From positions 1 to 55,790 of the forward strand of contig CALGPN010000054.1 of the NCBI GenBank assembly GCA_937960435.1: a stretch of 55,790 bases of DNA. The letters run 5' to 3'. Positions 1 through 55,790 of this stretch are shown in pieces. The stretch's first letter is position 1. Each line of letters begins with the position of its first letter. The position numbers were made by a program, and so were the translations under genes. Below the pieces are notes generated by a model that saw nothing but the letters and a program-made list of their open reading frames with translations, searched no databases and was not told where the DNA came from. Source of the DNA: an uncultured Desulfosoma sp. (GTDB taxonomy: Bacteria > Desulfobacterota > Syntrophobacteria > Syntrophobacterales > DSM-9756).

Positions 1-205
1 ATCGGAGGAGGTCAAGCAAAAGATCCTCAAGAACTTGTCCCAACGTGCGGCCCAGATGCTTGTGGAAGACATGGAGGTGATGGGCCCTGTGCGGTTGAGC
101 GACGTGGAAGCTGCCCAACGCAACATCCTCAATGTGGCCCGTAAGCTGGAAAAGGAAGGACGGCTCATGCTTGCCCGAGGAGACGGTGGCGATGCCCTCG
201 TTTAA
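1..205 (+). CDS. fliG: FliG, C-terminal fragment (flagellar motor switch protein)
   Basis: Last 67 codons of a gene that enters from the left edge, read in the frame beginning at base 2 and ending at TAA 203-205. FliG is the C-ring switch protein that contacts the stator. The visible part has the typical FliG ending: a NLSQRAAQML stretch, then EDMEVMGPVRLSDVE, then a final helix with AQRNILNVARKLE. The stop overlaps the start of fliH, so the genes are translationally coupled. Most of the protein, including the N-terminal and middle domains, lies outside the window. Confidence 0.93.
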   Translation, partial: SEEVKQKILKNLSQRAAQMLVEDMEVMGPVRLSDVEAAQRNILNVARKLEKEGRLMLARGDGGDALV

Positions 206-929
206 GGTGCTCAAAGGAACCGGCCCATCCGGTTGGACACGCTTCGCCTTTGAACCGATCGAAGCCGAACCCGACAGATCTTCCCCCGGAACGGATCCCC
301 TTTCGGTGATGGCGCAGGATTGCCCCGCTGCGGATCAGTTCGATAAAAACCCTTTGGACGAATTGGAAGAGGTGATTCGCCGGCGTCTTCAAGAAGCGGA
401 AAGACGGGCGGAGGAATTGGAAAGGGAAGCTTATCAAAAGGGATACGAGCAAGGGCGCAAGGACGGGTATGCTTTTGGATCCAGCAGCATCGAAAAAATT
501 CGGGAACGATTGGAATCCGTGGCCTCTTCCCTGGAAACCCTCCCGGCCCAGGTCCTCCGAGACTATCGGCAGTGGCTCATGGAGGCCGCTTTGACTCTCG
601 CGCGGCACCTCGTGCACGCCGCGGTCGCCGTCGACCCATCGGTGGTGGAATCCTTGGTGGATGAGATCCTCGATCAAATGGATCGATCTCAAACAATCAC
701 CATCGTCCTTCACCCCAAGGATCGGGATCTGCTGCAAAAACACCGCATTTTGGAGCGTTGGCTAGCGGCGCCTGCCGACGGCGCCGGGGCGGTGAGGATT
801 GCTTTGGATCCCCACATCAGCCGAGGAGGCTGTCGGGTGCACAGCGCCCTTCAGGAAATCGACGCCCTGCTGGAAACCCGGTTGAAAAACCTCCGCGAGA
901 CCTTATTCGCCCATGAAACCCAACCCTGA
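192..929 (+). CDS. fliH: FliH, regulator of the flagellar export ATPase
   Basis: 245-residue FliH/YscL-family protein, the cytoplasmic stator and inhibitor of the FliI ATPase in flagellar type III export. An acidic and helical region (about 55-90) leads into AYQKGYEQGRKDGYAFG, a clean AxxxGxxxGxxxGxxxG ladder that is a FliH hallmark. The C-terminal half is the conserved FliH domain. The frame is open upstream to 132, but the ATG at 192 is chosen because it overlaps the fliG stop and gives a normal N-terminus (MPSFKVLKG). It overlaps fliI by 17 bases. Confidence 0.9.
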   Translation: MPSFKVLKGTGPSGWTRFAFEPIEAEPDRSSPGTDPLSVMAQDCPAADQFDKNPLDELEEVIRRRLQEAERRAEELEREAYQKGYEQGRKDGYAFGSSSIEKIRERLESVASSLETLPAQVLRDYRQWLMEAALTLARHLVHAAVAVDPSVVESLVDEILDQMDRSQTITIVLHPKDRDLLQKHRILERWLAAPADGAGAVRIALDPHISRGGCRVHSALQEIDALLETRLKNLRETLFAHETQP

Positions 930-2265
930 CCCTGTTGTCGCCCCTGACGATTACCTCGGCTTAGGGACCGTGCTTTCCCGAGTCGCACAGGCCGCGCCAT
1001 GGGTGGTTTACGGCAAGGTTTCCGCCGTGGTCGGCAACCTGATCGAAGTCGTCGGGTTGGAAGCCACTGTGGGAGACATCTGCCGCATTTTTCCCAAAGA
1101 TGGGGCTTCTGCCGTGATTGCCGAAACCGTGGGGTTCGTCGGACGACGGCTCAAACTCAGCCCGCTCTCACCCTTGCGAAATTTGGCTCCGGGCGACAGA
1201 GTCGCATTGGATCCCAAGTCCTCGTCCTGTCCCGTGTCCCTTGCCCTGCTCGGGCGCGTCATCGACGGCATGGCCCGGCCTCTGGACGACGCTGGTCCGA
1301 TTCCCGACGGCGTCTGCTATCCCTTGCGCACGCCGACGCCCAATCCTTTGACCCGGCCGATCATTTCCCAGCAGTTGGATGTGGGCATTCGCGCCATCAA
1401 CAGCCTTCTGCCCATCGGCAAGGGCCAACGCATGGGCATCTTCGCGGGCTCCGGCGTCGGCAAAAGCACCTTACTCGGCATGATGGCCCGATATACGTCC
1501 GCGCCGGTGAACGTCATCGCTCTGATCGGCGAACGGGGCCGGGAAGTCAACGAGTTCCTGGAATCGGAATTGGGGGAGGAAGGAAGGCGCCGTTCGGTGG
1601 TCGTGGTGGCTACATCCGATCAACCCGCCACGCTGCGGGTCCGGGCCGCGTACGTCGCTTGCGCCGTCGCCGAATTCTTCCGAGACCAGGGGCTGGACGT
1701 CCTGTTCATGATGGATTCCGTCACCCGATTCGCCATGGCCGCCCGCGAAATCGGCCTGGCCGCCGGGGAACCCCCGGCGACCAAAGGATATCCCCCGAGC
1801 GTCTTCGGGCTCCTCCCCCAATTGCTGGAGCGGGCCGGAAGTTTCGACAAAGGGAGCATCACGGGCATCTACACCGTGCTGGTAGAAGGTGACGACCTGG
1901 ACGATCCCATCGCCGACACGGTACGCTCCATCTTGGACGGCCACATCGTTCTCGACCGCGAATTGGCTCAACGGCGCCACTATCCGGCCATCCATCCTCT
2001 AAAAAGCGTCAGCCGATTGACAGACCGCATTTTGGATCCGGAAATCAAAACGCTCGCCACACGCTTCATCGAAATCTTCGCGGATTACAAGCGCAGTGAA
2101 GACATGATTCAAATCGGCGCCTATGTGCGAGGCAGTCACCCGGCGACGGATCACGCGGTGCAGATGATCGAAAAATTAAACGATTATCTGCGCCAGCCCG
2201 TGGAAGAACGATGTTCCATCGAAGACGCCCATCGGTCCCTGAAAGAACTCTTTCGAGAACAATAG
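913..2265 (+). CDS. fliI: FliI, flagellum-specific export ATPase
   Basis: 450-residue ATPase that energises and unlocks substrates for flagellar type III export, as a hexamer below the FlhA/FlhB gate. It has an N-terminal beta-barrel (about 20-100), the Walker A loop GSGVGKST near residue 180, the GERGREVNEFLE motif, a Walker B strand (LDVLFMMDSVTRFAMA) and the KGYPPSVF segment typical of FliI/YscN rather than F1-beta. Length is normal for the family. The ATG lies inside the end of fliH, implying coupling. Confidence 0.97.
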   Translation: MKPNPDPVVAPDDYLGLGTVLSRVAQAAPWVVYGKVSAVVGNLIEVVGLEATVGDICRIFPKDGASAVIAETVGFVGRRLKLSPLSPLRNLAPGDRVALDPKSSSCPVSLALLGRVIDGMARPLDDAGPIPDGVCYPLRTPTPNPLTRPIISQQLDVGIRAINSLLPIGKGQRMGIFAGSGVGKSTLLGMMARYTSAPVNVIALIGERGREVNEFLESELGEEGRRRSVVVVATSDQPATLRVRAAYVACAVAEFFRDQGLDVLFMMDSVTRFAMAAREIGLAAGEPPATKGYPPSVFGLLPQLLERAGSFDKGSITGIYTVLVEGDDLDDPIADTVRSILDGHIVLDRELAQRRHYPAIHPLKSVSRLTDRILDPEIKTLATRFIEIFADYKRSEDMIQIGAYVRGSHPATDHAVQMIEKLNDYLRQPVEERCSIEDAHRSLKELFREQ

Positions 2266-2280
2266 GCACGAGAAAAACCC

Positions 2281-2739
2281 GTGAAGTTCGTGTTTCGATT
2301 CGCCAAACTTTTGGCATACCGCCGACATCAGCTCCGAGAAGCTCAAACCGCCTTGGCCCGGGCGGCGGCACAGGTCGCTCAGACGCAAAGGCTTCTGGAG
2401 GAAACGCAAAGCACTTTAGAAAACTGCCGAGTCCAGTGGAACGCCCGTGCCCAGGAAGGCTTGCCTGTCGCGGAACATTTGGCGTTCGAACGGTACGCGG
2501 CTTTTTTGGAACACCGGTTGCAAAACCTTAGGGCGGCCCTGGAAGCCGCACAACGCCAGGTGCAGGAAAAACAGAGGGCGGTCCTGGAAAGGCACCGAGA
2601 GGTGAAAAAACTAGAGCGACTGGAAGAGGTCGATCATGAAAGGTTCCGGTGGCAGCAAAAGAAAAGAGAACAAAAAAGACTCGATGAGCTCGTCGCGCAC
2701 TCGGACGGGAACCCCACCGCGCGGGGCACCCTCTCCTGA
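2281..2739 (+). CDS. fliJ: FliJ, export chaperone/coiled-coil protein
   Basis: 152-residue, almost wholly helical protein with the FliJ N-terminus (MKFVFRFAKLLAYRRHQ) and long heptad-rich helices. FliJ sits like a gamma subunit in the FliI ring, links it to FlhA and escorts export chaperones. The start is GTG at 2281, 15 bases after the fliI stop. The downstream MotE-like gene begins inside its last 104 bases. The call rests on position and coiled-coil character because FliJ sequences are poorly conserved. Confidence 0.88.
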   Translation: MKFVFRFAKLLAYRRHQLREAQTALARAAAQVAQTQRLLEETQSTLENCRVQWNARAQEGLPVAEHLAFERYAAFLEHRLQNLRAALEAAQRQVQEKQRAVLERHREVKKLERLEEVDHERFRWQQKKREQKRLDELVAHSDGNPTARGTLS

Positions 2740-3412
2740 AGGCAATGGCCCGCCCACGGCTCAGAAAAACCGTTCCCTTGTCAAGGCAGCTTTAGTAGGC
2801 CTGGTTTTTCTGGTGCTCTGTAAAATCGCGCTCACAGTCGTTCGGATCATCCCGGGATGTCCTGCCATCTTCGCTCAGGCCCCGAAAGCCATGGCCGTCG
2901 GCGAGGTCCATGCTCAGGAACCTTCGAAGATGTCGGCCAAGGCTGCCGTCCCGACCAAGGCGGACCCTTCCGACAACCCGTCCCCGGACAAGGCCGAGCC
3001 GACTGCAGTCAGCCCGGAGACTTGGGCTGCCGTCAGAGAGCAGAAAAGGCTTCTTGAATCCAAGGAAATGGAGCTGAAGGAACGGGAAGCCCGTCTTCAG
3101 GAAATGGAACAGGAAATTGAAAACCGCCTGAAGGAACTCATCGCCCTCCAGGACAAAATCAAACAGGCACAGCAAGAAATTCAAGCGTTTCGAGAAGAAC
3201 GGGACCAGGCACGAAACGCCCAAGTTCAGGCCCTCGCCAAGATCTACGGCAACATGAAGCCGAAAGAAGCCAGCCAACTTCTGGAATCCTTGGAAGAACC
3301 CCTGGCCGTGAAGGTTATCAGCCTCATGAGCCCCGATCAGGTCGCCAAGATCCTCGCCTCCATGGAAACCAAAAAAGCCGCCAAGATTTCACGAGCCCTG
3401 AGCGGCCGTTAA
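2636..3412 (+). CDS. MotE-like flagellar protein (MgtE_N-like C-terminus)
   Basis: 258 residues: a basic N-terminus, one hydrophobic segment (about 49-66), a Pro/Ala/Lys-rich stretch, a long charged coiled coil (about 130-195) and a C-terminal helical domain (IYGNMKPKEASQLLESL, then LMSPDQVAKILASME) like the MgtE N-domain. This is the layout of the MotE/YlxF family found after fliJ. MotE is reported as a periplasmic partner of stator proteins in some bacteria; that role here is inferred. The ATG at 2636 has a GAAGAGG ribosome site and lies inside fliJ; an internal ATG at 2684 is possible. Confidence 0.78.
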   Translation: MKGSGGSKRKENKKDSMSSSRTRTGTPPRGAPSPEGNGPPTAQKNRSLVKAALVGLVFLVLCKIALTVVRIIPGCPAIFAQAPKAMAVGEVHAQEPSKMSAKAAVPTKADPSDNPSPDKAEPTAVSPETWAAVREQKRLLESKEMELKEREARLQEMEQEIENRLKELIALQDKIKQAQQEIQAFREERDQARNAQVQALAKIYGNMKPKEASQLLESLEEPLAVKVISLMSPDQVAKILASMETKKAAKISRALSGR

Positions 3413-3702
3413 CCTCGCGGAATTCAACCTTGTCTTTCACCCCCCCGCCAAAGGGCCCGAGACGGGGTCTTTGACGAACCCCAGGGCCCGCGGCCCGCAT
3501 TTCCTGCCGCCCACAGGCATGTTTTGCTCTGTGCGGAGAAAAAATTTCCCCCTGGAAGGCCTGCCCGACAAAATCTTTGAATCCTATCCTATCGGAATCA
3601 CAATATTCTTTAGATATTTCCGTCCTGGCACCGGCCTTGCTCAAGAAGCCGACTGAGACGTGAACAGGAGCATCCCTCCGCTGACAATGACGAGGAAGAT
3701 TT
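3413..3702 (+). other. Intergenic leader before fliK; no gene seen
   Basis: 290 bases without a convincing gene. The left part is GC-rich with a weak imperfect hairpin (about 3462-3485, no T-run), so I do not call a terminator for the fliH-fliJ unit. The right part holds the sigma-54 promoter given separately and the fliK ribosome site (GAGGAAG, about 10 bases before the ATG). Confidence 0.7.
3626..3640 (+). promoter_or_regulatory. Sigma-54 promoter for fliK-flgD-flgE
   Basis: TGGCAC-CGGCC-TTGC, followed by T. It matches the -24/-12 consensus TGGCACGN4TTGCW in both boxes, with the GG and GC dinucleotides exactly 12 bases apart. The predicted start is near 3652, about 50 bases before the fliK ATG. 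An enhancer-binding activator would be needed; none is in the window. Confidence 0.85.
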
Positions 3703-5817
3703 ATGAGGGGATTGTCCGTCGGCCGCGCAGAATTGGTTAGCCGCTTCCTTTCCAAAGAGCGACAGAGATTAAGCCGCTCTATCGAAACATTCTCGTTCGA
3801 AGAAGAGATGCGCCACCAAAAGGACCTTCTCGTGGGCGGGTCGTTTAACGGGTCTCGAGCTGCAGCTAGTGTGGGGATAGCTACTGCGCAGGCTTCGAAC
3901 CGGAGCCCGGAAGGGCCTCCTCGAACCTCAAAGACGGTCCTCGGAGGTCAAACGACGGAAAAAGCGAAATTGGAAATCGCCGATCCTCTGGTTGTGCAAG
4001 ACATCCTGGCCGCCTTTTCCGCAGCGGCCGAGACGAGAAAGAAGGCAGCCGATCGAACAGGCGGAGGAGGGACCCTTCCGGCGCAGGAGCTGATCGTGAT
4101 GCTGGAAAGCATTGAGCACCACGATGTCTCCGAGGATACGGCCCAGGACCGGATTCCCGCCGAAGATTTCCTGAAGCTTCTCCATGCCCTTTGCTGGGGC
4201 GACGACAAGCACAAGCCCTTCGCAAACGCCGAAAACCTCGTGAACCAGCCCGGCTACGACCGCCGAAGTTTCATCGAAACATTGAAAAAACTCTTGAGCG
4301 AGGCGGAAGCGCAGCGGGACGCCCTTGCCGATACTTATTCTTTCGACCCGCCGTCCTCCTCCGGCGATACCGGCGGGCCTCAGGATCCGTTCGGCACGGC
4401 AGGCGTCGCCGACGCCGTGTCGCAGGATTTCATGAGCCCGCGTTTTGCGGAGCCCTTCAGCGTGTGGCACAGCGCCGAGGAGGTTCCGCAGTTCCGAGAG
4501 GTAGTGCATCAAAAAGGCAACACCGCGGGCGACGGGGTGAAGCAAAGTTCCCGAACACCCTCTTTTACGGGTGAAAAAAATGAGCGACTTCAAGAGACGG
4601 TAACGCCTTTGTCGCCGAAGGCGCAGGCCGCAATCCACGAAGTGGCGAAAAGGAACTCTGCTCCCACTGCTCAGACGATCTTCGGAGAAGTCGCGCAAAG
4701 CTTCGCGCCCTTCAAGGAATCCAAGGTCCACGCCGCGGGATTCGGCGGACTGGCGGATGGCTTTCTTGCGCCTTCTTCTTTTCCATCCTTTGATGATTCC
4801 TTGGCATTCTCAGGAGAAGACCTCGAACTTTTTCGGAACGTGCCCGCACCATCCGCTCTTCAAATGACGGAATTTGGTCCGAAGGAAACAACCGTGAGCT
4901 TTTCCTATCCCGAGGCTCGATTCCGTGGGGTCCTGTCGGAAGGCGGCGCGGCAGCCTCATTAGACGCCTCCGGCGAGATTCAGGAAATCGCTGTCGATTT
5001 TTCGCAATCTATGGATACCGAAACGGCGGACAGTGTTTTCGAAGAGAAAACCATCTTGATCCACGACATCGGGGGCAGCTCGGAATCGTCGCCCGATGAG
5101 TCGTCCCCGTTCGGCGAAAATCCCTCCCGTGACGACCACGGCTTCTTTCAAACATCCCAGCGGGGTGTCGGCCAATCCTCTGCCTTTTCCGAGCCCACCA
5201 AGGCCGCATTCCCAGCTCCAGCAACAGATAAAGAGTCTTCCCCGTTCGGCGAAAATCCCTCCCGTGACGACCACGGCTTCTTTCAAACATCCCAGCGGGG
5301 TGTCGGCCAATCCTCTGCCTTTTCCGAACTCACCAAGGCCGCACTTCCGCCTCCAACGACAGATGCGGACTCCTCAACGACGCTGTCTTTTCTCAATGCC
5401 GACTGGCCTGAGGAACTGGGGCGGAAATTTTCGCATTGGGCCCAAAGCGCCAAGAGTTTTATGACCCTGGAATTGCGGCCTGAACGTCTCGGCAAGCTTT
5501 TCCTTCGCGTGGAAACAGACGGCACACGCGTCAGTGCCGTGGTTCAGGCGGAATCTCCAGAAGCGCGGGAGATTCTTCAGCGAAACATGACGTCGCTGAG
5601 AGACGTCCTCGCGGAACACGGTCTTCAACTGACACGATTTTCCGTGGACGTGCGACACGACAACCCCTCGCTGGCGGAACGCGACCTCACTCCATGGGCG
5701 CACATGGAACAACGGGCGCCGTCGACGCCGTCGAACGGCGGGGCACGCGAAAACAATGTCCATGTGGTGCACGTCTACGACACCGGGCTCGGCCGAGCCC
5801 TCAGTGTCCACGTGTAG
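3703..5817 (+). CDS. fliK: FliK, hook-length control protein
   Basis: 704-residue exported molecular ruler that stops hook growth and switches FlhB to filament substrates. The long N-terminal and central region is low-complexity, rich in Ser, Pro, Glu and Gly. The last 130 residues hold the conserved Flg_hook domain (LELRPERLGKLFLRVE, VVQAESPEAREIL, LAEHGLQLTRFSV). A 45-codon segment is tandemly duplicated (5101-5235 and 5236-5370). The protein is longer than enterobacterial FliK (about 400). First gene of a sigma-54 unit, followed by flgD. Confidence 0.9.
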   Translation: MRGLSVGRAELVSRFLSKERQRLSRSIETFSFEEEMRHQKDLLVGGSFNGSRAAASVGIATAQASNRSPEGPPRTSKTVLGGQTTEKAKLEIADPLVVQDILAAFSAAAETRKKAADRTGGGGTLPAQELIVMLESIEHHDVSEDTAQDRIPAEDFLKLLHALCWGDDKHKPFANAENLVNQPGYDRRSFIETLKKLLSEAEAQRDALADTYSFDPPSSSGDTGGPQDPFGTAGVADAVSQDFMSPRFAEPFSVWHSAEEVPQFREVVHQKGNTAGDGVKQSSRTPSFTGEKNERLQETVTPLSPKAQAAIHEVAKRNSAPTAQTIFGEVAQSFAPFKESKVHAAGFGGLADGFLAPSSFPSFDDSLAFSGEDLELFRNVPAPSALQMTEFGPKETTVSFSYPEARFRGVLSEGGAAASLDASGEIQEIAVDFSQSMDTETADSVFEEKTILIHDIGGSSESSPDESSPFGENPSRDDHGFFQTSQRGVGQSSAFSEPTKAAFPAPATDKESSPFGENPSRDDHGFFQTSQRGVGQSSAFSELTKAALPPPTTDADSSTTLSFLNADWPEELGRKFSHWAQSAKSFMTLELRPERLGKLFLRVETDGTRVSAVVQAESPEAREILQRNMTSLRDVLAEHGLQLTRFSVDVRHDNPSLAERDLTPWAHMEQRAPSTPSNGGARENNVHVVHVYDTGLGRALSVHV
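5101..5370 (+). repeat. Two tandem 135-base repeats inside fliK
   Basis: Unit 1 is 5101-5235 and unit 2 is 5236-5370, each 45 codons, so the frame is kept. The first 108 bases of the two units differ at only three positions by eye; the last 27 are more diverged. Both encode SSPFGENPSRDDHGFFQTSQ followed by a related Pro/Thr-rich tail. Confidence 0.95.
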
Positions 5818-5845
5818 AAACCGTTAGGGAAAACGGAGGCCCCTC

Positions 5846-6571
5846 ATGGCTGTCGCCTCGGTCCCAGCCCTATCGCAAGCGGCCGTGACCCCGCCGATCA
5901 CGGGTACGGTCGGTGGCATGAATCTTTCGGACATGAATGCTTTTCTCATGCTCTTTACGACGCAGCTTCAGCACCAAGACCCCACGAACCCCATGGCGGC
6001 GTATGAAATGGCCGCCCAGTTGGCGCAGTTCAGCACCGTGGAAAAACTGACCCAGGTTCACGCCCAACTGAAGGCGCAGCAGAATTACCTCATCTCCATC
6101 AACAACGCCATGGGGGTGCAATTGCTCGGGAAAACCGTCGTGGCCCAGGACAACCGTCTCCAAATGAAAAACGGCGCTGTGTCCCGCGCGGGCTTGGAAC
6201 TCGAAAGCCCGGCAACGGTGAAAATCGTCATCACCGACAGCGCTGGCCGAACCGTGCGCACTCTTTCTCTAGGATCTCTCCAGCCAGGCCGGCACCAATT
6301 CGCCTGGGACGGGAAGGACGATCAGGGGAAAAATCTTCCCGACGGGGAATACACGTTTTCCGTGGAGGCCCTGACGCCTTCGGGGGAATCCGTCGCCGCA
6401 ACCCCTCTGGTCATGGGCGACGTCTGTGGTTTCCTCATGGAACAGGGCGTGAACTACGTTGTTTTGGATCACAATGACGGCATCCGAGTCCCCGTCAGTC
6501 TCATCACCACCATTGAAGTTCCCTCCACAGGAACGGAAACGGCGGAAAACACATCAGCCGCCAATGGATGA
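5846..6571 (+). CDS. flgD: FlgD, hook cap/assembly protein
   Basis: 241-residue scaffold that caps the growing hook and is needed for FlgE polymerisation. The N-terminal FlgD motif is clear (LTTQLQHQDPTNPMAAYEMA is represented as FTTQLQHQDPTNPM, then QLAQFSTVEKL), followed by an Ig-like/FLN domain (GRTVRTLSLG, HQFAWDGKDDQG, LPDGEYTFSVEA) and a Tudor-like end. It lies 28 bases after fliK and its last codons run up to flgE, in the fliK-flgD-flgE unit. Confidence 0.95.
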   Translation: MAVASVPALSQAAVTPPITGTVGGMNLSDMNAFLMLFTTQLQHQDPTNPMAAYEMAAQLAQFSTVEKLTQVHAQLKAQQNYLISINNAMGVQLLGKTVVAQDNRLQMKNGAVSRAGLELESPATVKIVITDSAGRTVRTLSLGSLQPGRHQFAWDGKDDQGKNLPDGEYTFSVEALTPSGESVAATPLVMGDVCGFLMEQGVNYVVLDHNDGIRVPVSLITTIEVPSTGTETAENTSAANG

Positions 6572-6630
6572 AAACATCGCGAAAGGATTTCTCCAAAGAC
6601 AATTCACCCATAGGGTCAAGGAGGTCAACC

Positions 6631-7794
6631 ATGGGAATCAGTCAAGCTATGAACATCGGTGTCAGCGGACTCAACGCCAGCGCCACGGCGTTGACGGTGG
6701 TCAGCGACAACATCGCCAACGTGAACACCACCGCTTTCAAAAGTAACAGCGTGCGGTTCGGGGACCTGGTGGCGGGGTACTATTCGACGCTTTCTCAGGA
6801 CTCGGACCGCGAAGGATCGGGCACGGCCATCATGGGCGTTGTCACCGAGTTTGCTCAGGGGCCGCTCATCAGCACCACCCGATGGTCGGACCTTGCCATT
6901 AACGGCGAGGGGTTTTTTAGCGTCCAGGTGCCCGGGACCACAATTATTTATTACACCCGCGACGGCAGCTTCCATATGGATAAAGACGGGTACTTAGTGA
7001 ATGAAATGGGGTATCGCGTGCTCAACAGGGACGGCAATGCTATTAGGGTGGACAATCCCAGCAACCCCCGTTTCAGCAATTATTACGTAGACAGTAATGG
7101 TCAAATCTGGGGAACGCCTACGGATCCGACACAGATCGTGATCTATGCTCCAAAAGCCAACGAGACGCCCAAGGTCTACGGCAGCATCTACATCAAGGAT
7201 CCCGTCACTGGCGATATCACCATCACTTTGAATGATGGCTCGCAGCTGACGATCACCGTTGGGGATGATGAAACCGCCCATTTGAAATTCAACACGGACA
7301 CCAACGGCGACGGGACGATGGACGCCTTCATGGGAGCGATCAACCTATTGGAGTTCCCCTTGACGGACACGGATGAAATGGCTGGCATTGGTTCCGACCA
7401 AGATCCCGGCTATTACACCATTGCCGATGTTCAGGCCTCACCAGTCAACCCCAATATTGACTGGAGCGCGGACAATTGGATGGCCACATCCAACGATCCT
7501 CAGCCCGTTTTGAACGGTCAGCTTCGGGTCTCCACGTTCGCCAACAACAACGGCCTGATCCGCCAAGGCAACAACCTCTACACTCAGGGCCCTGAGTCCA
7601 AATTCCCCATTCACGGCACGGCCAATGACGGCATCCGGGGTAACATCTTCAGTTCCACCATTGAAGGCTCCAACGTGGATATCGCCAAGGAAATGGTCAA
7701 CATGATCACCTATCAGGCAAGCTACAACGCCAATTCCAAGACCATTACCACATCCGCGGAACTGCTTAACACCGCCGTCAACATGGTCCGATAG
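6631..7794 (+). CDS. flgE: FlgE, flagellar hook protein
   Basis: 387-residue hook subunit. The N-terminus (NIGVSGLNASATALTVVSDN and IANVNTTAFK) and C-terminus (DIAKEMVNMITYQASYNANS, then a final coiled-coil segment) are the paired helices shared by rod/hook proteins; the middle is the exposed hook domain. The frame is open from 6568, but ATG 6631 is chosen because AAGGAGG sits just upstream and the protein then starts like other FlgE. A strong terminator follows. Confidence 0.96.
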   Translation: MGISQAMNIGVSGLNASATALTVVSDNIANVNTTAFKSNSVRFGDLVAGYYSTLSQDSDREGSGTAIMGVVTEFAQGPLISTTRWSDLAINGEGFFSVQVPGTTIIYYTRDGSFHMDKDGYLVNEMGYRVLNRDGNAIRVDNPSNPRFSNYYVDSNGQIWGTPTDPTQIVIYAPKANETPKVYGSIYIKDPVTGDITITLNDGSQLTITVGDDETAHLKFNTDTNGDGTMDAFMGAINLLEFPLTDTDEMAGIGSDQDPGYYTIADVQASPVNPNIDWSADNWMATSNDPQPVLNGQLRVSTFANNNGLIRQGNNLYTQGPESKFPIHGTANDGIRGNIFSSTIEGSNVDIAKEMVNMITYQASYNANSKTITTSAELLNTAVNMVR

Positions 7795-7823
7795 TCCGTC
7801 GCTCCATACGGCACCACATGCCC

Positions 7824-7849
7824 AAACCCCGGCTTCGGCCGGGGTTTTT
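7824..7849 (+). terminator. Rho-independent terminator after flgE
   Basis: Perfect 10-bp stem AAACCCCGGC / GCCGGGGTTT with a TTCG tetraloop and a run of five T (7845-7849). It ends the fliK-flgD-flgE unit 30 bases after the flgE stop. Confidence 0.95.
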
Positions 7850-7987
7850 GTCTGGGAAATCCCTCGGATACTCGGTCTGCACCCCCCACGCTCCAGCCTC
7901 TTCTCACAAGTGTCAACACATTGACTCTATGGCTTTCCTTTTTCCTTCGCGGCTGCAAAGGGCTCGTGTCTATCGTTGTCCTAGATC

Positions 7988-8002
7988 TGGCGCGAGGATT
8001 GC
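7988..8002 (+). promoter_or_regulatory. Sigma-54 promoter for the motA-fliL...fliA operon
   Basis: TGGCGC-GAGGA-TTGC followed by T: one mismatch in the -24 box (A to G), perfect -12 box, correct 12-base GG-to-GC distance. The predicted start near 8014 leaves an untranslated leader of about 80 bases before motA. Being downstream of the flgE terminator supports a new transcription start here. Confidence 0.8.
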
Positions 8003-8095
8003 TACACCAGGCGTGGCGGCGGCACCCAGCGGCGCAGAAAGCGGACGCTTTGGGTACTTCACGGTAGGCCACAATAACGAGGTGCGCGAGCGCTT

Positions 8096-8860
8096 ATGGA
8101 CATTGCAACGGTCGTAGGCATTGTTTCCGCCTTCGCTCTTGTCGTCGTCTCCATCATGATGGGAGGAAGCCTCGCCCTTTTCATCAACATCCCCTCCGTC
8201 ATGATCGTTTTCGGGGGCACCCTCGGGGCCACCATGATCAATTACCCCCTTTCGGATGTGCTCAGCGTGGTTAAAGTGGTCAAAAACGTCTTTTTCACTA
8301 AGGTATGGAGCACGCAGGAAGTCGTGGACCGCTTCGTCGAATTCGCCAACAAGTCCCGACGGGAAGGCATTTTGTCCCTAGAATCCGAGGTTCCCAGCCT
8401 GAATGATCCTTTTCTCGTCAAAGGTTTGCAGCTGACCATCGATGGGATGGATCCCGATGCCATCCGGGATATTTTGGAAACGGAAATCGCTTATTTGGAA
8501 GAGAGGCACAAATCGGGCGCGGAAATTTTGACGACCATGGCCACGTTTTTCCCGGCCATGGGTATGATCGGCACCCTCATCGGCCTCGTGCAAATGTTGG
8601 CCACCATGGATGACCCCAGCACCATCGGACCGGCCATGGCCGTGGCTCTGCTGACCACATTTTACGGCGCCGTCGCGGCCAACCTCGTATGCCTCCCCAT
8701 GGCGGGAAAACTCAAAAAACGCAGCCAAGAAGAAACCCTGGTGAAAGAAATGATCATCAGCGGCATCGTCAGCGTCGCCAACGGTGAAAACCCTCGAGTC
8801 ATCGAACAAAAGCTTCATTCGTTCGTGGCGCCCAGTGCCCGAACCAGCCGATTCGAATAG
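8096..8860 (+). CDS. motA: MotA, flagellar stator protein
   Basis: 254-residue inner-membrane ion-channel subunit (MotA/PomA family) that exerts torque on FliG. Four hydrophobic segments are visible (about 4-22, 28-47, 147-169, 179-201). The cytoplasmic loop carries the charged motif SRREGILSLESEV, matching the Arg and Glu that contact FliG, and the third and fourth segments have FFPAMGMIGTLIGL and LTTFYGAVAANL. It is the only motA here and heads a long export-gate operon, while the two motB genes are about 16 kb downstream. Confidence 0.95.
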   Translation: MDIATVVGIVSAFALVVVSIMMGGSLALFINIPSVMIVFGGTLGATMINYPLSDVLSVVKVVKNVFFTKVWSTQEVVDRFVEFANKSRREGILSLESEVPSLNDPFLVKGLQLTIDGMDPDAIRDILETEIAYLEERHKSGAEILTTMATFFPAMGMIGTLIGLVQMLATMDDPSTIGPAMAVALLTTFYGAVAANLVCLPMAGKLKKRSQEETLVKEMIISGIVSVANGENPRVIEQKLHSFVAPSARTSRFE

Positions 8861-8889
8861 ATTTATGACTGACGGCTGAGGAGTCAACT

Positions 8890-9390
8890 ATGTCGGCCAA
8901 AAAAAAGCAAACCGAAACAAAAACCCCGGCTGCCGAAGAAACACCAAAGAAGAAGTCTCCGATTTTAAAGATCCTCATCGCAATCGTGGGTCTAGGGATC
9001 TTAGGAGGCGGCGGATTCTTTGCCTACACCAAGTTTTTCGCCAAGACCGAATCGCCCAAGGAAGCCCAAGCCAAGCCCGTGGCCGCCAAACCTGTGGTGA
9101 AAAACCTAGAGACTTTTCTGGTCAACCTCGCCGATCCCGGTGGGGAGCGCTACCTGAAAATCACCATGCAGCTGAGCTTGAGCAACGAGGCGACCAGCCA
9201 GGAAATCGACACCCGCATGGCGGAGCTGCGGGATTCCATTTTGATGCTCCTTTCCAGCAAGGAATATGACGATATTTCCAGCCTTTCCGGAAAGCTGGCG
9301 CTGAAAAAAACCCTCATGGCCAACCTCAATCGACTCCTGAAGCAAGGAACCGTCCAGGATATTTATTTCACCGAGTTCTTGGTGCAGTAG
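8890..9390 (+). CDS. fliL: FliL, stator-associated basal-body protein
   Basis: 166 residues: a basic cytoplasmic tail, one membrane segment (about 25-46, ILIAIVGLGILGGGGFFAY), then a periplasmic FliL domain with VVKNLETFLVNL, RYLKITMQLSLS, RDSILMLLSSKEYDDI and the ending DIYFTEFLVQ. FliL is known to encircle stators and stabilise them. It sits between motA and fliM in the usual order. A diverged second FliL-like gene is at 19099. Confidence 0.94.
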   Translation: MSAKKKQTETKTPAAEETPKKKSPILKILIAIVGLGILGGGGFFAYTKFFAKTESPKEAQAKPVAAKPVVKNLETFLVNLADPGGERYLKITMQLSLSNEATSQEIDTRMAELRDSILMLLSSKEYDDISSLSGKLALKKTLMANLNRLLKQGTVQDIYFTEFLVQ

Positions 9391-9405
9391 GTTTGGGATG
9401 GAGCT

Positions 9406-10395
9406 ATGGAACAAGTCCTTTCCCAAGATGAGGTCGATGCCCTCCTCAAAGGGTTGAGCGACGGGGAAATCGAAGCGGAGACCGCGGCGGCGGCGGACGA
9501 GGACCACAGCGGCATCCGCCCGTACGACCTCACGAGCCAAGATCGGATCATCCGAGGTCGCATGCCGACCTTGGAGATCATCAACGATCGATTCGCGCGG
9601 GTGCATCGCGTGACCCTTTCGGGGGCTCTGCGCAAGGTCGTGGACATTACGGTGACCCAAAAGGAAATGATCAAGTTCGGGGATTTTACCCGCACGCTGC
9701 CCGTTCCCACCAGCTTGCACGTGCTCAAGATGGAGCCTTTTCGAGGTCATGTGCTGCTTGTCGTGGAAAGCCGCCTGATCTTCAATTTGGTGGACTGCTT
9801 TTTCGGGGGCTCAGGGCGCAGTAGTTTCAAGATCGAAGGACGCGACTTTACCTCCATCGAACAGCGGGTCATCAACAAAGTCGTGCGCATGGCCTTGAAA
9901 GACTTGGAACAGGCGTGGAACCCTGTGACCCCGGTCTCCTTCAAGTTCGTGCGATCGGAAGTCAACCCGCAGTTCGCCACCATCGTGCCGCCGACCGAAC
10001 TGGTCATCGTGGTCCATTACGAGCTGGAAATGGACACGCTCATGGGAAAGATCATTCTCTGCTTGCCCTATTCCACCATTGAACCCATTCGGTCCAAACT
10101 TTCCGCCAGCTATCAAAGCGATCAACTGGAGGTGGATTATTCCTGGACGAGACGGTTCATCCGCCGGTTGAAGGAAATCCCCGTTCAGCTTTCCGTCCAT
10201 CTGGGGCGCACGGAAATCAAGGGGGCGGACCTCCTGCGGCTGGAAAAGGGTGATGTGATCGTCTTGGACCAAGACGTCAACCACCCTTTGACGGCAAGCG
10301 TGCAAAACGTGTCCAAATACAGAGTCGTGGCCGGTGTGCACAAAGGCAACCATGCGGTCAAAATCGTCGACCTCATCACGGTCTCTTTCGAATAG
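9406..10395 (+). CDS. fliM: FliM, flagellar motor switch protein
   Basis: 329-residue C-ring protein. The extreme N-terminus (LSQDEVDALLKGL) is the conserved CheY-P docking helix. The middle domain has the FliM signatures (GRMPTLEIINDRFARVHRVT, VYLDCFFGG-like NLVDCFFGGSG), and the end is a SpoA/FliN-like domain (VHLGRTEIKGADLLRLEKGD). Fifteen bases separate it from fliL. CheY-P binding here is where the che genes of the right half would act. Confidence 0.97.
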   Translation: MEQVLSQDEVDALLKGLSDGEIEAETAAAADEDHSGIRPYDLTSQDRIIRGRMPTLEIINDRFARVHRVTLSGALRKVVDITVTQKEMIKFGDFTRTLPVPTSLHVLKMEPFRGHVLLVVESRLIFNLVDCFFGGSGRSSFKIEGRDFTSIEQRVINKVVRMALKDLEQAWNPVTPVSFKFVRSEVNPQFATIVPPTELVIVVHYELEMDTLMGKIILCLPYSTIEPIRSKLSASYQSDQLEVDYSWTRRFIRRLKEIPVQLSVHLGRTEIKGADLLRLEKGDVIVLDQDVNHPLTASVQNVSKYRVVAGVHKGNHAVKIVDLITVSFE

Positions 10396-10420
10396 TCGCC
10401 TGGCATAAGGAGTCATCACA

Positions 10421-10813
10421 ATGGCTGAACAAAACATCATCAAGGATTCCGTTTCGTTGGAACCCATGGACCCCCCGAAAGTCTCCGCCGCCCCTATGGG
10501 GGCGAAAGATCCCGAAGCTGTGGAAAACGGAGAGGCCGCCCTCAAGAAAGACATCAGGGATCTGGAATTCATTTTGGACCTTCCCTTGGAAGTGTCGGTA
10601 GAGCTGGGCCGGGCGAAGCTCCTCATCAACGACCTCTTGCAGCTCGGCCAAGGCTCCGTAGTGGAACTCAACAAGTTCGCCGGGGAGCCCCTGGAGATTC
10701 TCGTCAACAATCGTCTGGTGGCTCGGGGAGAAGCCGTGGTGGTCAACGAAAAGTTCGGGGTCCGCATCACCGACATCGTGAGCCCCATGGAACGGGTCAA
10801 ACAGCTCGGATAG
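10421..10813 (+). CDS. fliN: FliN, flagellar motor switch protein
   Basis: 130-residue C-ring and export-dock protein. An N-terminal extension of about 45 residues rich in Pro, Ala and Glu precedes the SpoA domain: LDLPLEVSVELGRAKLLIND, LLQLGQGSVVELNKFAGEPL, GEAVVVNEKFGVRITDI. FliN forms the lower C-ring with FliM and receives FliH-FliI. Ribosome site AAGGAG lies before the ATG. Four bases separate it from fliO. Confidence 0.96.
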   Translation: MAEQNIIKDSVSLEPMDPPKVSAAPMGAKDPEAVENGEAALKKDIRDLEFILDLPLEVSVELGRAKLLINDLLQLGQGSVVELNKFAGEPLEILVNNRLVARGEAVVVNEKFGVRITDIVSPMERVKQLG

Positions 10814-10817
10814 CGCC

Positions 10818-11123
10818 ATGGATTTCGCTTTACAGGCCCTCAAAACCTTCGCCGCCCTTGGGGTTGTGGTCGCCGTGCTCTTGGGCGCCTCCTTTGCGCT
10901 CAAGCGGTGGGGGCACAGACTCACCAAGGGATCGGACAAGGCGTGGATCCACGTTGTGGAACGGCGGTACCTCGGCCCGAAACATTCTTTGCTGCTCGTG
11001 CGCGTGGCCGAAGAAACGCTGCTCCTGGGCTTGTCTCCTCAGGGCCTCTCGTTTCTTGCTTCCGTGGACGCAGCCGACACCTCGCCTTTAAACAGGGCCG
11101 AGCCCAAGGAGGACCGGTCATGA
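10818..11123 (+). CDS. fliO: FliO, export-gate assembly protein
   Basis: 101-residue membrane protein needed for FliP complex assembly. One hydrophobic helix (about 9-28) is followed by a cytoplasmic domain with WIHVVERRYLGPKHSLLLVR and LLLGLSPQGLSFL, the usual FliO pattern. It ends in ATGA shared with the fliP start, so the two are coupled. Confidence 0.87.
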   Translation: MDFALQALKTFAALGVVVAVLLGASFALKRWGHRLTKGSDKAWIHVVERRYLGPKHSLLLVRVAEETLLLGLSPQGLSFLASVDAADTSPLNRAEPKEDRS

Positions 11124-11890
11124 AGAACCGGACCCGAGGCCTCGTCGGTGCCTTCCTTTGCACGCTCATCACGCTCGGTCTGCTCCTGCCGGCGTGTGGA
11201 TGGGGCGCCGATCTCAATCTCCCGGCTTTTCGACTCCATTGGGACGAGACCTCGAGACCCGATCAGGTCTCCGACCTCTTGAAAATTGTTTTCATCATCA
11301 CCGTCCTTTCCATCGCCCCGTCAATTCTCCTTCTCATGACGTGCTTCACCCGGCTGGCCGTCGTTTTGGCTTTCCTGCGCTCCGCTCTGGGCACTCAGCA
11401 ATCTCCGCCCAATCAAGTCATCGTCGGGCTCGCGTTGTTTCTCACCTTTTCCATCATGTGGCCCGTGTGGGAGGAAATCCATCGGGAGGCCGTCATTCCG
11501 TTCCAGAATCAGGCCATCGGCGGGGACGCTTTTTTGCAAAGAGCCGTCGCTCCGCTCAAGGCTTTCATGATGAAGCAAACTCGCGCCAAAGACCTCAAGC
11601 TCTTCGCGTCCCTCACCAGCGAGCAAAAACCTCGAATTCCCGACGACATCCCCCTTTCCGCCGTCGTTCCCGCCTTTGTGGTCAGTGAATTGAAAACCGC
11701 CTTTCAGATCGGGTTTCTCCTTTATATCCCCTTTCTCGTCTTGGACATGGTGGTGGCCAGCGTGCTCCTGTCCATGGGCATGATGATGCTTCCCCCCGTC
11801 ATGATCTCCCTACCGTTTAAACTGATGCTTTTTGTGCTGGTGGACGGCTGGAACCTGTTGATCGGCTCTCTGGTGAAGAGCTTTGCGTGA
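11120..11890 (+). CDS. fliP: FliP, export-gate membrane protein
   Basis: 256 residues. The ATG at 11120 overlaps the fliO stop as ATGA and has AAGGAGG upstream; a longer upstream frame is rejected. A cleavable-type N-terminus (about 1-30, ending CGWGAD) precedes the membrane helices with FliP motifs: LLLMTCFTRLAVVLAFLRSA, NQVIVGLALFLTFSIM, and near the end LDMVVASVLLSMGMMMLPP. FliP forms the FliPQR core of the export channel. Confidence 0.96.
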   Translation: MKNRTRGLVGAFLCTLITLGLLLPACGWGADLNLPAFRLHWDETSRPDQVSDLLKIVFIITVLSIAPSILLLMTCFTRLAVVLAFLRSALGTQQSPPNQVIVGLALFLTFSIMWPVWEEIHREAVIPFQNQAIGGDAFLQRAVAPLKAFMMKQTRAKDLKLFASLTSEQKPRIPDDIPLSAVVPAFVVSELKTAFQIGFLLYIPFLVLDMVVASVLLSMGMMMLPPVMISLPFKLMLFVLVDGWNLLIGSLVKSFA

Positions 11891-11902
11891 GGACATGCGA
11901 TC

Positions 11903-12172
11903 ATGACCCAGGAATTCATCATCGGTCTCGCGCGCCAAGCCCTTGAAACCATGCTGATGGTCAGTCTCCCCGTGCTGCTCACCAGTCTGGTGGTCGGTGT
12001 GCTCATCAGTCTCTTCCAAGCCGTCACCCAAATCCAGGAGATGACGCTGACCTTTGTCCCCAAGATCGTCATCACATTCCTTGCTTTACTCGTCTTCGGA
12101 GCCTGGATGACCGACCGCATGTTGTCTTTTACGCGAAACCTTTTGGAAAACATGCCGTACTGGATTCGTTGA
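11903..12172 (+). CDS. fliQ: FliQ, export-gate membrane protein
   Basis: 89-residue protein with two membrane hairpin helices and the FliQ signatures LARQALETMLMVSLPVLL, VGVLISLFQAVTQIQEMTL and VPKIVITFLALL. Four FliQ copies join five FliP and one FliR in the export gate. Family-typical length and position. Confidence 0.96.
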   Translation: MTQEFIIGLARQALETMLMVSLPVLLTSLVVGVLISLFQAVTQIQEMTLTFVPKIVITFLALLVFGAWMTDRMLSFTRNLLENMPYWIR

Positions 12173-12207
12173 CCCTGGGAAAGGCCACGGCAGGGATATG
12201 AAACGTC

Positions 12208-12981
12208 ATGGTGTCCTTTCACATCGACCCGCTGCAGATCCGCATTTTCCTGAGCGTCCTTTTGCGTCTGAGTCTCGTTTTGTTCCTCCTTCCCGTGTTC
12301 AGAACGCGCCAGGTGCCCGCGGCCATGAAAGCCTGGTCCGTGTGGGCTTTGGCTTTCATGGTCACGCCTCTCGCCGGGCGATTCGTCCCGCCCCTTCCCA
12401 CAGAGACCTTTCCCCTCATGGGGACAGTGGTCAGTGAACTCATCTACGCCGCGCTTTTCGCCCTGTCCATGCACATCATCTACGGCGCCTTTCACCTTGC
12501 GGGGCAACTCATTGCCTTTCAGATGGGCCTCGGCTTTGCCCAGGTGGTGGACCCCCAAAACGGAACCCAAGATGTGCTGCTGAGCCAGTGGCTACAAATC
12601 CTGGCCACGCTTTTTTTCTTTGCCATCCAAGGGCACCTCGTCATCATCCGGACCTTTATCGAAAGCTTTGAAGCCGTGCCCGTAGGAAGCTTTCTTCCCA
12701 CCCAAAACATCCTGCTCCACATCCTCACCCTTTCGGGGCGTCTCTTTGTCCTCGCCCTCAAAATCGCCGCCCCGGTCATGAGCGCCCAGCTTCTGCTTCA
12801 AGCCGGCTTTGCTCTGGTGGCCAAGTTTTCCCCCCAGATCAATATCCTCATCGTGAGCTTTCCCATCACCATCGGCGTTGGCATTTTCTTTGCCCTTTTG
12901 TCCCTTCCGGGATGGGCCGAATCCATGCAGAACACCCTGACCGTGTTGTTGAAATTTTTTCGAGCCGTCGGTCTTTCGTGA
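12208..12981 (+). CDS. fliR: FliR, export-gate membrane protein
   Basis: 257-residue membrane protein with the FliR pattern: RIFLSVLLRLSLVLFLLPVF at the start, an ELIYAALFALSMHIIYGAFH segment, AGQLIAFQMGLGFAQVVDPQ and a C-terminal KFSPQINILIVSFPITIGVG. The start has a weak ribosome site (AGGGAT). A 64-base gap with only a short interrupted palindrome follows before flhB. Confidence 0.95.
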   Translation: MVSFHIDPLQIRIFLSVLLRLSLVLFLLPVFRTRQVPAAMKAWSVWALAFMVTPLAGRFVPPLPTETFPLMGTVVSELIYAALFALSMHIIYGAFHLAGQLIAFQMGLGFAQVVDPQNGTQDVLLSQWLQILATLFFFAIQGHLVIIRTFIESFEAVPVGSFLPTQNILLHILTLSGRLFVLALKIAAPVMSAQLLLQAGFALVAKFSPQINILIVSFPITIGVGIFFALLSLPGWAESMQNTLTVLLKFFRAVGLS

Positions 12982-13045
12982 CAGCGTCGACGAATTGACG
13001 CCTCTCATCTCGGGAATTTCCCGTCTCTGAAAAGGTCGCATTCCC

Positions 13046-14107
13046 ATGGCTGGAGCTCAGGAAAGAACCGAAAAACCCACGGGAAAACGCTTGGCGGAAG
13101 CGCGCCGTAAGGGCAACGTGCCCAAGAGTCACGAGCTGACATCTTTTACGGTGCTTACGGCAGGCTTTGTCGCCGCCTCGTTGCAACTGCCTAAGATTCC
13201 CGGGCAGTTTCGGGCTATGCTGGATCGCTTCTGGACCCATGGGTTTCCTTCCTGGGACGGCGTGTTCACTGGGAACGCCCTCGTCGTTTCCATCTTCCAG
13301 ACGTTTTTTCTCATGGCGGGCCCCGTCATCGCCACAGCTCTGGTGACGGCCCTCGCCGTCAACCTCGTGCAGCTCAAGGGCTTTTTGTTCGCCCCGAAAG
13401 CTCTGGAACCGAAATTTTCCAAACTAAACCCCCTAAGCGGCCTTAAGCGATACGCTCAAGTGCGTTTTCTTGTGGAGACGGCCAAGTCCTTTCTCAAAAT
13501 TCTCATTGTGGGGGGGGTCCTTTATACGGTTTTTCAGAGCGAACAGGAGTCTCTGGCGGCACTTGTCCACGTGGATCTTTCCGGCATCGGCCGGGAGACG
13601 GGCCGCATCGTGTTCCGATTCGTGTGGAAGGCCGGAGCCTTCATCTTCGTTCTTGCGGTATTGGATTTCGTCTACCAGCGCCGGCAATACATCAAGGACC
13701 TCATGATGACGAAACAGGAGGTCAAAGAGGAACACAAACAAAGCGAAGGAAACCCACAGATCAAGGCCCGCATCCGTTCCATCCAAAGGACCTTGGCACG
13801 CCAACGCATGATGGCTCATGTCCCGAAGGCTACGGTGGTGATCACCAACCCGACCCACTACGCCGTGGCCCTCCTCTACAAGGAAGGGTTCCAGGCCCCC
13901 AAGGTGATCGCCAAGGGCATGAATCTCATCGCCCAGAACATCATCCGCGTCGCTCGGGAACACAAGGTTCCGGTGGTCCAGAACCCGCCCTTGGCACGCG
14001 CCTTGTACCATCAGGTGAAGTTGGACCAGGTCATTCCCGAAACACTCTACCGGGCCGTGGCCAAAGTTCTGGCGTACGTGTACCAACAACGTCGGTTGCG
14101 ACCGTAG
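13046..14107 (+). CDS. flhB: FlhB, export-gate substrate-specificity switch
   Basis: 353 residues. Opens with AGAQERTEKPTGKRLAEARR, the standard FlhB N-terminus, then four membrane segments and a cytoplasmic domain carrying the autocleavage motif NPTH at 268-271 (VVITNPTHYAVALLYKE). Cleavage between N and P allows FliK-triggered switching from hook to filament export. Located between fliR and flhA, 12 bases before flhA. Confidence 0.97.
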   Translation: MAGAQERTEKPTGKRLAEARRKGNVPKSHELTSFTVLTAGFVAASLQLPKIPGQFRAMLDRFWTHGFPSWDGVFTGNALVVSIFQTFFLMAGPVIATALVTALAVNLVQLKGFLFAPKALEPKFSKLNPLSGLKRYAQVRFLVETAKSFLKILIVGGVLYTVFQSEQESLAALVHVDLSGIGRETGRIVFRFVWKAGAFIFVLAVLDFVYQRRQYIKDLMMTKQEVKEEHKQSEGNPQIKARIRSIQRTLARQRMMAHVPKATVVITNPTHYAVALLYKEGFQAPKVIAKGMNLIAQNIIRVAREHKVPVVQNPPLARALYHQVKLDQVIPETLYRAVAKVLAYVYQQRRLRP

Positions 14108-14119
14108 GAGGATGGGCTC

Positions 14120-16225
14120 ATGGCGGTTTCTTCTTCCGGAACGTCCCCCCTGCGATGGAACCTCAAGGAGTGGCGCGACGCCGAGGCGGTTTTAGGCGTC
14201 GGGGTCGTCATGGTTCTGGCGGTGATGCTGCTGCCCATCCCCAGCGGCGCCTTGGACGTCCTCCTGGCGTTCAACATTTCTTTTGGCATTCTCATTCTGC
14301 TGACCACTATCTACTCGGCCAAGCCCTTGGATTTCGGCATCTTCCCCACTCTCTTGCTCATTACCACTCTCCTTCGGCTGGCCTTGAACGTGGCCAGCAC
14401 CCGCCTCATTCTGCTCAACGGGGACCAAGGCACCGATGCCGCCGGACACATCATTCAGGCTTTCGGGCAATTCGTGGTCGGCGGCAATTACGTCATCGGC
14501 TTGGTGATCTTTATCATCTTGGTCATCGTCAATTTCGTGGTGATCACCAAGGGCACGGAGCGCATCTCGGAAGTGGCGGCGCGCTTTACCCTGGACGCCA
14601 TGCCCGGGAAACAGATGAGCATCGATGCCGATCTCAACGCAGGCCTCATCGACGAAAAGAAGGCCCGGGAGCGCCGCGCGGAAATCATGCGGGAGGCGGA
14701 CTTCTACGGGAGCATGGACGGGGCGAGCAAGTTTGTGCGCGGGGATGCCATCGCGGGGATTCTCATCACGTTGATCAACATCCTGGGCGGTTTGGCCATC
14801 GGGGTCCTCCAACGGGGCATGGACATCGTGGAGGCCCTCAAAAACTACACGTTGCTGACCGTCGGCGACGGGTTGGTGTCTCAAATCCCCGCCCTGATCA
14901 TTTCCACCGCGGCAGGCGTCCTCGTCAGCCGGGCCGAATTGGATCAGGGCATGGGGGAAGCTTTTCGGAGTCAGCTGGCCTTGAACCCCAAACCCCTGGG
15001 CATTGCCGGCGGCATGTTGTGCGCCCTGGCCCTGGTGCCCGGGTTTCCGTTCTTCCCCCTGATGCTCGTCGGGGGGGGCCTCTTGGGCCTTTCGTACCGG
15101 AAAACCCAACAAAACAAAGCTAAAGCCCGAAAGGCGGCGCACGAAGCAGGGGCCGAAAAGAAAAAGGAGGAAAAGACATCCTCGGCGTTGCCGCCCCCGT
15201 TGGATCTCTTGGAACTGGAAGTCGGCTACGGGTTAATTCCCTTGGTGGACGGAGATGACTCCTCGGATCTTTTGGGACGCATTCGATCCATCCGCCAGCA
15301 ACTGGCCATGGAATACGGCATCGTCGTCCCGTCCCTCCATGTGCGGGACAACCTTCAGCTCAAACCGTCCGAATACCGGCTGCTACTCAAAGGAAACCCC
15401 GTCGCCCGGGCGGAGCTCATGCTCGGCCACTGCTTGGCGCTGCCCACTTCCGACCGTCAGCCGCCCGTGGAGGGCATCCCCACAAAGGATCCGGCCTTTG
15501 GACTGCCGGCCCTGTGGGTGGCCGAAAGGAACAAAGAAGCGGCCGCGCGGGCAGGCTATACCCTGATCGATCTTTCGACGGTGGTCGCCACACATTTGAC
15601 GGAACTTTTCAAGAAGCACGCCGACGAATTCCTGACCCGCCAAACGGTCCAGAAACTTTTGGACCTCCTGGCCCAATCTCAACCTAAGCTCATCGAAGAA
15701 TTGACACCCAACCCGCTTCCCTTGGGGGTTGTCCAGAAAGTCCTTCAAAACTTGGTGCGGGAAAAGGTTTCCATCCGAGACCTGCAGACCATTTGCGAAA
15801 CCTTGGCCGACCACGGCACGGTGACCAAAGATCCCGATATCCTCACCGAATACGTTCGTCAGGCCCTCGCCCGCACCATCACCCGGCCGTACGAAAAGGA
15901 AAACGGAAGACTCCATGTGATCACCGTGCATCCGCAGCTGGAGGAAAAACTGGCGCAGAGCATTCAAAAAACCGAGCACGGATCCTTCCTTTCCGTCGAT
16001 CCCGACTTCTTGCACAAGATCATTCAGTCCACCACCACAGAAGTGCAACGGGCAGCCAACGCCGGCCACCACCCTGTCATCCTCACCTCGCCCATGGTAC
16101 GGCGCCACCTCAAAAGGCTTTTGGAACGCTTCTTGCCTGAAGTGGTGGTGATCAGCCACAGCGAATTGAGCAATTTGTCCGAAATCCAATCGGTCGGCAT
16201 GATTCGAGGAACTCATGCAGGTTAA
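14120..16225 (+). CDS. flhA: FlhA, export-gate protein
   Basis: 701 residues. About eight membrane helices (residues 30-320) hold the strongly conserved FHIPEP-type loop (NFVVITKGTERISEVAARFT, LDAMPGKQMSIDADLNAG), followed by the large cytoplasmic docking domain that binds late-substrate chaperones (DLLELEVGYGLIPLV at its start). Forms a nonameric ring under FliPQR and couples export to proton flow. It overlaps flhF by 11 bases. Confidence 0.98.
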   Translation: MAVSSSGTSPLRWNLKEWRDAEAVLGVGVVMVLAVMLLPIPSGALDVLLAFNISFGILILLTTIYSAKPLDFGIFPTLLLITTLLRLALNVASTRLILLNGDQGTDAAGHIIQAFGQFVVGGNYVIGLVIFIILVIVNFVVITKGTERISEVAARFTLDAMPGKQMSIDADLNAGLIDEKKARERRAEIMREADFYGSMDGASKFVRGDAIAGILITLINILGGLAIGVLQRGMDIVEALKNYTLLTVGDGLVSQIPALIISTAAGVLVSRAELDQGMGEAFRSQLALNPKPLGIAGGMLCALALVPGFPFFPLMLVGGGLLGLSYRKTQQNKAKARKAAHEAGAEKKKEEKTSSALPPPLDLLELEVGYGLIPLVDGDDSSDLLGRIRSIRQQLAMEYGIVVPSLHVRDNLQLKPSEYRLLLKGNPVARAELMLGHCLALPTSDRQPPVEGIPTKDPAFGLPALWVAERNKEAAARAGYTLIDLSTVVATHLTELFKKHADEFLTRQTVQKLLDLLAQSQPKLIEELTPNPLPLGVVQKVLQNLVREKVSIRDLQTICETLADHGTVTKDPDILTEYVRQALARTITRPYEKENGRLHVITVHPQLEEKLAQSIQKTEHGSFLSVDPDFLHKIIQSTTTEVQRAANAGHHPVILTSPMVRRHLKRLLERFLPEVVVISHSELSNLSEIQSVGMIRGTHAG

Positions 16226-17315
16226 GACCTTCGTCGCCCCGACAATGCCTCAAGCCTTGGAAATGGTCCGCCGGGAATTGGGCCCAGACGCCATTCTTCT
16301 AGGCAACCGCAAAGTCAAAGACCCGGACGGCACAATGTGCGTGGAGATCACGGCCGCCGTAGACCGGGGGGCGTCCGGGGCTTTTGAAAACAAGCCCTTT
16401 CACGGCGAACCCGTTCCACCGACGCAAGACCCCATTGTTCAGGAACAGCTGGAAGACATTCGAGGCATGCTGTCTTTGCTCCTTTCGGCCAAAGACGCCT
16501 TTGCGCGGCTTCACGGGCAAGAGGCCGTCTCGGAGCTCTTTCAACACCTGCTCCTTCGAGGCCTTAACGAAAAAACCGCTTTTGGGCTCCTCCAAAACAC
16601 CTTGTCGGCCTGCCCGGACGGGGTTCCCACCAAGAGTCAACTTTTGGACGCCTTGAATCGTCAACTTACTGACAAAGTGGGCTTGGTGGACCCTTTTGCC
16701 GAGGTGCGGGAAGGCGAAGGTGTGGCCCCTCGATTGTTTGTGTTCCTGGGTCCAACGGGCGTGGGAAAGACGACGACGCTGGCCAAGATCGCCGCCTACC
16801 TCAAACTCAAAAGGAAGGTGCCCATCGGGATCATTTCTTTGGACACTTATCGGATCGGTGCCTTGGATCAGTTGAGAACCTACGCGGACATTTTGAACGT
16901 CCCCCTGAAAGTGGCCCAGACACGCCTGGAACTGGCGTCGGCTCGCGAGGCCCTTAGGGGGCACCCCGTCGTCTTGGTGGACACCACCGGCCGCAATTAC
17001 CTCAATGGAAACACCATCGGCGATCTTCAAGACGTTTTTCGGGATGTGGACGGGGTTTGCCATTTCTTGGTCCTCAGCGCCACGGCCAAGGACGAGGATC
17101 TGCGGCACGTCATTCAGCGCTTTCGCCCTCTGGGTCCCCACAGTCTTATTTTTACGAAGATCGACGAAACCCTCACCCCGGGGACGATCCTCAACCCTGT
17201 GCTGCGTTTTGCTTACCCCTTGTCGTATCTCGGTGTAGGCCAGAGGGTTCCAGAGGATTTGGTCAGAGCGACCCACAAACGCATTTTGGGCTTCTTTTTT
17301 CCACGCGGCCGTTGA
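16215..17315 (+). CDS. flhF: FlhF, SRP-type GTPase for flagellar placement
   Basis: 366 residues. A short basic N-domain is followed by a helical domain and the SRP GTPase core: P-loop FLGPTGVGKTTTLAKIAAYL, IISLDTYRIGALDQLRTYAD, VLVDTTGRN and FTKIDETLTPGTI. FlhF sets pole and number of flagella, with FlhG as its activator. The gene overlaps the end of flhA and lies 23 bases before flhG. Its presence suggests polar flagella. Confidence 0.96.
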   Translation: MQVKTFVAPTMPQALEMVRRELGPDAILLGNRKVKDPDGTMCVEITAAVDRGASGAFENKPFHGEPVPPTQDPIVQEQLEDIRGMLSLLLSAKDAFARLHGQEAVSELFQHLLLRGLNEKTAFGLLQNTLSACPDGVPTKSQLLDALNRQLTDKVGLVDPFAEVREGEGVAPRLFVFLGPTGVGKTTTLAKIAAYLKLKRKVPIGIISLDTYRIGALDQLRTYADILNVPLKVAQTRLELASAREALRGHPVVLVDTTGRNYLNGNTIGDLQDVFRDVDGVCHFLVLSATAKDEDLRHVIQRFRPLGPHSLIFTKIDETLTPGTILNPVLRFAYPLSYLGVGQRVPEDLVRATHKRILGFFFPRGR

Positions 17316-17338
17316 GAGGTTGAGGAGAAAGGGAGGAT

Positions 17339-18226
17339 ATGGATCAGGCGCTCGGACTTCGCAAGAGGACCTCATCACGTGATCCTTGGGACGAAAGCCA
17401 ACCTTTGAAAGCTCCTTATGAGGACGCCACCGTCCGAACCCTATCGGTGAGCAGCGGCAAAGGGGGTGTCGGGAAAAGCAACGTGGTGGTCAATCTGGCC
17501 CTCGCCCTGGATCGGCTCGGCAAACGCGTCATGATCTTGGACGCCGATTTAGGCCTGGCCAACATCGATGTCCTTTTGGGGCTTACCCCCACGCACAACA
17601 TCAGCCACGTCTTGGAAGGAAGCCGTCGTGTGGAAGAGGTCCTCATCCCCGGCCCGGGAAACATCCGCATCATGCCAGCCAGTTCAGGCGTGCAGAAACT
17701 CACGCAGTTGACCCAAGAACAAAAGCTCCTCCTTGTAGATCTTTTGGACGAACTGGAAATCGATGTCGACGTCCTGCTCATCGACACGGGCGCGGGCATT
17801 TCCGACACGGTCCTTTATTTCAACGTCGCCGCTCAGGAAAGAATCGTCGTGGTCACCCCGGAACCCACATCACTCACCGACGCTTACGCCTTTATCAAGG
17901 TCATGTTCACCCGGCACGGTGAGCGCTCTTTTCGGATCCTCACCAACGGGGTGGCGGATGAAAAAGAAGGCCGCTCCGTCTTCGCCAAGCTCAGCCGCGT
18001 GGCCGACCATTTCTTGGACGGCATGTCTCTGGATTACCTGGGGTGGATCCCTCGAGATCCCAGTGTGCCCGAAGCGGTGAGACGCCAGAAGGCTCTGTTG
18101 GAGGTGTTTCCCGGAGCGCCCGCCTCGCGCGCTTTCATGGACATCGCCCGACGCCTGGCTCGGGAAGCCCCCTCCATGCCTAAGGGAACCATCCAGTTTT
18201 TTTGGAAGCGACTCCTGCAGGTTTAA
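17339..18226 (+). CDS. flhG: FlhG (FleN/YlxH), MinD-like ATPase limiting flagellar number
   Basis: 295 residues. The N-terminus MDQALGLRK has the DQAxxLR motif known to stimulate the FlhF GTPase. Then a MinD/ParA core: deviant Walker A SGKGGVGKSNVVVNLALAL, ILDADLGLANIDVLLGL and LLIDTGAGIS. A basic hydrophobic C-terminus (QFFWKRLLQV) fits a membrane-targeting helix. FlhG also restrains sigma-54 activators such as FleQ in other bacteria; that target is not in the window. Confidence 0.96.
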   Translation: MDQALGLRKRTSSRDPWDESQPLKAPYEDATVRTLSVSSGKGGVGKSNVVVNLALALDRLGKRVMILDADLGLANIDVLLGLTPTHNISHVLEGSRRVEEVLIPGPGNIRIMPASSGVQKLTQLTQEQKLLLVDLLDELEIDVDVLLIDTGAGISDTVLYFNVAAQERIVVVTPEPTSLTDAYAFIKVMFTRHGERSFRILTNGVADEKEGRSVFAKLSRVADHFLDGMSLDYLGWIPRDPSVPEAVRRQKALLEVFPGAPASRAFMDIARRLAREAPSMPKGTIQFFWKRLLQV

Positions 18227-18230
18227 GGGA

Positions 18231-19097
18231 ATGGAAACGGTGATGAACCTGAGCCCCGTCCCTGTCAGCTCGTCCAACCCCGAAGAGGTTGATTGGGTCC
18301 GGCTGGGGTGCGCCGATCGAGATGAGGCGATCCTGAAATATTACCCCCTCGTGCGCCATACGGCTTATCGATTGGCCGCCCGTCTTCCCGGCAGCATCAG
18401 CCTGGAAGACCTGTGCGCCGCAGGGGTCATCGGCCTCATAGACGCCATGAACAAGTACGACCCGGAACAGGGGGTATCCTTCGAAAACTACGCGCGGATC
18501 CGCATCCGCGGCGCCATGTTGGACGAAATTCGGAACATGGACTGGGTGCCGCGCTCTCTTCGACAAAAGTCTTCGGAAGTGGAAAAAGTCTGCGCCGCGC
18601 TGGAAAAAAAACTGGGGCGGTTTCCCGAGGATGAAGAAATCGCCGCCGAGTTGGGTTTGGATTTGGAAGCCTACTTTGAACTGCTCGACAACCTCAAAGG
18701 CATTTCTTTCATCCCGGAAGACTTGCACGAATACGTCCAGGAAAACCGTGAACCTACCCATTTGGCCACGGACCCCGACGAAATTTTCCGCCTCATTCAT
18801 AACGGCCAAATGCAGCGGATTCTCGCCGAATGCATCGACACTTTGAGCGAAAAGGAAAAGCTCGTTCTTTCTCTTTACTATTACGAAGACCTGACGATGA
18901 AAGAAGTCGGAGCCGTCTTGGGTTATACGGAATCGCGCATCTCTCAGATCCACACCAAGGCCGTGCTGAAACTCCGACTGCGCCTCGCCCGGAGGCTCAA
19001 TCCGGAGGATCTGCCCGACGGCATCCCTTTGGGAAGAAAATCGGATCCTGAACACGCCCCGAAGTCCAGGACAAAGAAACACCGGGAAAGGACTTGA
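18231..19097 (+). CDS. fliA: FliA, flagellar sigma factor (sigma-28)
   Basis: 288-residue sigma factor with region 2 (YYPLVRHTAYRLAARLPGSI, DLCAAGVIGLIDAMNKYDP, FENYARIRIRGAMLDEIRN, DWVPRSLRQK), region 3 and region 4 (LSEKEKLVLSLYYYEDLTMK, EVGAVLGYTESRISQIHTKA). It would read the sigma-28-like promoters at 26849, 30420, 39946 and 45951 and be held by FlgM. Start is uncertain: ATG 18231 has a ribosome site almost touching it, and ATG 18243 is the alternative. About 40 basic, Pro-rich residues extend past region 4. Confidence 0.96.
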   Translation: METVMNLSPVPVSSSNPEEVDWVRLGCADRDEAILKYYPLVRHTAYRLAARLPGSISLEDLCAAGVIGLIDAMNKYDPEQGVSFENYARIRIRGAMLDEIRNMDWVPRSLRQKSSEVEKVCAALEKKLGRFPEDEEIAAELGLDLEAYFELLDNLKGISFIPEDLHEYVQENREPTHLATDPDEIFRLIHNGQMQRILAECIDTLSEKEKLVLSLYYYEDLTMKEVGAVLGYTESRISQIHTKAVLKLRLRLARRLNPEDLPDGIPLGRKSDPEHAPKSRTKKHRERT

Positions 19098-19098
19098 C

Positions 19099-19788
19099 AT
19101 GGCGGACATTCAAGCCCACAGCGTTCCGAAGAGCGAGGGGAAAGGGGCCTCCGGTCGACATGAAAGTGTTTTCGTTGTGGAAAACACCGAAACGGATCTC
19201 GCTTCCCTTTTTGCCGCCATTGACAAGAAGGATCCGGGATCCTCAGACAAACCAACGACAACTGAAAAAGCTCCGGAACCGGACCCACCCCCTTCGGGAG
19301 GTCTCGAAACCCCCGTCGAAGTCTCCCCGGCAGCCCCAAAGGGATCCAACAAACGGACATTTCTTCTGCTCTTCCTTGGCTTGAGCATCGCCGGCGCCGT
19401 CGCCATGGGAGCGCGTCAGGTGGCCTTCAAATCGCCCCTTGGGCCTGCGGTCAAGAACCCGGCCAGCATCCGCCACTCCATTGTTGTCCCGAGCGCCGTC
19501 GAGCGCCTCGAGGTTTTTTTGACCGCACGATCCAAAGAAAAGGAAGACCTTGTGCTCATGACTCTTGCCGTGCGCGCCGGCCGGCCCAACGCCGAAGACA
19601 TCCTTTCGGCCGAAAGGGTGGCCGTGAGGGATACCGTCTACGGGTTTCTTTCCCAAAAACATCCGGAAAAAAACGTGCGGCGCTCATGGGCCCCCATCGT
19701 GGAAAAAGAACTTCTCGTGGAATTGCAGAAACGTTTTCCCCAGGCCGGGATCGTCGCTGTGGAATTGGAAGAGCTTCAAAAAATTTAA
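19099..19788 (+). CDS. Second, diverged FliL-like membrane protein
   Basis: 229 residues, not previously familiar to me as a named gene. A Pro/Glu-rich cytoplasmic part (1-90) is followed by one membrane helix (about 90-108, FLLLFLGLSIAGAVAMG) and a C-terminal domain that lines up with the FliL at 8890: VERLEVFLTARS with KNLETFLVNLAD, RDTVYGFLSQK with RDSILMLLSSK, and a closing beta strand IVAVELEEL. So it has FliL topology and probably FliL fold. Ribosome site AAAGGA. In the same operon right after fliA. Confidence 0.65.
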   Translation: MADIQAHSVPKSEGKGASGRHESVFVVENTETDLASLFAAIDKKDPGSSDKPTTTEKAPEPDPPPSGGLETPVEVSPAAPKGSNKRTFLLLFLGLSIAGAVAMGARQVAFKSPLGPAVKNPASIRHSIVVPSAVERLEVFLTARSKEKEDLVLMTLAVRAGRPNAEDILSAERVAVRDTVYGFLSQKHPEKNVRRSWAPIVEKELLVELQKRFPQAGIVAVELEELQKI

Positions 19789-19814
19789 ACCAGAGAGCGC
19801 AACGAGGGGTGCGC

Positions 19815-20303
19815 ATGCCGGCCTGGCTTCAAAACGGCGATTGGCTCACGATTCTACAGCTCATTCTCGACGGGCTGCTCCTCGTTTTGGTCCTCGCCTT
19901 GCTTTGGGACCGACGCCGGAAAATCACATCGGCACAAGCCCAGCATGTGATGGAAACCTTCGAGCGCATCCTCGCGGAAAGCCAGACGTTGAGCGAGGCG
20001 TTTGAAAAGAATCTTCGGGAGCGGGGGCGTCTTATCGAGAAGGTCATGGGTGCCCTCGACTCGAAACTCGAAGAGGCGCGCCACGTCTTGAACCGCTTGG
20101 AACAGCCCCATGGGGCGAGGCCGAACACAGCCTCCCCGGAAAAACCGGGGCCCTCCGCCGAGACCCTAGCGGAAAGGATCCTTCGACTCGCCGACGCGGG
20201 CCACCCGCCCCAAGACATCGCCGCAAGGATTCGCCGGCCCATCGGAGAAGTGGAACTGGTCCTTAGTCTCCACAAGCTCCAACAGAAAAAACCCGCCCCA
20301 TAA
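19815..20303 (+). CDS. DUF2802/SwrB-like membrane-anchored protein
   Basis: 162 residues: N-terminal membrane helix (about 13-31, ILQLILDGLLLVLVLALLW), a coiled coil (about 40-95) and a C-terminal helix-turn-helix-like motif (RILRLADAGHPPQDIAARI, GEVELVLSLHKL). This layout is that of the DUF2802 family and of Bacillus SwrB/YlxL, which sit at the end of fla/che operons and aid basal-body maturation. The role is inferred. ATG 19815 (ribosome site GAGGGG) is chosen over a longer upstream frame. Confidence 0.7.
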   Translation: MPAWLQNGDWLTILQLILDGLLLVLVLALLWDRRRKITSAQAQHVMETFERILAESQTLSEAFEKNLRERGRLIEKVMGALDSKLEEARHVLNRLEQPHGARPNTASPEKPGPSAETLAERILRLADAGHPPQDIAARIRRPIGEVELVLSLHKLQQKKPAP

Positions 20304-20409
20304 CCCGGAATGTGTTTTTGCATTCGACGAGAGGTCGCGACCCCTTCGGGTTCGCTTCCTTAAGCCGGTTCAAGGAAAGCGCCTTTTCGGCCTCGGAGGG
20401 TGTTCCACT

Positions 20410-20424
20410 TGGCACTTGGGTTGC
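20410..20424 (+). promoter_or_regulatory. Sigma-54 promoter for flgF-flgG-flgA-flgH-flgI-motB operon
   Basis: TGGCAC-TTGGG-TTGC followed by T, a full match to both boxes with correct 12-base GG-to-GC distance. The predicted start near 20436 leaves a leader of only about 17 bases that contains the flgF ribosome site (AAAGGAG). Its position also rules out the longer flgF reading frame that starts at 20312. Confidence 0.85.
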
Positions 20425-20452
20425 TTTCCATCAGGACGAAAGGAGTGCCCTG

Positions 20453-21130
20453 ATGAAACTGAGCCCCTATACATCGGTTGTGGGAGCCATCCAGCAGGAA
20501 AAACGCTTGGACGTGATCGCCAATAATTTGGCGAACGCCGCCACCCCGGGATACCGAAAGGTCGGGGCCCGGTTCGAAAATTTCATGGAACTCCAAACCT
20601 ACACCCAAACCGCTCAAGGTCCGGTGCGCCGCACAGGAAACCCCATGGATGTGGCCATCAACGGTGAGGGATATTTTCGGGTCCAAACCGACAAGGGAGA
20701 GCGCTACACGCGCGCCGGAAATTTGACGGTCGACGCCCAAGGTCGTTTGGTGACCCCGCAAGGCTGGCCGATCTTAGGGCAAGGAGGAATCATTCAAATC
20801 GAAGGCTCAAACATCCGCATCGGTGCCGAAGGTCAAGTCTACGACGGGGAAAATCTTGTGGACACCTTAGACGTGGTCGCCTTTCCTCAGGGAACGCGAC
20901 TCGTGCACGACGAACGCAACCTCCTTATGCCTGCGGATCCCAATGCCTTTCCCCTGCCGGCCCAAAACTTCACGTTGGAACAAGGAGCCCTGGAGGGGGC
21001 AAATTTTTCCGCGGTACAGGAAATGACTTCCATGATCGAGACCATGCGGATTTTCGAGGCCTGTCAGAAGGTAATGAAAACCTCATACGAAGAAGACAAA
21101 CAGCTGATCAACCAACTGGGGAAATCCTAG
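20453..21130 (+). CDS. flgF: FlgF, proximal rod protein
   Basis: 225 residues with the rod-protein N-terminus (YTSVVGAIQQEKRLDVIANN, LANAATPGYRKV), the FlgE/F/G-like core (MDVAINGEGYFRV, YTRAGNLTVDAQGRLV) and the C-terminal helix ending (FSAVQEMTSMIETMRIFEAC). Start at ATG 20453 with AAAGGAG upstream. Sixteen bases before flgG. Confidence 0.94.
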   Translation: MKLSPYTSVVGAIQQEKRLDVIANNLANAATPGYRKVGARFENFMELQTYTQTAQGPVRRTGNPMDVAINGEGYFRVQTDKGERYTRAGNLTVDAQGRLVTPQGWPILGQGGIIQIEGSNIRIGAEGQVYDGENLVDTLDVVAFPQGTRLVHDERNLLMPADPNAFPLPAQNFTLEQGALEGANFSAVQEMTSMIETMRIFEACQKVMKTSYEEDKQLINQLGKS

Positions 21131-21146
21131 GGAGGGATAGTGAGCC

Positions 21147-21929
21147 ATGATGCGAAGTCTGTGGACGGCGGCGACGGGGATGGACGCGCAGCAACTCAAT
21201 ATGGACGTGGTGGCCCACAACCTGGCCAACGCCAATACCACGGGATTTAAGAAGAGCCGGGCAAATTTTGAGGATCTCATGTACCAAAACATCATCCCGC
21301 CGGGCGCCGAGACGGGGGCTGCGGGAAAGATTCCCACGGGAATCCAGATCGGGATGGGGGTGAAGACGGCTTCCGTGCAAAAGATTTTTACGCAAGGCAA
21401 CTTCACCGAGACGGGAAACCAACTGGACTTGGCCATTGAGGGCAAGGGGTTCTTCAAGGTCCTTCGAGGGGCGGATGAAGTCTATACACGGGCAGGAACC
21501 TTCAAGTTGGACTCGGAGGGATATCTTGTGGACGCTGAAGGCAACCGCCTCCAGCCCGAGGTGAGCATCCCCCGGGAGGCCGTCACCATCAACGTCGATC
21601 CCCGGGGAACTCTAAGCGCTTTTGATCAAAACGGCACCCTTCTCGCCTCGGTCAATCTCACCTTGTACGATTTCGCAAACCCCGCCGGGTTGCTCAGTCT
21701 GGGCAAAAACTACTTCGCCCCGTCCGAGGCCTCAGGAGACGCCGTGGAGGGTCAGCCGGGCACGGAAGGTTTCGGCACTCTGCTCCAGGGTTTCCTGGAA
21801 AGCGCCAACATCAACGTGGTGGAAGAAATGGTCAACATGATCGCCGGACAGAGGGCTTACGAGGCCAATTCGAAAGTGATCCGCACGGCCGACGAAATGC
21901 TTCGCATCGCCAACAGCGTGGCGCCGTGA
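21147..21929 (+). CDS. flgG: FlgG, distal rod protein
   Basis: 260-residue distal rod subunit, the family-typical length. Signatures: MRSLWTAATGMDAQQLNMDV at the start, NLANANTTGFKKSRANFEDL, QLDLAIEGKGFFKV and the closing NINVVEEMVNMIAGQRAYEA, then NSKVIRTADEML. Two adjacent ATGs (21147, 21150) are possible starts. It carries the rod-stop function that sets distal rod length. Confidence 0.97.
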   Translation: MMRSLWTAATGMDAQQLNMDVVAHNLANANTTGFKKSRANFEDLMYQNIIPPGAETGAAGKIPTGIQIGMGVKTASVQKIFTQGNFTETGNQLDLAIEGKGFFKVLRGADEVYTRAGTFKLDSEGYLVDAEGNRLQPEVSIPREAVTINVDPRGTLSAFDQNGTLLASVNLTLYDFANPAGLLSLGKNYFAPSEASGDAVEGQPGTEGFGTLLQGFLESANINVVEEMVNMIAGQRAYEANSKVIRTADEMLRIANSVAP

Positions 21930-21973
21930 TGGTCGGCGCTCCATGCGTTTCGAGCACAGGAGATCATCCAAGG

Positions 21974-22993
21974 ATGAGATTCCCCGTCATCTTCCTCCTT
22001 ATTCTGGGGATCCTCGGCTCATGGCCAAGCATGGCGTCACCTTACGATGGAAGCCAGGTGACGCCTTCGGTGGAAACGAGCGCGGCGTCCATCCATGTGC
22101 GCTCCGTTGTCGAAACCCCCCATGAGACCCTGACCCTTTATGATCTTGTGGAAAACGTCTCGTCGCTTCCTCCCCGATGGGCGGATGTTTTTCGATCCAT
22201 TCAGCTCGGGCAAAACCCGCCGGTCGGTACGGAAAAGACGGTGCGTACGGACAGTCTCGGCCCCTACCTCAAAAATGTCCTGGCCTCTCTCGGCGTAGAC
22301 CCCGAGCGGGTGTTCCTGTCTATTCCGGAGCGCATCCTCCTGCGCCGAAAAGCAGCAGACGTTGATCCTCAACGCATTGAAGAGCTCTACCGGGCTTACA
22401 TTCGAGACCATGCCCCATGGGATCCTGCGGAAATGGAGATTCGAGACATCGTCATCTCGGGTCTTGCCGCCGTCCCTGACGGCGAGGTGACGTACCAGAT
22501 CGAGGCCCCATCGGAGACATCCTTTTTAGGCGTCGTCCCCTTGACGATCCATTTTTTTGTTGAAGGGCGCAAAGTTCGCAGTCTAAGGGTCGCCGGCAAA
22601 GTGACCGTGCGAAAAACAGTGCTCCACGCGCGGCAGAATTTGCGCCGAGACACGATCCTTGGGCCGGAGCACCTGGAATTTCGGGAAATCATTCTCACCG
22701 ATGCCTCACGCACCTATGCCACGCGGATGGAAGAGCTCGTGGGTAAGAGGCTCATCCGCCCCGTGAACGCCCGGCAGGCCATAGAAACGGCTTTTGTGGA
22801 CAAGCCCTTGTGTGTCACGGCCGGGAAACCCGTGACCATTCTCTATCAGGACGGTTCTCTCAAGCTGACCGCCAAAGGGGAATCGAAGGAAAGCGGGGCT
22901 GAAGGCGATTGGATCCGGGTGGTAAATGCGGCCTCTCAAAAGACACTCAAGGCGAAGGTTCTGGATGAAAGCACCGTGACCCTGAACCCTTAG
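21974..22993 (+). CDS. flgA: FlgA, P-ring assembly chaperone
   Basis: 339 residues. A signal peptide (MRFPVIFLLILGILGSWPSM) exports it to the periplasm. The C-terminal SAF domain is clear: VRKTVLHARQNLRRDTILGP, LVGKRLIRPVNARQAI, KPVTILYQDGSLKLTAKG and a final VVNAASQKTLKAKVL. Longer than enterobacterial FlgA (219) because of an extra N-terminal domain. ATG 21974 has AGGAGA about 10 bases upstream; an earlier frame overlapping flgG is less likely. Confidence 0.9.
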   Translation: MRFPVIFLLILGILGSWPSMASPYDGSQVTPSVETSAASIHVRSVVETPHETLTLYDLVENVSSLPPRWADVFRSIQLGQNPPVGTEKTVRTDSLGPYLKNVLASLGVDPERVFLSIPERILLRRKAADVDPQRIEELYRAYIRDHAPWDPAEMEIRDIVISGLAAVPDGEVTYQIEAPSETSFLGVVPLTIHFFVEGRKVRSLRVAGKVTVRKTVLHARQNLRRDTILGPEHLEFREIILTDASRTYATRMEELVGKRLIRPVNARQAIETAFVDKPLCVTAGKPVTILYQDGSLKLTAKGESKESGAEGDWIRVVNAASQKTLKAKVLDESTVTLNP

Positions 22994-23032
22994 AACGCAC
23001 ACGTGCTACGCAACGCTCTAATGAGGACAATT

Positions 23033-23782
23033 ATGGGACGGGATTTGAGAAAACGCTCGGCAAAAAAAATTCTCCTTGGCCTGGGGGCCGCCTTCTGCCT
23101 TGGAGGGTGGGGCTGCGCCGCCCAAAATCACAGCGTGAATGCCCCGGCAGTCAACACGCCTTTGCCGCCGCCCCCGTCGCTTCAAGAGGAATTCAGCCCT
23201 TCTCGGACGGCCTCCCAGCCCAAGACGGCGCCGACAGGATCTCTGTGGAACGCTCGCCATGAATCCCTTTTCCAGGACATCAAGGCGCACCGCGTCGGTG
23301 ACATTGTCACCATCATGGTGAGTGAACAATCGAAAGCCACCAAGGAAGCCGCCACGTCCACGAGCCGTGTGCGGGAATACAGCGGCGAGGGGAGTTTCAT
23401 GGGCCTGAGCACACCATCCCAGACGATCCTCCAACCCGTGAACAAGACCGGCTACGGGTTGAGTTTCGACAATACTTTTACGGGCAAGGGCAGCACCAAG
23501 AAGTCGGATTCCATGACGGCCTATATGACGGCCACGGTCACCGACATCTTGCCCAACGGGAATCTGGTGATTCGGGGATCCCGCTGGACGAAGGTCAACG
23601 ACGAACTGCAGCAGATCATCTTGGAAGGGGTCGTGCGCCCCATGGACATCACCCGGGACAACACCGTGCTGTCCCAAAACATCGCCGAAGCCAAAATCTT
23701 CTTCGTGGGCAAGGGGCCCATCAGCCGCCAACAGAAACCGGGATTTCTCGGGCAACTTCTCGATATGGTTTTGCCTTTCTAG
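23033..23782 (+). CDS. flgH: FlgH, L-ring lipoprotein
   Basis: 249 residues. Signal sequence ends at GGWGC (Cys about residue 22), a slightly unusual lipobox. The FlgH domain follows: SLWNARHESLFQDIKAHRVG, DIVTIMVSEQSKATKEAATS, LSFDNTFTGKGSTKKSDS and VTDILPNGNLVIRGSR. It forms the outer-membrane bushing. ATG 23033 is preferred because GAGG lies 7 bases upstream; the frame extends to GTG 23003. Confidence 0.95.
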   Translation: MGRDLRKRSAKKILLGLGAAFCLGGWGCAAQNHSVNAPAVNTPLPPPPSLQEEFSPSRTASQPKTAPTGSLWNARHESLFQDIKAHRVGDIVTIMVSEQSKATKEAATSTSRVREYSGEGSFMGLSTPSQTILQPVNKTGYGLSFDNTFTGKGSTKKSDSMTAYMTATVTDILPNGNLVIRGSRWTKVNDELQQIILEGVVRPMDITRDNTVLSQNIAEAKIFFVGKGPISRQQKPGFLGQLLDMVLPF

Positions 23783-23801
23783 AAAGGAGAAGGCGTCTTC
23801 C

Positions 23802-24908
23802 ATGAAACGCCGTTTGTGGACCATTGCCCTCCTAGGCAGCCTGCTCATGGGCTCGGCCCCCCAAGCCTTCGCGGCGCGGATTAAAGACGTGGCCCGATTT
23901 ATGGGGGTTCGTCCCAACGCCCTTTTCGGTTACGGGCTGGTCATCGGCTTGAACGGCACCGGAGACAACAACAAGACGCAGTTCACCACGAGCACTCTGG
24001 CGAATTTTTTGGACCGCATGGGCATCCATGTGGAACCGGACAGCATCAAGGTCAAAAACGTCGCGGCCGTCATGGTCACGGCAAAACTCCCCCCTTTCGC
24101 CCGTATCGGAACCAAGCTCGACGTGCAGGTTTCTTCCATCGGGGATGCCAAGAGCCTGGAAGGGGGCACCCTGCTCATGACCCCCCTGCAGGGTCCCGAC
24201 GGCCAGGTTTATGCCGTAGCTCAAGGCCCGGTCTCCACAGGCGGGTTTTCCGCCTCCGGTGCCAGCGGCAGTTCGGTCCAGAAGAACCACCCCACCGTGG
24301 GATTCATTTCCCAGGGCGCCGTGGTGGAACAGGAATTTTCCGTCCCCTTTGACGGGTTGGATCGACTGGACCTGGTCTTGAACGCTCCGGACTTCACCAC
24401 CGCGGACCACGCCGCCCGCAAAATCAACCTGGCTCTGGGAGGCCATTACGCCAAAGCCGTGGATGCGACGACCGTTCAGCTCGATGTGCCGCCGTCCTAT
24501 CGCTCAGACATTGTGGGCCTCATTTCTCAAGTGGAAACCCTGGACATCAGCCCCGACACCCCCGCCAAGGTGGTAATCAATGAACGCACCGGAACCATCG
24601 TGCTTGGAGAAAACGTGCGGATCTCCCCCGTAGCCGTCGCCCACGGCAACCTGACGGTGCAAATCAGCGAACAGCCCGCCGTCTCGCAGCCTCTGCCCTT
24701 CAGTCAGGGGAGAACCGTGGTGACCCCTCAGTCTACGGTCCAGGTGCAGGAGGGCAAAGGGACCCTCAACGTGCTGAGCGGGGGCACCACCATCGGAGAA
24801 GTCATCAAGGGGCTTAACGCCATCGGCGCCACCCCAAGAGACATCATCACCATCCTTCAAGCCATCAAGGCTGCGGGAGCCCTCCATGCCGAACTCGAAA
24901 TCATCTAA
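23802..24908 (+). CDS. flgI: FlgI, P-ring protein
   Basis: 368 residues with a Sec signal peptide (KRRLWTIALLGSLLMGSAPQ, cleavage after AFA). Very typical FlgI: RIKDVARFMGVRPNALFGYG, LVIGLNGTGDNNKTQFT, PPFARIGTKLDVQVSSIGDA, GGTLLMTPLQGPDGQVYAVA and the final TPRDIITILQAIKAAGALHA. It builds the periplasmic ring in peptidoglycan. The 3' end overlaps motB1 by 23 bases. Confidence 0.97.
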   Translation: MKRRLWTIALLGSLLMGSAPQAFAARIKDVARFMGVRPNALFGYGLVIGLNGTGDNNKTQFTTSTLANFLDRMGIHVEPDSIKVKNVAAVMVTAKLPPFARIGTKLDVQVSSIGDAKSLEGGTLLMTPLQGPDGQVYAVAQGPVSTGGFSASGASGSSVQKNHPTVGFISQGAVVEQEFSVPFDGLDRLDLVLNAPDFTTADHAARKINLALGGHYAKAVDATTVQLDVPPSYRSDIVGLISQVETLDISPDTPAKVVINERTGTIVLGENVRISPVAVAHGNLTVQISEQPAVSQPLPFSQGRTVVTPQSTVQVQEGKGTLNVLSGGTTIGEVIKGLNAIGATPRDIITILQAIKAAGALHAELEII

Positions 24909-25764
24909 GAAAAAAAAATCCCGCGGAGATGAAGGCCCCCCGGCCGACGGCTGGCTCACGACCTACTGTGACCTATGCACACTGCTGCTCACCTTTTTCG
25001 TGCTCCTGCTCAGCATGTCCGTTTTGGACAATACCCGGCAGAAGCAGGCGCTGAATTCCTTGGTAGGCGCCTTCGGCTTCCTGCCGGGAGGACGCTCGGC
25101 CATCGGCACGCCCAAAGGGATGGACATCAGCGAATTCGAATCCCCCATGGAAAAAAACATGCTCAATTTCGATATGCTTCGCGAAGTGACCATGAAAAAC
25201 GAGCTGGAAAAAGAGGTGGATATCATCAAGAAAGACGAATCTCTGACCCTTGTGCTCAATCAGAAAATTTTATTCGAACCCGGCTCGTTCGACCTCAGGC
25301 CCGGCGCCCGCCAATATCTGTCCCAACTCGTTCCCTATCTGGCACGGGACTCGCGAGAAATTGAAATCGGCGGTCATACGGATCGCTTCGAAAAAATCGA
25401 AACCCCCGGCTGGGAAAAAGTTTCATGGACGATCTCGGCCAAAAGAGCCATGGCCGTCTATCGGTATCTGCTTTCCCAAGGGCTGGACCCCTCACGCATG
25501 AGCGCTCACGGGTTTAGTTTCTACAGGCCGCTGGTCGATGGAAGCCAATACCCCCATCTTCGAGACAGAAACCAAAGGGTGGAGCTTGTTCTCACGTACA
25601 GCCGGAACCTACCGGCCACCCTGCTTCATGAAGAACCTCAATCCCACCCCTTTTTCAACTACAAAAATTTCTTCTTCCGCTTATTCCCCATGACGGAAAA
25701 AACTCCTGAGGTTCAAAACAAGGGAGCCCAAACCCCGAAGACTCCTCAGGGAAGCCGCGGATAA
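24886..25764 (+). CDS. MotB paralogue 1 (OmpA-like stator protein)
   Basis: 292 residues: a Lys-rich cytoplasmic tail, one membrane helix with the ion-carrying Asp at about 29 (TYCDLCTLLLTFFVLLLSMS), a linker, and a C-terminal OmpA-like peptidoglycan-binding domain (ILFEPGSFDLRPGARQYL, GGHTDRFEK, MSAHGFSFYRPL, NQRVELVL). The OmpA domain departs from consensus around SWTISAKRAMAV, and 45 extra residues extend the end. It overlaps flgI and lies 12 bases before the second motB. Stator role inferred. Confidence 0.9.
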   Translation: MPNSKSSKKKKSRGDEGPPADGWLTTYCDLCTLLLTFFVLLLSMSVLDNTRQKQALNSLVGAFGFLPGGRSAIGTPKGMDISEFESPMEKNMLNFDMLREVTMKNELEKEVDIIKKDESLTLVLNQKILFEPGSFDLRPGARQYLSQLVPYLARDSREIEIGGHTDRFEKIETPGWEKVSWTISAKRAMAVYRYLLSQGLDPSRMSAHGFSFYRPLVDGSQYPHLRDRNQRVELVLTYSRNLPATLLHEEPQSHPFFNYKNFFFRLFPMTEKTPEVQNKGAQTPKTPQGSRG

Positions 25765-25776
25765 GGATCGGAGGCC

Positions 25777-26517
25777 ATGGCCAGAAAGAAGAATAAAGGG
25801 GGAGACGAAGGCGGCGGCAGCGCTTCATGGATGGTCACCTTTTCGGACTTGTCCACGCTGCTCCTCACCTTTTTCGTGTTGCTCCTCAGTATGTCGTCCA
25901 TGAACGAGAAGGCTATCCGAAGCACGTTTCAAAACTTCGACAAGACCAGCGGAATTCTTTTCTTTAAGCAATGGCAAAAGATTCGCCACAATCCGGATAT
26001 CGTGATCCAGGATATCATGAAAAGCCTGAAAAGCGTTTATATCGCGGATGTGCGCAAATTGGACGAAATTTCCAAGACCCCATGGAAAAAAGACTTCAAA
26101 TTGATCGTCTCCTCAGGCAACGCCCTCTTGGTCAAGAAAAGGTGGAGCCCCGGCGATTTCTCTTTTATTTTCGGGGACCAACTGCTTTTCGAAAGCGGCA
26201 GTGCCACTCTGAAGCCCAGCGCTTATCCTATCTTGGACAAATTCGCAAAGTTTCTCAATGAAGCTTCCTACAAGGCTCATGTGGACGGACATACCGACAA
26301 TGTGCCCGTCAAAAGCGCCGCCTTCGGCTCCAATGACGAACTGGCTCTCGCCAGAGCCAGCGCGGTTCTGGAGTATCTCGTGACACAGGCACACGTCCCC
26401 CCGGAGAAAGTGGCCCTGGGCGGTTATGGGGACACCCAGCCTCTGGCTTCCAATGACACGCCCGAAGGCCGCCAGTTGAATCGCCGGGTGGAAATTATTT
26501 TCGAAAAGATCAAATAG
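25777..26517 (+). CDS. motB: MotB paralogue 2 (OmpA-like stator protein)
   Basis: 246 residues: basic tail, membrane helix with Asp at about 24 (VTFSDLSTLLLTFFVLLLSM), linker, and a canonical OmpA-like domain (LLFESGSATLKPSAYPILDK, VDGHTDNVPV, ALGGYGDTQPLASNDTPEGR, NRRVEIIFEKI). Closer to textbook MotB than its neighbour, so it is the likelier main partner of the MotA at 8096. Adjacent to a rod-binding flgJ. Confidence 0.92.
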   Translation: MARKKNKGGDEGGGSASWMVTFSDLSTLLLTFFVLLLSMSSMNEKAIRSTFQNFDKTSGILFFKQWQKIRHNPDIVIQDIMKSLKSVYIADVRKLDEISKTPWKKDFKLIVSSGNALLVKKRWSPGDFSFIFGDQLLFESGSATLKPSAYPILDKFAKFLNEASYKAHVDGHTDNVPVKSAAFGSNDELALARASAVLEYLVTQAHVPPEKVALGGYGDTQPLASNDTPEGRQLNRRVEIIFEKIK

Positions 26518-26526
26518 GAGACCTTG

Positions 26527-26832
26527 ATGCCGTCGATCACCGTCGTTCATGGAACGCAAACTCTGCCGCCTTCCGAAAACAGGGACAAAGAAAAGCTCCG
26601 GCTTAAGCAAGCATGCATGGATTTCGAGAGCATCCTGGCGGCGAACCTCGTGAAATCCATGCGGGCCTCGGTTCTCCGGGATGAAGAACCGGACCAGGCC
26701 ATGGGGCTTTATGAATCCATGCTGGACGAAAGCATCGCCGACGTCTGGAGTCGCCAGGAATCTTTGGGCTTGGCCCGATGGCTTTATCAATCCCTGGAAC
26801 CCCTGGTGAAAAGGAGGCATGAGCCGCGTTGA
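26527..26832 (+). CDS. flgJ: FlgJ-like rod-binding protein (no muramidase domain)
   Basis: 101 residues matching only the N-terminal rod-binding half of FlgJ: LKQACMDFESILAANLVKSM followed by MGLYESMLDESIADVWSRQE and SLGLARWLYQSLEP. It caps the growing rod. The peptidoglycan hydrolase half of enterobacterial FlgJ is missing, as in many deltaproteobacteria, so another enzyme must open the wall. ATG 26527 follows TAGGAG; a TTG three bases earlier is less likely. Confidence 0.85.
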   Translation: MPSITVVHGTQTLPPSENRDKEKLRLKQACMDFESILAANLVKSMRASVLRDEEPDQAMGLYESMLDESIADVWSRQESLGLARWLYQSLEPLVKRRHEPR

Positions 26833-26848
26833 GGACCGCGGATTTTCG

Positions 26849-26876
26849 TGAAGTTTTTAAGGGATTCTGCCGACTT
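26849..26876 (+). promoter_or_regulatory. Sigma-28-like promoter for flgN-flgK-flgL
   Basis: -35 TGAAGTTT (26849-26856), 12-base spacer, -10 GCCGACTT (26869-26876). It resembles the FliA consensus TAAAGTTT-N11-GCCGATAA, with one extra spacer base and changes in the last three -10 positions. The same 12-base spacer occurs at the three other sigma-28-like sites in the window. flgK and flgL are classic FliA targets. Confidence 0.65.
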
Positions 26877-26893
26877 GTATTAGTGAAACGGTA

Positions 26894-26919
26894 AAAAGGC
26901 TTTACCCTCCAAGCCTTTT
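26894..26919 (+). promoter_or_regulatory. Leader hairpin between promoter and flgN start
   Basis: Perfect 9-bp stem AAAAGGCTT / AAGCCTTTT with an 8-base loop, just after the expected transcription start and directly abutting the flgN ribosome site (GGGAG, 26920-26924). It could be a leaky terminator for the upstream operon or a translational control element. Confidence 0.55.
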
Positions 26920-26931
26920 GGGAGAGTTCCC

Positions 26932-27354
26932 ATGACACACAACGGACCAAATCGCACGGAACACCCCGCTCATACGGTGCGGGCGATGGCGCAGCAGCTC
27001 CTCGAATTGCTCCGGCAAGAAACCCTTCTCCTAACTCAAAGGAATCATGGCGGCTTGTTGGAAATTCTTCCCGAAAAGGAAGCCCTTGCCCGTAGGATTT
27101 CCCAAAGCCTTCGGGATTTCCGTCGTAACGAGCCATCATCCGAACCCGCAGGTCGGGATTGGGAATCGTGGGTCGATCTCAAGGAGATCCTCCTGCAGAT
27201 CGAAGCCCTCAATGATGCCAACGGCCGCTACATTGCGGACCTTCTTTCCGTTCACCAAGAGCTGCTCTCCATCATGGTGCCCCAAACCTACGGGCGTGGG
27301 ACCCCCAATGCCCTGCCCGCGCTCAAGGGGTGCGGCCTGAGCACGGAGGCATAG
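26932..27354 (+). CDS. flgN: FlgN family, hook-filament junction chaperone
   Basis: 140-residue helical protein. FlgN is the cytoplasmic chaperone for FlgK and FlgL. The family pattern is seen: AQQLLELLRQETLLLTQRNH, then LLEILPEKEALARRISQSLR, and LLQIEALNDANGRYIADLLS. Position directly before flgK supports the call. Ribosome site GGGAGAG. The stop is two bases before the flgK ATG. Confidence 0.85.
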   Translation: MTHNGPNRTEHPAHTVRAMAQQLLELLRQETLLLTQRNHGGLLEILPEKEALARRISQSLRDFRRNEPSSEPAGRDWESWVDLKEILLQIEALNDANGRYIADLLSVHQELLSIMVPQTYGRGTPNALPALKGCGLSTEA

Positions 27355-27356
27355 AC

Positions 27357-28715
27357 ATGGCCGGTCTGAACGCCGCCTTGGAAATTGGCAAGAACGCCCT
27401 CTTAAACGCCCAGGTGCAGATTCAGACCACGTCCCACAACGTGGCCAACGCGGAAAACCCCAATTACTCCCGTCAGAAAGCCCCGACCGTCACCCAGGGA
27501 GCCATCCTGGGACGTGCAGGGTGGATCGGAGCCGGAGCCCGGCTGGATCGGATCGTTCAACAACGGGACGCCTTTTTGGAGGGGCGCTACTTGGGGGCTT
27601 CGTCGCAAAGCGCTTATTACGGCACCTTGGAGCGCATCCTCACGGCGGCGGAGACCTATCTTTCCGACGACGGCGACTCGGGCCTCTACGCCACGCTGAA
27701 CGATTTTTGGAACGCATGGAACACCTTAGCCCAAAACCCGGAAGGGACCTCGGAACAAGCCCTGGTTGTGGAATGCGGCCGCAACCTGTGCACCATGATC
27801 AACCAAACAGCCACCCAACTCCAGCAAAGCCGCGAAGGGATCCTGACGGAGCTCGGCGATCACCTTTCGACCGTCAATGGGCTCCTCGTCAAAATTCGGG
27901 ATCTCAACCAACAGATCCAGCGTTCGGAGACCCCGACCTTCATGGCCAACGACCTCAGGGATCAGCGTTTCCAGACCCTGCAGGAGCTTTCCCAATACGT
28001 GCACTTCACGACTCAAGACGGGACTGGAGGCACGCTCAACGTTTTTCTTGAAGATGGAACTCCGCTTGTCCTTTTCACGGAATACGCGGCGGAGCTGAAA
28101 ATGACGGGAGACGCCGAGGCCCTGGCGATCCGGGTTCAAGACTCCGGTCAAATCGTCGCCCAATTCGACGCAACCGGAAATGTCGTGGAAGATGCCCTTA
28201 AGGGATCCACGGGGGCTCTCGTGACCGCACTCGGAAAGGTCGACGGGTGGGGGGATGCCCTGGATCGGTTTGCCGAGGCCCTGGTTACGGGTTTCAAGGA
28301 AATTTACGACGAGGTCCTCGGAACCCCCGCAGCCTACTTTTTCGACAACGATTTCACGAGGGCGTCGGAGATTCGCCTCACGGACAATCCCCTGAGTGAG
28401 TCGTCCAACGCCCTGGCCCGCGCCGTCCTATCCCTGGAGACCCAATCCCTTGACTCTCTGGGGGGACTCACCTTGGGCCAACACCTCACCCAGCTCAGCC
28501 AGAACGTGGGGCTTTCCGTGCAATCGGCTTCCAGCCAATATCTCTTGCAAGACTCCTTGGCACAGCAACTGAACGCTCAGAGGCAAAGCGTCAGCGGAGT
28601 TTCCTTGGACGAGGAAATGGTGGAACTGATCAAACATCAACAGCTCTTTCAAGCGGCGGCAAAACTCGTCCAACAAACCGCCGAAATGATCCAGACCGCC
28701 ATCAATATGGTCTAA
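27357..28715 (+). CDS. flgK: FlgK, hook-filament junction protein 1
   Basis: 452 residues. N-terminus GLNAALEIGKNALLNAQVQI and VANAENPNYSRQ, a conserved FLEGRYLGASSQSAYYGTLE segment, and the C-terminus VSLDEEMVELIKHQQLFQAA with TAEMIQTAINMV. Shorter than enterobacterial FlgK (about 550), mostly by a reduced outer domain. ATG 27357 is chosen, with GGAGGC upstream; an earlier in-frame start would overlap flgN. Fifteen bases before flgL. Confidence 0.95.
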   Translation: MAGLNAALEIGKNALLNAQVQIQTTSHNVANAENPNYSRQKAPTVTQGAILGRAGWIGAGARLDRIVQQRDAFLEGRYLGASSQSAYYGTLERILTAAETYLSDDGDSGLYATLNDFWNAWNTLAQNPEGTSEQALVVECGRNLCTMINQTATQLQQSREGILTELGDHLSTVNGLLVKIRDLNQQIQRSETPTFMANDLRDQRFQTLQELSQYVHFTTQDGTGGTLNVFLEDGTPLVLFTEYAAELKMTGDAEALAIRVQDSGQIVAQFDATGNVVEDALKGSTGALVTALGKVDGWGDALDRFAEALVTGFKEIYDEVLGTPAAYFFDNDFTRASEIRLTDNPLSESSNALARAVLSLETQSLDSLGGLTLGQHLTQLSQNVGLSVQSASSQYLLQDSLAQQLNAQRQSVSGVSLDEEMVELIKHQQLFQAAAKLVQQTAEMIQTAINMV

Positions 28716-28730
28716 TGAGGGGCAGAAGCC

Positions 28731-29600
28731 ATGCGCGTGACCCTTCCTTTGATGTACGGAACAACGACTCGAGACATCCTGAGAAAGCAGGACAATATCG
28801 GCCGCTTGAGCCGAGACATCGCCAGCGGCGTGCGGCTCCACAACCCCCATGACGACCCCTCGGCGTGGGCGCGATCCTTGGATGTGCAGCAGGCGCTCCA
28901 GCGCATGGAACGTTACACAAACAATATCGATTTCGCCATGGGGATGCTGAGCGTCGCTGACGGCGGGCTGAACCATGCCCATGATTTACTCATCAGGGCC
29001 AAAGAAATCGGCATTGCCGCAAACACCCCCAACTCCCTTGAAGAAAAAACCGCCTTTGTGGAAGAACTCGGTCAGCTCCAGGAGGAACTTGCCTCCATCG
29101 TATCGGAAAAATACAACGGCCAAAGCGTCTTCGGCGGGAAACCGATCTGGAATGAGGGGACGGCAACATGGGTCTGGGATCCGTCGCGTCCCGAAGACGA
29201 CCCGCTGCAGCTGCCCCTGGGGGAACTTTCCCAGGCATTGACGGTGCCCTCCGATCTTTCGGAGATCATCCCAGATGTGATGAATACGTTGGAAACACTT
29301 AAAATCCACATTCAAAACGACGATTCCAATGGCATCACCGCGGCCCTGAGCGCCCTGGACGATGCCATGGAAAACCTTCGGGCTCTCTCCGCCACGGTCG
29401 GCACCCGCATCAAAAGCCTGCAAAGACGCCGGGATGCCCTCGATGAACTTACGGTACAGCGGCAACAGAATCTTTCCGACCTTCGGGAGACCGATCTTCT
29501 GGACGCCATCAGCCGGCTGCAAACCCATCAGATCGCCTTGGAAGCCGCCCTGAAATCCACCCTTGCGCTCAAAGACTTGAGCCTCGTGCGCTACATTTAA
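28731..29600 (+). CDS. flgL: FlgL, hook-filament junction protein 3
   Basis: 289 residues with flagellin-like ends: MRVTLPLMYGTTTRDILRKQ, ASGVRLHNPHDDPSAWARSL at the start, and ETDLLDAISRLQTHQIALEA at the end. The sequence VSEKYNGQSVFGGK is the usual loop after the first long helix (like LANTKYNGRYLFGG). It joins FlgK to the first flagellin. Last gene of the flgN-flgK-flgL unit. Confidence 0.95.
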   Translation: MRVTLPLMYGTTTRDILRKQDNIGRLSRDIASGVRLHNPHDDPSAWARSLDVQQALQRMERYTNNIDFAMGMLSVADGGLNHAHDLLIRAKEIGIAANTPNSLEEKTAFVEELGQLQEELASIVSEKYNGQSVFGGKPIWNEGTATWVWDPSRPEDDPLQLPLGELSQALTVPSDLSEIIPDVMNTLETLKIHIQNDDSNGITAALSALDDAMENLRALSATVGTRIKSLQRRRDALDELTVQRQQNLSDLRETDLLDAISRLQTHQIALEAALKSTLALKDLSLVRYI

Positions 29601-29685
29601 CCCAAAACGCCGTCTCCCTCGCCCTTCTTGTAACGAGTCTTTGAAATCCCTCGGGGATGAAAGGGCACACATCCCGCGGCACCTT

Positions 29686-29723
29686 AAAAAAACCCTCGGG
29701 CGCGTGAAAAAGCCCGAGGGTTT
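29686..29723. terminator. Bidirectional terminator between flgL and flgM
   Basis: Perfect 12-bp stem AAACCCTCGGGC (29690-29701) / GCCCGAGGGTTT (29712-29723) with a 10-base loop. On the minus strand the stem runs into seven T (A-run at 29686-29692), ideal for ending the flgM unit; on the plus strand it can end flgL with a shorter T-run. The rest of 29601-29808 shows no gene. Confidence 0.9.
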
Positions 29724-29808
29724 CCAACGGATGAGCCCCCTGTGTCAGATTAACGACGCACAGGCGGGCCCCTATGATGTCAATTTCATGACTCAACAAA
29801 AAGACTTT

Positions 29809-30105
29809 TCAGATGATCTCATCCAGCATGCGGGCGGCAATTTTCTTCGGATCGACCGTGTAGGTCCCATCAAGGATCTTTTGGCGCAGGGCTTCCACCT
29901 TTTCGGTGCGGATCTCTTCGCGATCCATCATGACCCGTTGCCGGGCCAGCTCAAGAGCTTCCCTGGAGAACTGCACCCGGTCTTCCGTCTCTTGGGCTTC
30001 CAGGTTTTTGGGAACCTGAACGGCCTGCTCTTCGGGTCTCACGGGACGGTTTTGCTGCACAGGGGTTGTGCCGGCCATGTAGCTTCCAAGTTTTTTGATA
30101 TCCAT
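29809..30105 (-). CDS. flgM: FlgM, anti-sigma-28 factor
   Basis: 98 residues of the FlgM family. The N-terminal half is polar and likely disordered; the C-terminal half, which binds sigma-28, shows EDRVQFSREALELARQR, then VEALRQKILDGTYTVDPKKI and ARMLDEII, the standard FlgM ending. FlgM holds FliA until it is secreted through the finished hook. Second gene after a sigma-28-like promoter, so it would be in its own feedback loop. Faces flgL tail to tail. Confidence 0.93.
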   Translation of the reverse strand: MDIKKLGSYMAGTTPVQQNRPVRPEEQAVQVPKNLEAQETEDRVQFSREALELARQRVMMDREEIRTEKVEALRQKILDGTYTVDPKKIAARMLDEII

Positions 30106-30167
30106 TGCCTCAATCCTTTACGTCGCGGCGCCAACGATCTTGTGAAATCACCACGAAGCTCGTCTTT

Positions 30168-30395
30168 TCACTCGAAGTTTTCGCCGTCCACGTCAAGTTT
30201 TTGTTTTCCCAAAACTTGGCTGGTCACGTGATCACGAATCAGCCGACGCCGGGCTTCTTCCGAGATGGACACCTTTTCCTCAGGAGGACGCTCCGCCTTT
30301 TCCCCGCCGCTCAACACCGACGCCAGGCGCGACCGCTGCAATTGGCGGGTGTAGGTTCGAAGAACACTCTGCACATGGTAATCCGTGACAACCAT
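30168..30395 (-). CDS. Small FlgM-linked protein of unknown function
   Basis: 75 residues. No named family recognised. Start MVVTDYHVQSVLRTYTRQLQ at 30395 is set by a strong ribosome site (GGGAGGAAG) and the promoter just upstream; a longer frame reaching 30494 is rejected. The segment EEKVSISEEARRRLI resembles EDRVQFSREALELAR of the adjacent FlgM, and the rest is charged and helical. It precedes flgM by 62 bases and shares its promoter, so a flagellar regulatory role is plausible but unproven. Confidence 0.75.
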   Translation of the reverse strand: MVVTDYHVQSVLRTYTRQLQRSRLASVLSGGEKAERPPEEKVSISEEARRRLIRDHVTSQVLGKQKLDVDGENFE

Positions 30396-30419
30396 CGCCG
30401 ACTTCCTCCCTCGCTTTCT

Positions 30420-30447
30420 ATATCGGAAGTTTTTGCCAGGAACTTGA
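30420..30447 (-). promoter_or_regulatory. Sigma-28-like promoter for the flgM unit
   Basis: Reading the minus strand: -35 TCAAGTTC (30447-30440), 12-base spacer, -10 TCCGATAT (30427-30420). The predicted start near 30413 is about 18 bases upstream of the small gene's ATG. Close to the FliA consensus and the same spacing as the flgN, cheR and lipoprotein promoters. Confidence 0.7.
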
Positions 30448-30515
30448 GAAAAAACTTCCGCCTCCGAAAGCTTCATCCTCCGGCTCCACCACAAGGCTTG
30501 CTAGAAGGCTCCTTT

Positions 30516-30530
30516 TGGCATGCCATGTGC
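30516..30530 (+). promoter_or_regulatory. Possible sigma-54 promoter for the Cys4 protein and diguanylate cyclase
   Basis: TGGCAT-GCCAT-GTGC followed by T: two departures from the consensus (C to T in the -24 box, T to G in the -12 box) but exact 12-base GG-to-GC spacing. The predicted start near 30542 lies about 60 bases before the ATG at 30605. It is weaker than the sites at 3626, 7988, 20410 and 40823. Confidence 0.5.
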
Positions 30531-30604
30531 TTTGGATTCGGCAATGTGAGGGCCTAAGCAGCGCACGCGTTATTCCACCAAAGCAAAGAGGACCACGAAG
30601 CGCC

Positions 30605-30817
30605 ATGTCGCCGTCAACGCAGGAGTCATCCTCCATTTACTGCCCACGGTGCATTCATTTTGCCTTGACGTGGGATCCGCACACCCCCTACGGCTGCCGC
30701 GCGTGGGGGATCAGAAGCCGTCAACATCCCAGCCGGGCCGTGTTCGCCGCATCGGGATACTCATGCCGGCTTTTCCAGGAAAAAAGCACCGCAGTTCCTT
30801 TTTTAGAGAAGCGATAG
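30605..30817 (+). CDS. Small four-cysteine protein, conserved but uncharacterised
   Basis: 70 residues with Cys at 13, 16, 31 and 54 and the pattern CPRCIHFALTWDPHTPYGCR, then AWGIRSRQHPSRAVFAASG and CRLF. I recognise this as a small conserved bacterial family, sometimes labelled uracil-DNA glycosylase in databases without clear basis. The CxxC pair plus two more Cys suggests a zinc or redox site. ATG 30605 has AAAGAGGA upstream; the frame itself opens at 30515, which would run through the putative promoter. Precedes a diguanylate cyclase by 28 bases. Confidence 0.8.
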   Translation: MSPSTQESSSIYCPRCIHFALTWDPHTPYGCRAWGIRSRQHPSRAVFAASGYSCRLFQEKSTAVPFLEKR

Positions 30818-30845
30818 AAGAGCTTAGAAGACGACGGAGAAGGCC

Positions 30846-32291
30846 ATGCCGAACAGTCCTACAGTTTGTGACGGCAACGGGTCCACCGCACAACGGATGG
30901 AAGCCTTGAGGGAACAAGTCCGGCGCATCCGATGTCAGAAAAATGAGCTGATGCGGGATGTCATCGACCTGCAGCAACAAAAAGAACATCTGTCGGAAAT
31001 TTTTAAGCGGTCGCTGTTTCACATGATGTCTCTTCTGAAGCCTTATGCGAACCCCCAAATGGGCAAAGCCCTCGATGCGCTTAAAGACCGGCTGGTCACC
31101 GACCCGGACTGGAGTACGGTAGAAGGAGACATTCAGCACATGAAGACTTTGTCCTTGCAGGAGCTCTGCGACGCCGGATCCACCGCCGATCCGGGAAGGG
31201 CATCCGAGACGCTCAAAACCTCAGATTCCCCTTCCCGCCTCTTGCCCGAATTTCTTAACGCGCATCGGATGTTGATGGATTCCTTGCGCTGCGATTTCGG
31301 GGAGGCCTATCGGCAAAGCTGGGAAAGCGTCTCCCATCACTTGGACACATGCCGATCTTTCGACGATCTTCTCGTGGGCACTCGACGCGTTGCCGATTTA
31401 GCCCGACAGCTCAATGACTCCGTCACCACGGAAAGATCCCGCGTGGCCAGGTTCTTTACCGAAATCGGGCAAGACCTCGTGGAAATGGAATCCATGGTCC
31501 ACGCGACGGCCCGTCACAACCAAGAAACCAAACAAGCCAACGACGTCTTTCACGCGGCCATCGACGGGCAAATGAAAGAGATGCACGATTCGGTCAATCT
31601 GATCCGCACTCTTGAAGAACTCAAAACCGTTGTGGAATCTAAGCTCGCCACCATCAAGAGGTTTCTCAGAGAAAAACGCGAACAGGATGAAGCGCGGCAT
31701 CGCTCTTCAGGGCAGAACACGGAGTCACTCCAACAGGTCCTCAAAAAGATGAAGCATGAAATTTCCAACATGCGGGAAAAAACCCGCCTCTTGGAAGAAC
31801 AGGCCGTCCGGGATTCTTTAACGGGCATTCACAATCGGAGAGCTTTCGATGCACGGCTCCTGGAGGAATTTCACCGGTTCCGCCGCTACGGCCAAGGGTT
31901 TTCCCTGCTGATGATCGATCTGGACCATTTCAAACACGTCAACGACGCCTACGGTCATACGACTGGAGATCAATGCCTCAAGGAAGTGACACGGCGCATC
32001 GGCGCCGTCCTGAGAAAACCCGATTTCTTCGCCCGCTACGGCGGCGAAGAGTTCGCGGTCATTCTGCCCGGCGTTTCCAAAGACGCGGCCTTGGCTGTTG
32101 CGGAAAAATTGAGGCTTTGTGTGGAAAAAACCCGCTTTCTTTACGAAGGGCAAAGAATTCCCTTGACCATCAGTGTGGGGGTGGCGGAGACGCAGGCGAA
32201 TGATGACTCGCCGCAGGGACTTTTCGAGCGCGCCGATGCGGCCTTGTATCAAGCCAAAAAGCAAGGGCGGAACTGTGTCGTGGCGTCCTGA
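30846..32291 (+). CDS. Diguanylate cyclase (GGDEF) with long helical N-terminus
   Basis: 481 residues. Residues 1-315 are helical and coiled-coil rich with no membrane segment and no recognised sensor domain. The GGDEF domain starts at DSLTGIHNRRAFD (about 323) and has the active signature GGEEF at 399-403 and an intact RxxD product-inhibition site at R390-D393 (RKPD), so it should make c-di-GMP under feedback control. It shares a probable unit with the four-Cys protein and lies next to flagellar and che genes. Confidence 0.92.
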   Translation: MPNSPTVCDGNGSTAQRMEALREQVRRIRCQKNELMRDVIDLQQQKEHLSEIFKRSLFHMMSLLKPYANPQMGKALDALKDRLVTDPDWSTVEGDIQHMKTLSLQELCDAGSTADPGRASETLKTSDSPSRLLPEFLNAHRMLMDSLRCDFGEAYRQSWESVSHHLDTCRSFDDLLVGTRRVADLARQLNDSVTTERSRVARFFTEIGQDLVEMESMVHATARHNQETKQANDVFHAAIDGQMKEMHDSVNLIRTLEELKTVVESKLATIKRFLREKREQDEARHRSSGQNTESLQQVLKKMKHEISNMREKTRLLEEQAVRDSLTGIHNRRAFDARLLEEFHRFRRYGQGFSLLMIDLDHFKHVNDAYGHTTGDQCLKEVTRRIGAVLRKPDFFARYGGEEFAVILPGVSKDAALAVAEKLRLCVEKTRFLYEGQRIPLTISVGVAETQANDDSPQGLFERADAALYQAKKQGRNCVVAS

Positions 32292-32417
32292 CACCACAAC
32301 CGTGCTCTTTGGCCCAGGGCTTCTGTTAAAAGAGCCCTCCTGAGCACCCTTGTGCCAAGCCCTTGGTTTCCCATTACTTTCCTACCTTTGGAGGGTCTGC
32401 AGGCTGATGGGGGAGAA

Positions 32418-32453
32418 GCCCTCCCCACCGAATGACATATGAGTGGGGCGGGC
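32418..32453. terminator. Terminator-like hairpin between convergent dgc and cheZ
   Basis: Stem GCCCTCCCCAC (32418-32428) / GTGGGGCGGGC (32443-32453), 10 of 11 pairs, 14-base loop, followed on the plus strand by CTCCATTTTAT. Suits the end of the diguanylate cyclase unit; the minus-strand side has no clear T-run. The rest of 32292-32475 shows no gene, only smaller hairpins. Confidence 0.6.
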
Positions 32454-32475
32454 CTCCATTTTATCGACGCAGCTT

Positions 32476-33876
32476 CTAAAAACCGAATTCCGCAAGGAGC
32501 GCGTCCACGTCGCTCTGGGAATGCAGGGCATCCTCCATCGCCTCATGGGCGGGGCCGTAGAGTTCCTCCTTGGCCTTCTTCGCTTTGTCCACCTTGACCC
32601 CGAACTTGGCGATGAGCTGAACCAGTTTGGTTTCCAAATCCTCGAGGAGCGCCATGATCTTCAGAATAATCTGGCCCGTGAGGTCTTGATAATCTTGGGC
32701 CGTCAAGATCGTGATCAAATCTTCGTCGCTCTGACGGGCCGACTCCAAAAGTTCACGAACCGTTGCCGAAACCTCTGCCAGTTTCTTTTGAGCGGTCTCA
32801 CCGACCGGATGCAGCCCTTCCAGCGTTTCCTCTATGGCTTTCAGCCGTCCTTGGTCCTTTTCGCTTCTTTTCTGCAACGTTTCCACGTGATCCAAAGTCG
32901 TGTTGGCCGCCGCTTCGGTCAGTTTGATGATGTGCTCCAGTCGATTCCCCGAGTCGGGGATCTTTTCTTCCACCATTTCCCGAAGCGAAGGGTCCATGGC
33001 GCGTAAGAAATCCCGCAAAGAATTGTGCAGCGCCCGCGCAATCCCTCCGATTTCTTGATACAAACCGGAATGACGACTTTCGGCGAGCTCGGCGAGAATA
33101 TTTTGCGCTTTTTGGAGGTCACCGTCGGAAAGGGCCTGCATGAAGTCTTTGATGGCCTCCAGGACGGTCGCGGCAAATTTGTTCTCTTCGGACACCTTAA
33201 GGCGCAGATCTTCCAGCCTTCCGGCCGGATTGAGGAGCACCGCCAATCGGTTGAGGGTCTCCGGAGTTAAGGGGACTTCGATCCTGGCCACGGGCACTCC
33301 GTCCTTGTCGTCCATATGGCACACGGCTCCGGGGAAGCGTTGGCAGAACTCGTCCACAGAGGACAAGGCCTGGTCCTCCGCGAGGCCCCCCGGCGGAGCC
33401 GCGCTCGGTGACGGAACCCCCACCAGCCGATCGATGATGGCGTCCTCATCGGCGCTGTCCTCCGAGGGAGATGGGGTTGTCTTTGAATCCGCGCCGCCAG
33501 CGTCGAGGGTGTCATCGGAATTTTCCACAAGGGAGAGGACTTCTTGGGGGTCAATGTCCCGCGCGGCCTCGGATCGGCACGCCCGCTGCATGCTTTCCAT
33601 GAGCGCATTGACCGCGAATTGAAAGACTGCCGTCGCTTCGTCCGAGACGTTGCCGTTGCCTCGCACTTTTTGTTCCAGATGGGCTTCCAGGGCGCCGCCC
33701 GCCTTGGCGAGTCCTTCCATGCCGAGCATGGCCGCCGTGCTGCTTAATGTTTTCAGCGCGTCGGCGCAGCGACCCCAGGCTGGCTCGCGATCCGAACCTA
33801 TACCCGCGACCGCTTTTTCCACATCCGCCACAAGCTGCAAGAGATCATGCCACTCGTCTTTGCCGATCATATCCAT
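32476..33876 (-). CDS. cheZ: CheZ, CheY-P phosphatase, with an extra N-terminal domain
   Basis: 466 residues, twice the usual CheZ (about 214). The C-terminal 200 residues are a full CheZ: a long four-helix region, catalytic AQDYQDLTGQ (Asp and Gln as in E. coli D143/Q147) and the CheY-binding tail SDVDALLAEFGF. The N-terminal 110 residues look like a phosphotransfer (HPt) fold, TLSSTAAMLGMEGLAKAGGA, but Lys stands where the phospho-His should be. An acidic linker joins them. ATG 33876 has GAGGG upstream and overlaps the end of cheA by 32 bases. Confidence 0.85.
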   Translation of the reverse strand: MDMIGKDEWHDLLQLVADVEKAVAGIGSDREPAWGRCADALKTLSSTAAMLGMEGLAKAGGALEAHLEQKVRGNGNVSDEATAVFQFAVNALMESMQRACRSEAARDIDPQEVLSLVENSDDTLDAGGADSKTTPSPSEDSADEDAIIDRLVGVPSPSAAPPGGLAEDQALSSVDEFCQRFPGAVCHMDDKDGVPVARIEVPLTPETLNRLAVLLNPAGRLEDLRLKVSEENKFAATVLEAIKDFMQALSDGDLQKAQNILAELAESRHSGLYQEIGGIARALHNSLRDFLRAMDPSLREMVEEKIPDSGNRLEHIIKLTEAAANTTLDHVETLQKRSEKDQGRLKAIEETLEGLHPVGETAQKKLAEVSATVRELLESARQSDEDLITILTAQDYQDLTGQIILKIMALLEDLETKLVQLIAKFGVKVDKAKKAKEELYGPAHEAMEDALHSQSDVDALLAEFGF

Positions 33877-36061
33877 GGTGTCCACCCTCTTCGAAGACGC
33901 TGACAATGCCTTTCACGTCCAATATCAATGCAACCTTGCCGTCCCCCAGGATCGCCCCGCCCGAAAGTCCCTTCACATGACGCAATCCGGCCCCGAGGCT
34001 CTTGATGACCACTTCTTGCCGTCCGACGATTTCATCCGCCAAAAGGCAATAAGATTTCTGATCTTCGCTCACGACAAGAATCAGGGCGTCCCACGGGTCG
34101 GGATACCGAGGCTCGACGCCGAACATCCTGTGAAGGCGGATGAGCGGCATCAGCTGGTTGCGAACTTTGATCATTTCTTCCGACCCGTGAACGGTAAGGT
34201 AGGATTCCCGCGAAGGCCTCAAGGATTCCCGCAGGGCCACCGTGGGAACCACATAGCGTTCCGGACCGACGCAGATCACCATGCCGTCGATGATGGCCAT
34301 GGTTAGAGGCAGCTTCAATTCGAAACGGGTGCCCTGACCTTTGACGCTGCTCACCTCCAGCTTGCCGCGCAGTTCTTCCACGCTGCGCCGAACCACGTCC
34401 ATGCCCACGCCGCGCCCGGAAACGTCCGTGACCTCGTCTTTGGTAGAAAACCCGGGGTGAAAGATAAGGTCAAACAAGGCCCTTTCTTCCAAAACCTCAT
34501 CCGCTCCAATGAGCCCGCGTTCCACGGCCTTGGCCCGGATTTTTTCGGCGTCCAAACCCCGCCCGTCATCTCGCAGCTCGATAATGATATTTCCACCTTT
34601 CTGCTCGGCGCTCAGAAAAATGGTCCCGCATGGATCTTTGCCCTTCGCGATTCTTTCCTCGCGAGATTCCAATCCGTGATCGACGGCGTTTCGAATCATG
34701 TGCACCAAGGGCTCGTAAATCTCTTCCACCATGTTGCGGTCGATTTCGGTGTCTTCGCCCCGCATTTCCAGACGGACGTCTTTCCCGGACTTTTTCGAGA
34801 GATCGCGAACCAAACGGATGAGTTTCTGGAAGGTGCTCTTAATGGGGACCATCCGAAGGGACATGGAAATCCGCTGCAGTTCCGCCGTAATACGCCTCAG
34901 CTGCACGGAATCCTTTTGGAATTTCTGGTCTTTGATTGCCTGAACCTCGGGGTTCTGGAGCACCATGGATTGGGCAATGACCAATTCGCCGACCATGTCC
35001 ACGAGATTGTCCAGTTTGACGGTATCTACCCGAACCGACGCCGTGCTCTCCTGAAAACGGCGCTGGTCTCGAAGGGCCATGCCCACGTCCTGGGGACTGA
35101 GCACCCCTTCTTCAACCAGCACTTCGCCGACCTTTTTCCCTCTCTGCTTGGCCTCTTCGACGGCTTGTTCGACGGTTTCAAGCTCCACAAGACCCTTTTG
35201 CACAAGGATCTCACCGACCTTGGGCGGCTTTTCGGCCTTACCGCCGACAGGAGGGTGTTGCGGGTCAAAGGCCCTCAACCGTTTCAGAAAACTTTCCACC
35301 AACCCGGTCGAAAGCTTCCCATGCCCGCATCCCAGGGCGGCCTCGAGTTCCTGAAGAAGCACCTTGAGGATGTCCACCGCTCGCAACACAATGTCGATGA
35401 CCGCGTCGGTGACCTCGATGGCACCCGAACGGGCCTCGTCCAAAAGGTTTTCCACTTCGTGGCTGAGGTGATGGATGGAGCGAAGGTTGAGAAAACCGGC
35501 GACGCCTTTAATGGAGTGGAAAGGCCGAAAGACGGCGTTAATGGCTTCTTTGTCTGCGGGATCGGCTTCCAGAGCCATGATGTTCAGTTCAATGGACGCG
35601 AGATGCTCTTTCGCTTCTTCTATGAAATCTTTGATGAGTTCCGCATCGTCCAACCGGACATCTTCCGAGGCGGGCTCGGAAGGTTCGCCTTCTTCGACGA
35701 CCGCTTCCAGAGAACACTGCCTCTGCTGCGGCCCATCGGTCGGCTCCGGCGATGAAGCCTCCACGCCAGCCGGAGCCTCTCTCTGCCCGTTTCCGGAAAA
35801 CTTTTTCAGAGCATTCCGAATCTCTTCCCAGTCCGCCAAGGGATCCGCCGATTCTTCAAGGATGATCCCCCGAAAGAGCCCCTTGACCGCCTCAAGGTCT
35901 TTTTTCCAGGAATCCGGCGTGCTCTTGTGGGCTTCAATGTGTTCAATAATATTGAGGCATTCCCCAATGCCCATGAGGTCATCGGGCCCCGCCACGACAC
36001 CGGCGGCCAAGCGGCACAGTAACACCTCCAAGGGTTCCGAAGAAGCGAGTTCGACGGTCAT
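33845..36061 (-). CDS. cheA: CheA, chemotaxis histidine kinase with MshEN-like module
   Basis: 738 residues. An unknown helical N-domain (1-90) precedes the phosphotransfer domain (about 140-260) with FRPFHSIKGVAGFLNL, His182 the phospho-site. Instead of a normal CheY-binding P2, residues 281-333 hold two tandem MshEN-like motifs (KVGEILVQKGLV, KVGEVLVEEGVLS). Then dimerisation, the kinase core (HMIRNAVDHGLE, RDDGRGLD, GRGVGMDVV) and a CheW-like domain. Nothing vital appears missing. Stop overlaps cheZ; 12 bases after cheY. Confidence 0.95.
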   Translation of the reverse strand: MTVELASSEPLEVLLCRLAAGVVAGPDDLMGIGECLNIIEHIEAHKSTPDSWKKDLEAVKGLFRGIILEESADPLADWEEIRNALKKFSGNGQREAPAGVEASSPEPTDGPQQRQCSLEAVVEEGEPSEPASEDVRLDDAELIKDFIEEAKEHLASIELNIMALEADPADKEAINAVFRPFHSIKGVAGFLNLRSIHHLSHEVENLLDEARSGAIEVTDAVIDIVLRAVDILKVLLQELEAALGCGHGKLSTGLVESFLKRLRAFDPQHPPVGGKAEKPPKVGEILVQKGLVELETVEQAVEEAKQRGKKVGEVLVEEGVLSPQDVGMALRDQRRFQESTASVRVDTVKLDNLVDMVGELVIAQSMVLQNPEVQAIKDQKFQKDSVQLRRITAELQRISMSLRMVPIKSTFQKLIRLVRDLSKKSGKDVRLEMRGEDTEIDRNMVEEIYEPLVHMIRNAVDHGLESREERIAKGKDPCGTIFLSAEQKGGNIIIELRDDGRGLDAEKIRAKAVERGLIGADEVLEERALFDLIFHPGFSTKDEVTDVSGRGVGMDVVRRSVEELRGKLEVSSVKGQGTRFELKLPLTMAIIDGMVICVGPERYVVPTVALRESLRPSRESYLTVHGSEEMIKVRNQLMPLIRLHRMFGVEPRYPDPWDALILVVSEDQKSYCLLADEIVGRQEVVIKSLGAGLRHVKGLSGGAILGDGKVALILDVKGIVSVFEEGGHHGYDRQRRVA

Positions 36062-36073
36062 GGCGTCCCCCGG

Positions 36074-36457
36074 TTAGTTCTGAGGAAGGATTTTGGCCAG
36101 TTTCTCGGCAAGGACTGCAGCCGTAAAGGGTTTGACGATGTAATTGCTGACTTTGGCCTTCACGGCTTCGACGACATTTTCCTTTTGCGCTTCCGCCGTC
36201 ACCATGAGAAACGGCAAATTCTTGGTTTTCTCGTTGGCCCGAACCCACTTGAGCAGATCCAGGCCGGTCATTTTGGGCATGTTCCAGTCGGAGACAATCA
36301 GATCGATGTCTTGAGACTCCAAAATTTTTACGGCCGCCGCACCGTTTTCCGCCTCCACGATATCCTTGAAGTCCAGCTCCCTCAGGATGTTCTTGACAAT
36401 ACGGCGCATGGTGGCGAAATCATCCACGACCAAAACCTTCATATCCTTGTACGCCAC
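36074..36457 (-). CDS. cheY: CheY, chemotaxis response regulator
   Basis: 127-residue single receiver domain: acidic pair VDDFATMRR (12-13), phospho-acceptor Asp57 (LIVSDWNMPKMTG), Thr near 87 (MVTAEAQ) and Lys109 (YIVKPFT). Very close to classical flagellar CheY, so it probably carries the signal to FliM. Ribosome site AAAGGAG. Directly upstream of cheA. About 110 bases separate it from cheB; I see no gene or clear terminator there. Confidence 0.95.
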   Translation of the reverse strand: MAYKDMKVLVVDDFATMRRIVKNILRELDFKDIVEAENGAAAVKILESQDIDLIVSDWNMPKMTGLDLLKWVRANEKTKNLPFLMVTAEAQKENVVEAVKAKVSNYIVKPFTAAVLAEKLAKILPQN

Positions 36458-36568
36458 GGTTCAACTCCTTTGCTCTGCTTTAAAATAACACCTCACGACG
36501 AGCCCCTCTTGGGCGAGCCCCTTTCGATCGCTGTTTCATCAGAACCCTTTGCCCGGCCCTCGACAAAG

Positions 36569-38099
<1,531 letters not shown>

Positions 38100-38498
38100 T
38101 TTCCACCCCCAGAAGCTTCAGGACCAGAGAACGAAACTCCTCCGGCTGGAACGGCTTGGAAAGGTAGGCTCGAGCCCCCAAAGCCATGGCTTGCGCCAGC
38201 CTTTCCTCGTTCCTTTCCGTCGTCACAAGGACCACCGGGACATCATGAAAATCCGCATGGGTTCCCAAACGCCTGAGAAACTCCATGCCGTCCATGACCG
38301 GCATATGCATGTCGCTCAAAATGATGTCGACCCAGTGGTCCTGGAGCTGATCCAAGGCCTCTTGGCCGTTGCCGGCTTCGATGATTTCCCCGATCTCCAA
38401 GCCGCTGATCTTTAAAACTTTCTTGATCACGTGACGCATGGACTTGGAATCATCGATAATCATGACATTGTAGGCCATCGCCGTCTTCCCTTTATGCC

Positions 38499-38981
38499 CT
38501 ACAGTTCGAATTCCCCGAGCCCCGAAACCTTGAGGAACACGCGGCCGGTGGCCATTTCCAAACGGACGGTCCGGTTCACGTTGCCCCCTACATGCTCGGC
38601 GGCAATCAACACATTGTTTTTCCAAAAAATTTTTCGAAGCATCATGTAATTTCGCTTGCCGATGTTAAAAACTCCGTCTTCATCCAAGATTTGGGCGCCC
38701 CCCACAACTTTGACGATGAGGCTCTTTTTGGTCGCGCCGTATTTGTACGTTTCCTTGAAAAGCAGCGGAATCCCTGTATCCGCGAACATGGCCGGCTTGG
38801 TCTGGGCCTTTATGGGATCCGTGCTGGCTTCGGGAAGCATGTAATGAAGCATGCCTCCGACACACACCTTGGGATCGTAGAGAACCACCGCGATACACGA
38901 TCCCAAAGAGTACGTGATGATCACATCCTGAGGATCACGGCTCACCGCCAAATCCGCCACACCGACAACGACACGATTCAT
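38499..38981 (-). CDS. cheD: CheD, receptor glutamine deamidase
   Basis: 160 residues with the catalytic Cys in YSLGSCIAVVLYDP, His in GGMLHYMLP and the Thr/Asp-containing core KSLIVKVVGGAQIL, VFNIGKRNYMMLR. CheD deamidates receptor glutamines and, in Bacillus and Thermotoga, works with CheC. Here no CheC is seen; CheX is two genes downstream. Located between cheR and cheY. Confidence 0.94.
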   Translation of the reverse strand: MNRVVVGVADLAVSRDPQDVIITYSLGSCIAVVLYDPKVCVGGMLHYMLPEASTDPIKAQTKPAMFADTGIPLLFKETYKYGATKKSLIVKVVGGAQILDEDGVFNIGKRNYMMLRKIFWKNNVLIAAEHVGGNVNRTVRLEMATGRVFLKVSGLGEFEL

Positions 38982-39025
38982 GGGTTCTCTCTCAGTCCGT
39001 GAGACGTCCTCTGGGCCATGAGACT

Positions 39026-39856
39026 CTATGGCTTCCTATAAACCGCGGGCATGACATAATTGAGGGCATGTCTCAAACCCGTCAGACTTTCGGAATGCCC
39101 GACGAAAAAGTAGCCCCCTGAATGTAGATATGCCGACATCTTTTGAATCAGAGACTCCTGGGTCTTTTTATCAAAATAAATCATGACGTTACGACAGAAG
39201 ATCACGTCGAACGGCCCGGAAAACGGAAAGGAATCCATAAGGTTCAATCGCCGAAAAGCGACAACTTTCATGAGTTCCGCGGAAACACGATATTGCTTCG
39301 GCGATCCTCCGTTGGTGATAGGTTCGAAAAACCTCTGCCGCAGCGCTGCCGGGACGTGCGTCAATCGGGTTTTTTCGTAAACTCCGGCGCGGGCAGTGGA
39401 CAGGACACGGGTAGAAATGTCTGTAGCCAAGACCCGAAAGTCCCAACGTGCGGGATGATCCAAGGCGGAGAGCACCGTCATGGCAATGCTGTAGGGTTCT
39501 TCCCCGGTGGAACAACCGGCACTCCAAATGCGAATTCTTGAGCTTCCGTCACGCCGGCTTCGTTCGATAATCTCCGGCAAAGCGATCTTCTCCAAGAACT
39601 CAAAGTGCTTGGGCTCCCGGAAGAAAAACGTGAGGTTCGTGGACACAGCGTCGAAAAATTTGACGTATTCCTCACGACCCTCTTCGGACAGAATAAATTC
39701 AAGGTACTCCTTGGGCGATCCAATCCCCGTGGCGCGGAGTCGCTTGGCGAGGCGGGCTTCCAAAAGCGCCTTCTTGCCGTCATGGAGATTGATGCCCGCC
39801 TCCTGGTAAACCAGCGCGCTGAACCTCTGGAAAAGGCTTTCAGAGAGAAGCTGCAT
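39026..39856 (-). CDS. cheR: CheR, receptor methyltransferase
   Basis: 276 residues. N-terminal helical domain (SALVYQEAGINLHDGKKALL) and SAM-dependent methyltransferase domain (RIRIWSAGCSTGEEPYSIAM, VLATDISTRVLSTARAGVY, FDVIFCRNVMIYFD, YFFVGHSESL). Adds methyl groups to chemoreceptor glutamates. ATG 39856 is preferred (GGAGGG about 10 bases upstream); an in-frame GTG lies at 39862. First gene of the che operon after a sigma-28-like promoter. Confidence 0.96.
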   Translation of the reverse strand: MQLLSESLFQRFSALVYQEAGINLHDGKKALLEARLAKRLRATGIGSPKEYLEFILSEEGREEYVKFFDAVSTNLTFFFREPKHFEFLEKIALPEIIERSRRDGSSRIRIWSAGCSTGEEPYSIAMTVLSALDHPARWDFRVLATDISTRVLSTARAGVYEKTRLTHVPAALRQRFFEPITNGGSPKQYRVSAELMKVVAFRRLNLMDSFPFSGPFDVIFCRNVMIYFDKKTQESLIQKMSAYLHSGGYFFVGHSESLTGLRHALNYVMPAVYRKP

Positions 39857-39945
39857 CGGCACTTTCCCTCCCCCAAAGGGCCATCTCCAACTCCAGGTTC
39901 ACTCCTTTTGGCGCCGTGAATCTCCGGACGCCGACGTCATTTGTT

Positions 39946-39973
39946 TCATCGGCATTTGCACAAGGTCACTTAA
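39946..39973 (-). promoter_or_regulatory. Sigma-28-like promoter for the cheR-cheZ operon
   Basis: Minus strand: -35 TTAAGTGA (39973-39966), 12-base spacer, -10 GCCGATGA (39953-39946), one mismatch from the FliA -10 consensus. Predicted start near 39939, about 80 bases before the cheR ATG. It lies between a short secreted-protein gene and cheR. Confidence 0.65.
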
Positions 39974-39993
39974 GAGAAAAAATGGGGGGGGTT

Positions 39994-40311
39994 CTAACGA
40001 AAGGCTTTCGGTTTTGAAGACGCGGGGAAGGGTTGTGGGCGAAGGGTTTGGGGCCGTTCGATTTCAATGCTGAGCCGCCGCAGCATCTCCCACGATTCGG
40101 CCTGCTTGTGTTCTTCTTCCAAACGTTGCTCCTGAGCGCCAATCACATCCTGGGGTTGCGCTCTGTAGATGACGGCGTCTTTCGTTTCCAGCTCTTCGGC
40201 AAAGCTCGGCGTCGCCGTCCATCGCTTTTGACCTGTGCTCGAATCTCCTGGCCACAACGTCAGGCTGCAGAGGAAGGCCGCAAGCCCCAGCATGAACCTA
40301 GCCCAACTCAA
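39994..40311 (-). CDS. Small secreted protein of unknown function
   Basis: 105 residues, no family recognised. An N-terminal signal-like segment (SWARFMLGLAAFLCSLTLWP) is followed by a polar, Glu/Gln-rich helical region (DVIGAQEQRLEEEHKQAESW) and a Pro-rich basic tail. Probably periplasmic. The start is TTG 40311, overlapping the upstream gene by 14 bases and giving a positively charged N-region; ATG 40293 is an alternative. It shares the sigma-54 promoter at 40823 with its neighbour, so a basal-body or hook role is possible. Confidence 0.6.
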   Translation of the reverse strand: MSWARFMLGLAAFLCSLTLWPGDSSTGQKRWTATPSFAEELETKDAVIYRAQPQDVIGAQEQRLEEEHKQAESWEMLRRLSIEIERPQTLRPQPFPASSKPKAFR

Positions 40312-40771
40312 GGTAGTCCCCCCGGCGCCATTTGACGGATTCCACGTACGCTAAAACCCGTGCTTCTGCCGCAATGCGCCTTGCAGGGTGGTCCTCCGCC
40401 AAGGACTGCGTGCGACGCAACACCTCATCGGCCGCATGACCGAGATCCGTGATCCCCTGAGCCATGGCCTCAAGGTCCTGAGCCGTCCCCACGCCTTGGG
40501 AACACATGTCCGTCAGCCGGTCCAGAACTCCAGTGAGCGCCTCAAAAAGGGGCGGCGTCCCTCCCGCCGCTTCGGCGCCCGGCGCTCCTCGCAAACCTTG
40601 AGTCTCCGCAGAGGATGGCGCGGGAACCTGGACGATGGTTCCCGTTTGAACCGCGGCCATCTCCTGGTCCAGAAAACGCTCGAACGTCGCCTCTCCCGAA
40701 CTCGACTCTCGCGCCCTTGGGTCCGCCCCGTGAACGAGCTTTCTCAGGTCGTGAAGGTTCTCGATTTTCAT
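40298..40771 (-). CDS. Unknown protein with its own sigma-54 promoter
   Basis: 157 residues, not recognised. The N-terminal 80 residues are polar with FERFLDQEMAAVQTGT; a Gly/Ala/Pro linker follows, then a helical C-terminal half (ALTGVLDRLTDMCSQGVGTA, RIAAEARVLAYVESVKWRRG, ending DYLELG). No signal peptide or membrane segment. ATG 40771 is used because the promoter lies within the upstream part of the open frame. Co-transcribed with the small secreted protein and placed between a kinase and cheR. Possibly an exported or accessory flagellar protein; unproven. Confidence 0.7.
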   Translation of the reverse strand: MKIENLHDLRKLVHGADPRARESSSGEATFERFLDQEMAAVQTGTIVQVPAPSSAETQGLRGAPGAEAAGGTPPLFEALTGVLDRLTDMCSQGVGTAQDLEAMAQGITDLGHAADEVLRRTQSLAEDHPARRIAAEARVLAYVESVKWRRGDYLELG

Positions 40772-40822
40772 CGGAAGACACCCTTTCCCACAATGAAGGT
40801 TTGTCGGTATCTCCCCAAGAAG

Positions 40823-40837
40823 CAATCCCTGTGCCAA
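40823..40837 (-). promoter_or_regulatory. Sigma-54 promoter for the two unknown genes before cheR
   Basis: Minus strand reads TGGCAC-AGGGA-TTGC followed by T, a full match to both boxes with 12-base GG-to-GC spacing. The predicted start near 40811 is about 40 bases upstream of the ATG at 40771. Confidence 0.8.
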
Positions 40838-40919
40838 TGGCACGGCTCCCTTTTGGGGAGCCCGAAAACCTCCGATGGCTTGGCGCGGCATGAAGGCAGC
40901 CGCGAAAAGATTTTCCCTC

Positions 40920-41765
40920 TTACCGGAAAAAAGTGCCCGCTGTGGGAAGAAACACCCGCGCCGAAGTGCCCCCGCTTTCTTCGGACTTCAGCGAAATGGA
41001 AGCTCCGTAGGGTTCCAAAAGCTTTTGGGCCAAGGTTAACCCGATTCCAAAGTGTCGGGAGGTCTTGTCCGCCGATCGGACCTCATCAGGCCACGCCGTG
41101 ACAAAGGGCTGAAAGAGCTCTTCCATGGACCGGTCCTTGGGCAACCCGCATCCGGTGTCCCTCACCTCAACCACCACCTGGTTCCCGGTTACCTCGGTCG
41201 AAAGGACTAGGGTTTTCTCTTTCGAAGCTCTCATGGACAGCACGGCGTTTTCCACGAGATGCTTCAAGGCCGGCACCACATCCTGTCCACGGAGGCGCAA
41301 TAGGGGCGCCTTGGCCGCAGGGCGCATGATCACCGTCACGTGGTGTTTGAAAAAAAGATCCGCACGGTAAATGCGGCTGAGCTTCTCGAGGATGAGGTTC
41401 AACTCTAGCTCGGATTCGGTGGTCTCAATCTCCTGAAGCACCATAAAGTCTTTGAGCATCTCGGAAAAACCCCGGATCTGATCCAGGATCCGCTGCATGC
41501 GCCCCTTTTGCCCTTCACAGAGCGGTCGCCACCCGTCCTGCACGGAGGCGCCGTGAGCCTCAAGATGTTCCTCCAGCTTGGCGTGATTCCGCTCCATGAG
41601 CTCCATAAGCATGGAAATGTTTTGGAGCGGTCCATTGATGTTGTGAATGAGGCCTCGAAGCAACCGTCCCATGTGCGCCGGTCGGTCCAATTCGGCCAAT
41701 GCCTCCAAGGGAAAGTTGCTTCTAGGCGGTTTGGTAAGGAGCGTCATGAAAACATCCCTTTTCAT
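40920..41765 (-). CDS. Sensor-less histidine kinase
   Basis: 281 residues without membrane or sensory domain. The dimerisation helix has LLRGLIHNINGPLQNISMLM (probable phospho-His in LIHNINGP) and the ATPase domain has HLVENAVLSM, VRDTGCGLP and FGIGLTLAQKLLEPYG. Likely takes input from another protein and phosphorylates one of the receivers encoded upstream (43976 or 42336). ATG 41765 overlaps the pilZ stop as ATGA; ATG 41747, with AAAAGGGA upstream, is a good alternative start. Confidence 0.85.
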   Translation of the reverse strand: MKRDVFMTLLTKPPRSNFPLEALAELDRPAHMGRLLRGLIHNINGPLQNISMLMELMERNHAKLEEHLEAHGASVQDGWRPLCEGQKGRMQRILDQIRGFSEMLKDFMVLQEIETTESELELNLILEKLSRIYRADLFFKHHVTVIMRPAAKAPLLRLRGQDVVPALKHLVENAVLSMRASKEKTLVLSTEVTGNQVVVEVRDTGCGLPKDRSMEELFQPFVTAWPDEVRSADKTSRHFGIGLTLAQKLLEPYGASISLKSEESGGTSARVFLPTAGTFFR

Positions 41766-42373
41766 GCCCTCTTGCGGCATGGGTCGTGGTCCACGAACCC
41801 AGGTTCATTTCCCTTCTCCGGCGATTCGGCCCCCATGGACCGACATTCTTTCTCCTTACGCTGCAACTGGAAAACCAGTCGAATCAGGGCCTGTCGATCC
41901 CCTTCCTCAATCTCCACAAACTTCACCCCCACATTGTGTGCTTCGCATGCGGCCTTTTCCGATCCGGGTTCGACCCAACAAATCTTTCCAATGGCGTAAA
42001 TGGGACGGGGATCGCCCACCTGTGGCACGAGACACAATTCCAAATACGCCCCGACAGGGTGAAGGCTGGTTGTGGTGAAAGACACGCCGCCGCCGCTGAT
42101 GTCCATCACCTGCCCCCGATGCGCATAGGCTGGCTTGGCTGCCCCTTGACGTTCCAAGTGGCCGAGAATCCGGTCGATTTTGGATTCCAGCTTCGCCAGG
42201 GATTCCATGACGGTCGCAAGGGCAGGATCTTCCACGACCCCGTCGTGATCCGCTTGGGGTGCCCTGCGCTCGCCGAAGCCGAGAAAGAACGGGGGGGATA
42301 CGCCCGGCGGCAGTTCGTTGTAAAGGACGGACAATTCAGGGATGCGTACCCGCAAATATTCTCTGTTGTTCAT
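41762..42373 (-). CDS. PilZ-domain protein, probable c-di-GMP receptor
   Basis: 203 residues. The two c-di-GMP-binding motifs are intact: RxxxR at 4-8 (REYLR) and DxSxxG at 91-96 (DISGGG). They are about 80 residues apart instead of the usual 20-30; the insert contains a Pro-rich loop and a coiled-coil helix (about 52-76, ALATVMESLAKLESKIDRIL). The PilZ barrel continues with GAYLELCLVP and NVGVKFVEI. ATG 42373 overlaps the HD-GYP gene by 38 bases, so production of a c-di-GMP receptor and a likely phosphodiesterase is coupled. Confidence 0.88.
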   Translation of the reverse strand: MNNREYLRVRIPELSVLYNELPPGVSPPFFLGFGERRAPQADHDGVVEDPALATVMESLAKLESKIDRILGHLERQGAAKPAYAHRGQVMDISGGGVSFTTTSLHPVGAYLELCLVPQVGDPRPIYAIGKICWVEPGSEKAACEAHNVGVKFVEIEEGDRQALIRLVFQLQRKEKECRSMGAESPEKGNEPGFVDHDPCRKRA

Positions 42374-43979
42374 GGTTTCCCCAAAAAGAATCCTTGGCCA
42401 GACTGGAAAGGAAGGCATCCACCACATCGGCGTCGAACTGCTTGTGGCGATTCTTCACAAGTTCCGCGACGGCCTTTTCCATGGGCAAGGAATCCCGGTA
42501 GGCCCGCTTTGATGTCATGGCGTCGAAAGCGTCCGCAACCGCCACAATCCGGGCGAGCAAAGGGATGTCCCGACCCGCCAACCCATCAGGATAGCCCTTG
42601 CCGTCCCAACGCTCGTGATGATGCCGGATAATGGCCCGCTCCTCGGCGCCCAGCCCCAAATCCTTGATGATCGATTCCCCAATGACGGGGTGCCTCTTGA
42701 CGATTTCGTATTCGTCGGCGCTCAAGGCACCCGGCTTGTTCAAAATTTCATCAGGCATGCCGATCTTGCCGATGTCGTGGAGATACCCGACGGTATTGAG
42801 AATCTCAATATGCGTCTCACTGACGGCCATTTCTTTGGCCAGCGCCACGGCAATGTGCGTCACCCGCTCCGAGTGCTTCCCCGTATAGGGGTCTTTCGCT
42901 TCCAACGCGTTTACCAAAGAACGCAAGATCCCGTAGAAATTGCTGATGAGGCTCTCGTAAAGAGCCATGTTTTCCACAGCCAAGGCGGCTTTCTTGACCA
43001 AGAAATCCAGCAGTCCCTCTTCATCGCTTCCGGGATGCCGACCTTTTTCGTCGTGAAACAGCGCCAAAAAACCGAACAGCGCCCCCCGAATCCACAATGG
43101 CCACACACTGCACGGCACGTCTAGAACCCCGGTGCCTTGCGCAAGCACCATGGATTCTGTGTAAAAACTTTGAGGCACACTTCCCGCGATCCCCGGTTCG
43201 GCCCGCACCTTCGAATCCTGACCGTGGCCGACCGAGGGTGATCCATCGACCAAAGAGCTCAAGGGCGTACAGATGGGGAGGGCTTCCTGGGCTAAAAGAG
43301 TCTGTAGGGCGTGCTCCGAGACGGGGAGGATCTTGGGGATAGAGCCGTTGGAAAAGCCTTTGTGGGAAATGAGCGCGACGCGGCGATGGTCCGGAAGATA
43401 AACGAAGAAACCCACCCTTTTGCCGGGCGTGACCGAAGAGGCCAGCTCCGAGATAGTGGCATACAAATCGTCGCTGGAACGGATTTCATCGATCACTCGG
43501 GAGACGTGAAAGATCTTTTCTTGAAATCGTATCTTTTTCTGCAGCTCCTTATTGACCACCTTGAGCTGCTCTTGGGCCTGGCACTCCAGCTTGAGGCTCA
43601 GGTTTTCCAAAAGAAGGTTTCGCTCTTTCATCACCCGTTCCATGGCTAAGGCCAGGTCCTGCAGGGTGAAGGGTTTGGTCAGAAAATCCGAAGCCCCGAG
43701 CCTCATGGCCCCGATGGTCGCCTCCATCGTGGGGTACCCGCTCATCATGATGACCGGCAGGGTGCGGTCTTTTTCCTTGAGAAGCCCCAAAAGGCGCACG
43801 CCGTCCGTATCGGGAAGTTTGAGGTCGATAAAGGCACAATCGAATTTCCGATTCCCGAAAACGCGCAGGGCGTCCTCGGCACGCCTGGACACCACGACCT
43901 CTTCATGGCCGAGCTGAATCAGGTAATCCCGAAGGATATCTCCCAAGAGCTCATCGTCTTCCACGATAAGGATATTCAT
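42336..43979 (-). CDS. Response regulator with GAF and HD-GYP phosphodiesterase domains
   Basis: 547 residues: receiver (1-120, phospho-Asp52 in AFIDLKLPDTDG), coiled linker, GAF-like domain (about 165-345) and HD-GYP domain. The HD-GYP motifs are complete: KHSERVTHIA, HDIGKIGMPD, HHHERWDGKGYPDGLAGRDI and VADAFDAMTSKRAYRDSLP. It should hydrolyse c-di-GMP (established for the family) when phosphorylated. Start overlaps the upstream regulator as ATGA. Confidence 0.94.
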   Translation of the reverse strand: MNILIVEDDELLGDILRDYLIQLGHEEVVVSRRAEDALRVFGNRKFDCAFIDLKLPDTDGVRLLGLLKEKDRTLPVIMMSGYPTMEATIGAMRLGASDFLTKPFTLQDLALAMERVMKERNLLLENLSLKLECQAQEQLKVVNKELQKKIRFQEKIFHVSRVIDEIRSSDDLYATISELASSVTPGKRVGFFVYLPDHRRVALISHKGFSNGSIPKILPVSEHALQTLLAQEALPICTPLSSLVDGSPSVGHGQDSKVRAEPGIAGSVPQSFYTESMVLAQGTGVLDVPCSVWPLWIRGALFGFLALFHDEKGRHPGSDEEGLLDFLVKKAALAVENMALYESLISNFYGILRSLVNALEAKDPYTGKHSERVTHIAVALAKEMAVSETHIEILNTVGYLHDIGKIGMPDEILNKPGALSADEYEIVKRHPVIGESIIKDLGLGAEERAIIRHHHERWDGKGYPDGLAGRDIPLLARIVAVADAFDAMTSKRAYRDSLPMEKAVAELVKNRHKQFDADVVDAFLSSLAKDSFWGNHEQQRIFAGTHP

Positions 43980-44692
43980 TGCACCCCATCCACATTGCGC
44001 AGGATGATCTTCTTAAGTCGTTCGAATTCGGCTTCGTCCACAATGCGTTCTCGCCGAAGTTCCTTGAGCCTTTCCAGATCTGTCAGAACCTGACCCATGG
44101 CCTCCCTTGGGCCCGCGGGAACGTCCAAAGGAAGGGCTCGACCGGGAACCCAGACCATCCGGCGCCGAGCTTTGGGGTCGGTCTTATCCGGACCCCATGG
44201 CGTTTCCTCCGCGCTCGGGGCGTCACGGCCCTGCGTATGAGCCTCCCCCTCCAGCTGCTGCAGCCGAAGGTAGGCTTTTTCCAGCTCCTCCAGAAGTGCC
44301 TGCCGTTCCCTCAGAATGCGGACTTTTTCGATGGCGTTTCGTGTGGAAACCGACACCTCATCAATGCGAAATGGTTTCTGGATGTAATCATAAGCCCCGC
44401 ACCGAATGGCCTCCACGGCCGATTCCAGACTCCCATAGCCGGTGATGATTAACGTGAGAATGTCGGGATAAAGCTGTCGAGCCTTCTTGAGAAGCGTCAG
44501 CCCGTCGATGCCGGGCATGTTGAGGTCTGTAATGAGGATGTCGAACGGCGAAGCTTCCAAGAGCTCCAAAGCTTCCTCACCGCTGGCGGCCACGGACAGC
44601 TCTGTATCTGCCTCACCGATGGCGTCTTTGAGCACATCCCGATAGACTTCATCGTCGTCGACAATCAAGATTTTGACAGGCCGATTTTCCAC
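43976..44692 (-). CDS. Response regulator with SHOCT-like C-terminus
   Basis: 238 residues: receiver domain with Asp56 (ILITDLNMPGIDGLT), TGYGS and Lys near 107 (YIQKPFR), a coiled coil (about 120-150), a polar linker, and a C-terminal LERLKELRRERIVDEAEFER motif typical of the SHOCT domain. No DNA-binding or enzyme domain. First gene of a five-gene run with overlapping ends (regulator, HD-GYP, PilZ, kinase). The upstream 105 bases (44693-44797) show no clear promoter. Confidence 0.88.
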   Translation of the reverse strand: MENRPVKILIVDDDEVYRDVLKDAIGEADTELSVAASGEEALELLEASPFDILITDLNMPGIDGLTLLKKARQLYPDILTLIITGYGSLESAVEAIRCGAYDYIQKPFRIDEVSVSTRNAIEKVRILRERQALLEELEKAYLRLQQLEGEAHTQGRDAPSAEETPWGPDKTDPKARRRMVWVPGRALPLDVPAGPREAMGQVLTDLERLKELRRERIVDEAEFERLKKIILRNVDGVQ

Positions 44693-44797
44693 ACTCCATC
44701 CTCACTCCGCGCCGCCCCGCCGCCCGCTGGTGGACTTCGTGACAACACCCCCCTCCGGCGCCGAAAATCGCCGGCGAAACACTTAAGGGGTCGCTTC

Positions 44798-45193
44798 CTA
44801 CACTTTGCCGTTCAGCAAGACCCCTGTCAACTCTTCCAGTTTTTCCCTGAGCTTCAAGATCTCTTCCGGGGGGATCTGACGGATGACTTCCCCACTGTCC
44901 TTATCCAGCACCCGCACCACCAGATCCCCTGTCTTCTCGTGCACCTGAAAGCTCAACTGAATGTTGTGTTCCTGCAAGTATTGCTGAACATCCTCCACCA
45001 CATCCCGGATTTGTTTTTTGTTAACAAGAACCATGCCGGACTCAGGAGATTTTTCCGCCTGCTGCATATCCGCGTCCGACGCCTTTTCGCTCCGCTGCAC
45101 AGGCTTCACGAGCGTCTGCGGCTTCCATTGCGGGTCATCCCTGACCCACAGGTCCGGTGCCACCGCCGTCACATTATCGATCCTCACATCCAT
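44798..45193 (-). CDS. flaG: FlaG family protein
   Basis: 131 residues. Polar N-terminus, then the FlaG domain: LQEHNIQLSFQVHEKTGDLV, VRVLDKDSGEVIRQIPPEEI and LKLREKLEELTGVLLNGKV. FlaG influences filament length and is usually next to fliD or flagellin genes, which are not here. It overlaps the upstream lipoprotein gene by 20 bases, so both likely depend on the sigma-28-like promoter at 45951. Confidence 0.92.
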   Translation of the reverse strand: MDVRIDNVTAVAPDLWVRDDPQWKPQTLVKPVQRSEKASDADMQQAEKSPESGMVLVNKKQIRDVVEDVQQYLQEHNIQLSFQVHEKTGDLVVRVLDKDSGEVIRQIPPEEILKLREKLEELTGVLLNGKV

Positions 45194-45848
45194 TGCCCTG
45201 ACCTCCCACCATCCATGGGGCCTCCCGCCCCGTTGTTTGATCTTTCTTGCCGGTGAAAAAAAAGGCTAGCTGACGAGCCATCCATCGACCGGTTTCGCGA
45301 TAATCCGCCGCTCCCCCCCCGGGAATCACATTCCAGAAAAGATCCACATCGGGACCCGGGAAAGACCGCCCTTTTTGGGTCACTTCCCAGAGAAGCGTTC
45401 CGTGCTCGGTGTCGAAAATGCGTACCGTGAGCTCGAGAACTGTGGGAAGGGCGCCCGAGCCGTCGTGAAACCTCTCGATCGTTCCCGTGAGGACAAGGGC
45501 GCAGTCGCTCCGCTCCGGCCCCGCATCGAAAGGCGGTTCACGCAGAGGCCCCGTCTCTTCCGCCACTGTCGGTGCCTGAAAGACGCCGTTTTGCGCCAAA
45601 CCTTGCCTGTAAATCTCCGCCAATGACGTCCCCAGCCTCTCCATCCCCTGAGGCCCGGCGAAGGGCAAGAGGCACAAACGTCGGTAGGCATAGGGAGCGT
45701 AAGGTCGCCAGGTGACGATTTCCGGAGGCGAAAGTTTCACCGTGCCGTGCCTTTGGAAATCGGGTCCCGTGGCACAGCCCCCAAGGAAAAGAAGCGCCAA
45801 AGCCACCACTGCCTGTAACCTTTGGCCTTGCATGACCTTTGTCAACAT
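45174..45848 (-). CDS. Putative outer-membrane lipoprotein in the flaG operon
   Basis: 224 residues from ATG 45848. A signal sequence ends in the lipobox LFLGGCATG. The body has RLCLLPFAGPQGMERLGTSL, CALVLTGTIERFHDG and TVRIFDTEHGTLLWEVTQKG, a fold pattern like the CsgG/TolB-N or FlgO/FlgT type of periplasmic domain. Function unknown. Start uncertain: TTG 45857 has a better ribosome site (GGAGGG), and GTG 45881 is in frame. Coupled to flaG, suggesting a flagellar role. Confidence 0.7.
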   Translation of the reverse strand: MLTKVMQGQRLQAVVALALLFLGGCATGPDFQRHGTVKLSPPEIVTWRPYAPYAYRRLCLLPFAGPQGMERLGTSLAEIYRQGLAQNGVFQAPTVAEETGPLREPPFDAGPERSDCALVLTGTIERFHDGSGALPTVLELTVRIFDTEHGTLLWEVTQKGRSFPGPDVDLFWNVIPGGGAADYRETGRWMARQLAFFFTGKKDQTTGREAPWMVGGQGNGCEDR

Positions 45849-45950
45849 TGGACACGCCAACGCCTCGTCCCTCCACAACACTCCCGTCCCGCACGGTCCT
45901 TCGACCCATAAGACTCAACTCAGGATAACGGAGAGTCTTTTTCACCTAGT

Positions 45951-45978
45951 AAATCGGAAGAACGGGGAAGAAACATGA
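45951..45978 (-). promoter_or_regulatory. Sigma-28-like promoter for lipoprotein-flaG
   Basis: Minus strand: -35 TCATGTTT (45978-45971), 12-base spacer, -10 TCCGATTT (45958-45951). Predicted start near 45944, roughly 95 bases before ATG 45848. Same architecture as the other three sigma-28-like sites. Confidence 0.6.
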
Positions 45979-45999
45979 GAGGTTTTTGCACAAAAGCGA

Positions 46000-46043
46000 G
46001 GGGGACATTCATCGAGGAAATTTTTGAGTTCCGAACGTCCCCC
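46000..46043 (-). terminator. Possible terminator hairpin after the hybrid kinase
   Basis: Minus strand stem GGGGGACGTTC / GAATGTCCCCC (11 pairs, one wobble) with a 22-base loop, about 50 bases after the kinase stop. No good T-run follows, so termination is uncertain. The rest of 45849-46094 holds the promoter above and no gene. Confidence 0.4.
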
Positions 46044-46094
46044 ATGAGGTGGGCCGTCGGTGCGTCGGTCCACAAAGGCTAGCGGAACACATTC

Positions 46095-47891
46095 TCAGCA
46101 CGAGAAGCGTTCTAGGATCTCCAAAAGCTTTTGGTAACTTAACGGCTTGGAACACACGAGATCCACACCGCGATGGCTCAAATCCTCATCTTCATATTGA
46201 GCCCCCCAGCCGCTGACCAAAATGACCGGAATCCGAGGACGACGAGCCCTGGCACGTTCGGCGATGTCCCAGCCGTTGACGTCCGGCATCCCGAGATCCG
46301 TCAGGATGAGGTCAAAGAATTGGCTGTCTAGAAGTTCCAGGGCCTTACGGGAATCATGCTCGGTCGTCACATGGTGGCCCATGAGCCGCAACATGTCCCC
46401 GAGGAGTTCCAGGACTTCCCGGTCGTCATCCACAACCAGCAAACGTTTGCGCACATTTCGGGGCGGACCAGCCTCTCGCCTCGCCTCCCCGTCCCTTTCC
46501 GCCTGGGCCTCTGGAAGGTTAAGAATAAATGTAGTTCCCCGGCCGGGATGGCTTTGCACCGTGAGGCGTCCTCCCCATCGCTGGATCAAACTCCAACAGA
46601 CGCTCAGCCCGAGACCCGAATTGCCCGCTCCTTTGGTGGTAAAAAAAGGCTCGAAAATTTTTTGCCGGGTCTCTTCATCCATCCCGATGCCCGTATCGCT
46701 CACCTCCAAAAACACCGCATCCTCACCGGCATACGACCGGAACCTCAACGTGCCCCCTCGAGGCATGGCGTCAATGGCATTGAAGACCAGGTTCGTGAGC
46801 ACTTCGCGAAAATCGGCACTGTGCATGGCCGCGCACAATCCTGGGGTCAAGTCTTTGACGATTTCAATGCACCGCCCCTGCTTTTCCAAAGCGTTCTTCC
46901 ACCGGGGCCGAGTCAAATCAAGGACGTCCTGCACCGCCTCGTGAATCACGGTCCTTTCCGCCTTCTCCTGGAGGCCGTGTTCCTTGCCCGTAAACACTTG
47001 AAGGCGCCGCACCACATGGGCTCCGTCGAGCACCGCTTGTTCAATGTTTTTTAATCGTCGTCGCACAGGAGCGGGCATCTGGGCAAGTTCTTTACTCAGA
47101 AGTTGGGTATTGCCCAGAATGGTCATGAGGATGTTGTTGAAATCATGGGCGACGCCGCCCGCCATGGTACCGAGGGAAGCCAGTTTTTCCGTGCGAATGA
47201 GCTGCTGAGAAAACGTTTTTTTCTCGCTGATGTCCTCGACAATGAAGAGAAATCGCGCAGCGTGCCCTTCGGGAAGCGCGATTTTGGAGACCGTCACACT
47301 TGCGGGGAATCTCCGCCCTTGACCGTCAATGAAGGTCTCATCACTTTCCCGGACACTTTCTTGGCTTTGCGCTTTTCGGAGAAGCCGTTGCAGAACCGCC
47401 GGCTCTTGGAAAAGCTCCGTGGCGGACCCCGTTTTCGCTTCCCTTTCGCTGCCGGATAACCACGATGCCAAAACGGGGTTCGCTTCCACAATGCCCCCGT
47501 GTTCATCCAAGATCCCGATCCCCTGAGGACTTTGACGAAAAATCTCAAGAAGGAGACACCGAGATAGATCCTCGGAACCTCGCGCATGCTTTTCAGCGGC
47601 TTTGTCATCTTTCGGTCCCGAAAAGTTTGGGCCGGATGCCTGAGGATCGTGGTTAAAATTTTTTGTCGAGCGTGTCGTTTGCTCTGAAAAACCGGGTCCC
47701 ACCAAATCTTTTTTGCCCGATCCGCTTCGGTCCGTCAGCGACTGTTTGAGAGAAAAATCAAACCCACTCCCGGTCGGATCTTGGAGCGAGGGGGCATCTG
47801 TTTTTAAAGAAGGTTTCAAAATCAGTCGGTCATGCCAAGGATCTTCCATGGTGAGCCTTTCTGCAGTGCCTATGGGTTTTTCCGGTTCCAT
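46095..47891 (-). CDS. Cytoplasmic hybrid histidine kinase (PAS-HisKA-HATPase-REC)
   Basis: 598 residues, no membrane segment. A polar, probably disordered N-terminus (1-105), a PAS domain (about 110-225, FRQSPQGIGILDEHGGIVEA), phospho-His in ASLGTMAGGVAHDFNNILM, the ATPase motifs LTNLVFNAIDAMPRGG, VSDTGIGMDEETR and GNSGLGLSVCWSLIQRWGG, then a C-terminal receiver (LLVVDDDREVLELL, LILTDLGMPDVNG). ATG 47891 has AGAGGGGG upstream. Signal and target unknown; it is divergent from the dsbC-like gene. Confidence 0.92.
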   Translation of the reverse strand: MEPEKPIGTAERLTMEDPWHDRLILKPSLKTDAPSLQDPTGSGFDFSLKQSLTDRSGSGKKDLVGPGFSEQTTRSTKNFNHDPQASGPNFSGPKDDKAAEKHARGSEDLSRCLLLEIFRQSPQGIGILDEHGGIVEANPVLASWLSGSEREAKTGSATELFQEPAVLQRLLRKAQSQESVRESDETFIDGQGRRFPASVTVSKIALPEGHAARFLFIVEDISEKKTFSQQLIRTEKLASLGTMAGGVAHDFNNILMTILGNTQLLSKELAQMPAPVRRRLKNIEQAVLDGAHVVRRLQVFTGKEHGLQEKAERTVIHEAVQDVLDLTRPRWKNALEKQGRCIEIVKDLTPGLCAAMHSADFREVLTNLVFNAIDAMPRGGTLRFRSYAGEDAVFLEVSDTGIGMDEETRQKIFEPFFTTKGAGNSGLGLSVCWSLIQRWGGRLTVQSHPGRGTTFILNLPEAQAERDGEARREAGPPRNVRKRLLVVDDDREVLELLGDMLRLMGHHVTTEHDSRKALELLDSQFFDLILTDLGMPDVNGWDIAERARARRPRIPVILVSGWGAQYEDEDLSHRGVDLVCSKPLSYQKLLEILERFSC

Positions 47892-48002
47892 CGTGCCCCC
47901 TCTTCGATTATCGTCCCAAATAGAGACGAACCTTAGGGAAAAAACCCATATCGCTCATGCTTCGGCTTATGCCATGATAAACAAGATCTTACAATGAAAA
48001 AG

Positions 48003-48031
48003 TTGTCACAATTAGGTTTCTTCGGTGACAA
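48003..48031. promoter_or_regulatory. Inverted repeat, possible operator
   Basis: TTGTCAC (48003-48009) and GTGACAA (48025-48031), a perfect 7-bp inverted repeat with arm centres 22 bases apart, about two helical turns, as for a dimeric regulator. Located in the AT-rich divergent region. Confidence 0.4.
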
Positions 48032-48098
48032 ATCTGTGAATTTAAAAACCTCGTCCAAAAACCGGCCGTTCCCTCGGCTGTTTGCATAAGCGTTGTCT

Positions 48099-48113
48099 CG
48101 GCACAAGTTTTGC
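48099..48113 (+). promoter_or_regulatory. Weak sigma-54-like site before the dsbC-like gene
   Basis: CGGCAC-AAGTT-TTGC: first -24 base is C not T, otherwise both boxes and the 12-base spacing fit. The predicted start is about 80 bases before the ATG at 48204. Could be chance. Confidence 0.35.
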
Positions 48114-48203
48114 GGTAGATTGCGCGACGATTTGTGCGAATCCCCCCTGGGAGGGACGACTCTTCCGCCAAACGATTCCATAAGACGGGGCAAGGAGAAA
48201 ATC

Positions 48204-48974
48204 ATGCGAATAAAGTCGGCAATGGTGATTTTGGTCCTGATTTCTCTCGGGCTCTTGGTTTCCCCTGCCCTCCGGGCGGCGGAGCCGAAAGACGCCTCCT
48301 GCCCCGATGCCGCCGCCGTCCAGGAAAAGGTTTCGGCGACCTTTGCCGGGCGCCAGGTCATGGTCAAAAAGGTGACCCCTTCCCCTATGCCGGGTTTGTG
48401 CCAAGTGCATGTGCTGGCCAGCGAAAAAAACCAGATTCTCTACACGGATGCCTCCGGTCGCTACCTCGTTTTGGGACAAATTCTTGACGCCCAAGACAAA
48501 AAGAACCTCACCCAAACCGCTCTGGAAGAATTGAACCGCTTGAGCCCAGAGGATCTGGAAACGCTCAAAGGGCTCGTGGCCTTCACCCTGGGGCCGGACA
48601 ACGCCCCAAAAACGCTCTATTTCGTGACGGACCCCCAGTGCCCCTATTGCAAGCAAGCTGAAACCACTCTGGAAGCCATGGCCTCCCAAGGCGTCCTCAG
48701 CGTGCGCTACGTCCTCTTTCCTTTACCCATCCACCCCGGAGCCCGCGAATCCTGCATCGCGCTCATTTGTGACAAGAAAGGCCACGACGAGTTTAAAAGC
48801 AATTACAAATCCGACAACCAATGTCCGGAAGGAACCGAAAAGATCGACGCCGTCATGAAATTCATGCAGGCGCACGGAATCGGGGGAACGCCCACGTACA
48901 TCTTTTCCGACGGCACGTTCCGCTCCGGCGTCATGGACCGCCCGGCCTTGGAGAACAAATTGACCTCGCCATAG
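48204..48974 (+). CDS. DsbC/DsbG-like periplasmic thiol-disulfide protein
   Basis: 256 residues. Signal peptide (MRIKSAMVILVLISLGLLVS, cleavage after RAA). An N-terminal DsbC-like dimerisation domain (VMVKKVTPSPMPGLCQVHVL, GRYLVLGQILD) precedes a thioredoxin fold with CPYC at 146-149 (DPQCPYCKQAE) and the cis-Pro loop GGTPTYIF (T229-P230). The CPYC centre is the DsbG form. Five further Cys (33, 66, 184, 189, 207) are unusual. ATG 48204 has AAGGAG upstream. The oligosaccharyltransferase gene starts 7 bases after its stop. Confidence 0.9.
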   Translation: MRIKSAMVILVLISLGLLVSPALRAAEPKDASCPDAAAVQEKVSATFAGRQVMVKKVTPSPMPGLCQVHVLASEKNQILYTDASGRYLVLGQILDAQDKKNLTQTALEELNRLSPEDLETLKGLVAFTLGPDNAPKTLYFVTDPQCPYCKQAETTLEAMASQGVLSVRYVLFPLPIHPGARESCIALICDKKGHDEFKSNYKSDNQCPEGTEKIDAVMKFMQAHGIGGTPTYIFSDGTFRSGVMDRPALENKLTSP

Positions 48975-48980
48975 GATGGC

Positions 48981-51125
48981 ATGAGCCCCGTGAGGTCTCG
49001 TCCGGCCGAAATTTCCCGATCCGCCCGAATCTGGGTCGTCTTGGGCCTGGCCGCCGCCGTCGCCGCGGCATTGTGGGTGCGCTTTGCCCCGTATCCACGA
49101 TGGACGCAGAATCGCGATCGGTGCTTTGTCCAGGGTGAACCCTTGCCCACAACGTTCGACGCCCCGTATTACATGCGCCTGGCCCGCGACGTGTTGGAAG
49201 GAACCTATGAGGCCCAAGACCCCTTCCGAGGGGTCCCGGACGTTCCGGCGCGGCCCCGGCCCGTCCCGCTCCTGAGCCTCCTCACCGCGGGAATCCACAA
49301 GCTCGGCGGCATGTCCATCCCCTGGGTCGCTCTGATCCTTCCGGCCGTTCTCGGCGCCCTTTCCGCGCTGTGCCTGTACATCCCGGCCCGAACCCTCATG
49401 AGCCCGCTCGGGGCGATCATCGCCTGTGCCGCTTTGGGCCTCTCTCCTTTTTTCGTGCACCGGACCAATTTGGGCCGTCTGGACACGGACAGCCTGAACG
49501 TCGCGCTCCCCGTCTTGGTCGTCGGATGCCTCATGAGGTTTTCCAACGCGCCACGGCGCGCCGGCCTTTGGCTCGCGGCGGCCTTGGCGGTGGTAGGAAT
49601 CCACGCGTGGTGGTGGGATCAGAGCCCGCAGACGCCGTTTCTTTTGGCGGCCGTCCCTCTTGTTGTGGCTCTCGTGAAACGACGCCGTCTGGACGGCGGG
49701 AAATACCTTTGCGCTGTTTTGGCCCTCATGGTCCTCGTTGCCGCCGCGGTTTTCGCCTTTAAAGGCCCCGCTCCTTTTGTGAAAGCCTGGCGCCTTGCCC
49801 ACGGGCAACTTTCTTACATGCTGGTAAAACAACCCCCCGGGGATTTTCCCAACATCGGGGTTTCCATCAGTGAGCAGGCTCGGCCGACTTTTGAAGAATT
49901 CGGCCGCACGGTGGCCGGTCATGCAGCCGTGCTGGCTGTGGCGGTTTTCGGCCTTGTCTGGCTTTTCATCAAGCAGCCGAGGGTTTTATTCTTTTTTGCC
50001 CCGTTGGTTTTTCTCAGTTTCGTCGGCTCGTTTTTCGCCCAGCGTTTGTCCGTTTTCGCCGCCCCTCTCGTCGGCCTGGGGTTGGGATGGGTCACCGACC
50101 GCATTCATCGGGGCTTGAGATCCCGAGCGGCCACCTCGCCGCTCCGGCAGGGGTTGTCGACGGCGGCGGCCCTCGCCGTGGGTACCCTTCTTCTCCTTCC
50201 GGCGTTTGGTAACACAGCCAAGACCATGCGGTGGCCGTCGGAAAATGCGCCGGTCGTCAACGCCATGGTCGAAGCGGCGCGGCGCACTCCGGAAAACGCC
50301 GTGATCTGGGCCTGGTGGGATCACGGGTACCACATTCAGTATTGGGCGCGCCGGGGCACCCTCGCCGACGGCGAAATCCACGGGGGAGAACTGGTGATGT
50401 ATCTGGCCATGCCGTTGGTCGCGAGGGATGAAAATTTCGCGGCCGACTTCATGATTTTTTTCAGCACCCGGGGTTTATCGGGCATTCGGGAATTTTCCCA
50501 GGCCAACGGCCTTTCGGCTGCACGCACCATCAAGGCTTTGAAAGCCCTGCTTTCCGCCGGTCCCGACGCCTGTGAACAAAAGGCCCAAGAACTGGGCCTC
50601 ACCCGGATCCCGGGCGAAAAGACCTGTCGCGGCTTTTTCTACCCCGATCCTCCACGCCCGGTTTATCTCTTTTTGGACCAGCTGCTTCTCAACACCGTGT
50701 ATTGGTGGTACTGGTTCGGCACCTGGGACCCGGAAACCCGAGACGGCATCCATCCGGTCTATCGGCCCATCTATCCCGTCGTCTTGGGAGACGACACTTC
50801 GCGGCGGGCGGCGGGCGTTGCGGGCGTCCATCTCCAACGGGGAGAACTCCATTGGGGCGATCGCGTTGTCCCTCTGGCTTCCCTCGGTGTGGTCGGCCGG
50901 GACGGAACCCAAACCGTGTGGCGCTACCGTGACGGCCCCGGGCCCCGTCTCGATGTGCACCAAGTCTTCTCCTTCGGGGTCCTTATGGACGGAGCGCCCA
51001 TGGACGAATCGGTCTTTCACCGCCTGTTTTTCGTCAACGAAGCCCCGGCCGGGGGCCGATTCCGCCGCATCTTCCAGAGGCCTTTTCTCTATCAGCTCTG
51101 GGAAGTCCTTCCCACACGACGCTAA
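48981..51125 (+). CDS. PglB/STT3-type oligosaccharyltransferase
   Basis: 714 residues. About 12 membrane helices (1-410) and a C-terminal periplasmic domain. Catalytic features of the STT3/PglB/AglB family are visible: an early Asp in TFDAPYYMRL (D60), the DxD of GRLDTDSLN (168-170), a TIxE-like SISE (295-298) and WWDHG at 445-449 (AVIWAWWDHGYHIQYW), the sequon-Thr/Ser binding motif. It would move a lipid-linked glycan to Asn on periplasmic proteins. Co-transcribed with the DsbC-like gene; no glycan-synthesis (pgl) genes are in the window. Acceptors unknown. Confidence 0.92.
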   Translation: MSPVRSRPAEISRSARIWVVLGLAAAVAAALWVRFAPYPRWTQNRDRCFVQGEPLPTTFDAPYYMRLARDVLEGTYEAQDPFRGVPDVPARPRPVPLLSLLTAGIHKLGGMSIPWVALILPAVLGALSALCLYIPARTLMSPLGAIIACAALGLSPFFVHRTNLGRLDTDSLNVALPVLVVGCLMRFSNAPRRAGLWLAAALAVVGIHAWWWDQSPQTPFLLAAVPLVVALVKRRRLDGGKYLCAVLALMVLVAAAVFAFKGPAPFVKAWRLAHGQLSYMLVKQPPGDFPNIGVSISEQARPTFEEFGRTVAGHAAVLAVAVFGLVWLFIKQPRVLFFFAPLVFLSFVGSFFAQRLSVFAAPLVGLGLGWVTDRIHRGLRSRAATSPLRQGLSTAAALAVGTLLLLPAFGNTAKTMRWPSENAPVVNAMVEAARRTPENAVIWAWWDHGYHIQYWARRGTLADGEIHGGELVMYLAMPLVARDENFAADFMIFFSTRGLSGIREFSQANGLSAARTIKALKALLSAGPDACEQKAQELGLTRIPGEKTCRGFFYPDPPRPVYLFLDQLLLNTVYWWYWFGTWDPETRDGIHPVYRPIYPVVLGDDTSRRAAGVAGVHLQRGELHWGDRVVPLASLGVVGRDGTQTVWRYRDGPGPRLDVHQVFSFGVLMDGAPMDESVFHRLFFVNEAPAGGRFRRIFQRPFLYQLWEVLPTRR

Positions 51126-51178
51126 CCGACAGTCCTCAAAGTGTCGCGGCGTTCGTCAGGATCGGGCGCAGTCTTTTT

Positions 51179-54100
51179 TTATTTTTCCAGAATGCGCCGC
51201 CAGGACCCCTGGACTTTCTTTGTGACATAGGTGGTGCCGAAAACCGTTTCATTGTTGAAAACACCGTCACCCACAACGTGCACGTGGGTTCCCCCTTCAC
51301 GGCCGGTCACCTTGACGTACAGGTGTTCGTCTTCCACAAAAAGCGCCGTCACATTGCCTTCCACTTCGGCGACCGGTATCGGCTCGGGGGTCCCTTCCAG
51401 CGCAGCCAAATCGACCTTATAGACCTTTCCACCTTTTTTTCCTTCCTCGTTCTGTGCAGGGGCACAGGGATCGGTCGTGTCCGTGACGGCCGTGCCGAAA
51501 TACACCATTCCGGCGGCGGCGACGGCCTCGGCCCAGATGCGATGGCCCGCCGGAAGGGTCCACGTCCACTGCGCGTCGTCTTCGGCAAACATTTTCTGCC
51601 GAGGGCACGGGACGCCGTCTTTTCGGCGCAGCACTCCGTCGGTGCGGTCCATGCGGCACGTATCGTCAAAAACATAGAATTTGTATCCCGTCGGTGCATT
51701 GGGACTGTCGGCATGGTCAGGGTCGTCCCCGGTGCCGAACATGACCTTGACATGTTCTTCTTCGATGGTCCCGTCGGGTTTGTACCGATGGTCCACATAG
51801 ACCACCGGAGTGGCATAAACCGGTGCGGGGACCTTGACCAGAAGACTGACGGCGATTTTTCCCGAGTCCCACACCCCCTCAGGCCCATCGGGAAAATCCA
51901 GGCGATACACGTGTCCGAGGTTGTCCGCCACGTAGGCTCGGTCCACGAAGCCGTTCCCGTCGACGTCCACGACGGCGGCACTGCCGCCGAGCACCGCCCC
52001 GAGGTTGGTCTCGACGACGTCCAACACCGCTTTTTTGACCAGCACACCTCGAGCCGCATCGATGACGAACAAGGAAGGATGGACGTCTCCAAGGGTCCGG
52101 CCCGAATTGAGGAAAAGCGCCCACACGGGACTTCCGCCGTCGTTCAGACGACCGACTTTCGCCACCGCGGGAGCCGCCCGGCTTCGATAAAGATCGGGCT
52201 CGGCGTATTCCCAAAGGAAAGACGGCTTTTCGGGATCCGTCACATCCACGGCGAAAACCGTCTCCCCTCCCTCGCCCTGGGCGGAAAAGAGAACCGTTTT
52301 GAACTCAGGGCCCGTATCGGACCTCGCGGCGATGTCGTAAACGGCCGGGGAGGCGTCCACGGCCGGAGAGCCCCCCACGACGTCGGCGCGGAGGAAAAAC
52401 TTCAAACGGGAAACGTTATTCGGAGGGACAAAAGCCCATAGTTCGGCCCCGTTTCCGTAATCCTGCTCTTCGAAGTATCCCCGGTTTTCCTTCACGGGCG
52501 TTCGGGGATCGTCCCCATGGCGGAAGCGTCCCGCCCGAAAGGCATGGATCATGCCTCCCAGACTTCCCACGTAGGCCACCGTCGGTCGGTGCGCCACGGC
52601 CTCCGAATGCCTCCAGCGATCGTAGGCGTCTCGTTCTTCCTGCGTCGTGTGCCTGCCGAAATACCACGGGGGAAGACCCGGCGGCCCCACGACCGCCGGC
52701 GTGCTGTGGTCGATCCCTTCCAGGGGCCAGGGCCTTTCCCGAGCGCCGTCAAATCCCAACACCCACCCAATGAGAAACTGGCGGTCGGTGTCGTCGTATC
52801 GGCCGTCTCCATTCAGATCCCAGAGAAAACCCACGCCGCGGATCACGGCGTCGCTTAGGCCCAGCATATAAGCCGAGACCCTTTCTTTCGAAAAGGGTCT
52901 TAGAGTGTCGCTCGGGGTGTAAGAGACGAACTCCGCCGTGACGGGACAGCCGTCGCACGGGGCCTGGACAAACTCCAAGGCATACTCACCGCTGAGGCGC
53001 CGGAGCATCCCTGTGCCGTCGCCTCGGAGTTCGCCCGTGCCGGAATCCACGAGGACCAGAGGAACTCCCGCCGTGGTTGTGCTTCGCAAGACGACGGACC
53101 CGGGCAGAAGCGGGCCATGGGGAAGGGTTCCCTGGAACCGGCGCCGGGCGCCGTCGCCGGTTCCGACGGTTTCTCGCCTGGTTTGCGTCTCACGAAGCGG
53201 CGTCAAAATCGTTCGGGGATCGGTGGTTAGGCTTCGTTGGGCCAGTTTCATCCCCGCATCCCACAGCGGGCTGAAAAGGGGCCGAGCCGGCTCGGCCGGG
53301 TCGTAGATTTTGTACGCCCGGAGGTGGCCGCGAAGCGGCGAAGCTTCCTCCCAAGACGGGGACGGCGTTTCCAGCGTGCCGGAAAACAACACATTTCCCA
53401 GCACCACGGGGTCGGATCGCGAAAATTCCCCGTTTCGGGCAGCCGTATAGGCGACGCTCACTTTCTGGATTTCCGGAAGATCGCAGCGCCCATCCACGGT
53501 TTCCAAAAGGGCCTTCCACTTGAGGGAGCGGCCTGCGCGCCCTCGGCTCAAAACGTCCACGTGAGCCCTTCGGGTCTGGAAACCGTCCTCACTTTGGCTC
53601 ACCCCATCCCATCGGTCCACGGGAAGCCAGGAAGAGCCGTTATCCACACTGATGAAGTACGAGACGGTTCCGCCAGACAAGACGCCCGGATCCAAGGGGA
53701 ACCCGCCGGTTGCGTCCTCACAAGGCGCTCGGCGATCCGTCACCTCGAGATCCACGGCCGTGATGACCCCGCCGGACTCCTCGAGCTGCACCCCGCTCAC
53801 ATCCCGGGACACAACCCGCCCCGCCGCCGCAACCGTCACCGTGCACACCACATCGTTGTGGTCGGTATCTCCGCCACCGGGCTGATCTTCCCAACCCAGG
53901 ACCCACAGGCCGGGAACGGACCGCGCGGCCCCGACGATCCCATGGAGAAATTTCTTTCCCGTATGCACCGGCACACGAACCACGTCCACCGGATCGAAAA
54001 CGATGCCGAATCTTTCGCGAAGCCGATCCAAGGCCTTCGGCGGGAGCCAGCCCGAACTGACGGCGCAGGTTCCGTCATCCAACGCCGAAGCATTTAGACG

Positions 54101-54913
54101 GTACTCTTTGGGCGGCATGCCGTCGGCAAATTCGCTCCCACACGGGTCGATTCCCGAATACACATCCTCGTTCCATGAAGTTTGGGTCAAAAAGACGCCT
54201 TCAAAACGGCCGTCAGGGACCAGGAAAAAGACGATCTCTTCTCCTTCCCCGATGACGCCGAGGCTTTTGGTCGCGTCCCGAACGGTGAGCCGTCCGTCCC
54301 CGTCGGGAAGAAAAGGCAGCCCCGTGCCGTCGTCCACCCGGGCCAGGGCTTCTTCCGTGTCGGCGTAATCCACGACGGCGGATTCGGCTTCGGGAAAAGA
54401 TTTCAGGCACCCTGCCCCAGAGGGTTTATCCGGGACGCCGTTTCCGTTTGCGTCCCGAAGACACGTGAAAATGTATGGAAAGGTTTCGCGGTCGTAGGCG
54501 GCCGGATCCGTAAAATCGATGGCTCGAACGAAGGCCGCGCGGTTCAGGGACCCGTCGTCTCGGATGTAGCCTTTGCGCCGGGCGGTGGATTTCAAAAAAT
54601 AACCGAGGTGGTTTCGAGAGCTTTCGGACCTTTCGAAAAGGAAAGTGACCCGCACTTCTTGATTCTTGGCCGCGACAAGCCTTTGGGGATCCGGGGCTGG
54701 CGTCCCCGGATGAAGCACGAGACGGCCCGTGGTGGCGTCGATCGCCACCGTAGGGTCCAACACGCTGAAATGTGCCCTTTGCCACGAGCCTTCGTAGCGA
54801 ACGGTTCGCAGCGGTTCACACACATCGGCGAAAGCCGCCGGAACACACCACGCCGCGATCCCCAGCACCAAAACTTGCAAAAGCCAACCTATCAGCGTTC
54901 TTCCCGTACGCAT
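51179..54913 (-). CDS. pilY1: PilY1-like type IV pilus tip/adhesin protein with DUF4114-like segment
   Basis: 1244 residues. Sec signal peptide (cleavage after AFA). The N-terminal region holds a DUF4114-type motif, GWEDQPGGGDTDHNDVV, near residue 340. Calcium-loop motifs are present (DANGNGVPD, DLNGDGRYDDTD, DVDGNGFVD). The C-terminal half is the PilY1 beta-propeller: RPTVAYVGSLGGMIHAF, ELWAFVPPNNVSRLKF, VFAVDVTDPEKPSFLWEY, KVMFGTGDDPDHAD. ATG 54913 (GGAAAGGG upstream) is chosen over an upstream TTG. pilX-like gene precedes it. Role in pilus assembly or adhesion is inferred. Confidence 0.9.
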   Translation of the reverse strand: MRTGRTLIGWLLQVLVLGIAAWCVPAAFADVCEPLRTVRYEGSWQRAHFSVLDPTVAIDATTGRLVLHPGTPAPDPQRLVAAKNQEVRVTFLFERSESSRNHLGYFLKSTARRKGYIRDDGSLNRAAFVRAIDFTDPAAYDRETFPYIFTCLRDANGNGVPDKPSGAGCLKSFPEAESAVVDYADTEEALARVDDGTGLPFLPDGDGRLTVRDATKSLGVIGEGEEIVFFLVPDGRFEGVFLTQTSWNEDVYSGIDPCGSEFADGMPPKEYRLNASALDDGTCAVSSGWLPPKALDRLRERFGIVFDPVDVVRVPVHTGKKFLHGIVGAARSVPGLWVLGWEDQPGGGDTDHNDVVCTVTVAAAGRVVSRDVSGVQLEESGGVITAVDLEVTDRRAPCEDATGGFPLDPGVLSGGTVSYFISVDNGSSWLPVDRWDGVSQSEDGFQTRRAHVDVLSRGRAGRSLKWKALLETVDGRCDLPEIQKVSVAYTAARNGEFSRSDPVVLGNVLFSGTLETPSPSWEEASPLRGHLRAYKIYDPAEPARPLFSPLWDAGMKLAQRSLTTDPRTILTPLRETQTRRETVGTGDGARRRFQGTLPHGPLLPGSVVLRSTTTAGVPLVLVDSGTGELRGDGTGMLRRLSGEYALEFVQAPCDGCPVTAEFVSYTPSDTLRPFSKERVSAYMLGLSDAVIRGVGFLWDLNGDGRYDDTDRQFLIGWVLGFDGARERPWPLEGIDHSTPAVVGPPGLPPWYFGRHTTQEERDAYDRWRHSEAVAHRPTVAYVGSLGGMIHAFRAGRFRHGDDPRTPVKENRGYFEEQDYGNGAELWAFVPPNNVSRLKFFLRADVVGGSPAVDASPAVYDIAARSDTGPEFKTVLFSAQGEGGETVFAVDVTDPEKPSFLWEYAEPDLYRSRAAPAVAKVGRLNDGGSPVWALFLNSGRTLGDVHPSLFVIDAARGVLVKKAVLDVVETNLGAVLGGSAAVVDVDGNGFVDRAYVADNLGHVYRLDFPDGPEGVWDSGKIAVSLLVKVPAPVYATPVVYVDHRYKPDGTIEEEHVKVMFGTGDDPDHADSPNAPTGYKFYVFDDTCRMDRTDGVLRRKDGVPCPRQKMFAEDDAQWTWTLPAGHRIWAEAVAAAGMVYFGTAVTDTTDPCAPAQNEEGKKGGKVYKVDLAALEGTPEPIPVAEVEGNVTALFVEDEHLYVKVTGREGGTHVHVVGDGVFNNETVFGTTYVTKKVQGSWRRILEK

Positions 54914-54987
54914 CGGCCCTTTCCAAAACAGCAACGCCGCGTCCCGGTCCCCTTGGCAATGGCGACGCGCCGCGGTAACGGGACCGT

Positions 54988-55632
54988 TCAGCGCACCGTA
55001 GCGAGAGGCGGCCCCGTCACCGTCACGGCCTCCCGATCCATCATGTTCACGGAACCGGGAATCGATCCTGTCCCCTCTTGGGCGTAAGAAGCCGACGCCG
55101 ACGGTTCGGCCGCCGCTTCCACCATCATTTCCGTTTCCTGCTCCGCTCCGGCGGGACCGAGGCCCACACTGCGCAGCACGAGCCGAGTGTCATCCCTCGC
55201 AAGGTTGCGAAAAGCCCCGTCTTTCGGGTCGTCGGGAAGCCGCGCGAAAACCCTGAACCGATGATCCATGCCCAGATCCACTTTGACTTCATCGTAAAGG
55301 TCGGATCGGCCGTACCGGCCGCTGTAGGGCACAGCCCCGAGAAAGAGGAAGTCCCAGTCGGGCAGCGCCGCGCTTCCCGTTTGCAACCGTTGGCGATTCA
55401 CGGGATCTGCGGCAAAGCGTTGAGCCAATCGCTGCCGGGCCACGGCAAGACCCGCCTCGGCGTTTCGAAATGCGATCTCCGCGGCCTTGCGGTTCCCGGC
55501 GATGCGCATTTCCACGGCATGGTCCAGGGCCAGCCCCACGGCCAAAACGGCCGTTGTCGCGACGATGACCAGCACCAAGGCCAAGGCAAATCCATCTCGA
55601 CCCCGCCGCAAATATCCCGACCCTCCCCGCAT
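54988..55632 (-). CDS. pilX: PilX-like minor pilin
   Basis: 214 residues. Type IV prepilin-like start: short basic leader (YLRRGRDG) and then FALALVLVIVATTAVLAVGL, with Phe after the Gly cleavage site. A PilX motif follows (EMRIAGNRKAAEIAFRNAEA, GLAVARQRL), and the rest is a pilin headgroup. Usually PilX and PilY1 enter a pilus-tip complex together. ATG 55632 has GGAAGG just upstream; the longer frame reads through the REP-like repeat and is rejected. Confidence 0.85.
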   Translation of the reverse strand: MRGGSGYLRRGRDGFALALVLVIVATTAVLAVGLALDHAVEMRIAGNRKAAEIAFRNAEAGLAVARQRLAQRFAADPVNRQRLQTGSAALPDWDFLFLGAVPYSGRYGRSDLYDEVKVDLGMDHRFRVFARLPDDPKDGAFRNLARDDTRLVLRSVGLGPAGAEQETEMMVEAAAEPSASASYAQEGTGSIPGSVNMMDREAVTVTGPPLATVR

Positions 55633-55703
55633 GGCCTTCCACCTCCCCCATGGCCTCTTGGCGGGAGCAACGGCGTCCCCGCCATCCCCTACCCCCCACA
55701 CCC

Positions 55704-55737
55704 CGTAGGTTGGGGTGAGCGAAGCGAACCCCAACAC
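55704..55737. repeat. REP-like palindromic repeat
   Basis: Contains TAGGTTGGGGTGAGCGAAGC followed by GAACCCCAACA: arms TTGGGGT and AACCCC(C)AA-type complement around GAGCGAAGCG. It belongs to a widespread family of dispersed extragenic repeats seen in many proteobacteria and cyanobacteria. It lies outside genes, upstream of the pilX-like gene. The remaining bases 55633-55790 show no gene. Confidence 0.75.
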
Positions 55738-55790
55738 AGACCTCGCCTCCCTACCCCCATGGCCGCCTGAGGCACCCCAAAATCAAGCAC

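Follow-up and report, generated by a model that had tools for sequence, protein, structure and literature searches.

The closest described counterparts of the oligosaccharyltransferase (OST) considered here are the PglB enzymes of Campylobacter lari and C. jejuni (6gxc, 5ogl, 3rce), with which it shares the STT3 fold, aligned catalytic residues and the WWD motif. The Campylobacter gene lies in the pgl glycan locus, whereas ours adjoins dsbC and a type IV pilus (T4P) island, and the enzymes differ further in that WWDYG of Campylobacter is replaced by WWDHG and Arg331 of C. lari PglB aligns with a Thr. Desulfovibrio, which we take to belong to the same broad group of bacteria as the organism studied here, yields only weak profile matches to our OST (about 114–137 bits in f45/g88, presumably Desulfovibrio). 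The PglB of that genus is likewise a single-subunit bacterial OST; a relaxed −2 preference has been shown for it (PMC4894442).

The DsbC/DsbG isomerases (1eej, 1v57, 4npb) resemble the protein encoded beside our OST in combining DsbC_N and Thioredoxin_2 domains with a CxxC motif and a conserved Thr-Pro; our protein departs from them in its CPYC, its seven Cys, the position of its gene in a T4P locus and its failure to reach either equivalog cut-off. A further comparison is with Ost3/Ost6 (MagT1/TUSC3), subunits of the eukaryotic OST, since there too a thioredoxin-fold protein is encoded next to, or works with, STT3. The Ost3/Ost6 domain has four transmembrane helices, and in eukaryotes the OST oxidoreductase subunits serve Cys-proximal sites; unlike Ost3/Ost6, our DsbC is soluble with a signal peptide, has no Ost3/Ost6 domain and is not tied to OST in relatives.

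To our knowledge, the natural targets of PglB outside Campylobacter are largely unknown, a question that is directly testable here because there is a linked candidate substrate whose surplus of sequons goes with the presence of OST. TfpO, an O-OTase, is encoded beside its target gene. The PglL-type O-OTases, so far as the available text of PMC3643930 goes, resemble our case in that the glycosyltransferase gene adjoins likely substrate genes, but here the enzyme is of the N-linking STT3 type, and PilY1, the candidate rich in sequons, is a tip protein. No description of a dsbC–pglB pair, or of PglB beside PilY1, was found in the titles and abstract openings surveyed. Our reading, which we judge a little more probable than improbable, is that a sigma-54-driven dsbC–pglB unit folds (through DsbC) and N-glycosylates (through the OST) pilus-tip proteins, both being predicted activities.

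The gene pair and its products

The window, that is, the whole stretch of DNA analysed (55,790 nucleotides), carries on its forward strand a gene for a DsbC/DsbG-family periplasmic thiol-disulfide protein of 256 aa (48204..48974; ATG at 48204, stop at 48972-48974), followed by the gene for a PglB/STT3-type OST of 714 aa (48981..51125). As originally predicted, open reading frames and Pfam place a DsbC-type protein with CPYC and seven Cys directly before a PglB/STT3 gene, with the correction that the distance from stop to ATG is six bases (48975..48980) and not seven. A divergent PAS hybrid histidine kinase gene, recognised by profile matches and locus comparison (46095..47891, reverse strand), flanks dsbC, and a homologue does so in Desulfacinum hydrothermale as well. 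At the other end, a terminator-like stem with a T tract (51149..51169, forward strand, a consensus match) falls between the OST gene and a convergent PilY1 gene; such sites number 7 in the region against 5.6 in shuffled sequence, and the same consensus scan found none between dsbC and the OST gene.

Upstream lies a sigma-54-like −24/−12 element, CGGCAC-N5-TTGC (48099..48114, forward strand; core GGCAC-N5-TTGC at 48100-48113), which is present in all three species of the genus available to us (the window's genome, G000, together with G001 and G002), in each case 83–90 nt 5′ of the dsbC ATG. This site had been called weak; its presence stands, and it is stronger than that, being conserved in three of three species and belonging to a class found four times in the window against 0.71 expected, a count reached in none of 100 shuffles. 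Further 5′, a block of about 44 nt (47968..48011, forward strand) is kept in the three-species alignment though its flanks have diverged, and we regard it as a candidate activator (enhancer) binding site. A 12/12 sigma-54-like site also precedes pilA of G002. The two genes thus run in the same direction with six bases between them, follow a conserved sigma-54-like element and close a pilus island, an arrangement that agrees with the two-gene unit first proposed, in which joint transcription would be expected.

The OST assignment rests on several concordant results. Pfam STT3 (2.7e-14) and STT3-PglB_core (8e-9) both exceed their cut-offs, and the AlphaFold model (pLDDT 89.9), whose best PDB match is PglB 6gxc (TM 0.73), has a GT-C transmembrane fold with a periplasmic C-terminal domain. 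D60, D168/D170, E298 and WWDHG (445-449) align with D56, D154/D156, E319 and WWDxG of C. lari PglB, which we take to be the catalytic positions, and D60, D168, D170, E298 and W445-W446-D447 are invariant in 39 sequences. By domains, residues and fold, then, the product of 48981-51125 is the PglB/STT3 oligosaccharyltransferase that had been named, and is predicted to transfer glycan.

For the DsbC-like protein, Pfam (DsbC_N 2.1e-18, Thioredoxin_2 2.4e-12) and alignment agree on an N-terminal dimerisation domain and a thioredoxin fold with CxxC, behind a single N-terminal hydrophobic stretch taken by eye as a signal peptide. CPYC occupies residues 146-149 (nucleotides 48639-48650); C146, C149 and T229-P230 are invariant across 19 alignment rows, P230 presumably being the cis-Pro of the DsbC/DsbG family. 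The best PDB sequence match is 4npb, titled a DsbC, and a structure model from a two-sequence input, too poor to use (pLDDT 52.6), also matched DsbC/DsbG best. It had been described as DsbG-type, of which the DsbC/DsbG family holds while DsbG in particular is unsettled, because the NCBIfam DsbG (50.2 of 124 bits) and DsbC (45.8 of 215) matches fall below cut-off; the protein lies outside the E. coli DsbC and DsbG equivalogs and is assigned at family level. The seven Cys, considered as a special trait, were set aside as usual in this DsbC family: across 21 rows, one of them N-terminally truncated, C33 and C66 are each kept in 20, C184 in 12 and the other four in all. In the three genus members CcdA/DsbD_TM was found, and profile searches gave no match to DsbA, DsbB or VKOR models, so DsbC may be their main known periplasmic Dsb protein.

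Distribution of the pair

Conservation of the pair across genomes had been proposed as a check, and it extends through the genus but, at the loci examined, no further. The adjacent pair occurs in three of three members, with a wider gap in G002, which is more than chance, and the window's two proteins are 64–70% identical to those of the other species. Outside the genus, adjacency was absent at every other OST locus examined: 24 of 147 relatives bear an OST and three have the pair (flanks of up to 1.5 kb), the 43 named OST contigs include none with an adjacent pair and one, from D. hydrothermale (G006), in which about 7.5 kb separate dsbC from the OST gene, and 30 phylum-wide OST loci returned only the same three genomes, several of the flanks searched stopping at contig ends.

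This restriction invites the reading that a housekeeping DsbC and an OST came to lie side by side in one genus and are read together while serving unrelated clients. It would account for the presence of DsbC in four of the eight family genomes with no detected OST (G003, G004, G005, G007) and for the placement of the two genes, in the genomes outside the genus that have both (G006 excepted), on separate contigs or at distances above 50 kb. We nevertheless consider it unlikely, since the arrangement and its sigma-54-like element have been kept in three species at the above divergence, and dsbC and OST are each linked to PilY1 clusters also without the other.

At the scale of the phylum the two genes do travel together. 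Among 395 genomes, 35 have both the window's DsbC clade and an OST, 13 the DsbC only, 14 the OST only and 333 neither (Fisher p=5e-28; by family, 11 with both, p=2.6e-7; kinship is ignored in both tests). The clade follows OST rather than PilY1, for which a Pfam match was counted by eye in 23 of 48 DsbC-bearing genomes against 202 of 395 overall. One could therefore suppose that DsbC and OST serve the folding of glycoproteins throughout the exported proteome, with the pilus link secondary, and both the 11 families and the missing DsbA, DsbB and VKOR matches in the genus would suit this view. It strikes us as distinctly improbable: shared ancestry could explain the co-occurrence, as both genes follow families, and family f40 has an OST without the window-type DsbC while f15 shows the reverse.

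Comparison with Ost3/Ost6

The original prediction went further and proposed a bacterial counterpart of Ost3/Ost6, in which DsbC, perhaps complexed with PglB, would keep the acceptor sites accessible to it. The tight pair in all three genus members (looser in G002) and the strong co-occurrence just described speak for such a stand-in, as does the finding, in engineered E. coli, that the disulfide state alters how PglB uses its sites (PMC8518210). In the same work RNase A was 29% glycosylated by PglB with DsbC present and 53% without it, and scFvs became somewhat less glycosylated when DsbC was lost, so a simple helper role for DsbC is not established, and the RNase A result runs against the stand-in. 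Adjacency was found at none of the loci examined outside the genus, the 13 genomes with DsbC and no OST and the 14 with the reverse show that each gene occurs without the other, and no within-family contrast backs a dependence. DsbC shows no obligate association with STT3 across species of the kind that marks Ost3/Ost6 (four of eight family genomes lack a detected OST), nor are sequons concentrated near Cys, 12 of 67 in three PilY1b proteins lying within six residues of a Cys against 15.1 expected.

Around 56 OST loci outside the genus, 46 CxxC-encoding ORFs shorter than 450 aa lay no more than 5 kb from the OST, and of the 45 scanned none is a DsbC. At least three of these loci duplicate a place already counted, many flanks fall short of 5 kb, and at 15 loci they extend for 1.5 kb at most. 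The 45 were scanned against Pfam together with the window's DsbC and a pair of G011 proteins (48 proteins, a PilY1 fragment omitted); among the 25 of 64 families listed, DsbC_N appeared in one member, as expected from the window's DsbC, which itself had no Ost3/Ost6 domain match among the families listed, AhpC-TSA in two, which are the G011 proteins, and Thioredoxin_9 in two (best E 0.008). Adjacency in one genus, DsbC genomes without OST and the missing domain match leave a dedicated thioredoxin-fold OST subunit unsupported, and we hold the functional stand-in, too, to be very improbable.

The pilus island and its sequons

We return to the maturation of pilus-tip proteins by a dsbC–pglB unit. 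In all three genus members the pair abuts PilY1a, prepilins and PilY1b, at the end of a T4P island with two PilY1 genes and pilin-type genes. In the window PilY1a (51179..54934, reverse strand; Pfam T4P_PilY1 and a weak DUF4114 match) has 1251 aa, 14 Cys and five N-X-S/T sequons, and next to it is encoded a PilX-like minor pilin-cluster protein (54988..55737, reverse strand), whose PilX_N match is below cut-off (22.8 of 25.5 bits) and whose orthologue lies inside the pilin cluster of G002. PilY1b encodes 46–48 Cys. The G000 island is split over contigs C54 and C31, joined by inference from relatives; pilA was read in G002 and partly in G000, the G001 stretch examined ending before it.

The link of dsbC to PilY1 is wider than the pair. 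The gene lies inside a PilY1/minor-pilin cluster in seven of eight family genomes, that of the eighth (G003) being on a 3.4-kb contig; in G004 and G007 it follows PilY1 at a distance of 56–119 nt, according to which start is taken. More distant DsbCs have PilY1 adjacent or a few small genes away at seven of 20 further loci (f31, f52, f106, f36), two of the 20 having been picked because a nearby PilY1 was already known. In Geobacter metallireducens, to judge by locus numbers in the source excerpt, DsbC/DsbG (Gmet_2250) and pilY1 (Gmet_0967) are distant. That dsbC recurs beside pilY1 suggests a dedicated folding factor; PMC8806160 and PMC9210963 discuss a mechanosensing role for the disulfides of PilY1 and for its Cys content. 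An OST next to PilY1 is rare phylum-wide. Five genomes, from three genera and two families (G000-G002, G006, G011), have the OST adjoining PilY1 or pilins, and G022, the second genome of G011's genus, has no such link. A single clade for these OSTs is not rejected (p-AU 0.15).

Sequon counts differ with this linkage. Eight PilY1 proteins of OST-linked clusters, which come from few lineages, hold 121 N-X-S/T sequons against 72.5 expected (reversed motif, 72); 12 from OST-positive genomes without the link hold 163 against 144.2, and 37 from OST-less genomes 451 against 489.7, with no group excess. A rank test of the eight against 36 OST-less PilY1s gave p=2.4e-5, or p=3e-4 with the linked side merged into four lineage units; control PilY1s were mostly the top of a hit list rather than a random draw, and there is 99% identity between G004 and G007. 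The pilins of the genus have 40 sequons against 23.8 expected (reversed, 26), and 45 mechanically picked ORFs from positions 1-48000 of the window 46 against 50.4. Individual proteins vary, the OST-linked PilY1 of G006 reaching only z=0.8 and some OST-less ones (G292, G105, G293) 1.3–1.6. T4P sequon positions showed no special conservation, 12 of 35 being kept in all three species, like control motifs.

Flagellar or pilus proteins had been suggested as targets; island context and PilY1 sequons make the pilus the likeliest. Because the pair lies beside a pilus cluster whose tip-protein genes are sequon-rich, it probably finishes pilus-tip proteins, as a two-gene envelope-maturation unit attached to the T4P island. 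Sigma-54 RNA polymerase would transcribe dsbC and pglB jointly, alongside other surface-appendage genes; a CcdA-type reductase would keep DsbC reduced, DsbC would rearrange disulfides in Cys-rich PilY1, and PglB would move a lipid-linked glycan onto sequons of PilY1 and minor pilins. Common clients would suffice, with no need of a stable complex. More tentatively, and with somewhat less than even confidence, we suggest that this anaerobic lineage makes an N-glycosylated, disulfide-rich T4P tip, with PglB and an isomerase under sigma-54, and that PilY1 gained sequons where OST joined the cluster. Pilus-tip N-glycosylation, if true, would add a layer to surface attachment by environmental anaerobes.

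The EGNVT sequon first noted in PilY1 is indeed there, as one of the five in PilY1a; of the two further species of the genus, one lacks its acidic −2 residue. In Desulfovibrio, PglBs add glycans to minimal N-X-T motifs, with a relaxed −2 preference (PMC4894442); by analogy the OST here may not need an acidic −2 residue, and a count of E-x-N-x-T only would miss candidate sites. The best-matched sequon contrast is between PilY1b of the window's genome and the PilY1 of OST-less relatives, to which it is 70% (G004/G007, over its length) and 61% (G005) identical: 22 sequons against 9, 8 and 10 in G004, G007 and G005.

The DsbC and oligosaccharyltransferase genes

Both reading frames of the original prediction are present: a gene for a DsbC-family thiol-disulfide protein (48204-48974; 256 aa, CPYC, seven Cys; Pfam DsbC_N and Thioredoxin_2), followed by one for a PglB/STT3-type oligosaccharyltransferase (OST; 48981-51125; 714 aa; Pfam STT3 and STT3-PglB_core). 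The earlier observation of a gene pair is sound and its tight spacing stands, but the gap is six bases rather than 7. The description "DsbG-type" holds as kinship, DsbC and DsbG being nearest by sequence, but not as equivalog membership, as the protein scores under both cut-offs. The catalytic Asp/Glu and WWD positions of the OST align with those of C. lari PglB. A Thr occupies the aligned position of Arg331, a residue discussed in PMC4894442. The OST AlphaFold model (39-sequence alignment) has a pLDDT of 89.9, and PglB is its nearest PDB structure (TM 0.73).

Conservation of the pairing across genomes holds within the genus (3/3: G000, the window's own genome, G001 and G002) and fails elsewhere among 147 relatives, of which 24 match the OST and 68 the DsbC query, own genome included. 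The gap in the three members is 6, 15-21 and 141-222 nt, varying with the start codon chosen. None of the 43 OST contigs of a named-genome scan has an adjacent pair (Desulfacinum hydrothermale, G006, has dsbC ~7.5 kb from OST), and among 30 OST loci from a 395-genome phylum sample the pair occurs only in the same three genomes. Since DsbC is present in 8/8 genomes of the window's family and OST was found in 4/8 (one of the other four, G003, being a 380-contig assembly), DsbC seems not to require OST.

Across the 395 genomes, 35 have DsbC and OST, 13 DsbC only, 14 OST only and 333 neither, where OST was called at at least 190 bits (49 genomes, including G252, whose split frame gives pieces each below 190) and DsbC of the window's clade at at least 150 bits (48 genomes), with thresholds set after the lists were inspected, profiles drawing in part on the same genomes, and families not independent of each other. 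Eleven families hold both in one genome, and within-family contrasts are unhelpful, families f1 and f69 retaining DsbC where OST is missing. Co-occurrence leaves room for a broader DsbC-OST link, not separable from shared ancestry; a general link through glycoprotein folding seems rather improbable.

The pilus island

The pair lies at the end of a type IV pilus island in all three genus species. G002 has, in order, pilA, a gene for a TPR-rich protein, minor pilins, PilY1b (across the three, 46-48 Cys in 1681-1714 aa), more pilins, PilY1a (14-15 Cys across the three), then convergent OST and DsbC; the G001 stretch covered ends short of pilA, and the window's assembly has the island split over contigs C54 and C31, with pilA cut by the C31 end. 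Between a kinase and dsbC, G001 has a 538-aa ORF (locus L069:6982-8598) without any Pfam match. The distance from PilY1 to the DsbC gene behind it is 56-119 nt in Desulfacinum G004 and G007 and ~0.5 kb in G005. In D. hydrothermale a kinase gene comes first, then DsbC, then PilW-type and further genes of the pilin cluster and PilY1 in convergent orientation, and finally OST. DsbC lies inside a PilY1 cluster in 7/8 family genomes, the eighth, G003, having it on a 3.4-kb contig. With a PilY1 profile built from the window's family, no PilY1 was found in ten DsbC regions outside it; by the same profile it directly adjoins more distant DsbCs, or lies a few small genes away, in 7/20 further loci (four other families; two of the 20 picked for known PilY1 proximity). 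Operon-like dsbC-pilY1 pairs in other phylum families range from a 4-nt overlap to ~48 nt apart (L164:5431-11535, L165:3860-9477, L169:8721-15394, L170:2817-8973) and, by eye, lie near apparent pilS/pilR/pilD genes.

OST adjoins PilY1 or pilins in five genomes (G000-G002, G006 and G011); in G022, of G011's genus, a truncated OST is followed by other genes. In OST trees (55 rows, then 32), one supported clade unites G006 with G011/G022 and another holds the window's genus; a single clade for all is not rejected (p-AU 0.15). That DsbC and OST are incidental neighbours is possible but doubtful. Just beyond the G011 pilin cluster are two AhpC/TSA-Redoxin proteins, one with CPFC (L120:13353-14700). 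An ~800-aa TPR-repeat protein adjoins or lies near pilA in the window's genus and Desulfacinum (L118:4702-7092, L121:11617-14004, L057:7928-10339, L058:12384-14840); its Pfam matches are, with few exceptions, to TPR families, its N-terminal half looks membrane-spanning by eye, and it might act as a second pilin glycosyltransferase.

The sigma-54-like element GGCAC-N5-TTGC has four sites in the window (0.71 expected). The one before dsbC is kept in 3/3 genus species, 83-90 nt ahead of the start codon, and a second conserved block lies upstream at 47968-48011. Matches also precede pilA in G002 (12/12) and the pilin gene adjoining the TPR gene in G006 (11/12); these sites would fit sigma-54 control of the DsbC-OST unit together with surface-appendage genes. 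Further minus-strand sites lie at 3626 (11/12), 20410 (11/12) and 40836 (12/12), some, by eye, ahead of apparent flagellar genes.

Sequons in PilY1 and pilins

Were PilY1 a substrate of the OST, a high content of N-X-S/T sequons would be expected in it. The eight PilY1s from clusters containing OST hold 121, against 72.5 in shuffled sequences and 72 reversed motifs; those of 12 OST-positive genomes without such linkage hold 163 (144.2 expected), and those of genomes without OST found hold 155 (165.9 expected; first set, 10 proteins) and 296 (323.8 expected; second set, 27 proteins), these controls being drawn mostly from the top of a hit list or from DsbC loci and including G331 despite a weak OST-profile match (36.8 bits). 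One-sided rank tests, omitting the 436-aa G186 fragment, separate linked from OST-less PilY1s (8 v 36, p=2.4e-5; p=3e-4 when the linked PilY1s are reduced to four lineage units) and unlinked OST-positive from OST-less ones (p=0.003). In the best-matched contrast, G000 PilY1b shares 70% identity over 1714 columns with PilY1 of OST-less G004 and G007 (99% identical to each other) and 61% with that of OST-less G005, yet sequons number 22, 23 and 22 in the genus PilY1b proteins and 9, 8 and 10 in the PilY1s of G004, G007 and G005. Genus pilins hold 40 (23.8 expected; reversed motif 26), and 45 ORFs picked mechanically elsewhere in the window hold 46 (50.4 expected).

Pilus proteins as targets, suggested originally, thus gain real support from the sequon excess in OST-linked PilY1s and genus pilins and from the island location, and we narrowly favour DsbC-OST as a pilus-tip maturation pair. 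Against pilus targets, the OST-linked G006 PilY1 reaches only z=0.8, whereas three OST-less PilY1s reach 1.3-1.6, and sequon positions are conserved no better than control motifs (12/35). The G331 PilY1 has 77 Cys.

Redox context

The proposal that the DsbC-like protein is a bacterial Ost3/Ost6 counterpart serving PglB, which the adjacency of the genes had prompted, fared less well. Only 12/67 PilY1b sequons lie within six residues of a Cys (15.1 expected), which argues against the protein serving Cys-proximal sites in the manner of Ost3/Ost6; the analogy is unlikely, and we consider such a helper the least probable reading. CcdA/DsbD_TM is present in G000-G002, where the sole Thioredoxin_4 match is DsbC itself and DsbA, DsbB and VKOR gave no match; their PilY1b proteins are Cys-rich all the same. 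In three Desulfacinum-genus genomes the top DsbA-family match contains one in-frame TGA (G004:C79:388-954, G007:C44:35178-35744, G006:C14:87781-88347), possibly marking a candidate selenocysteine DsbA.
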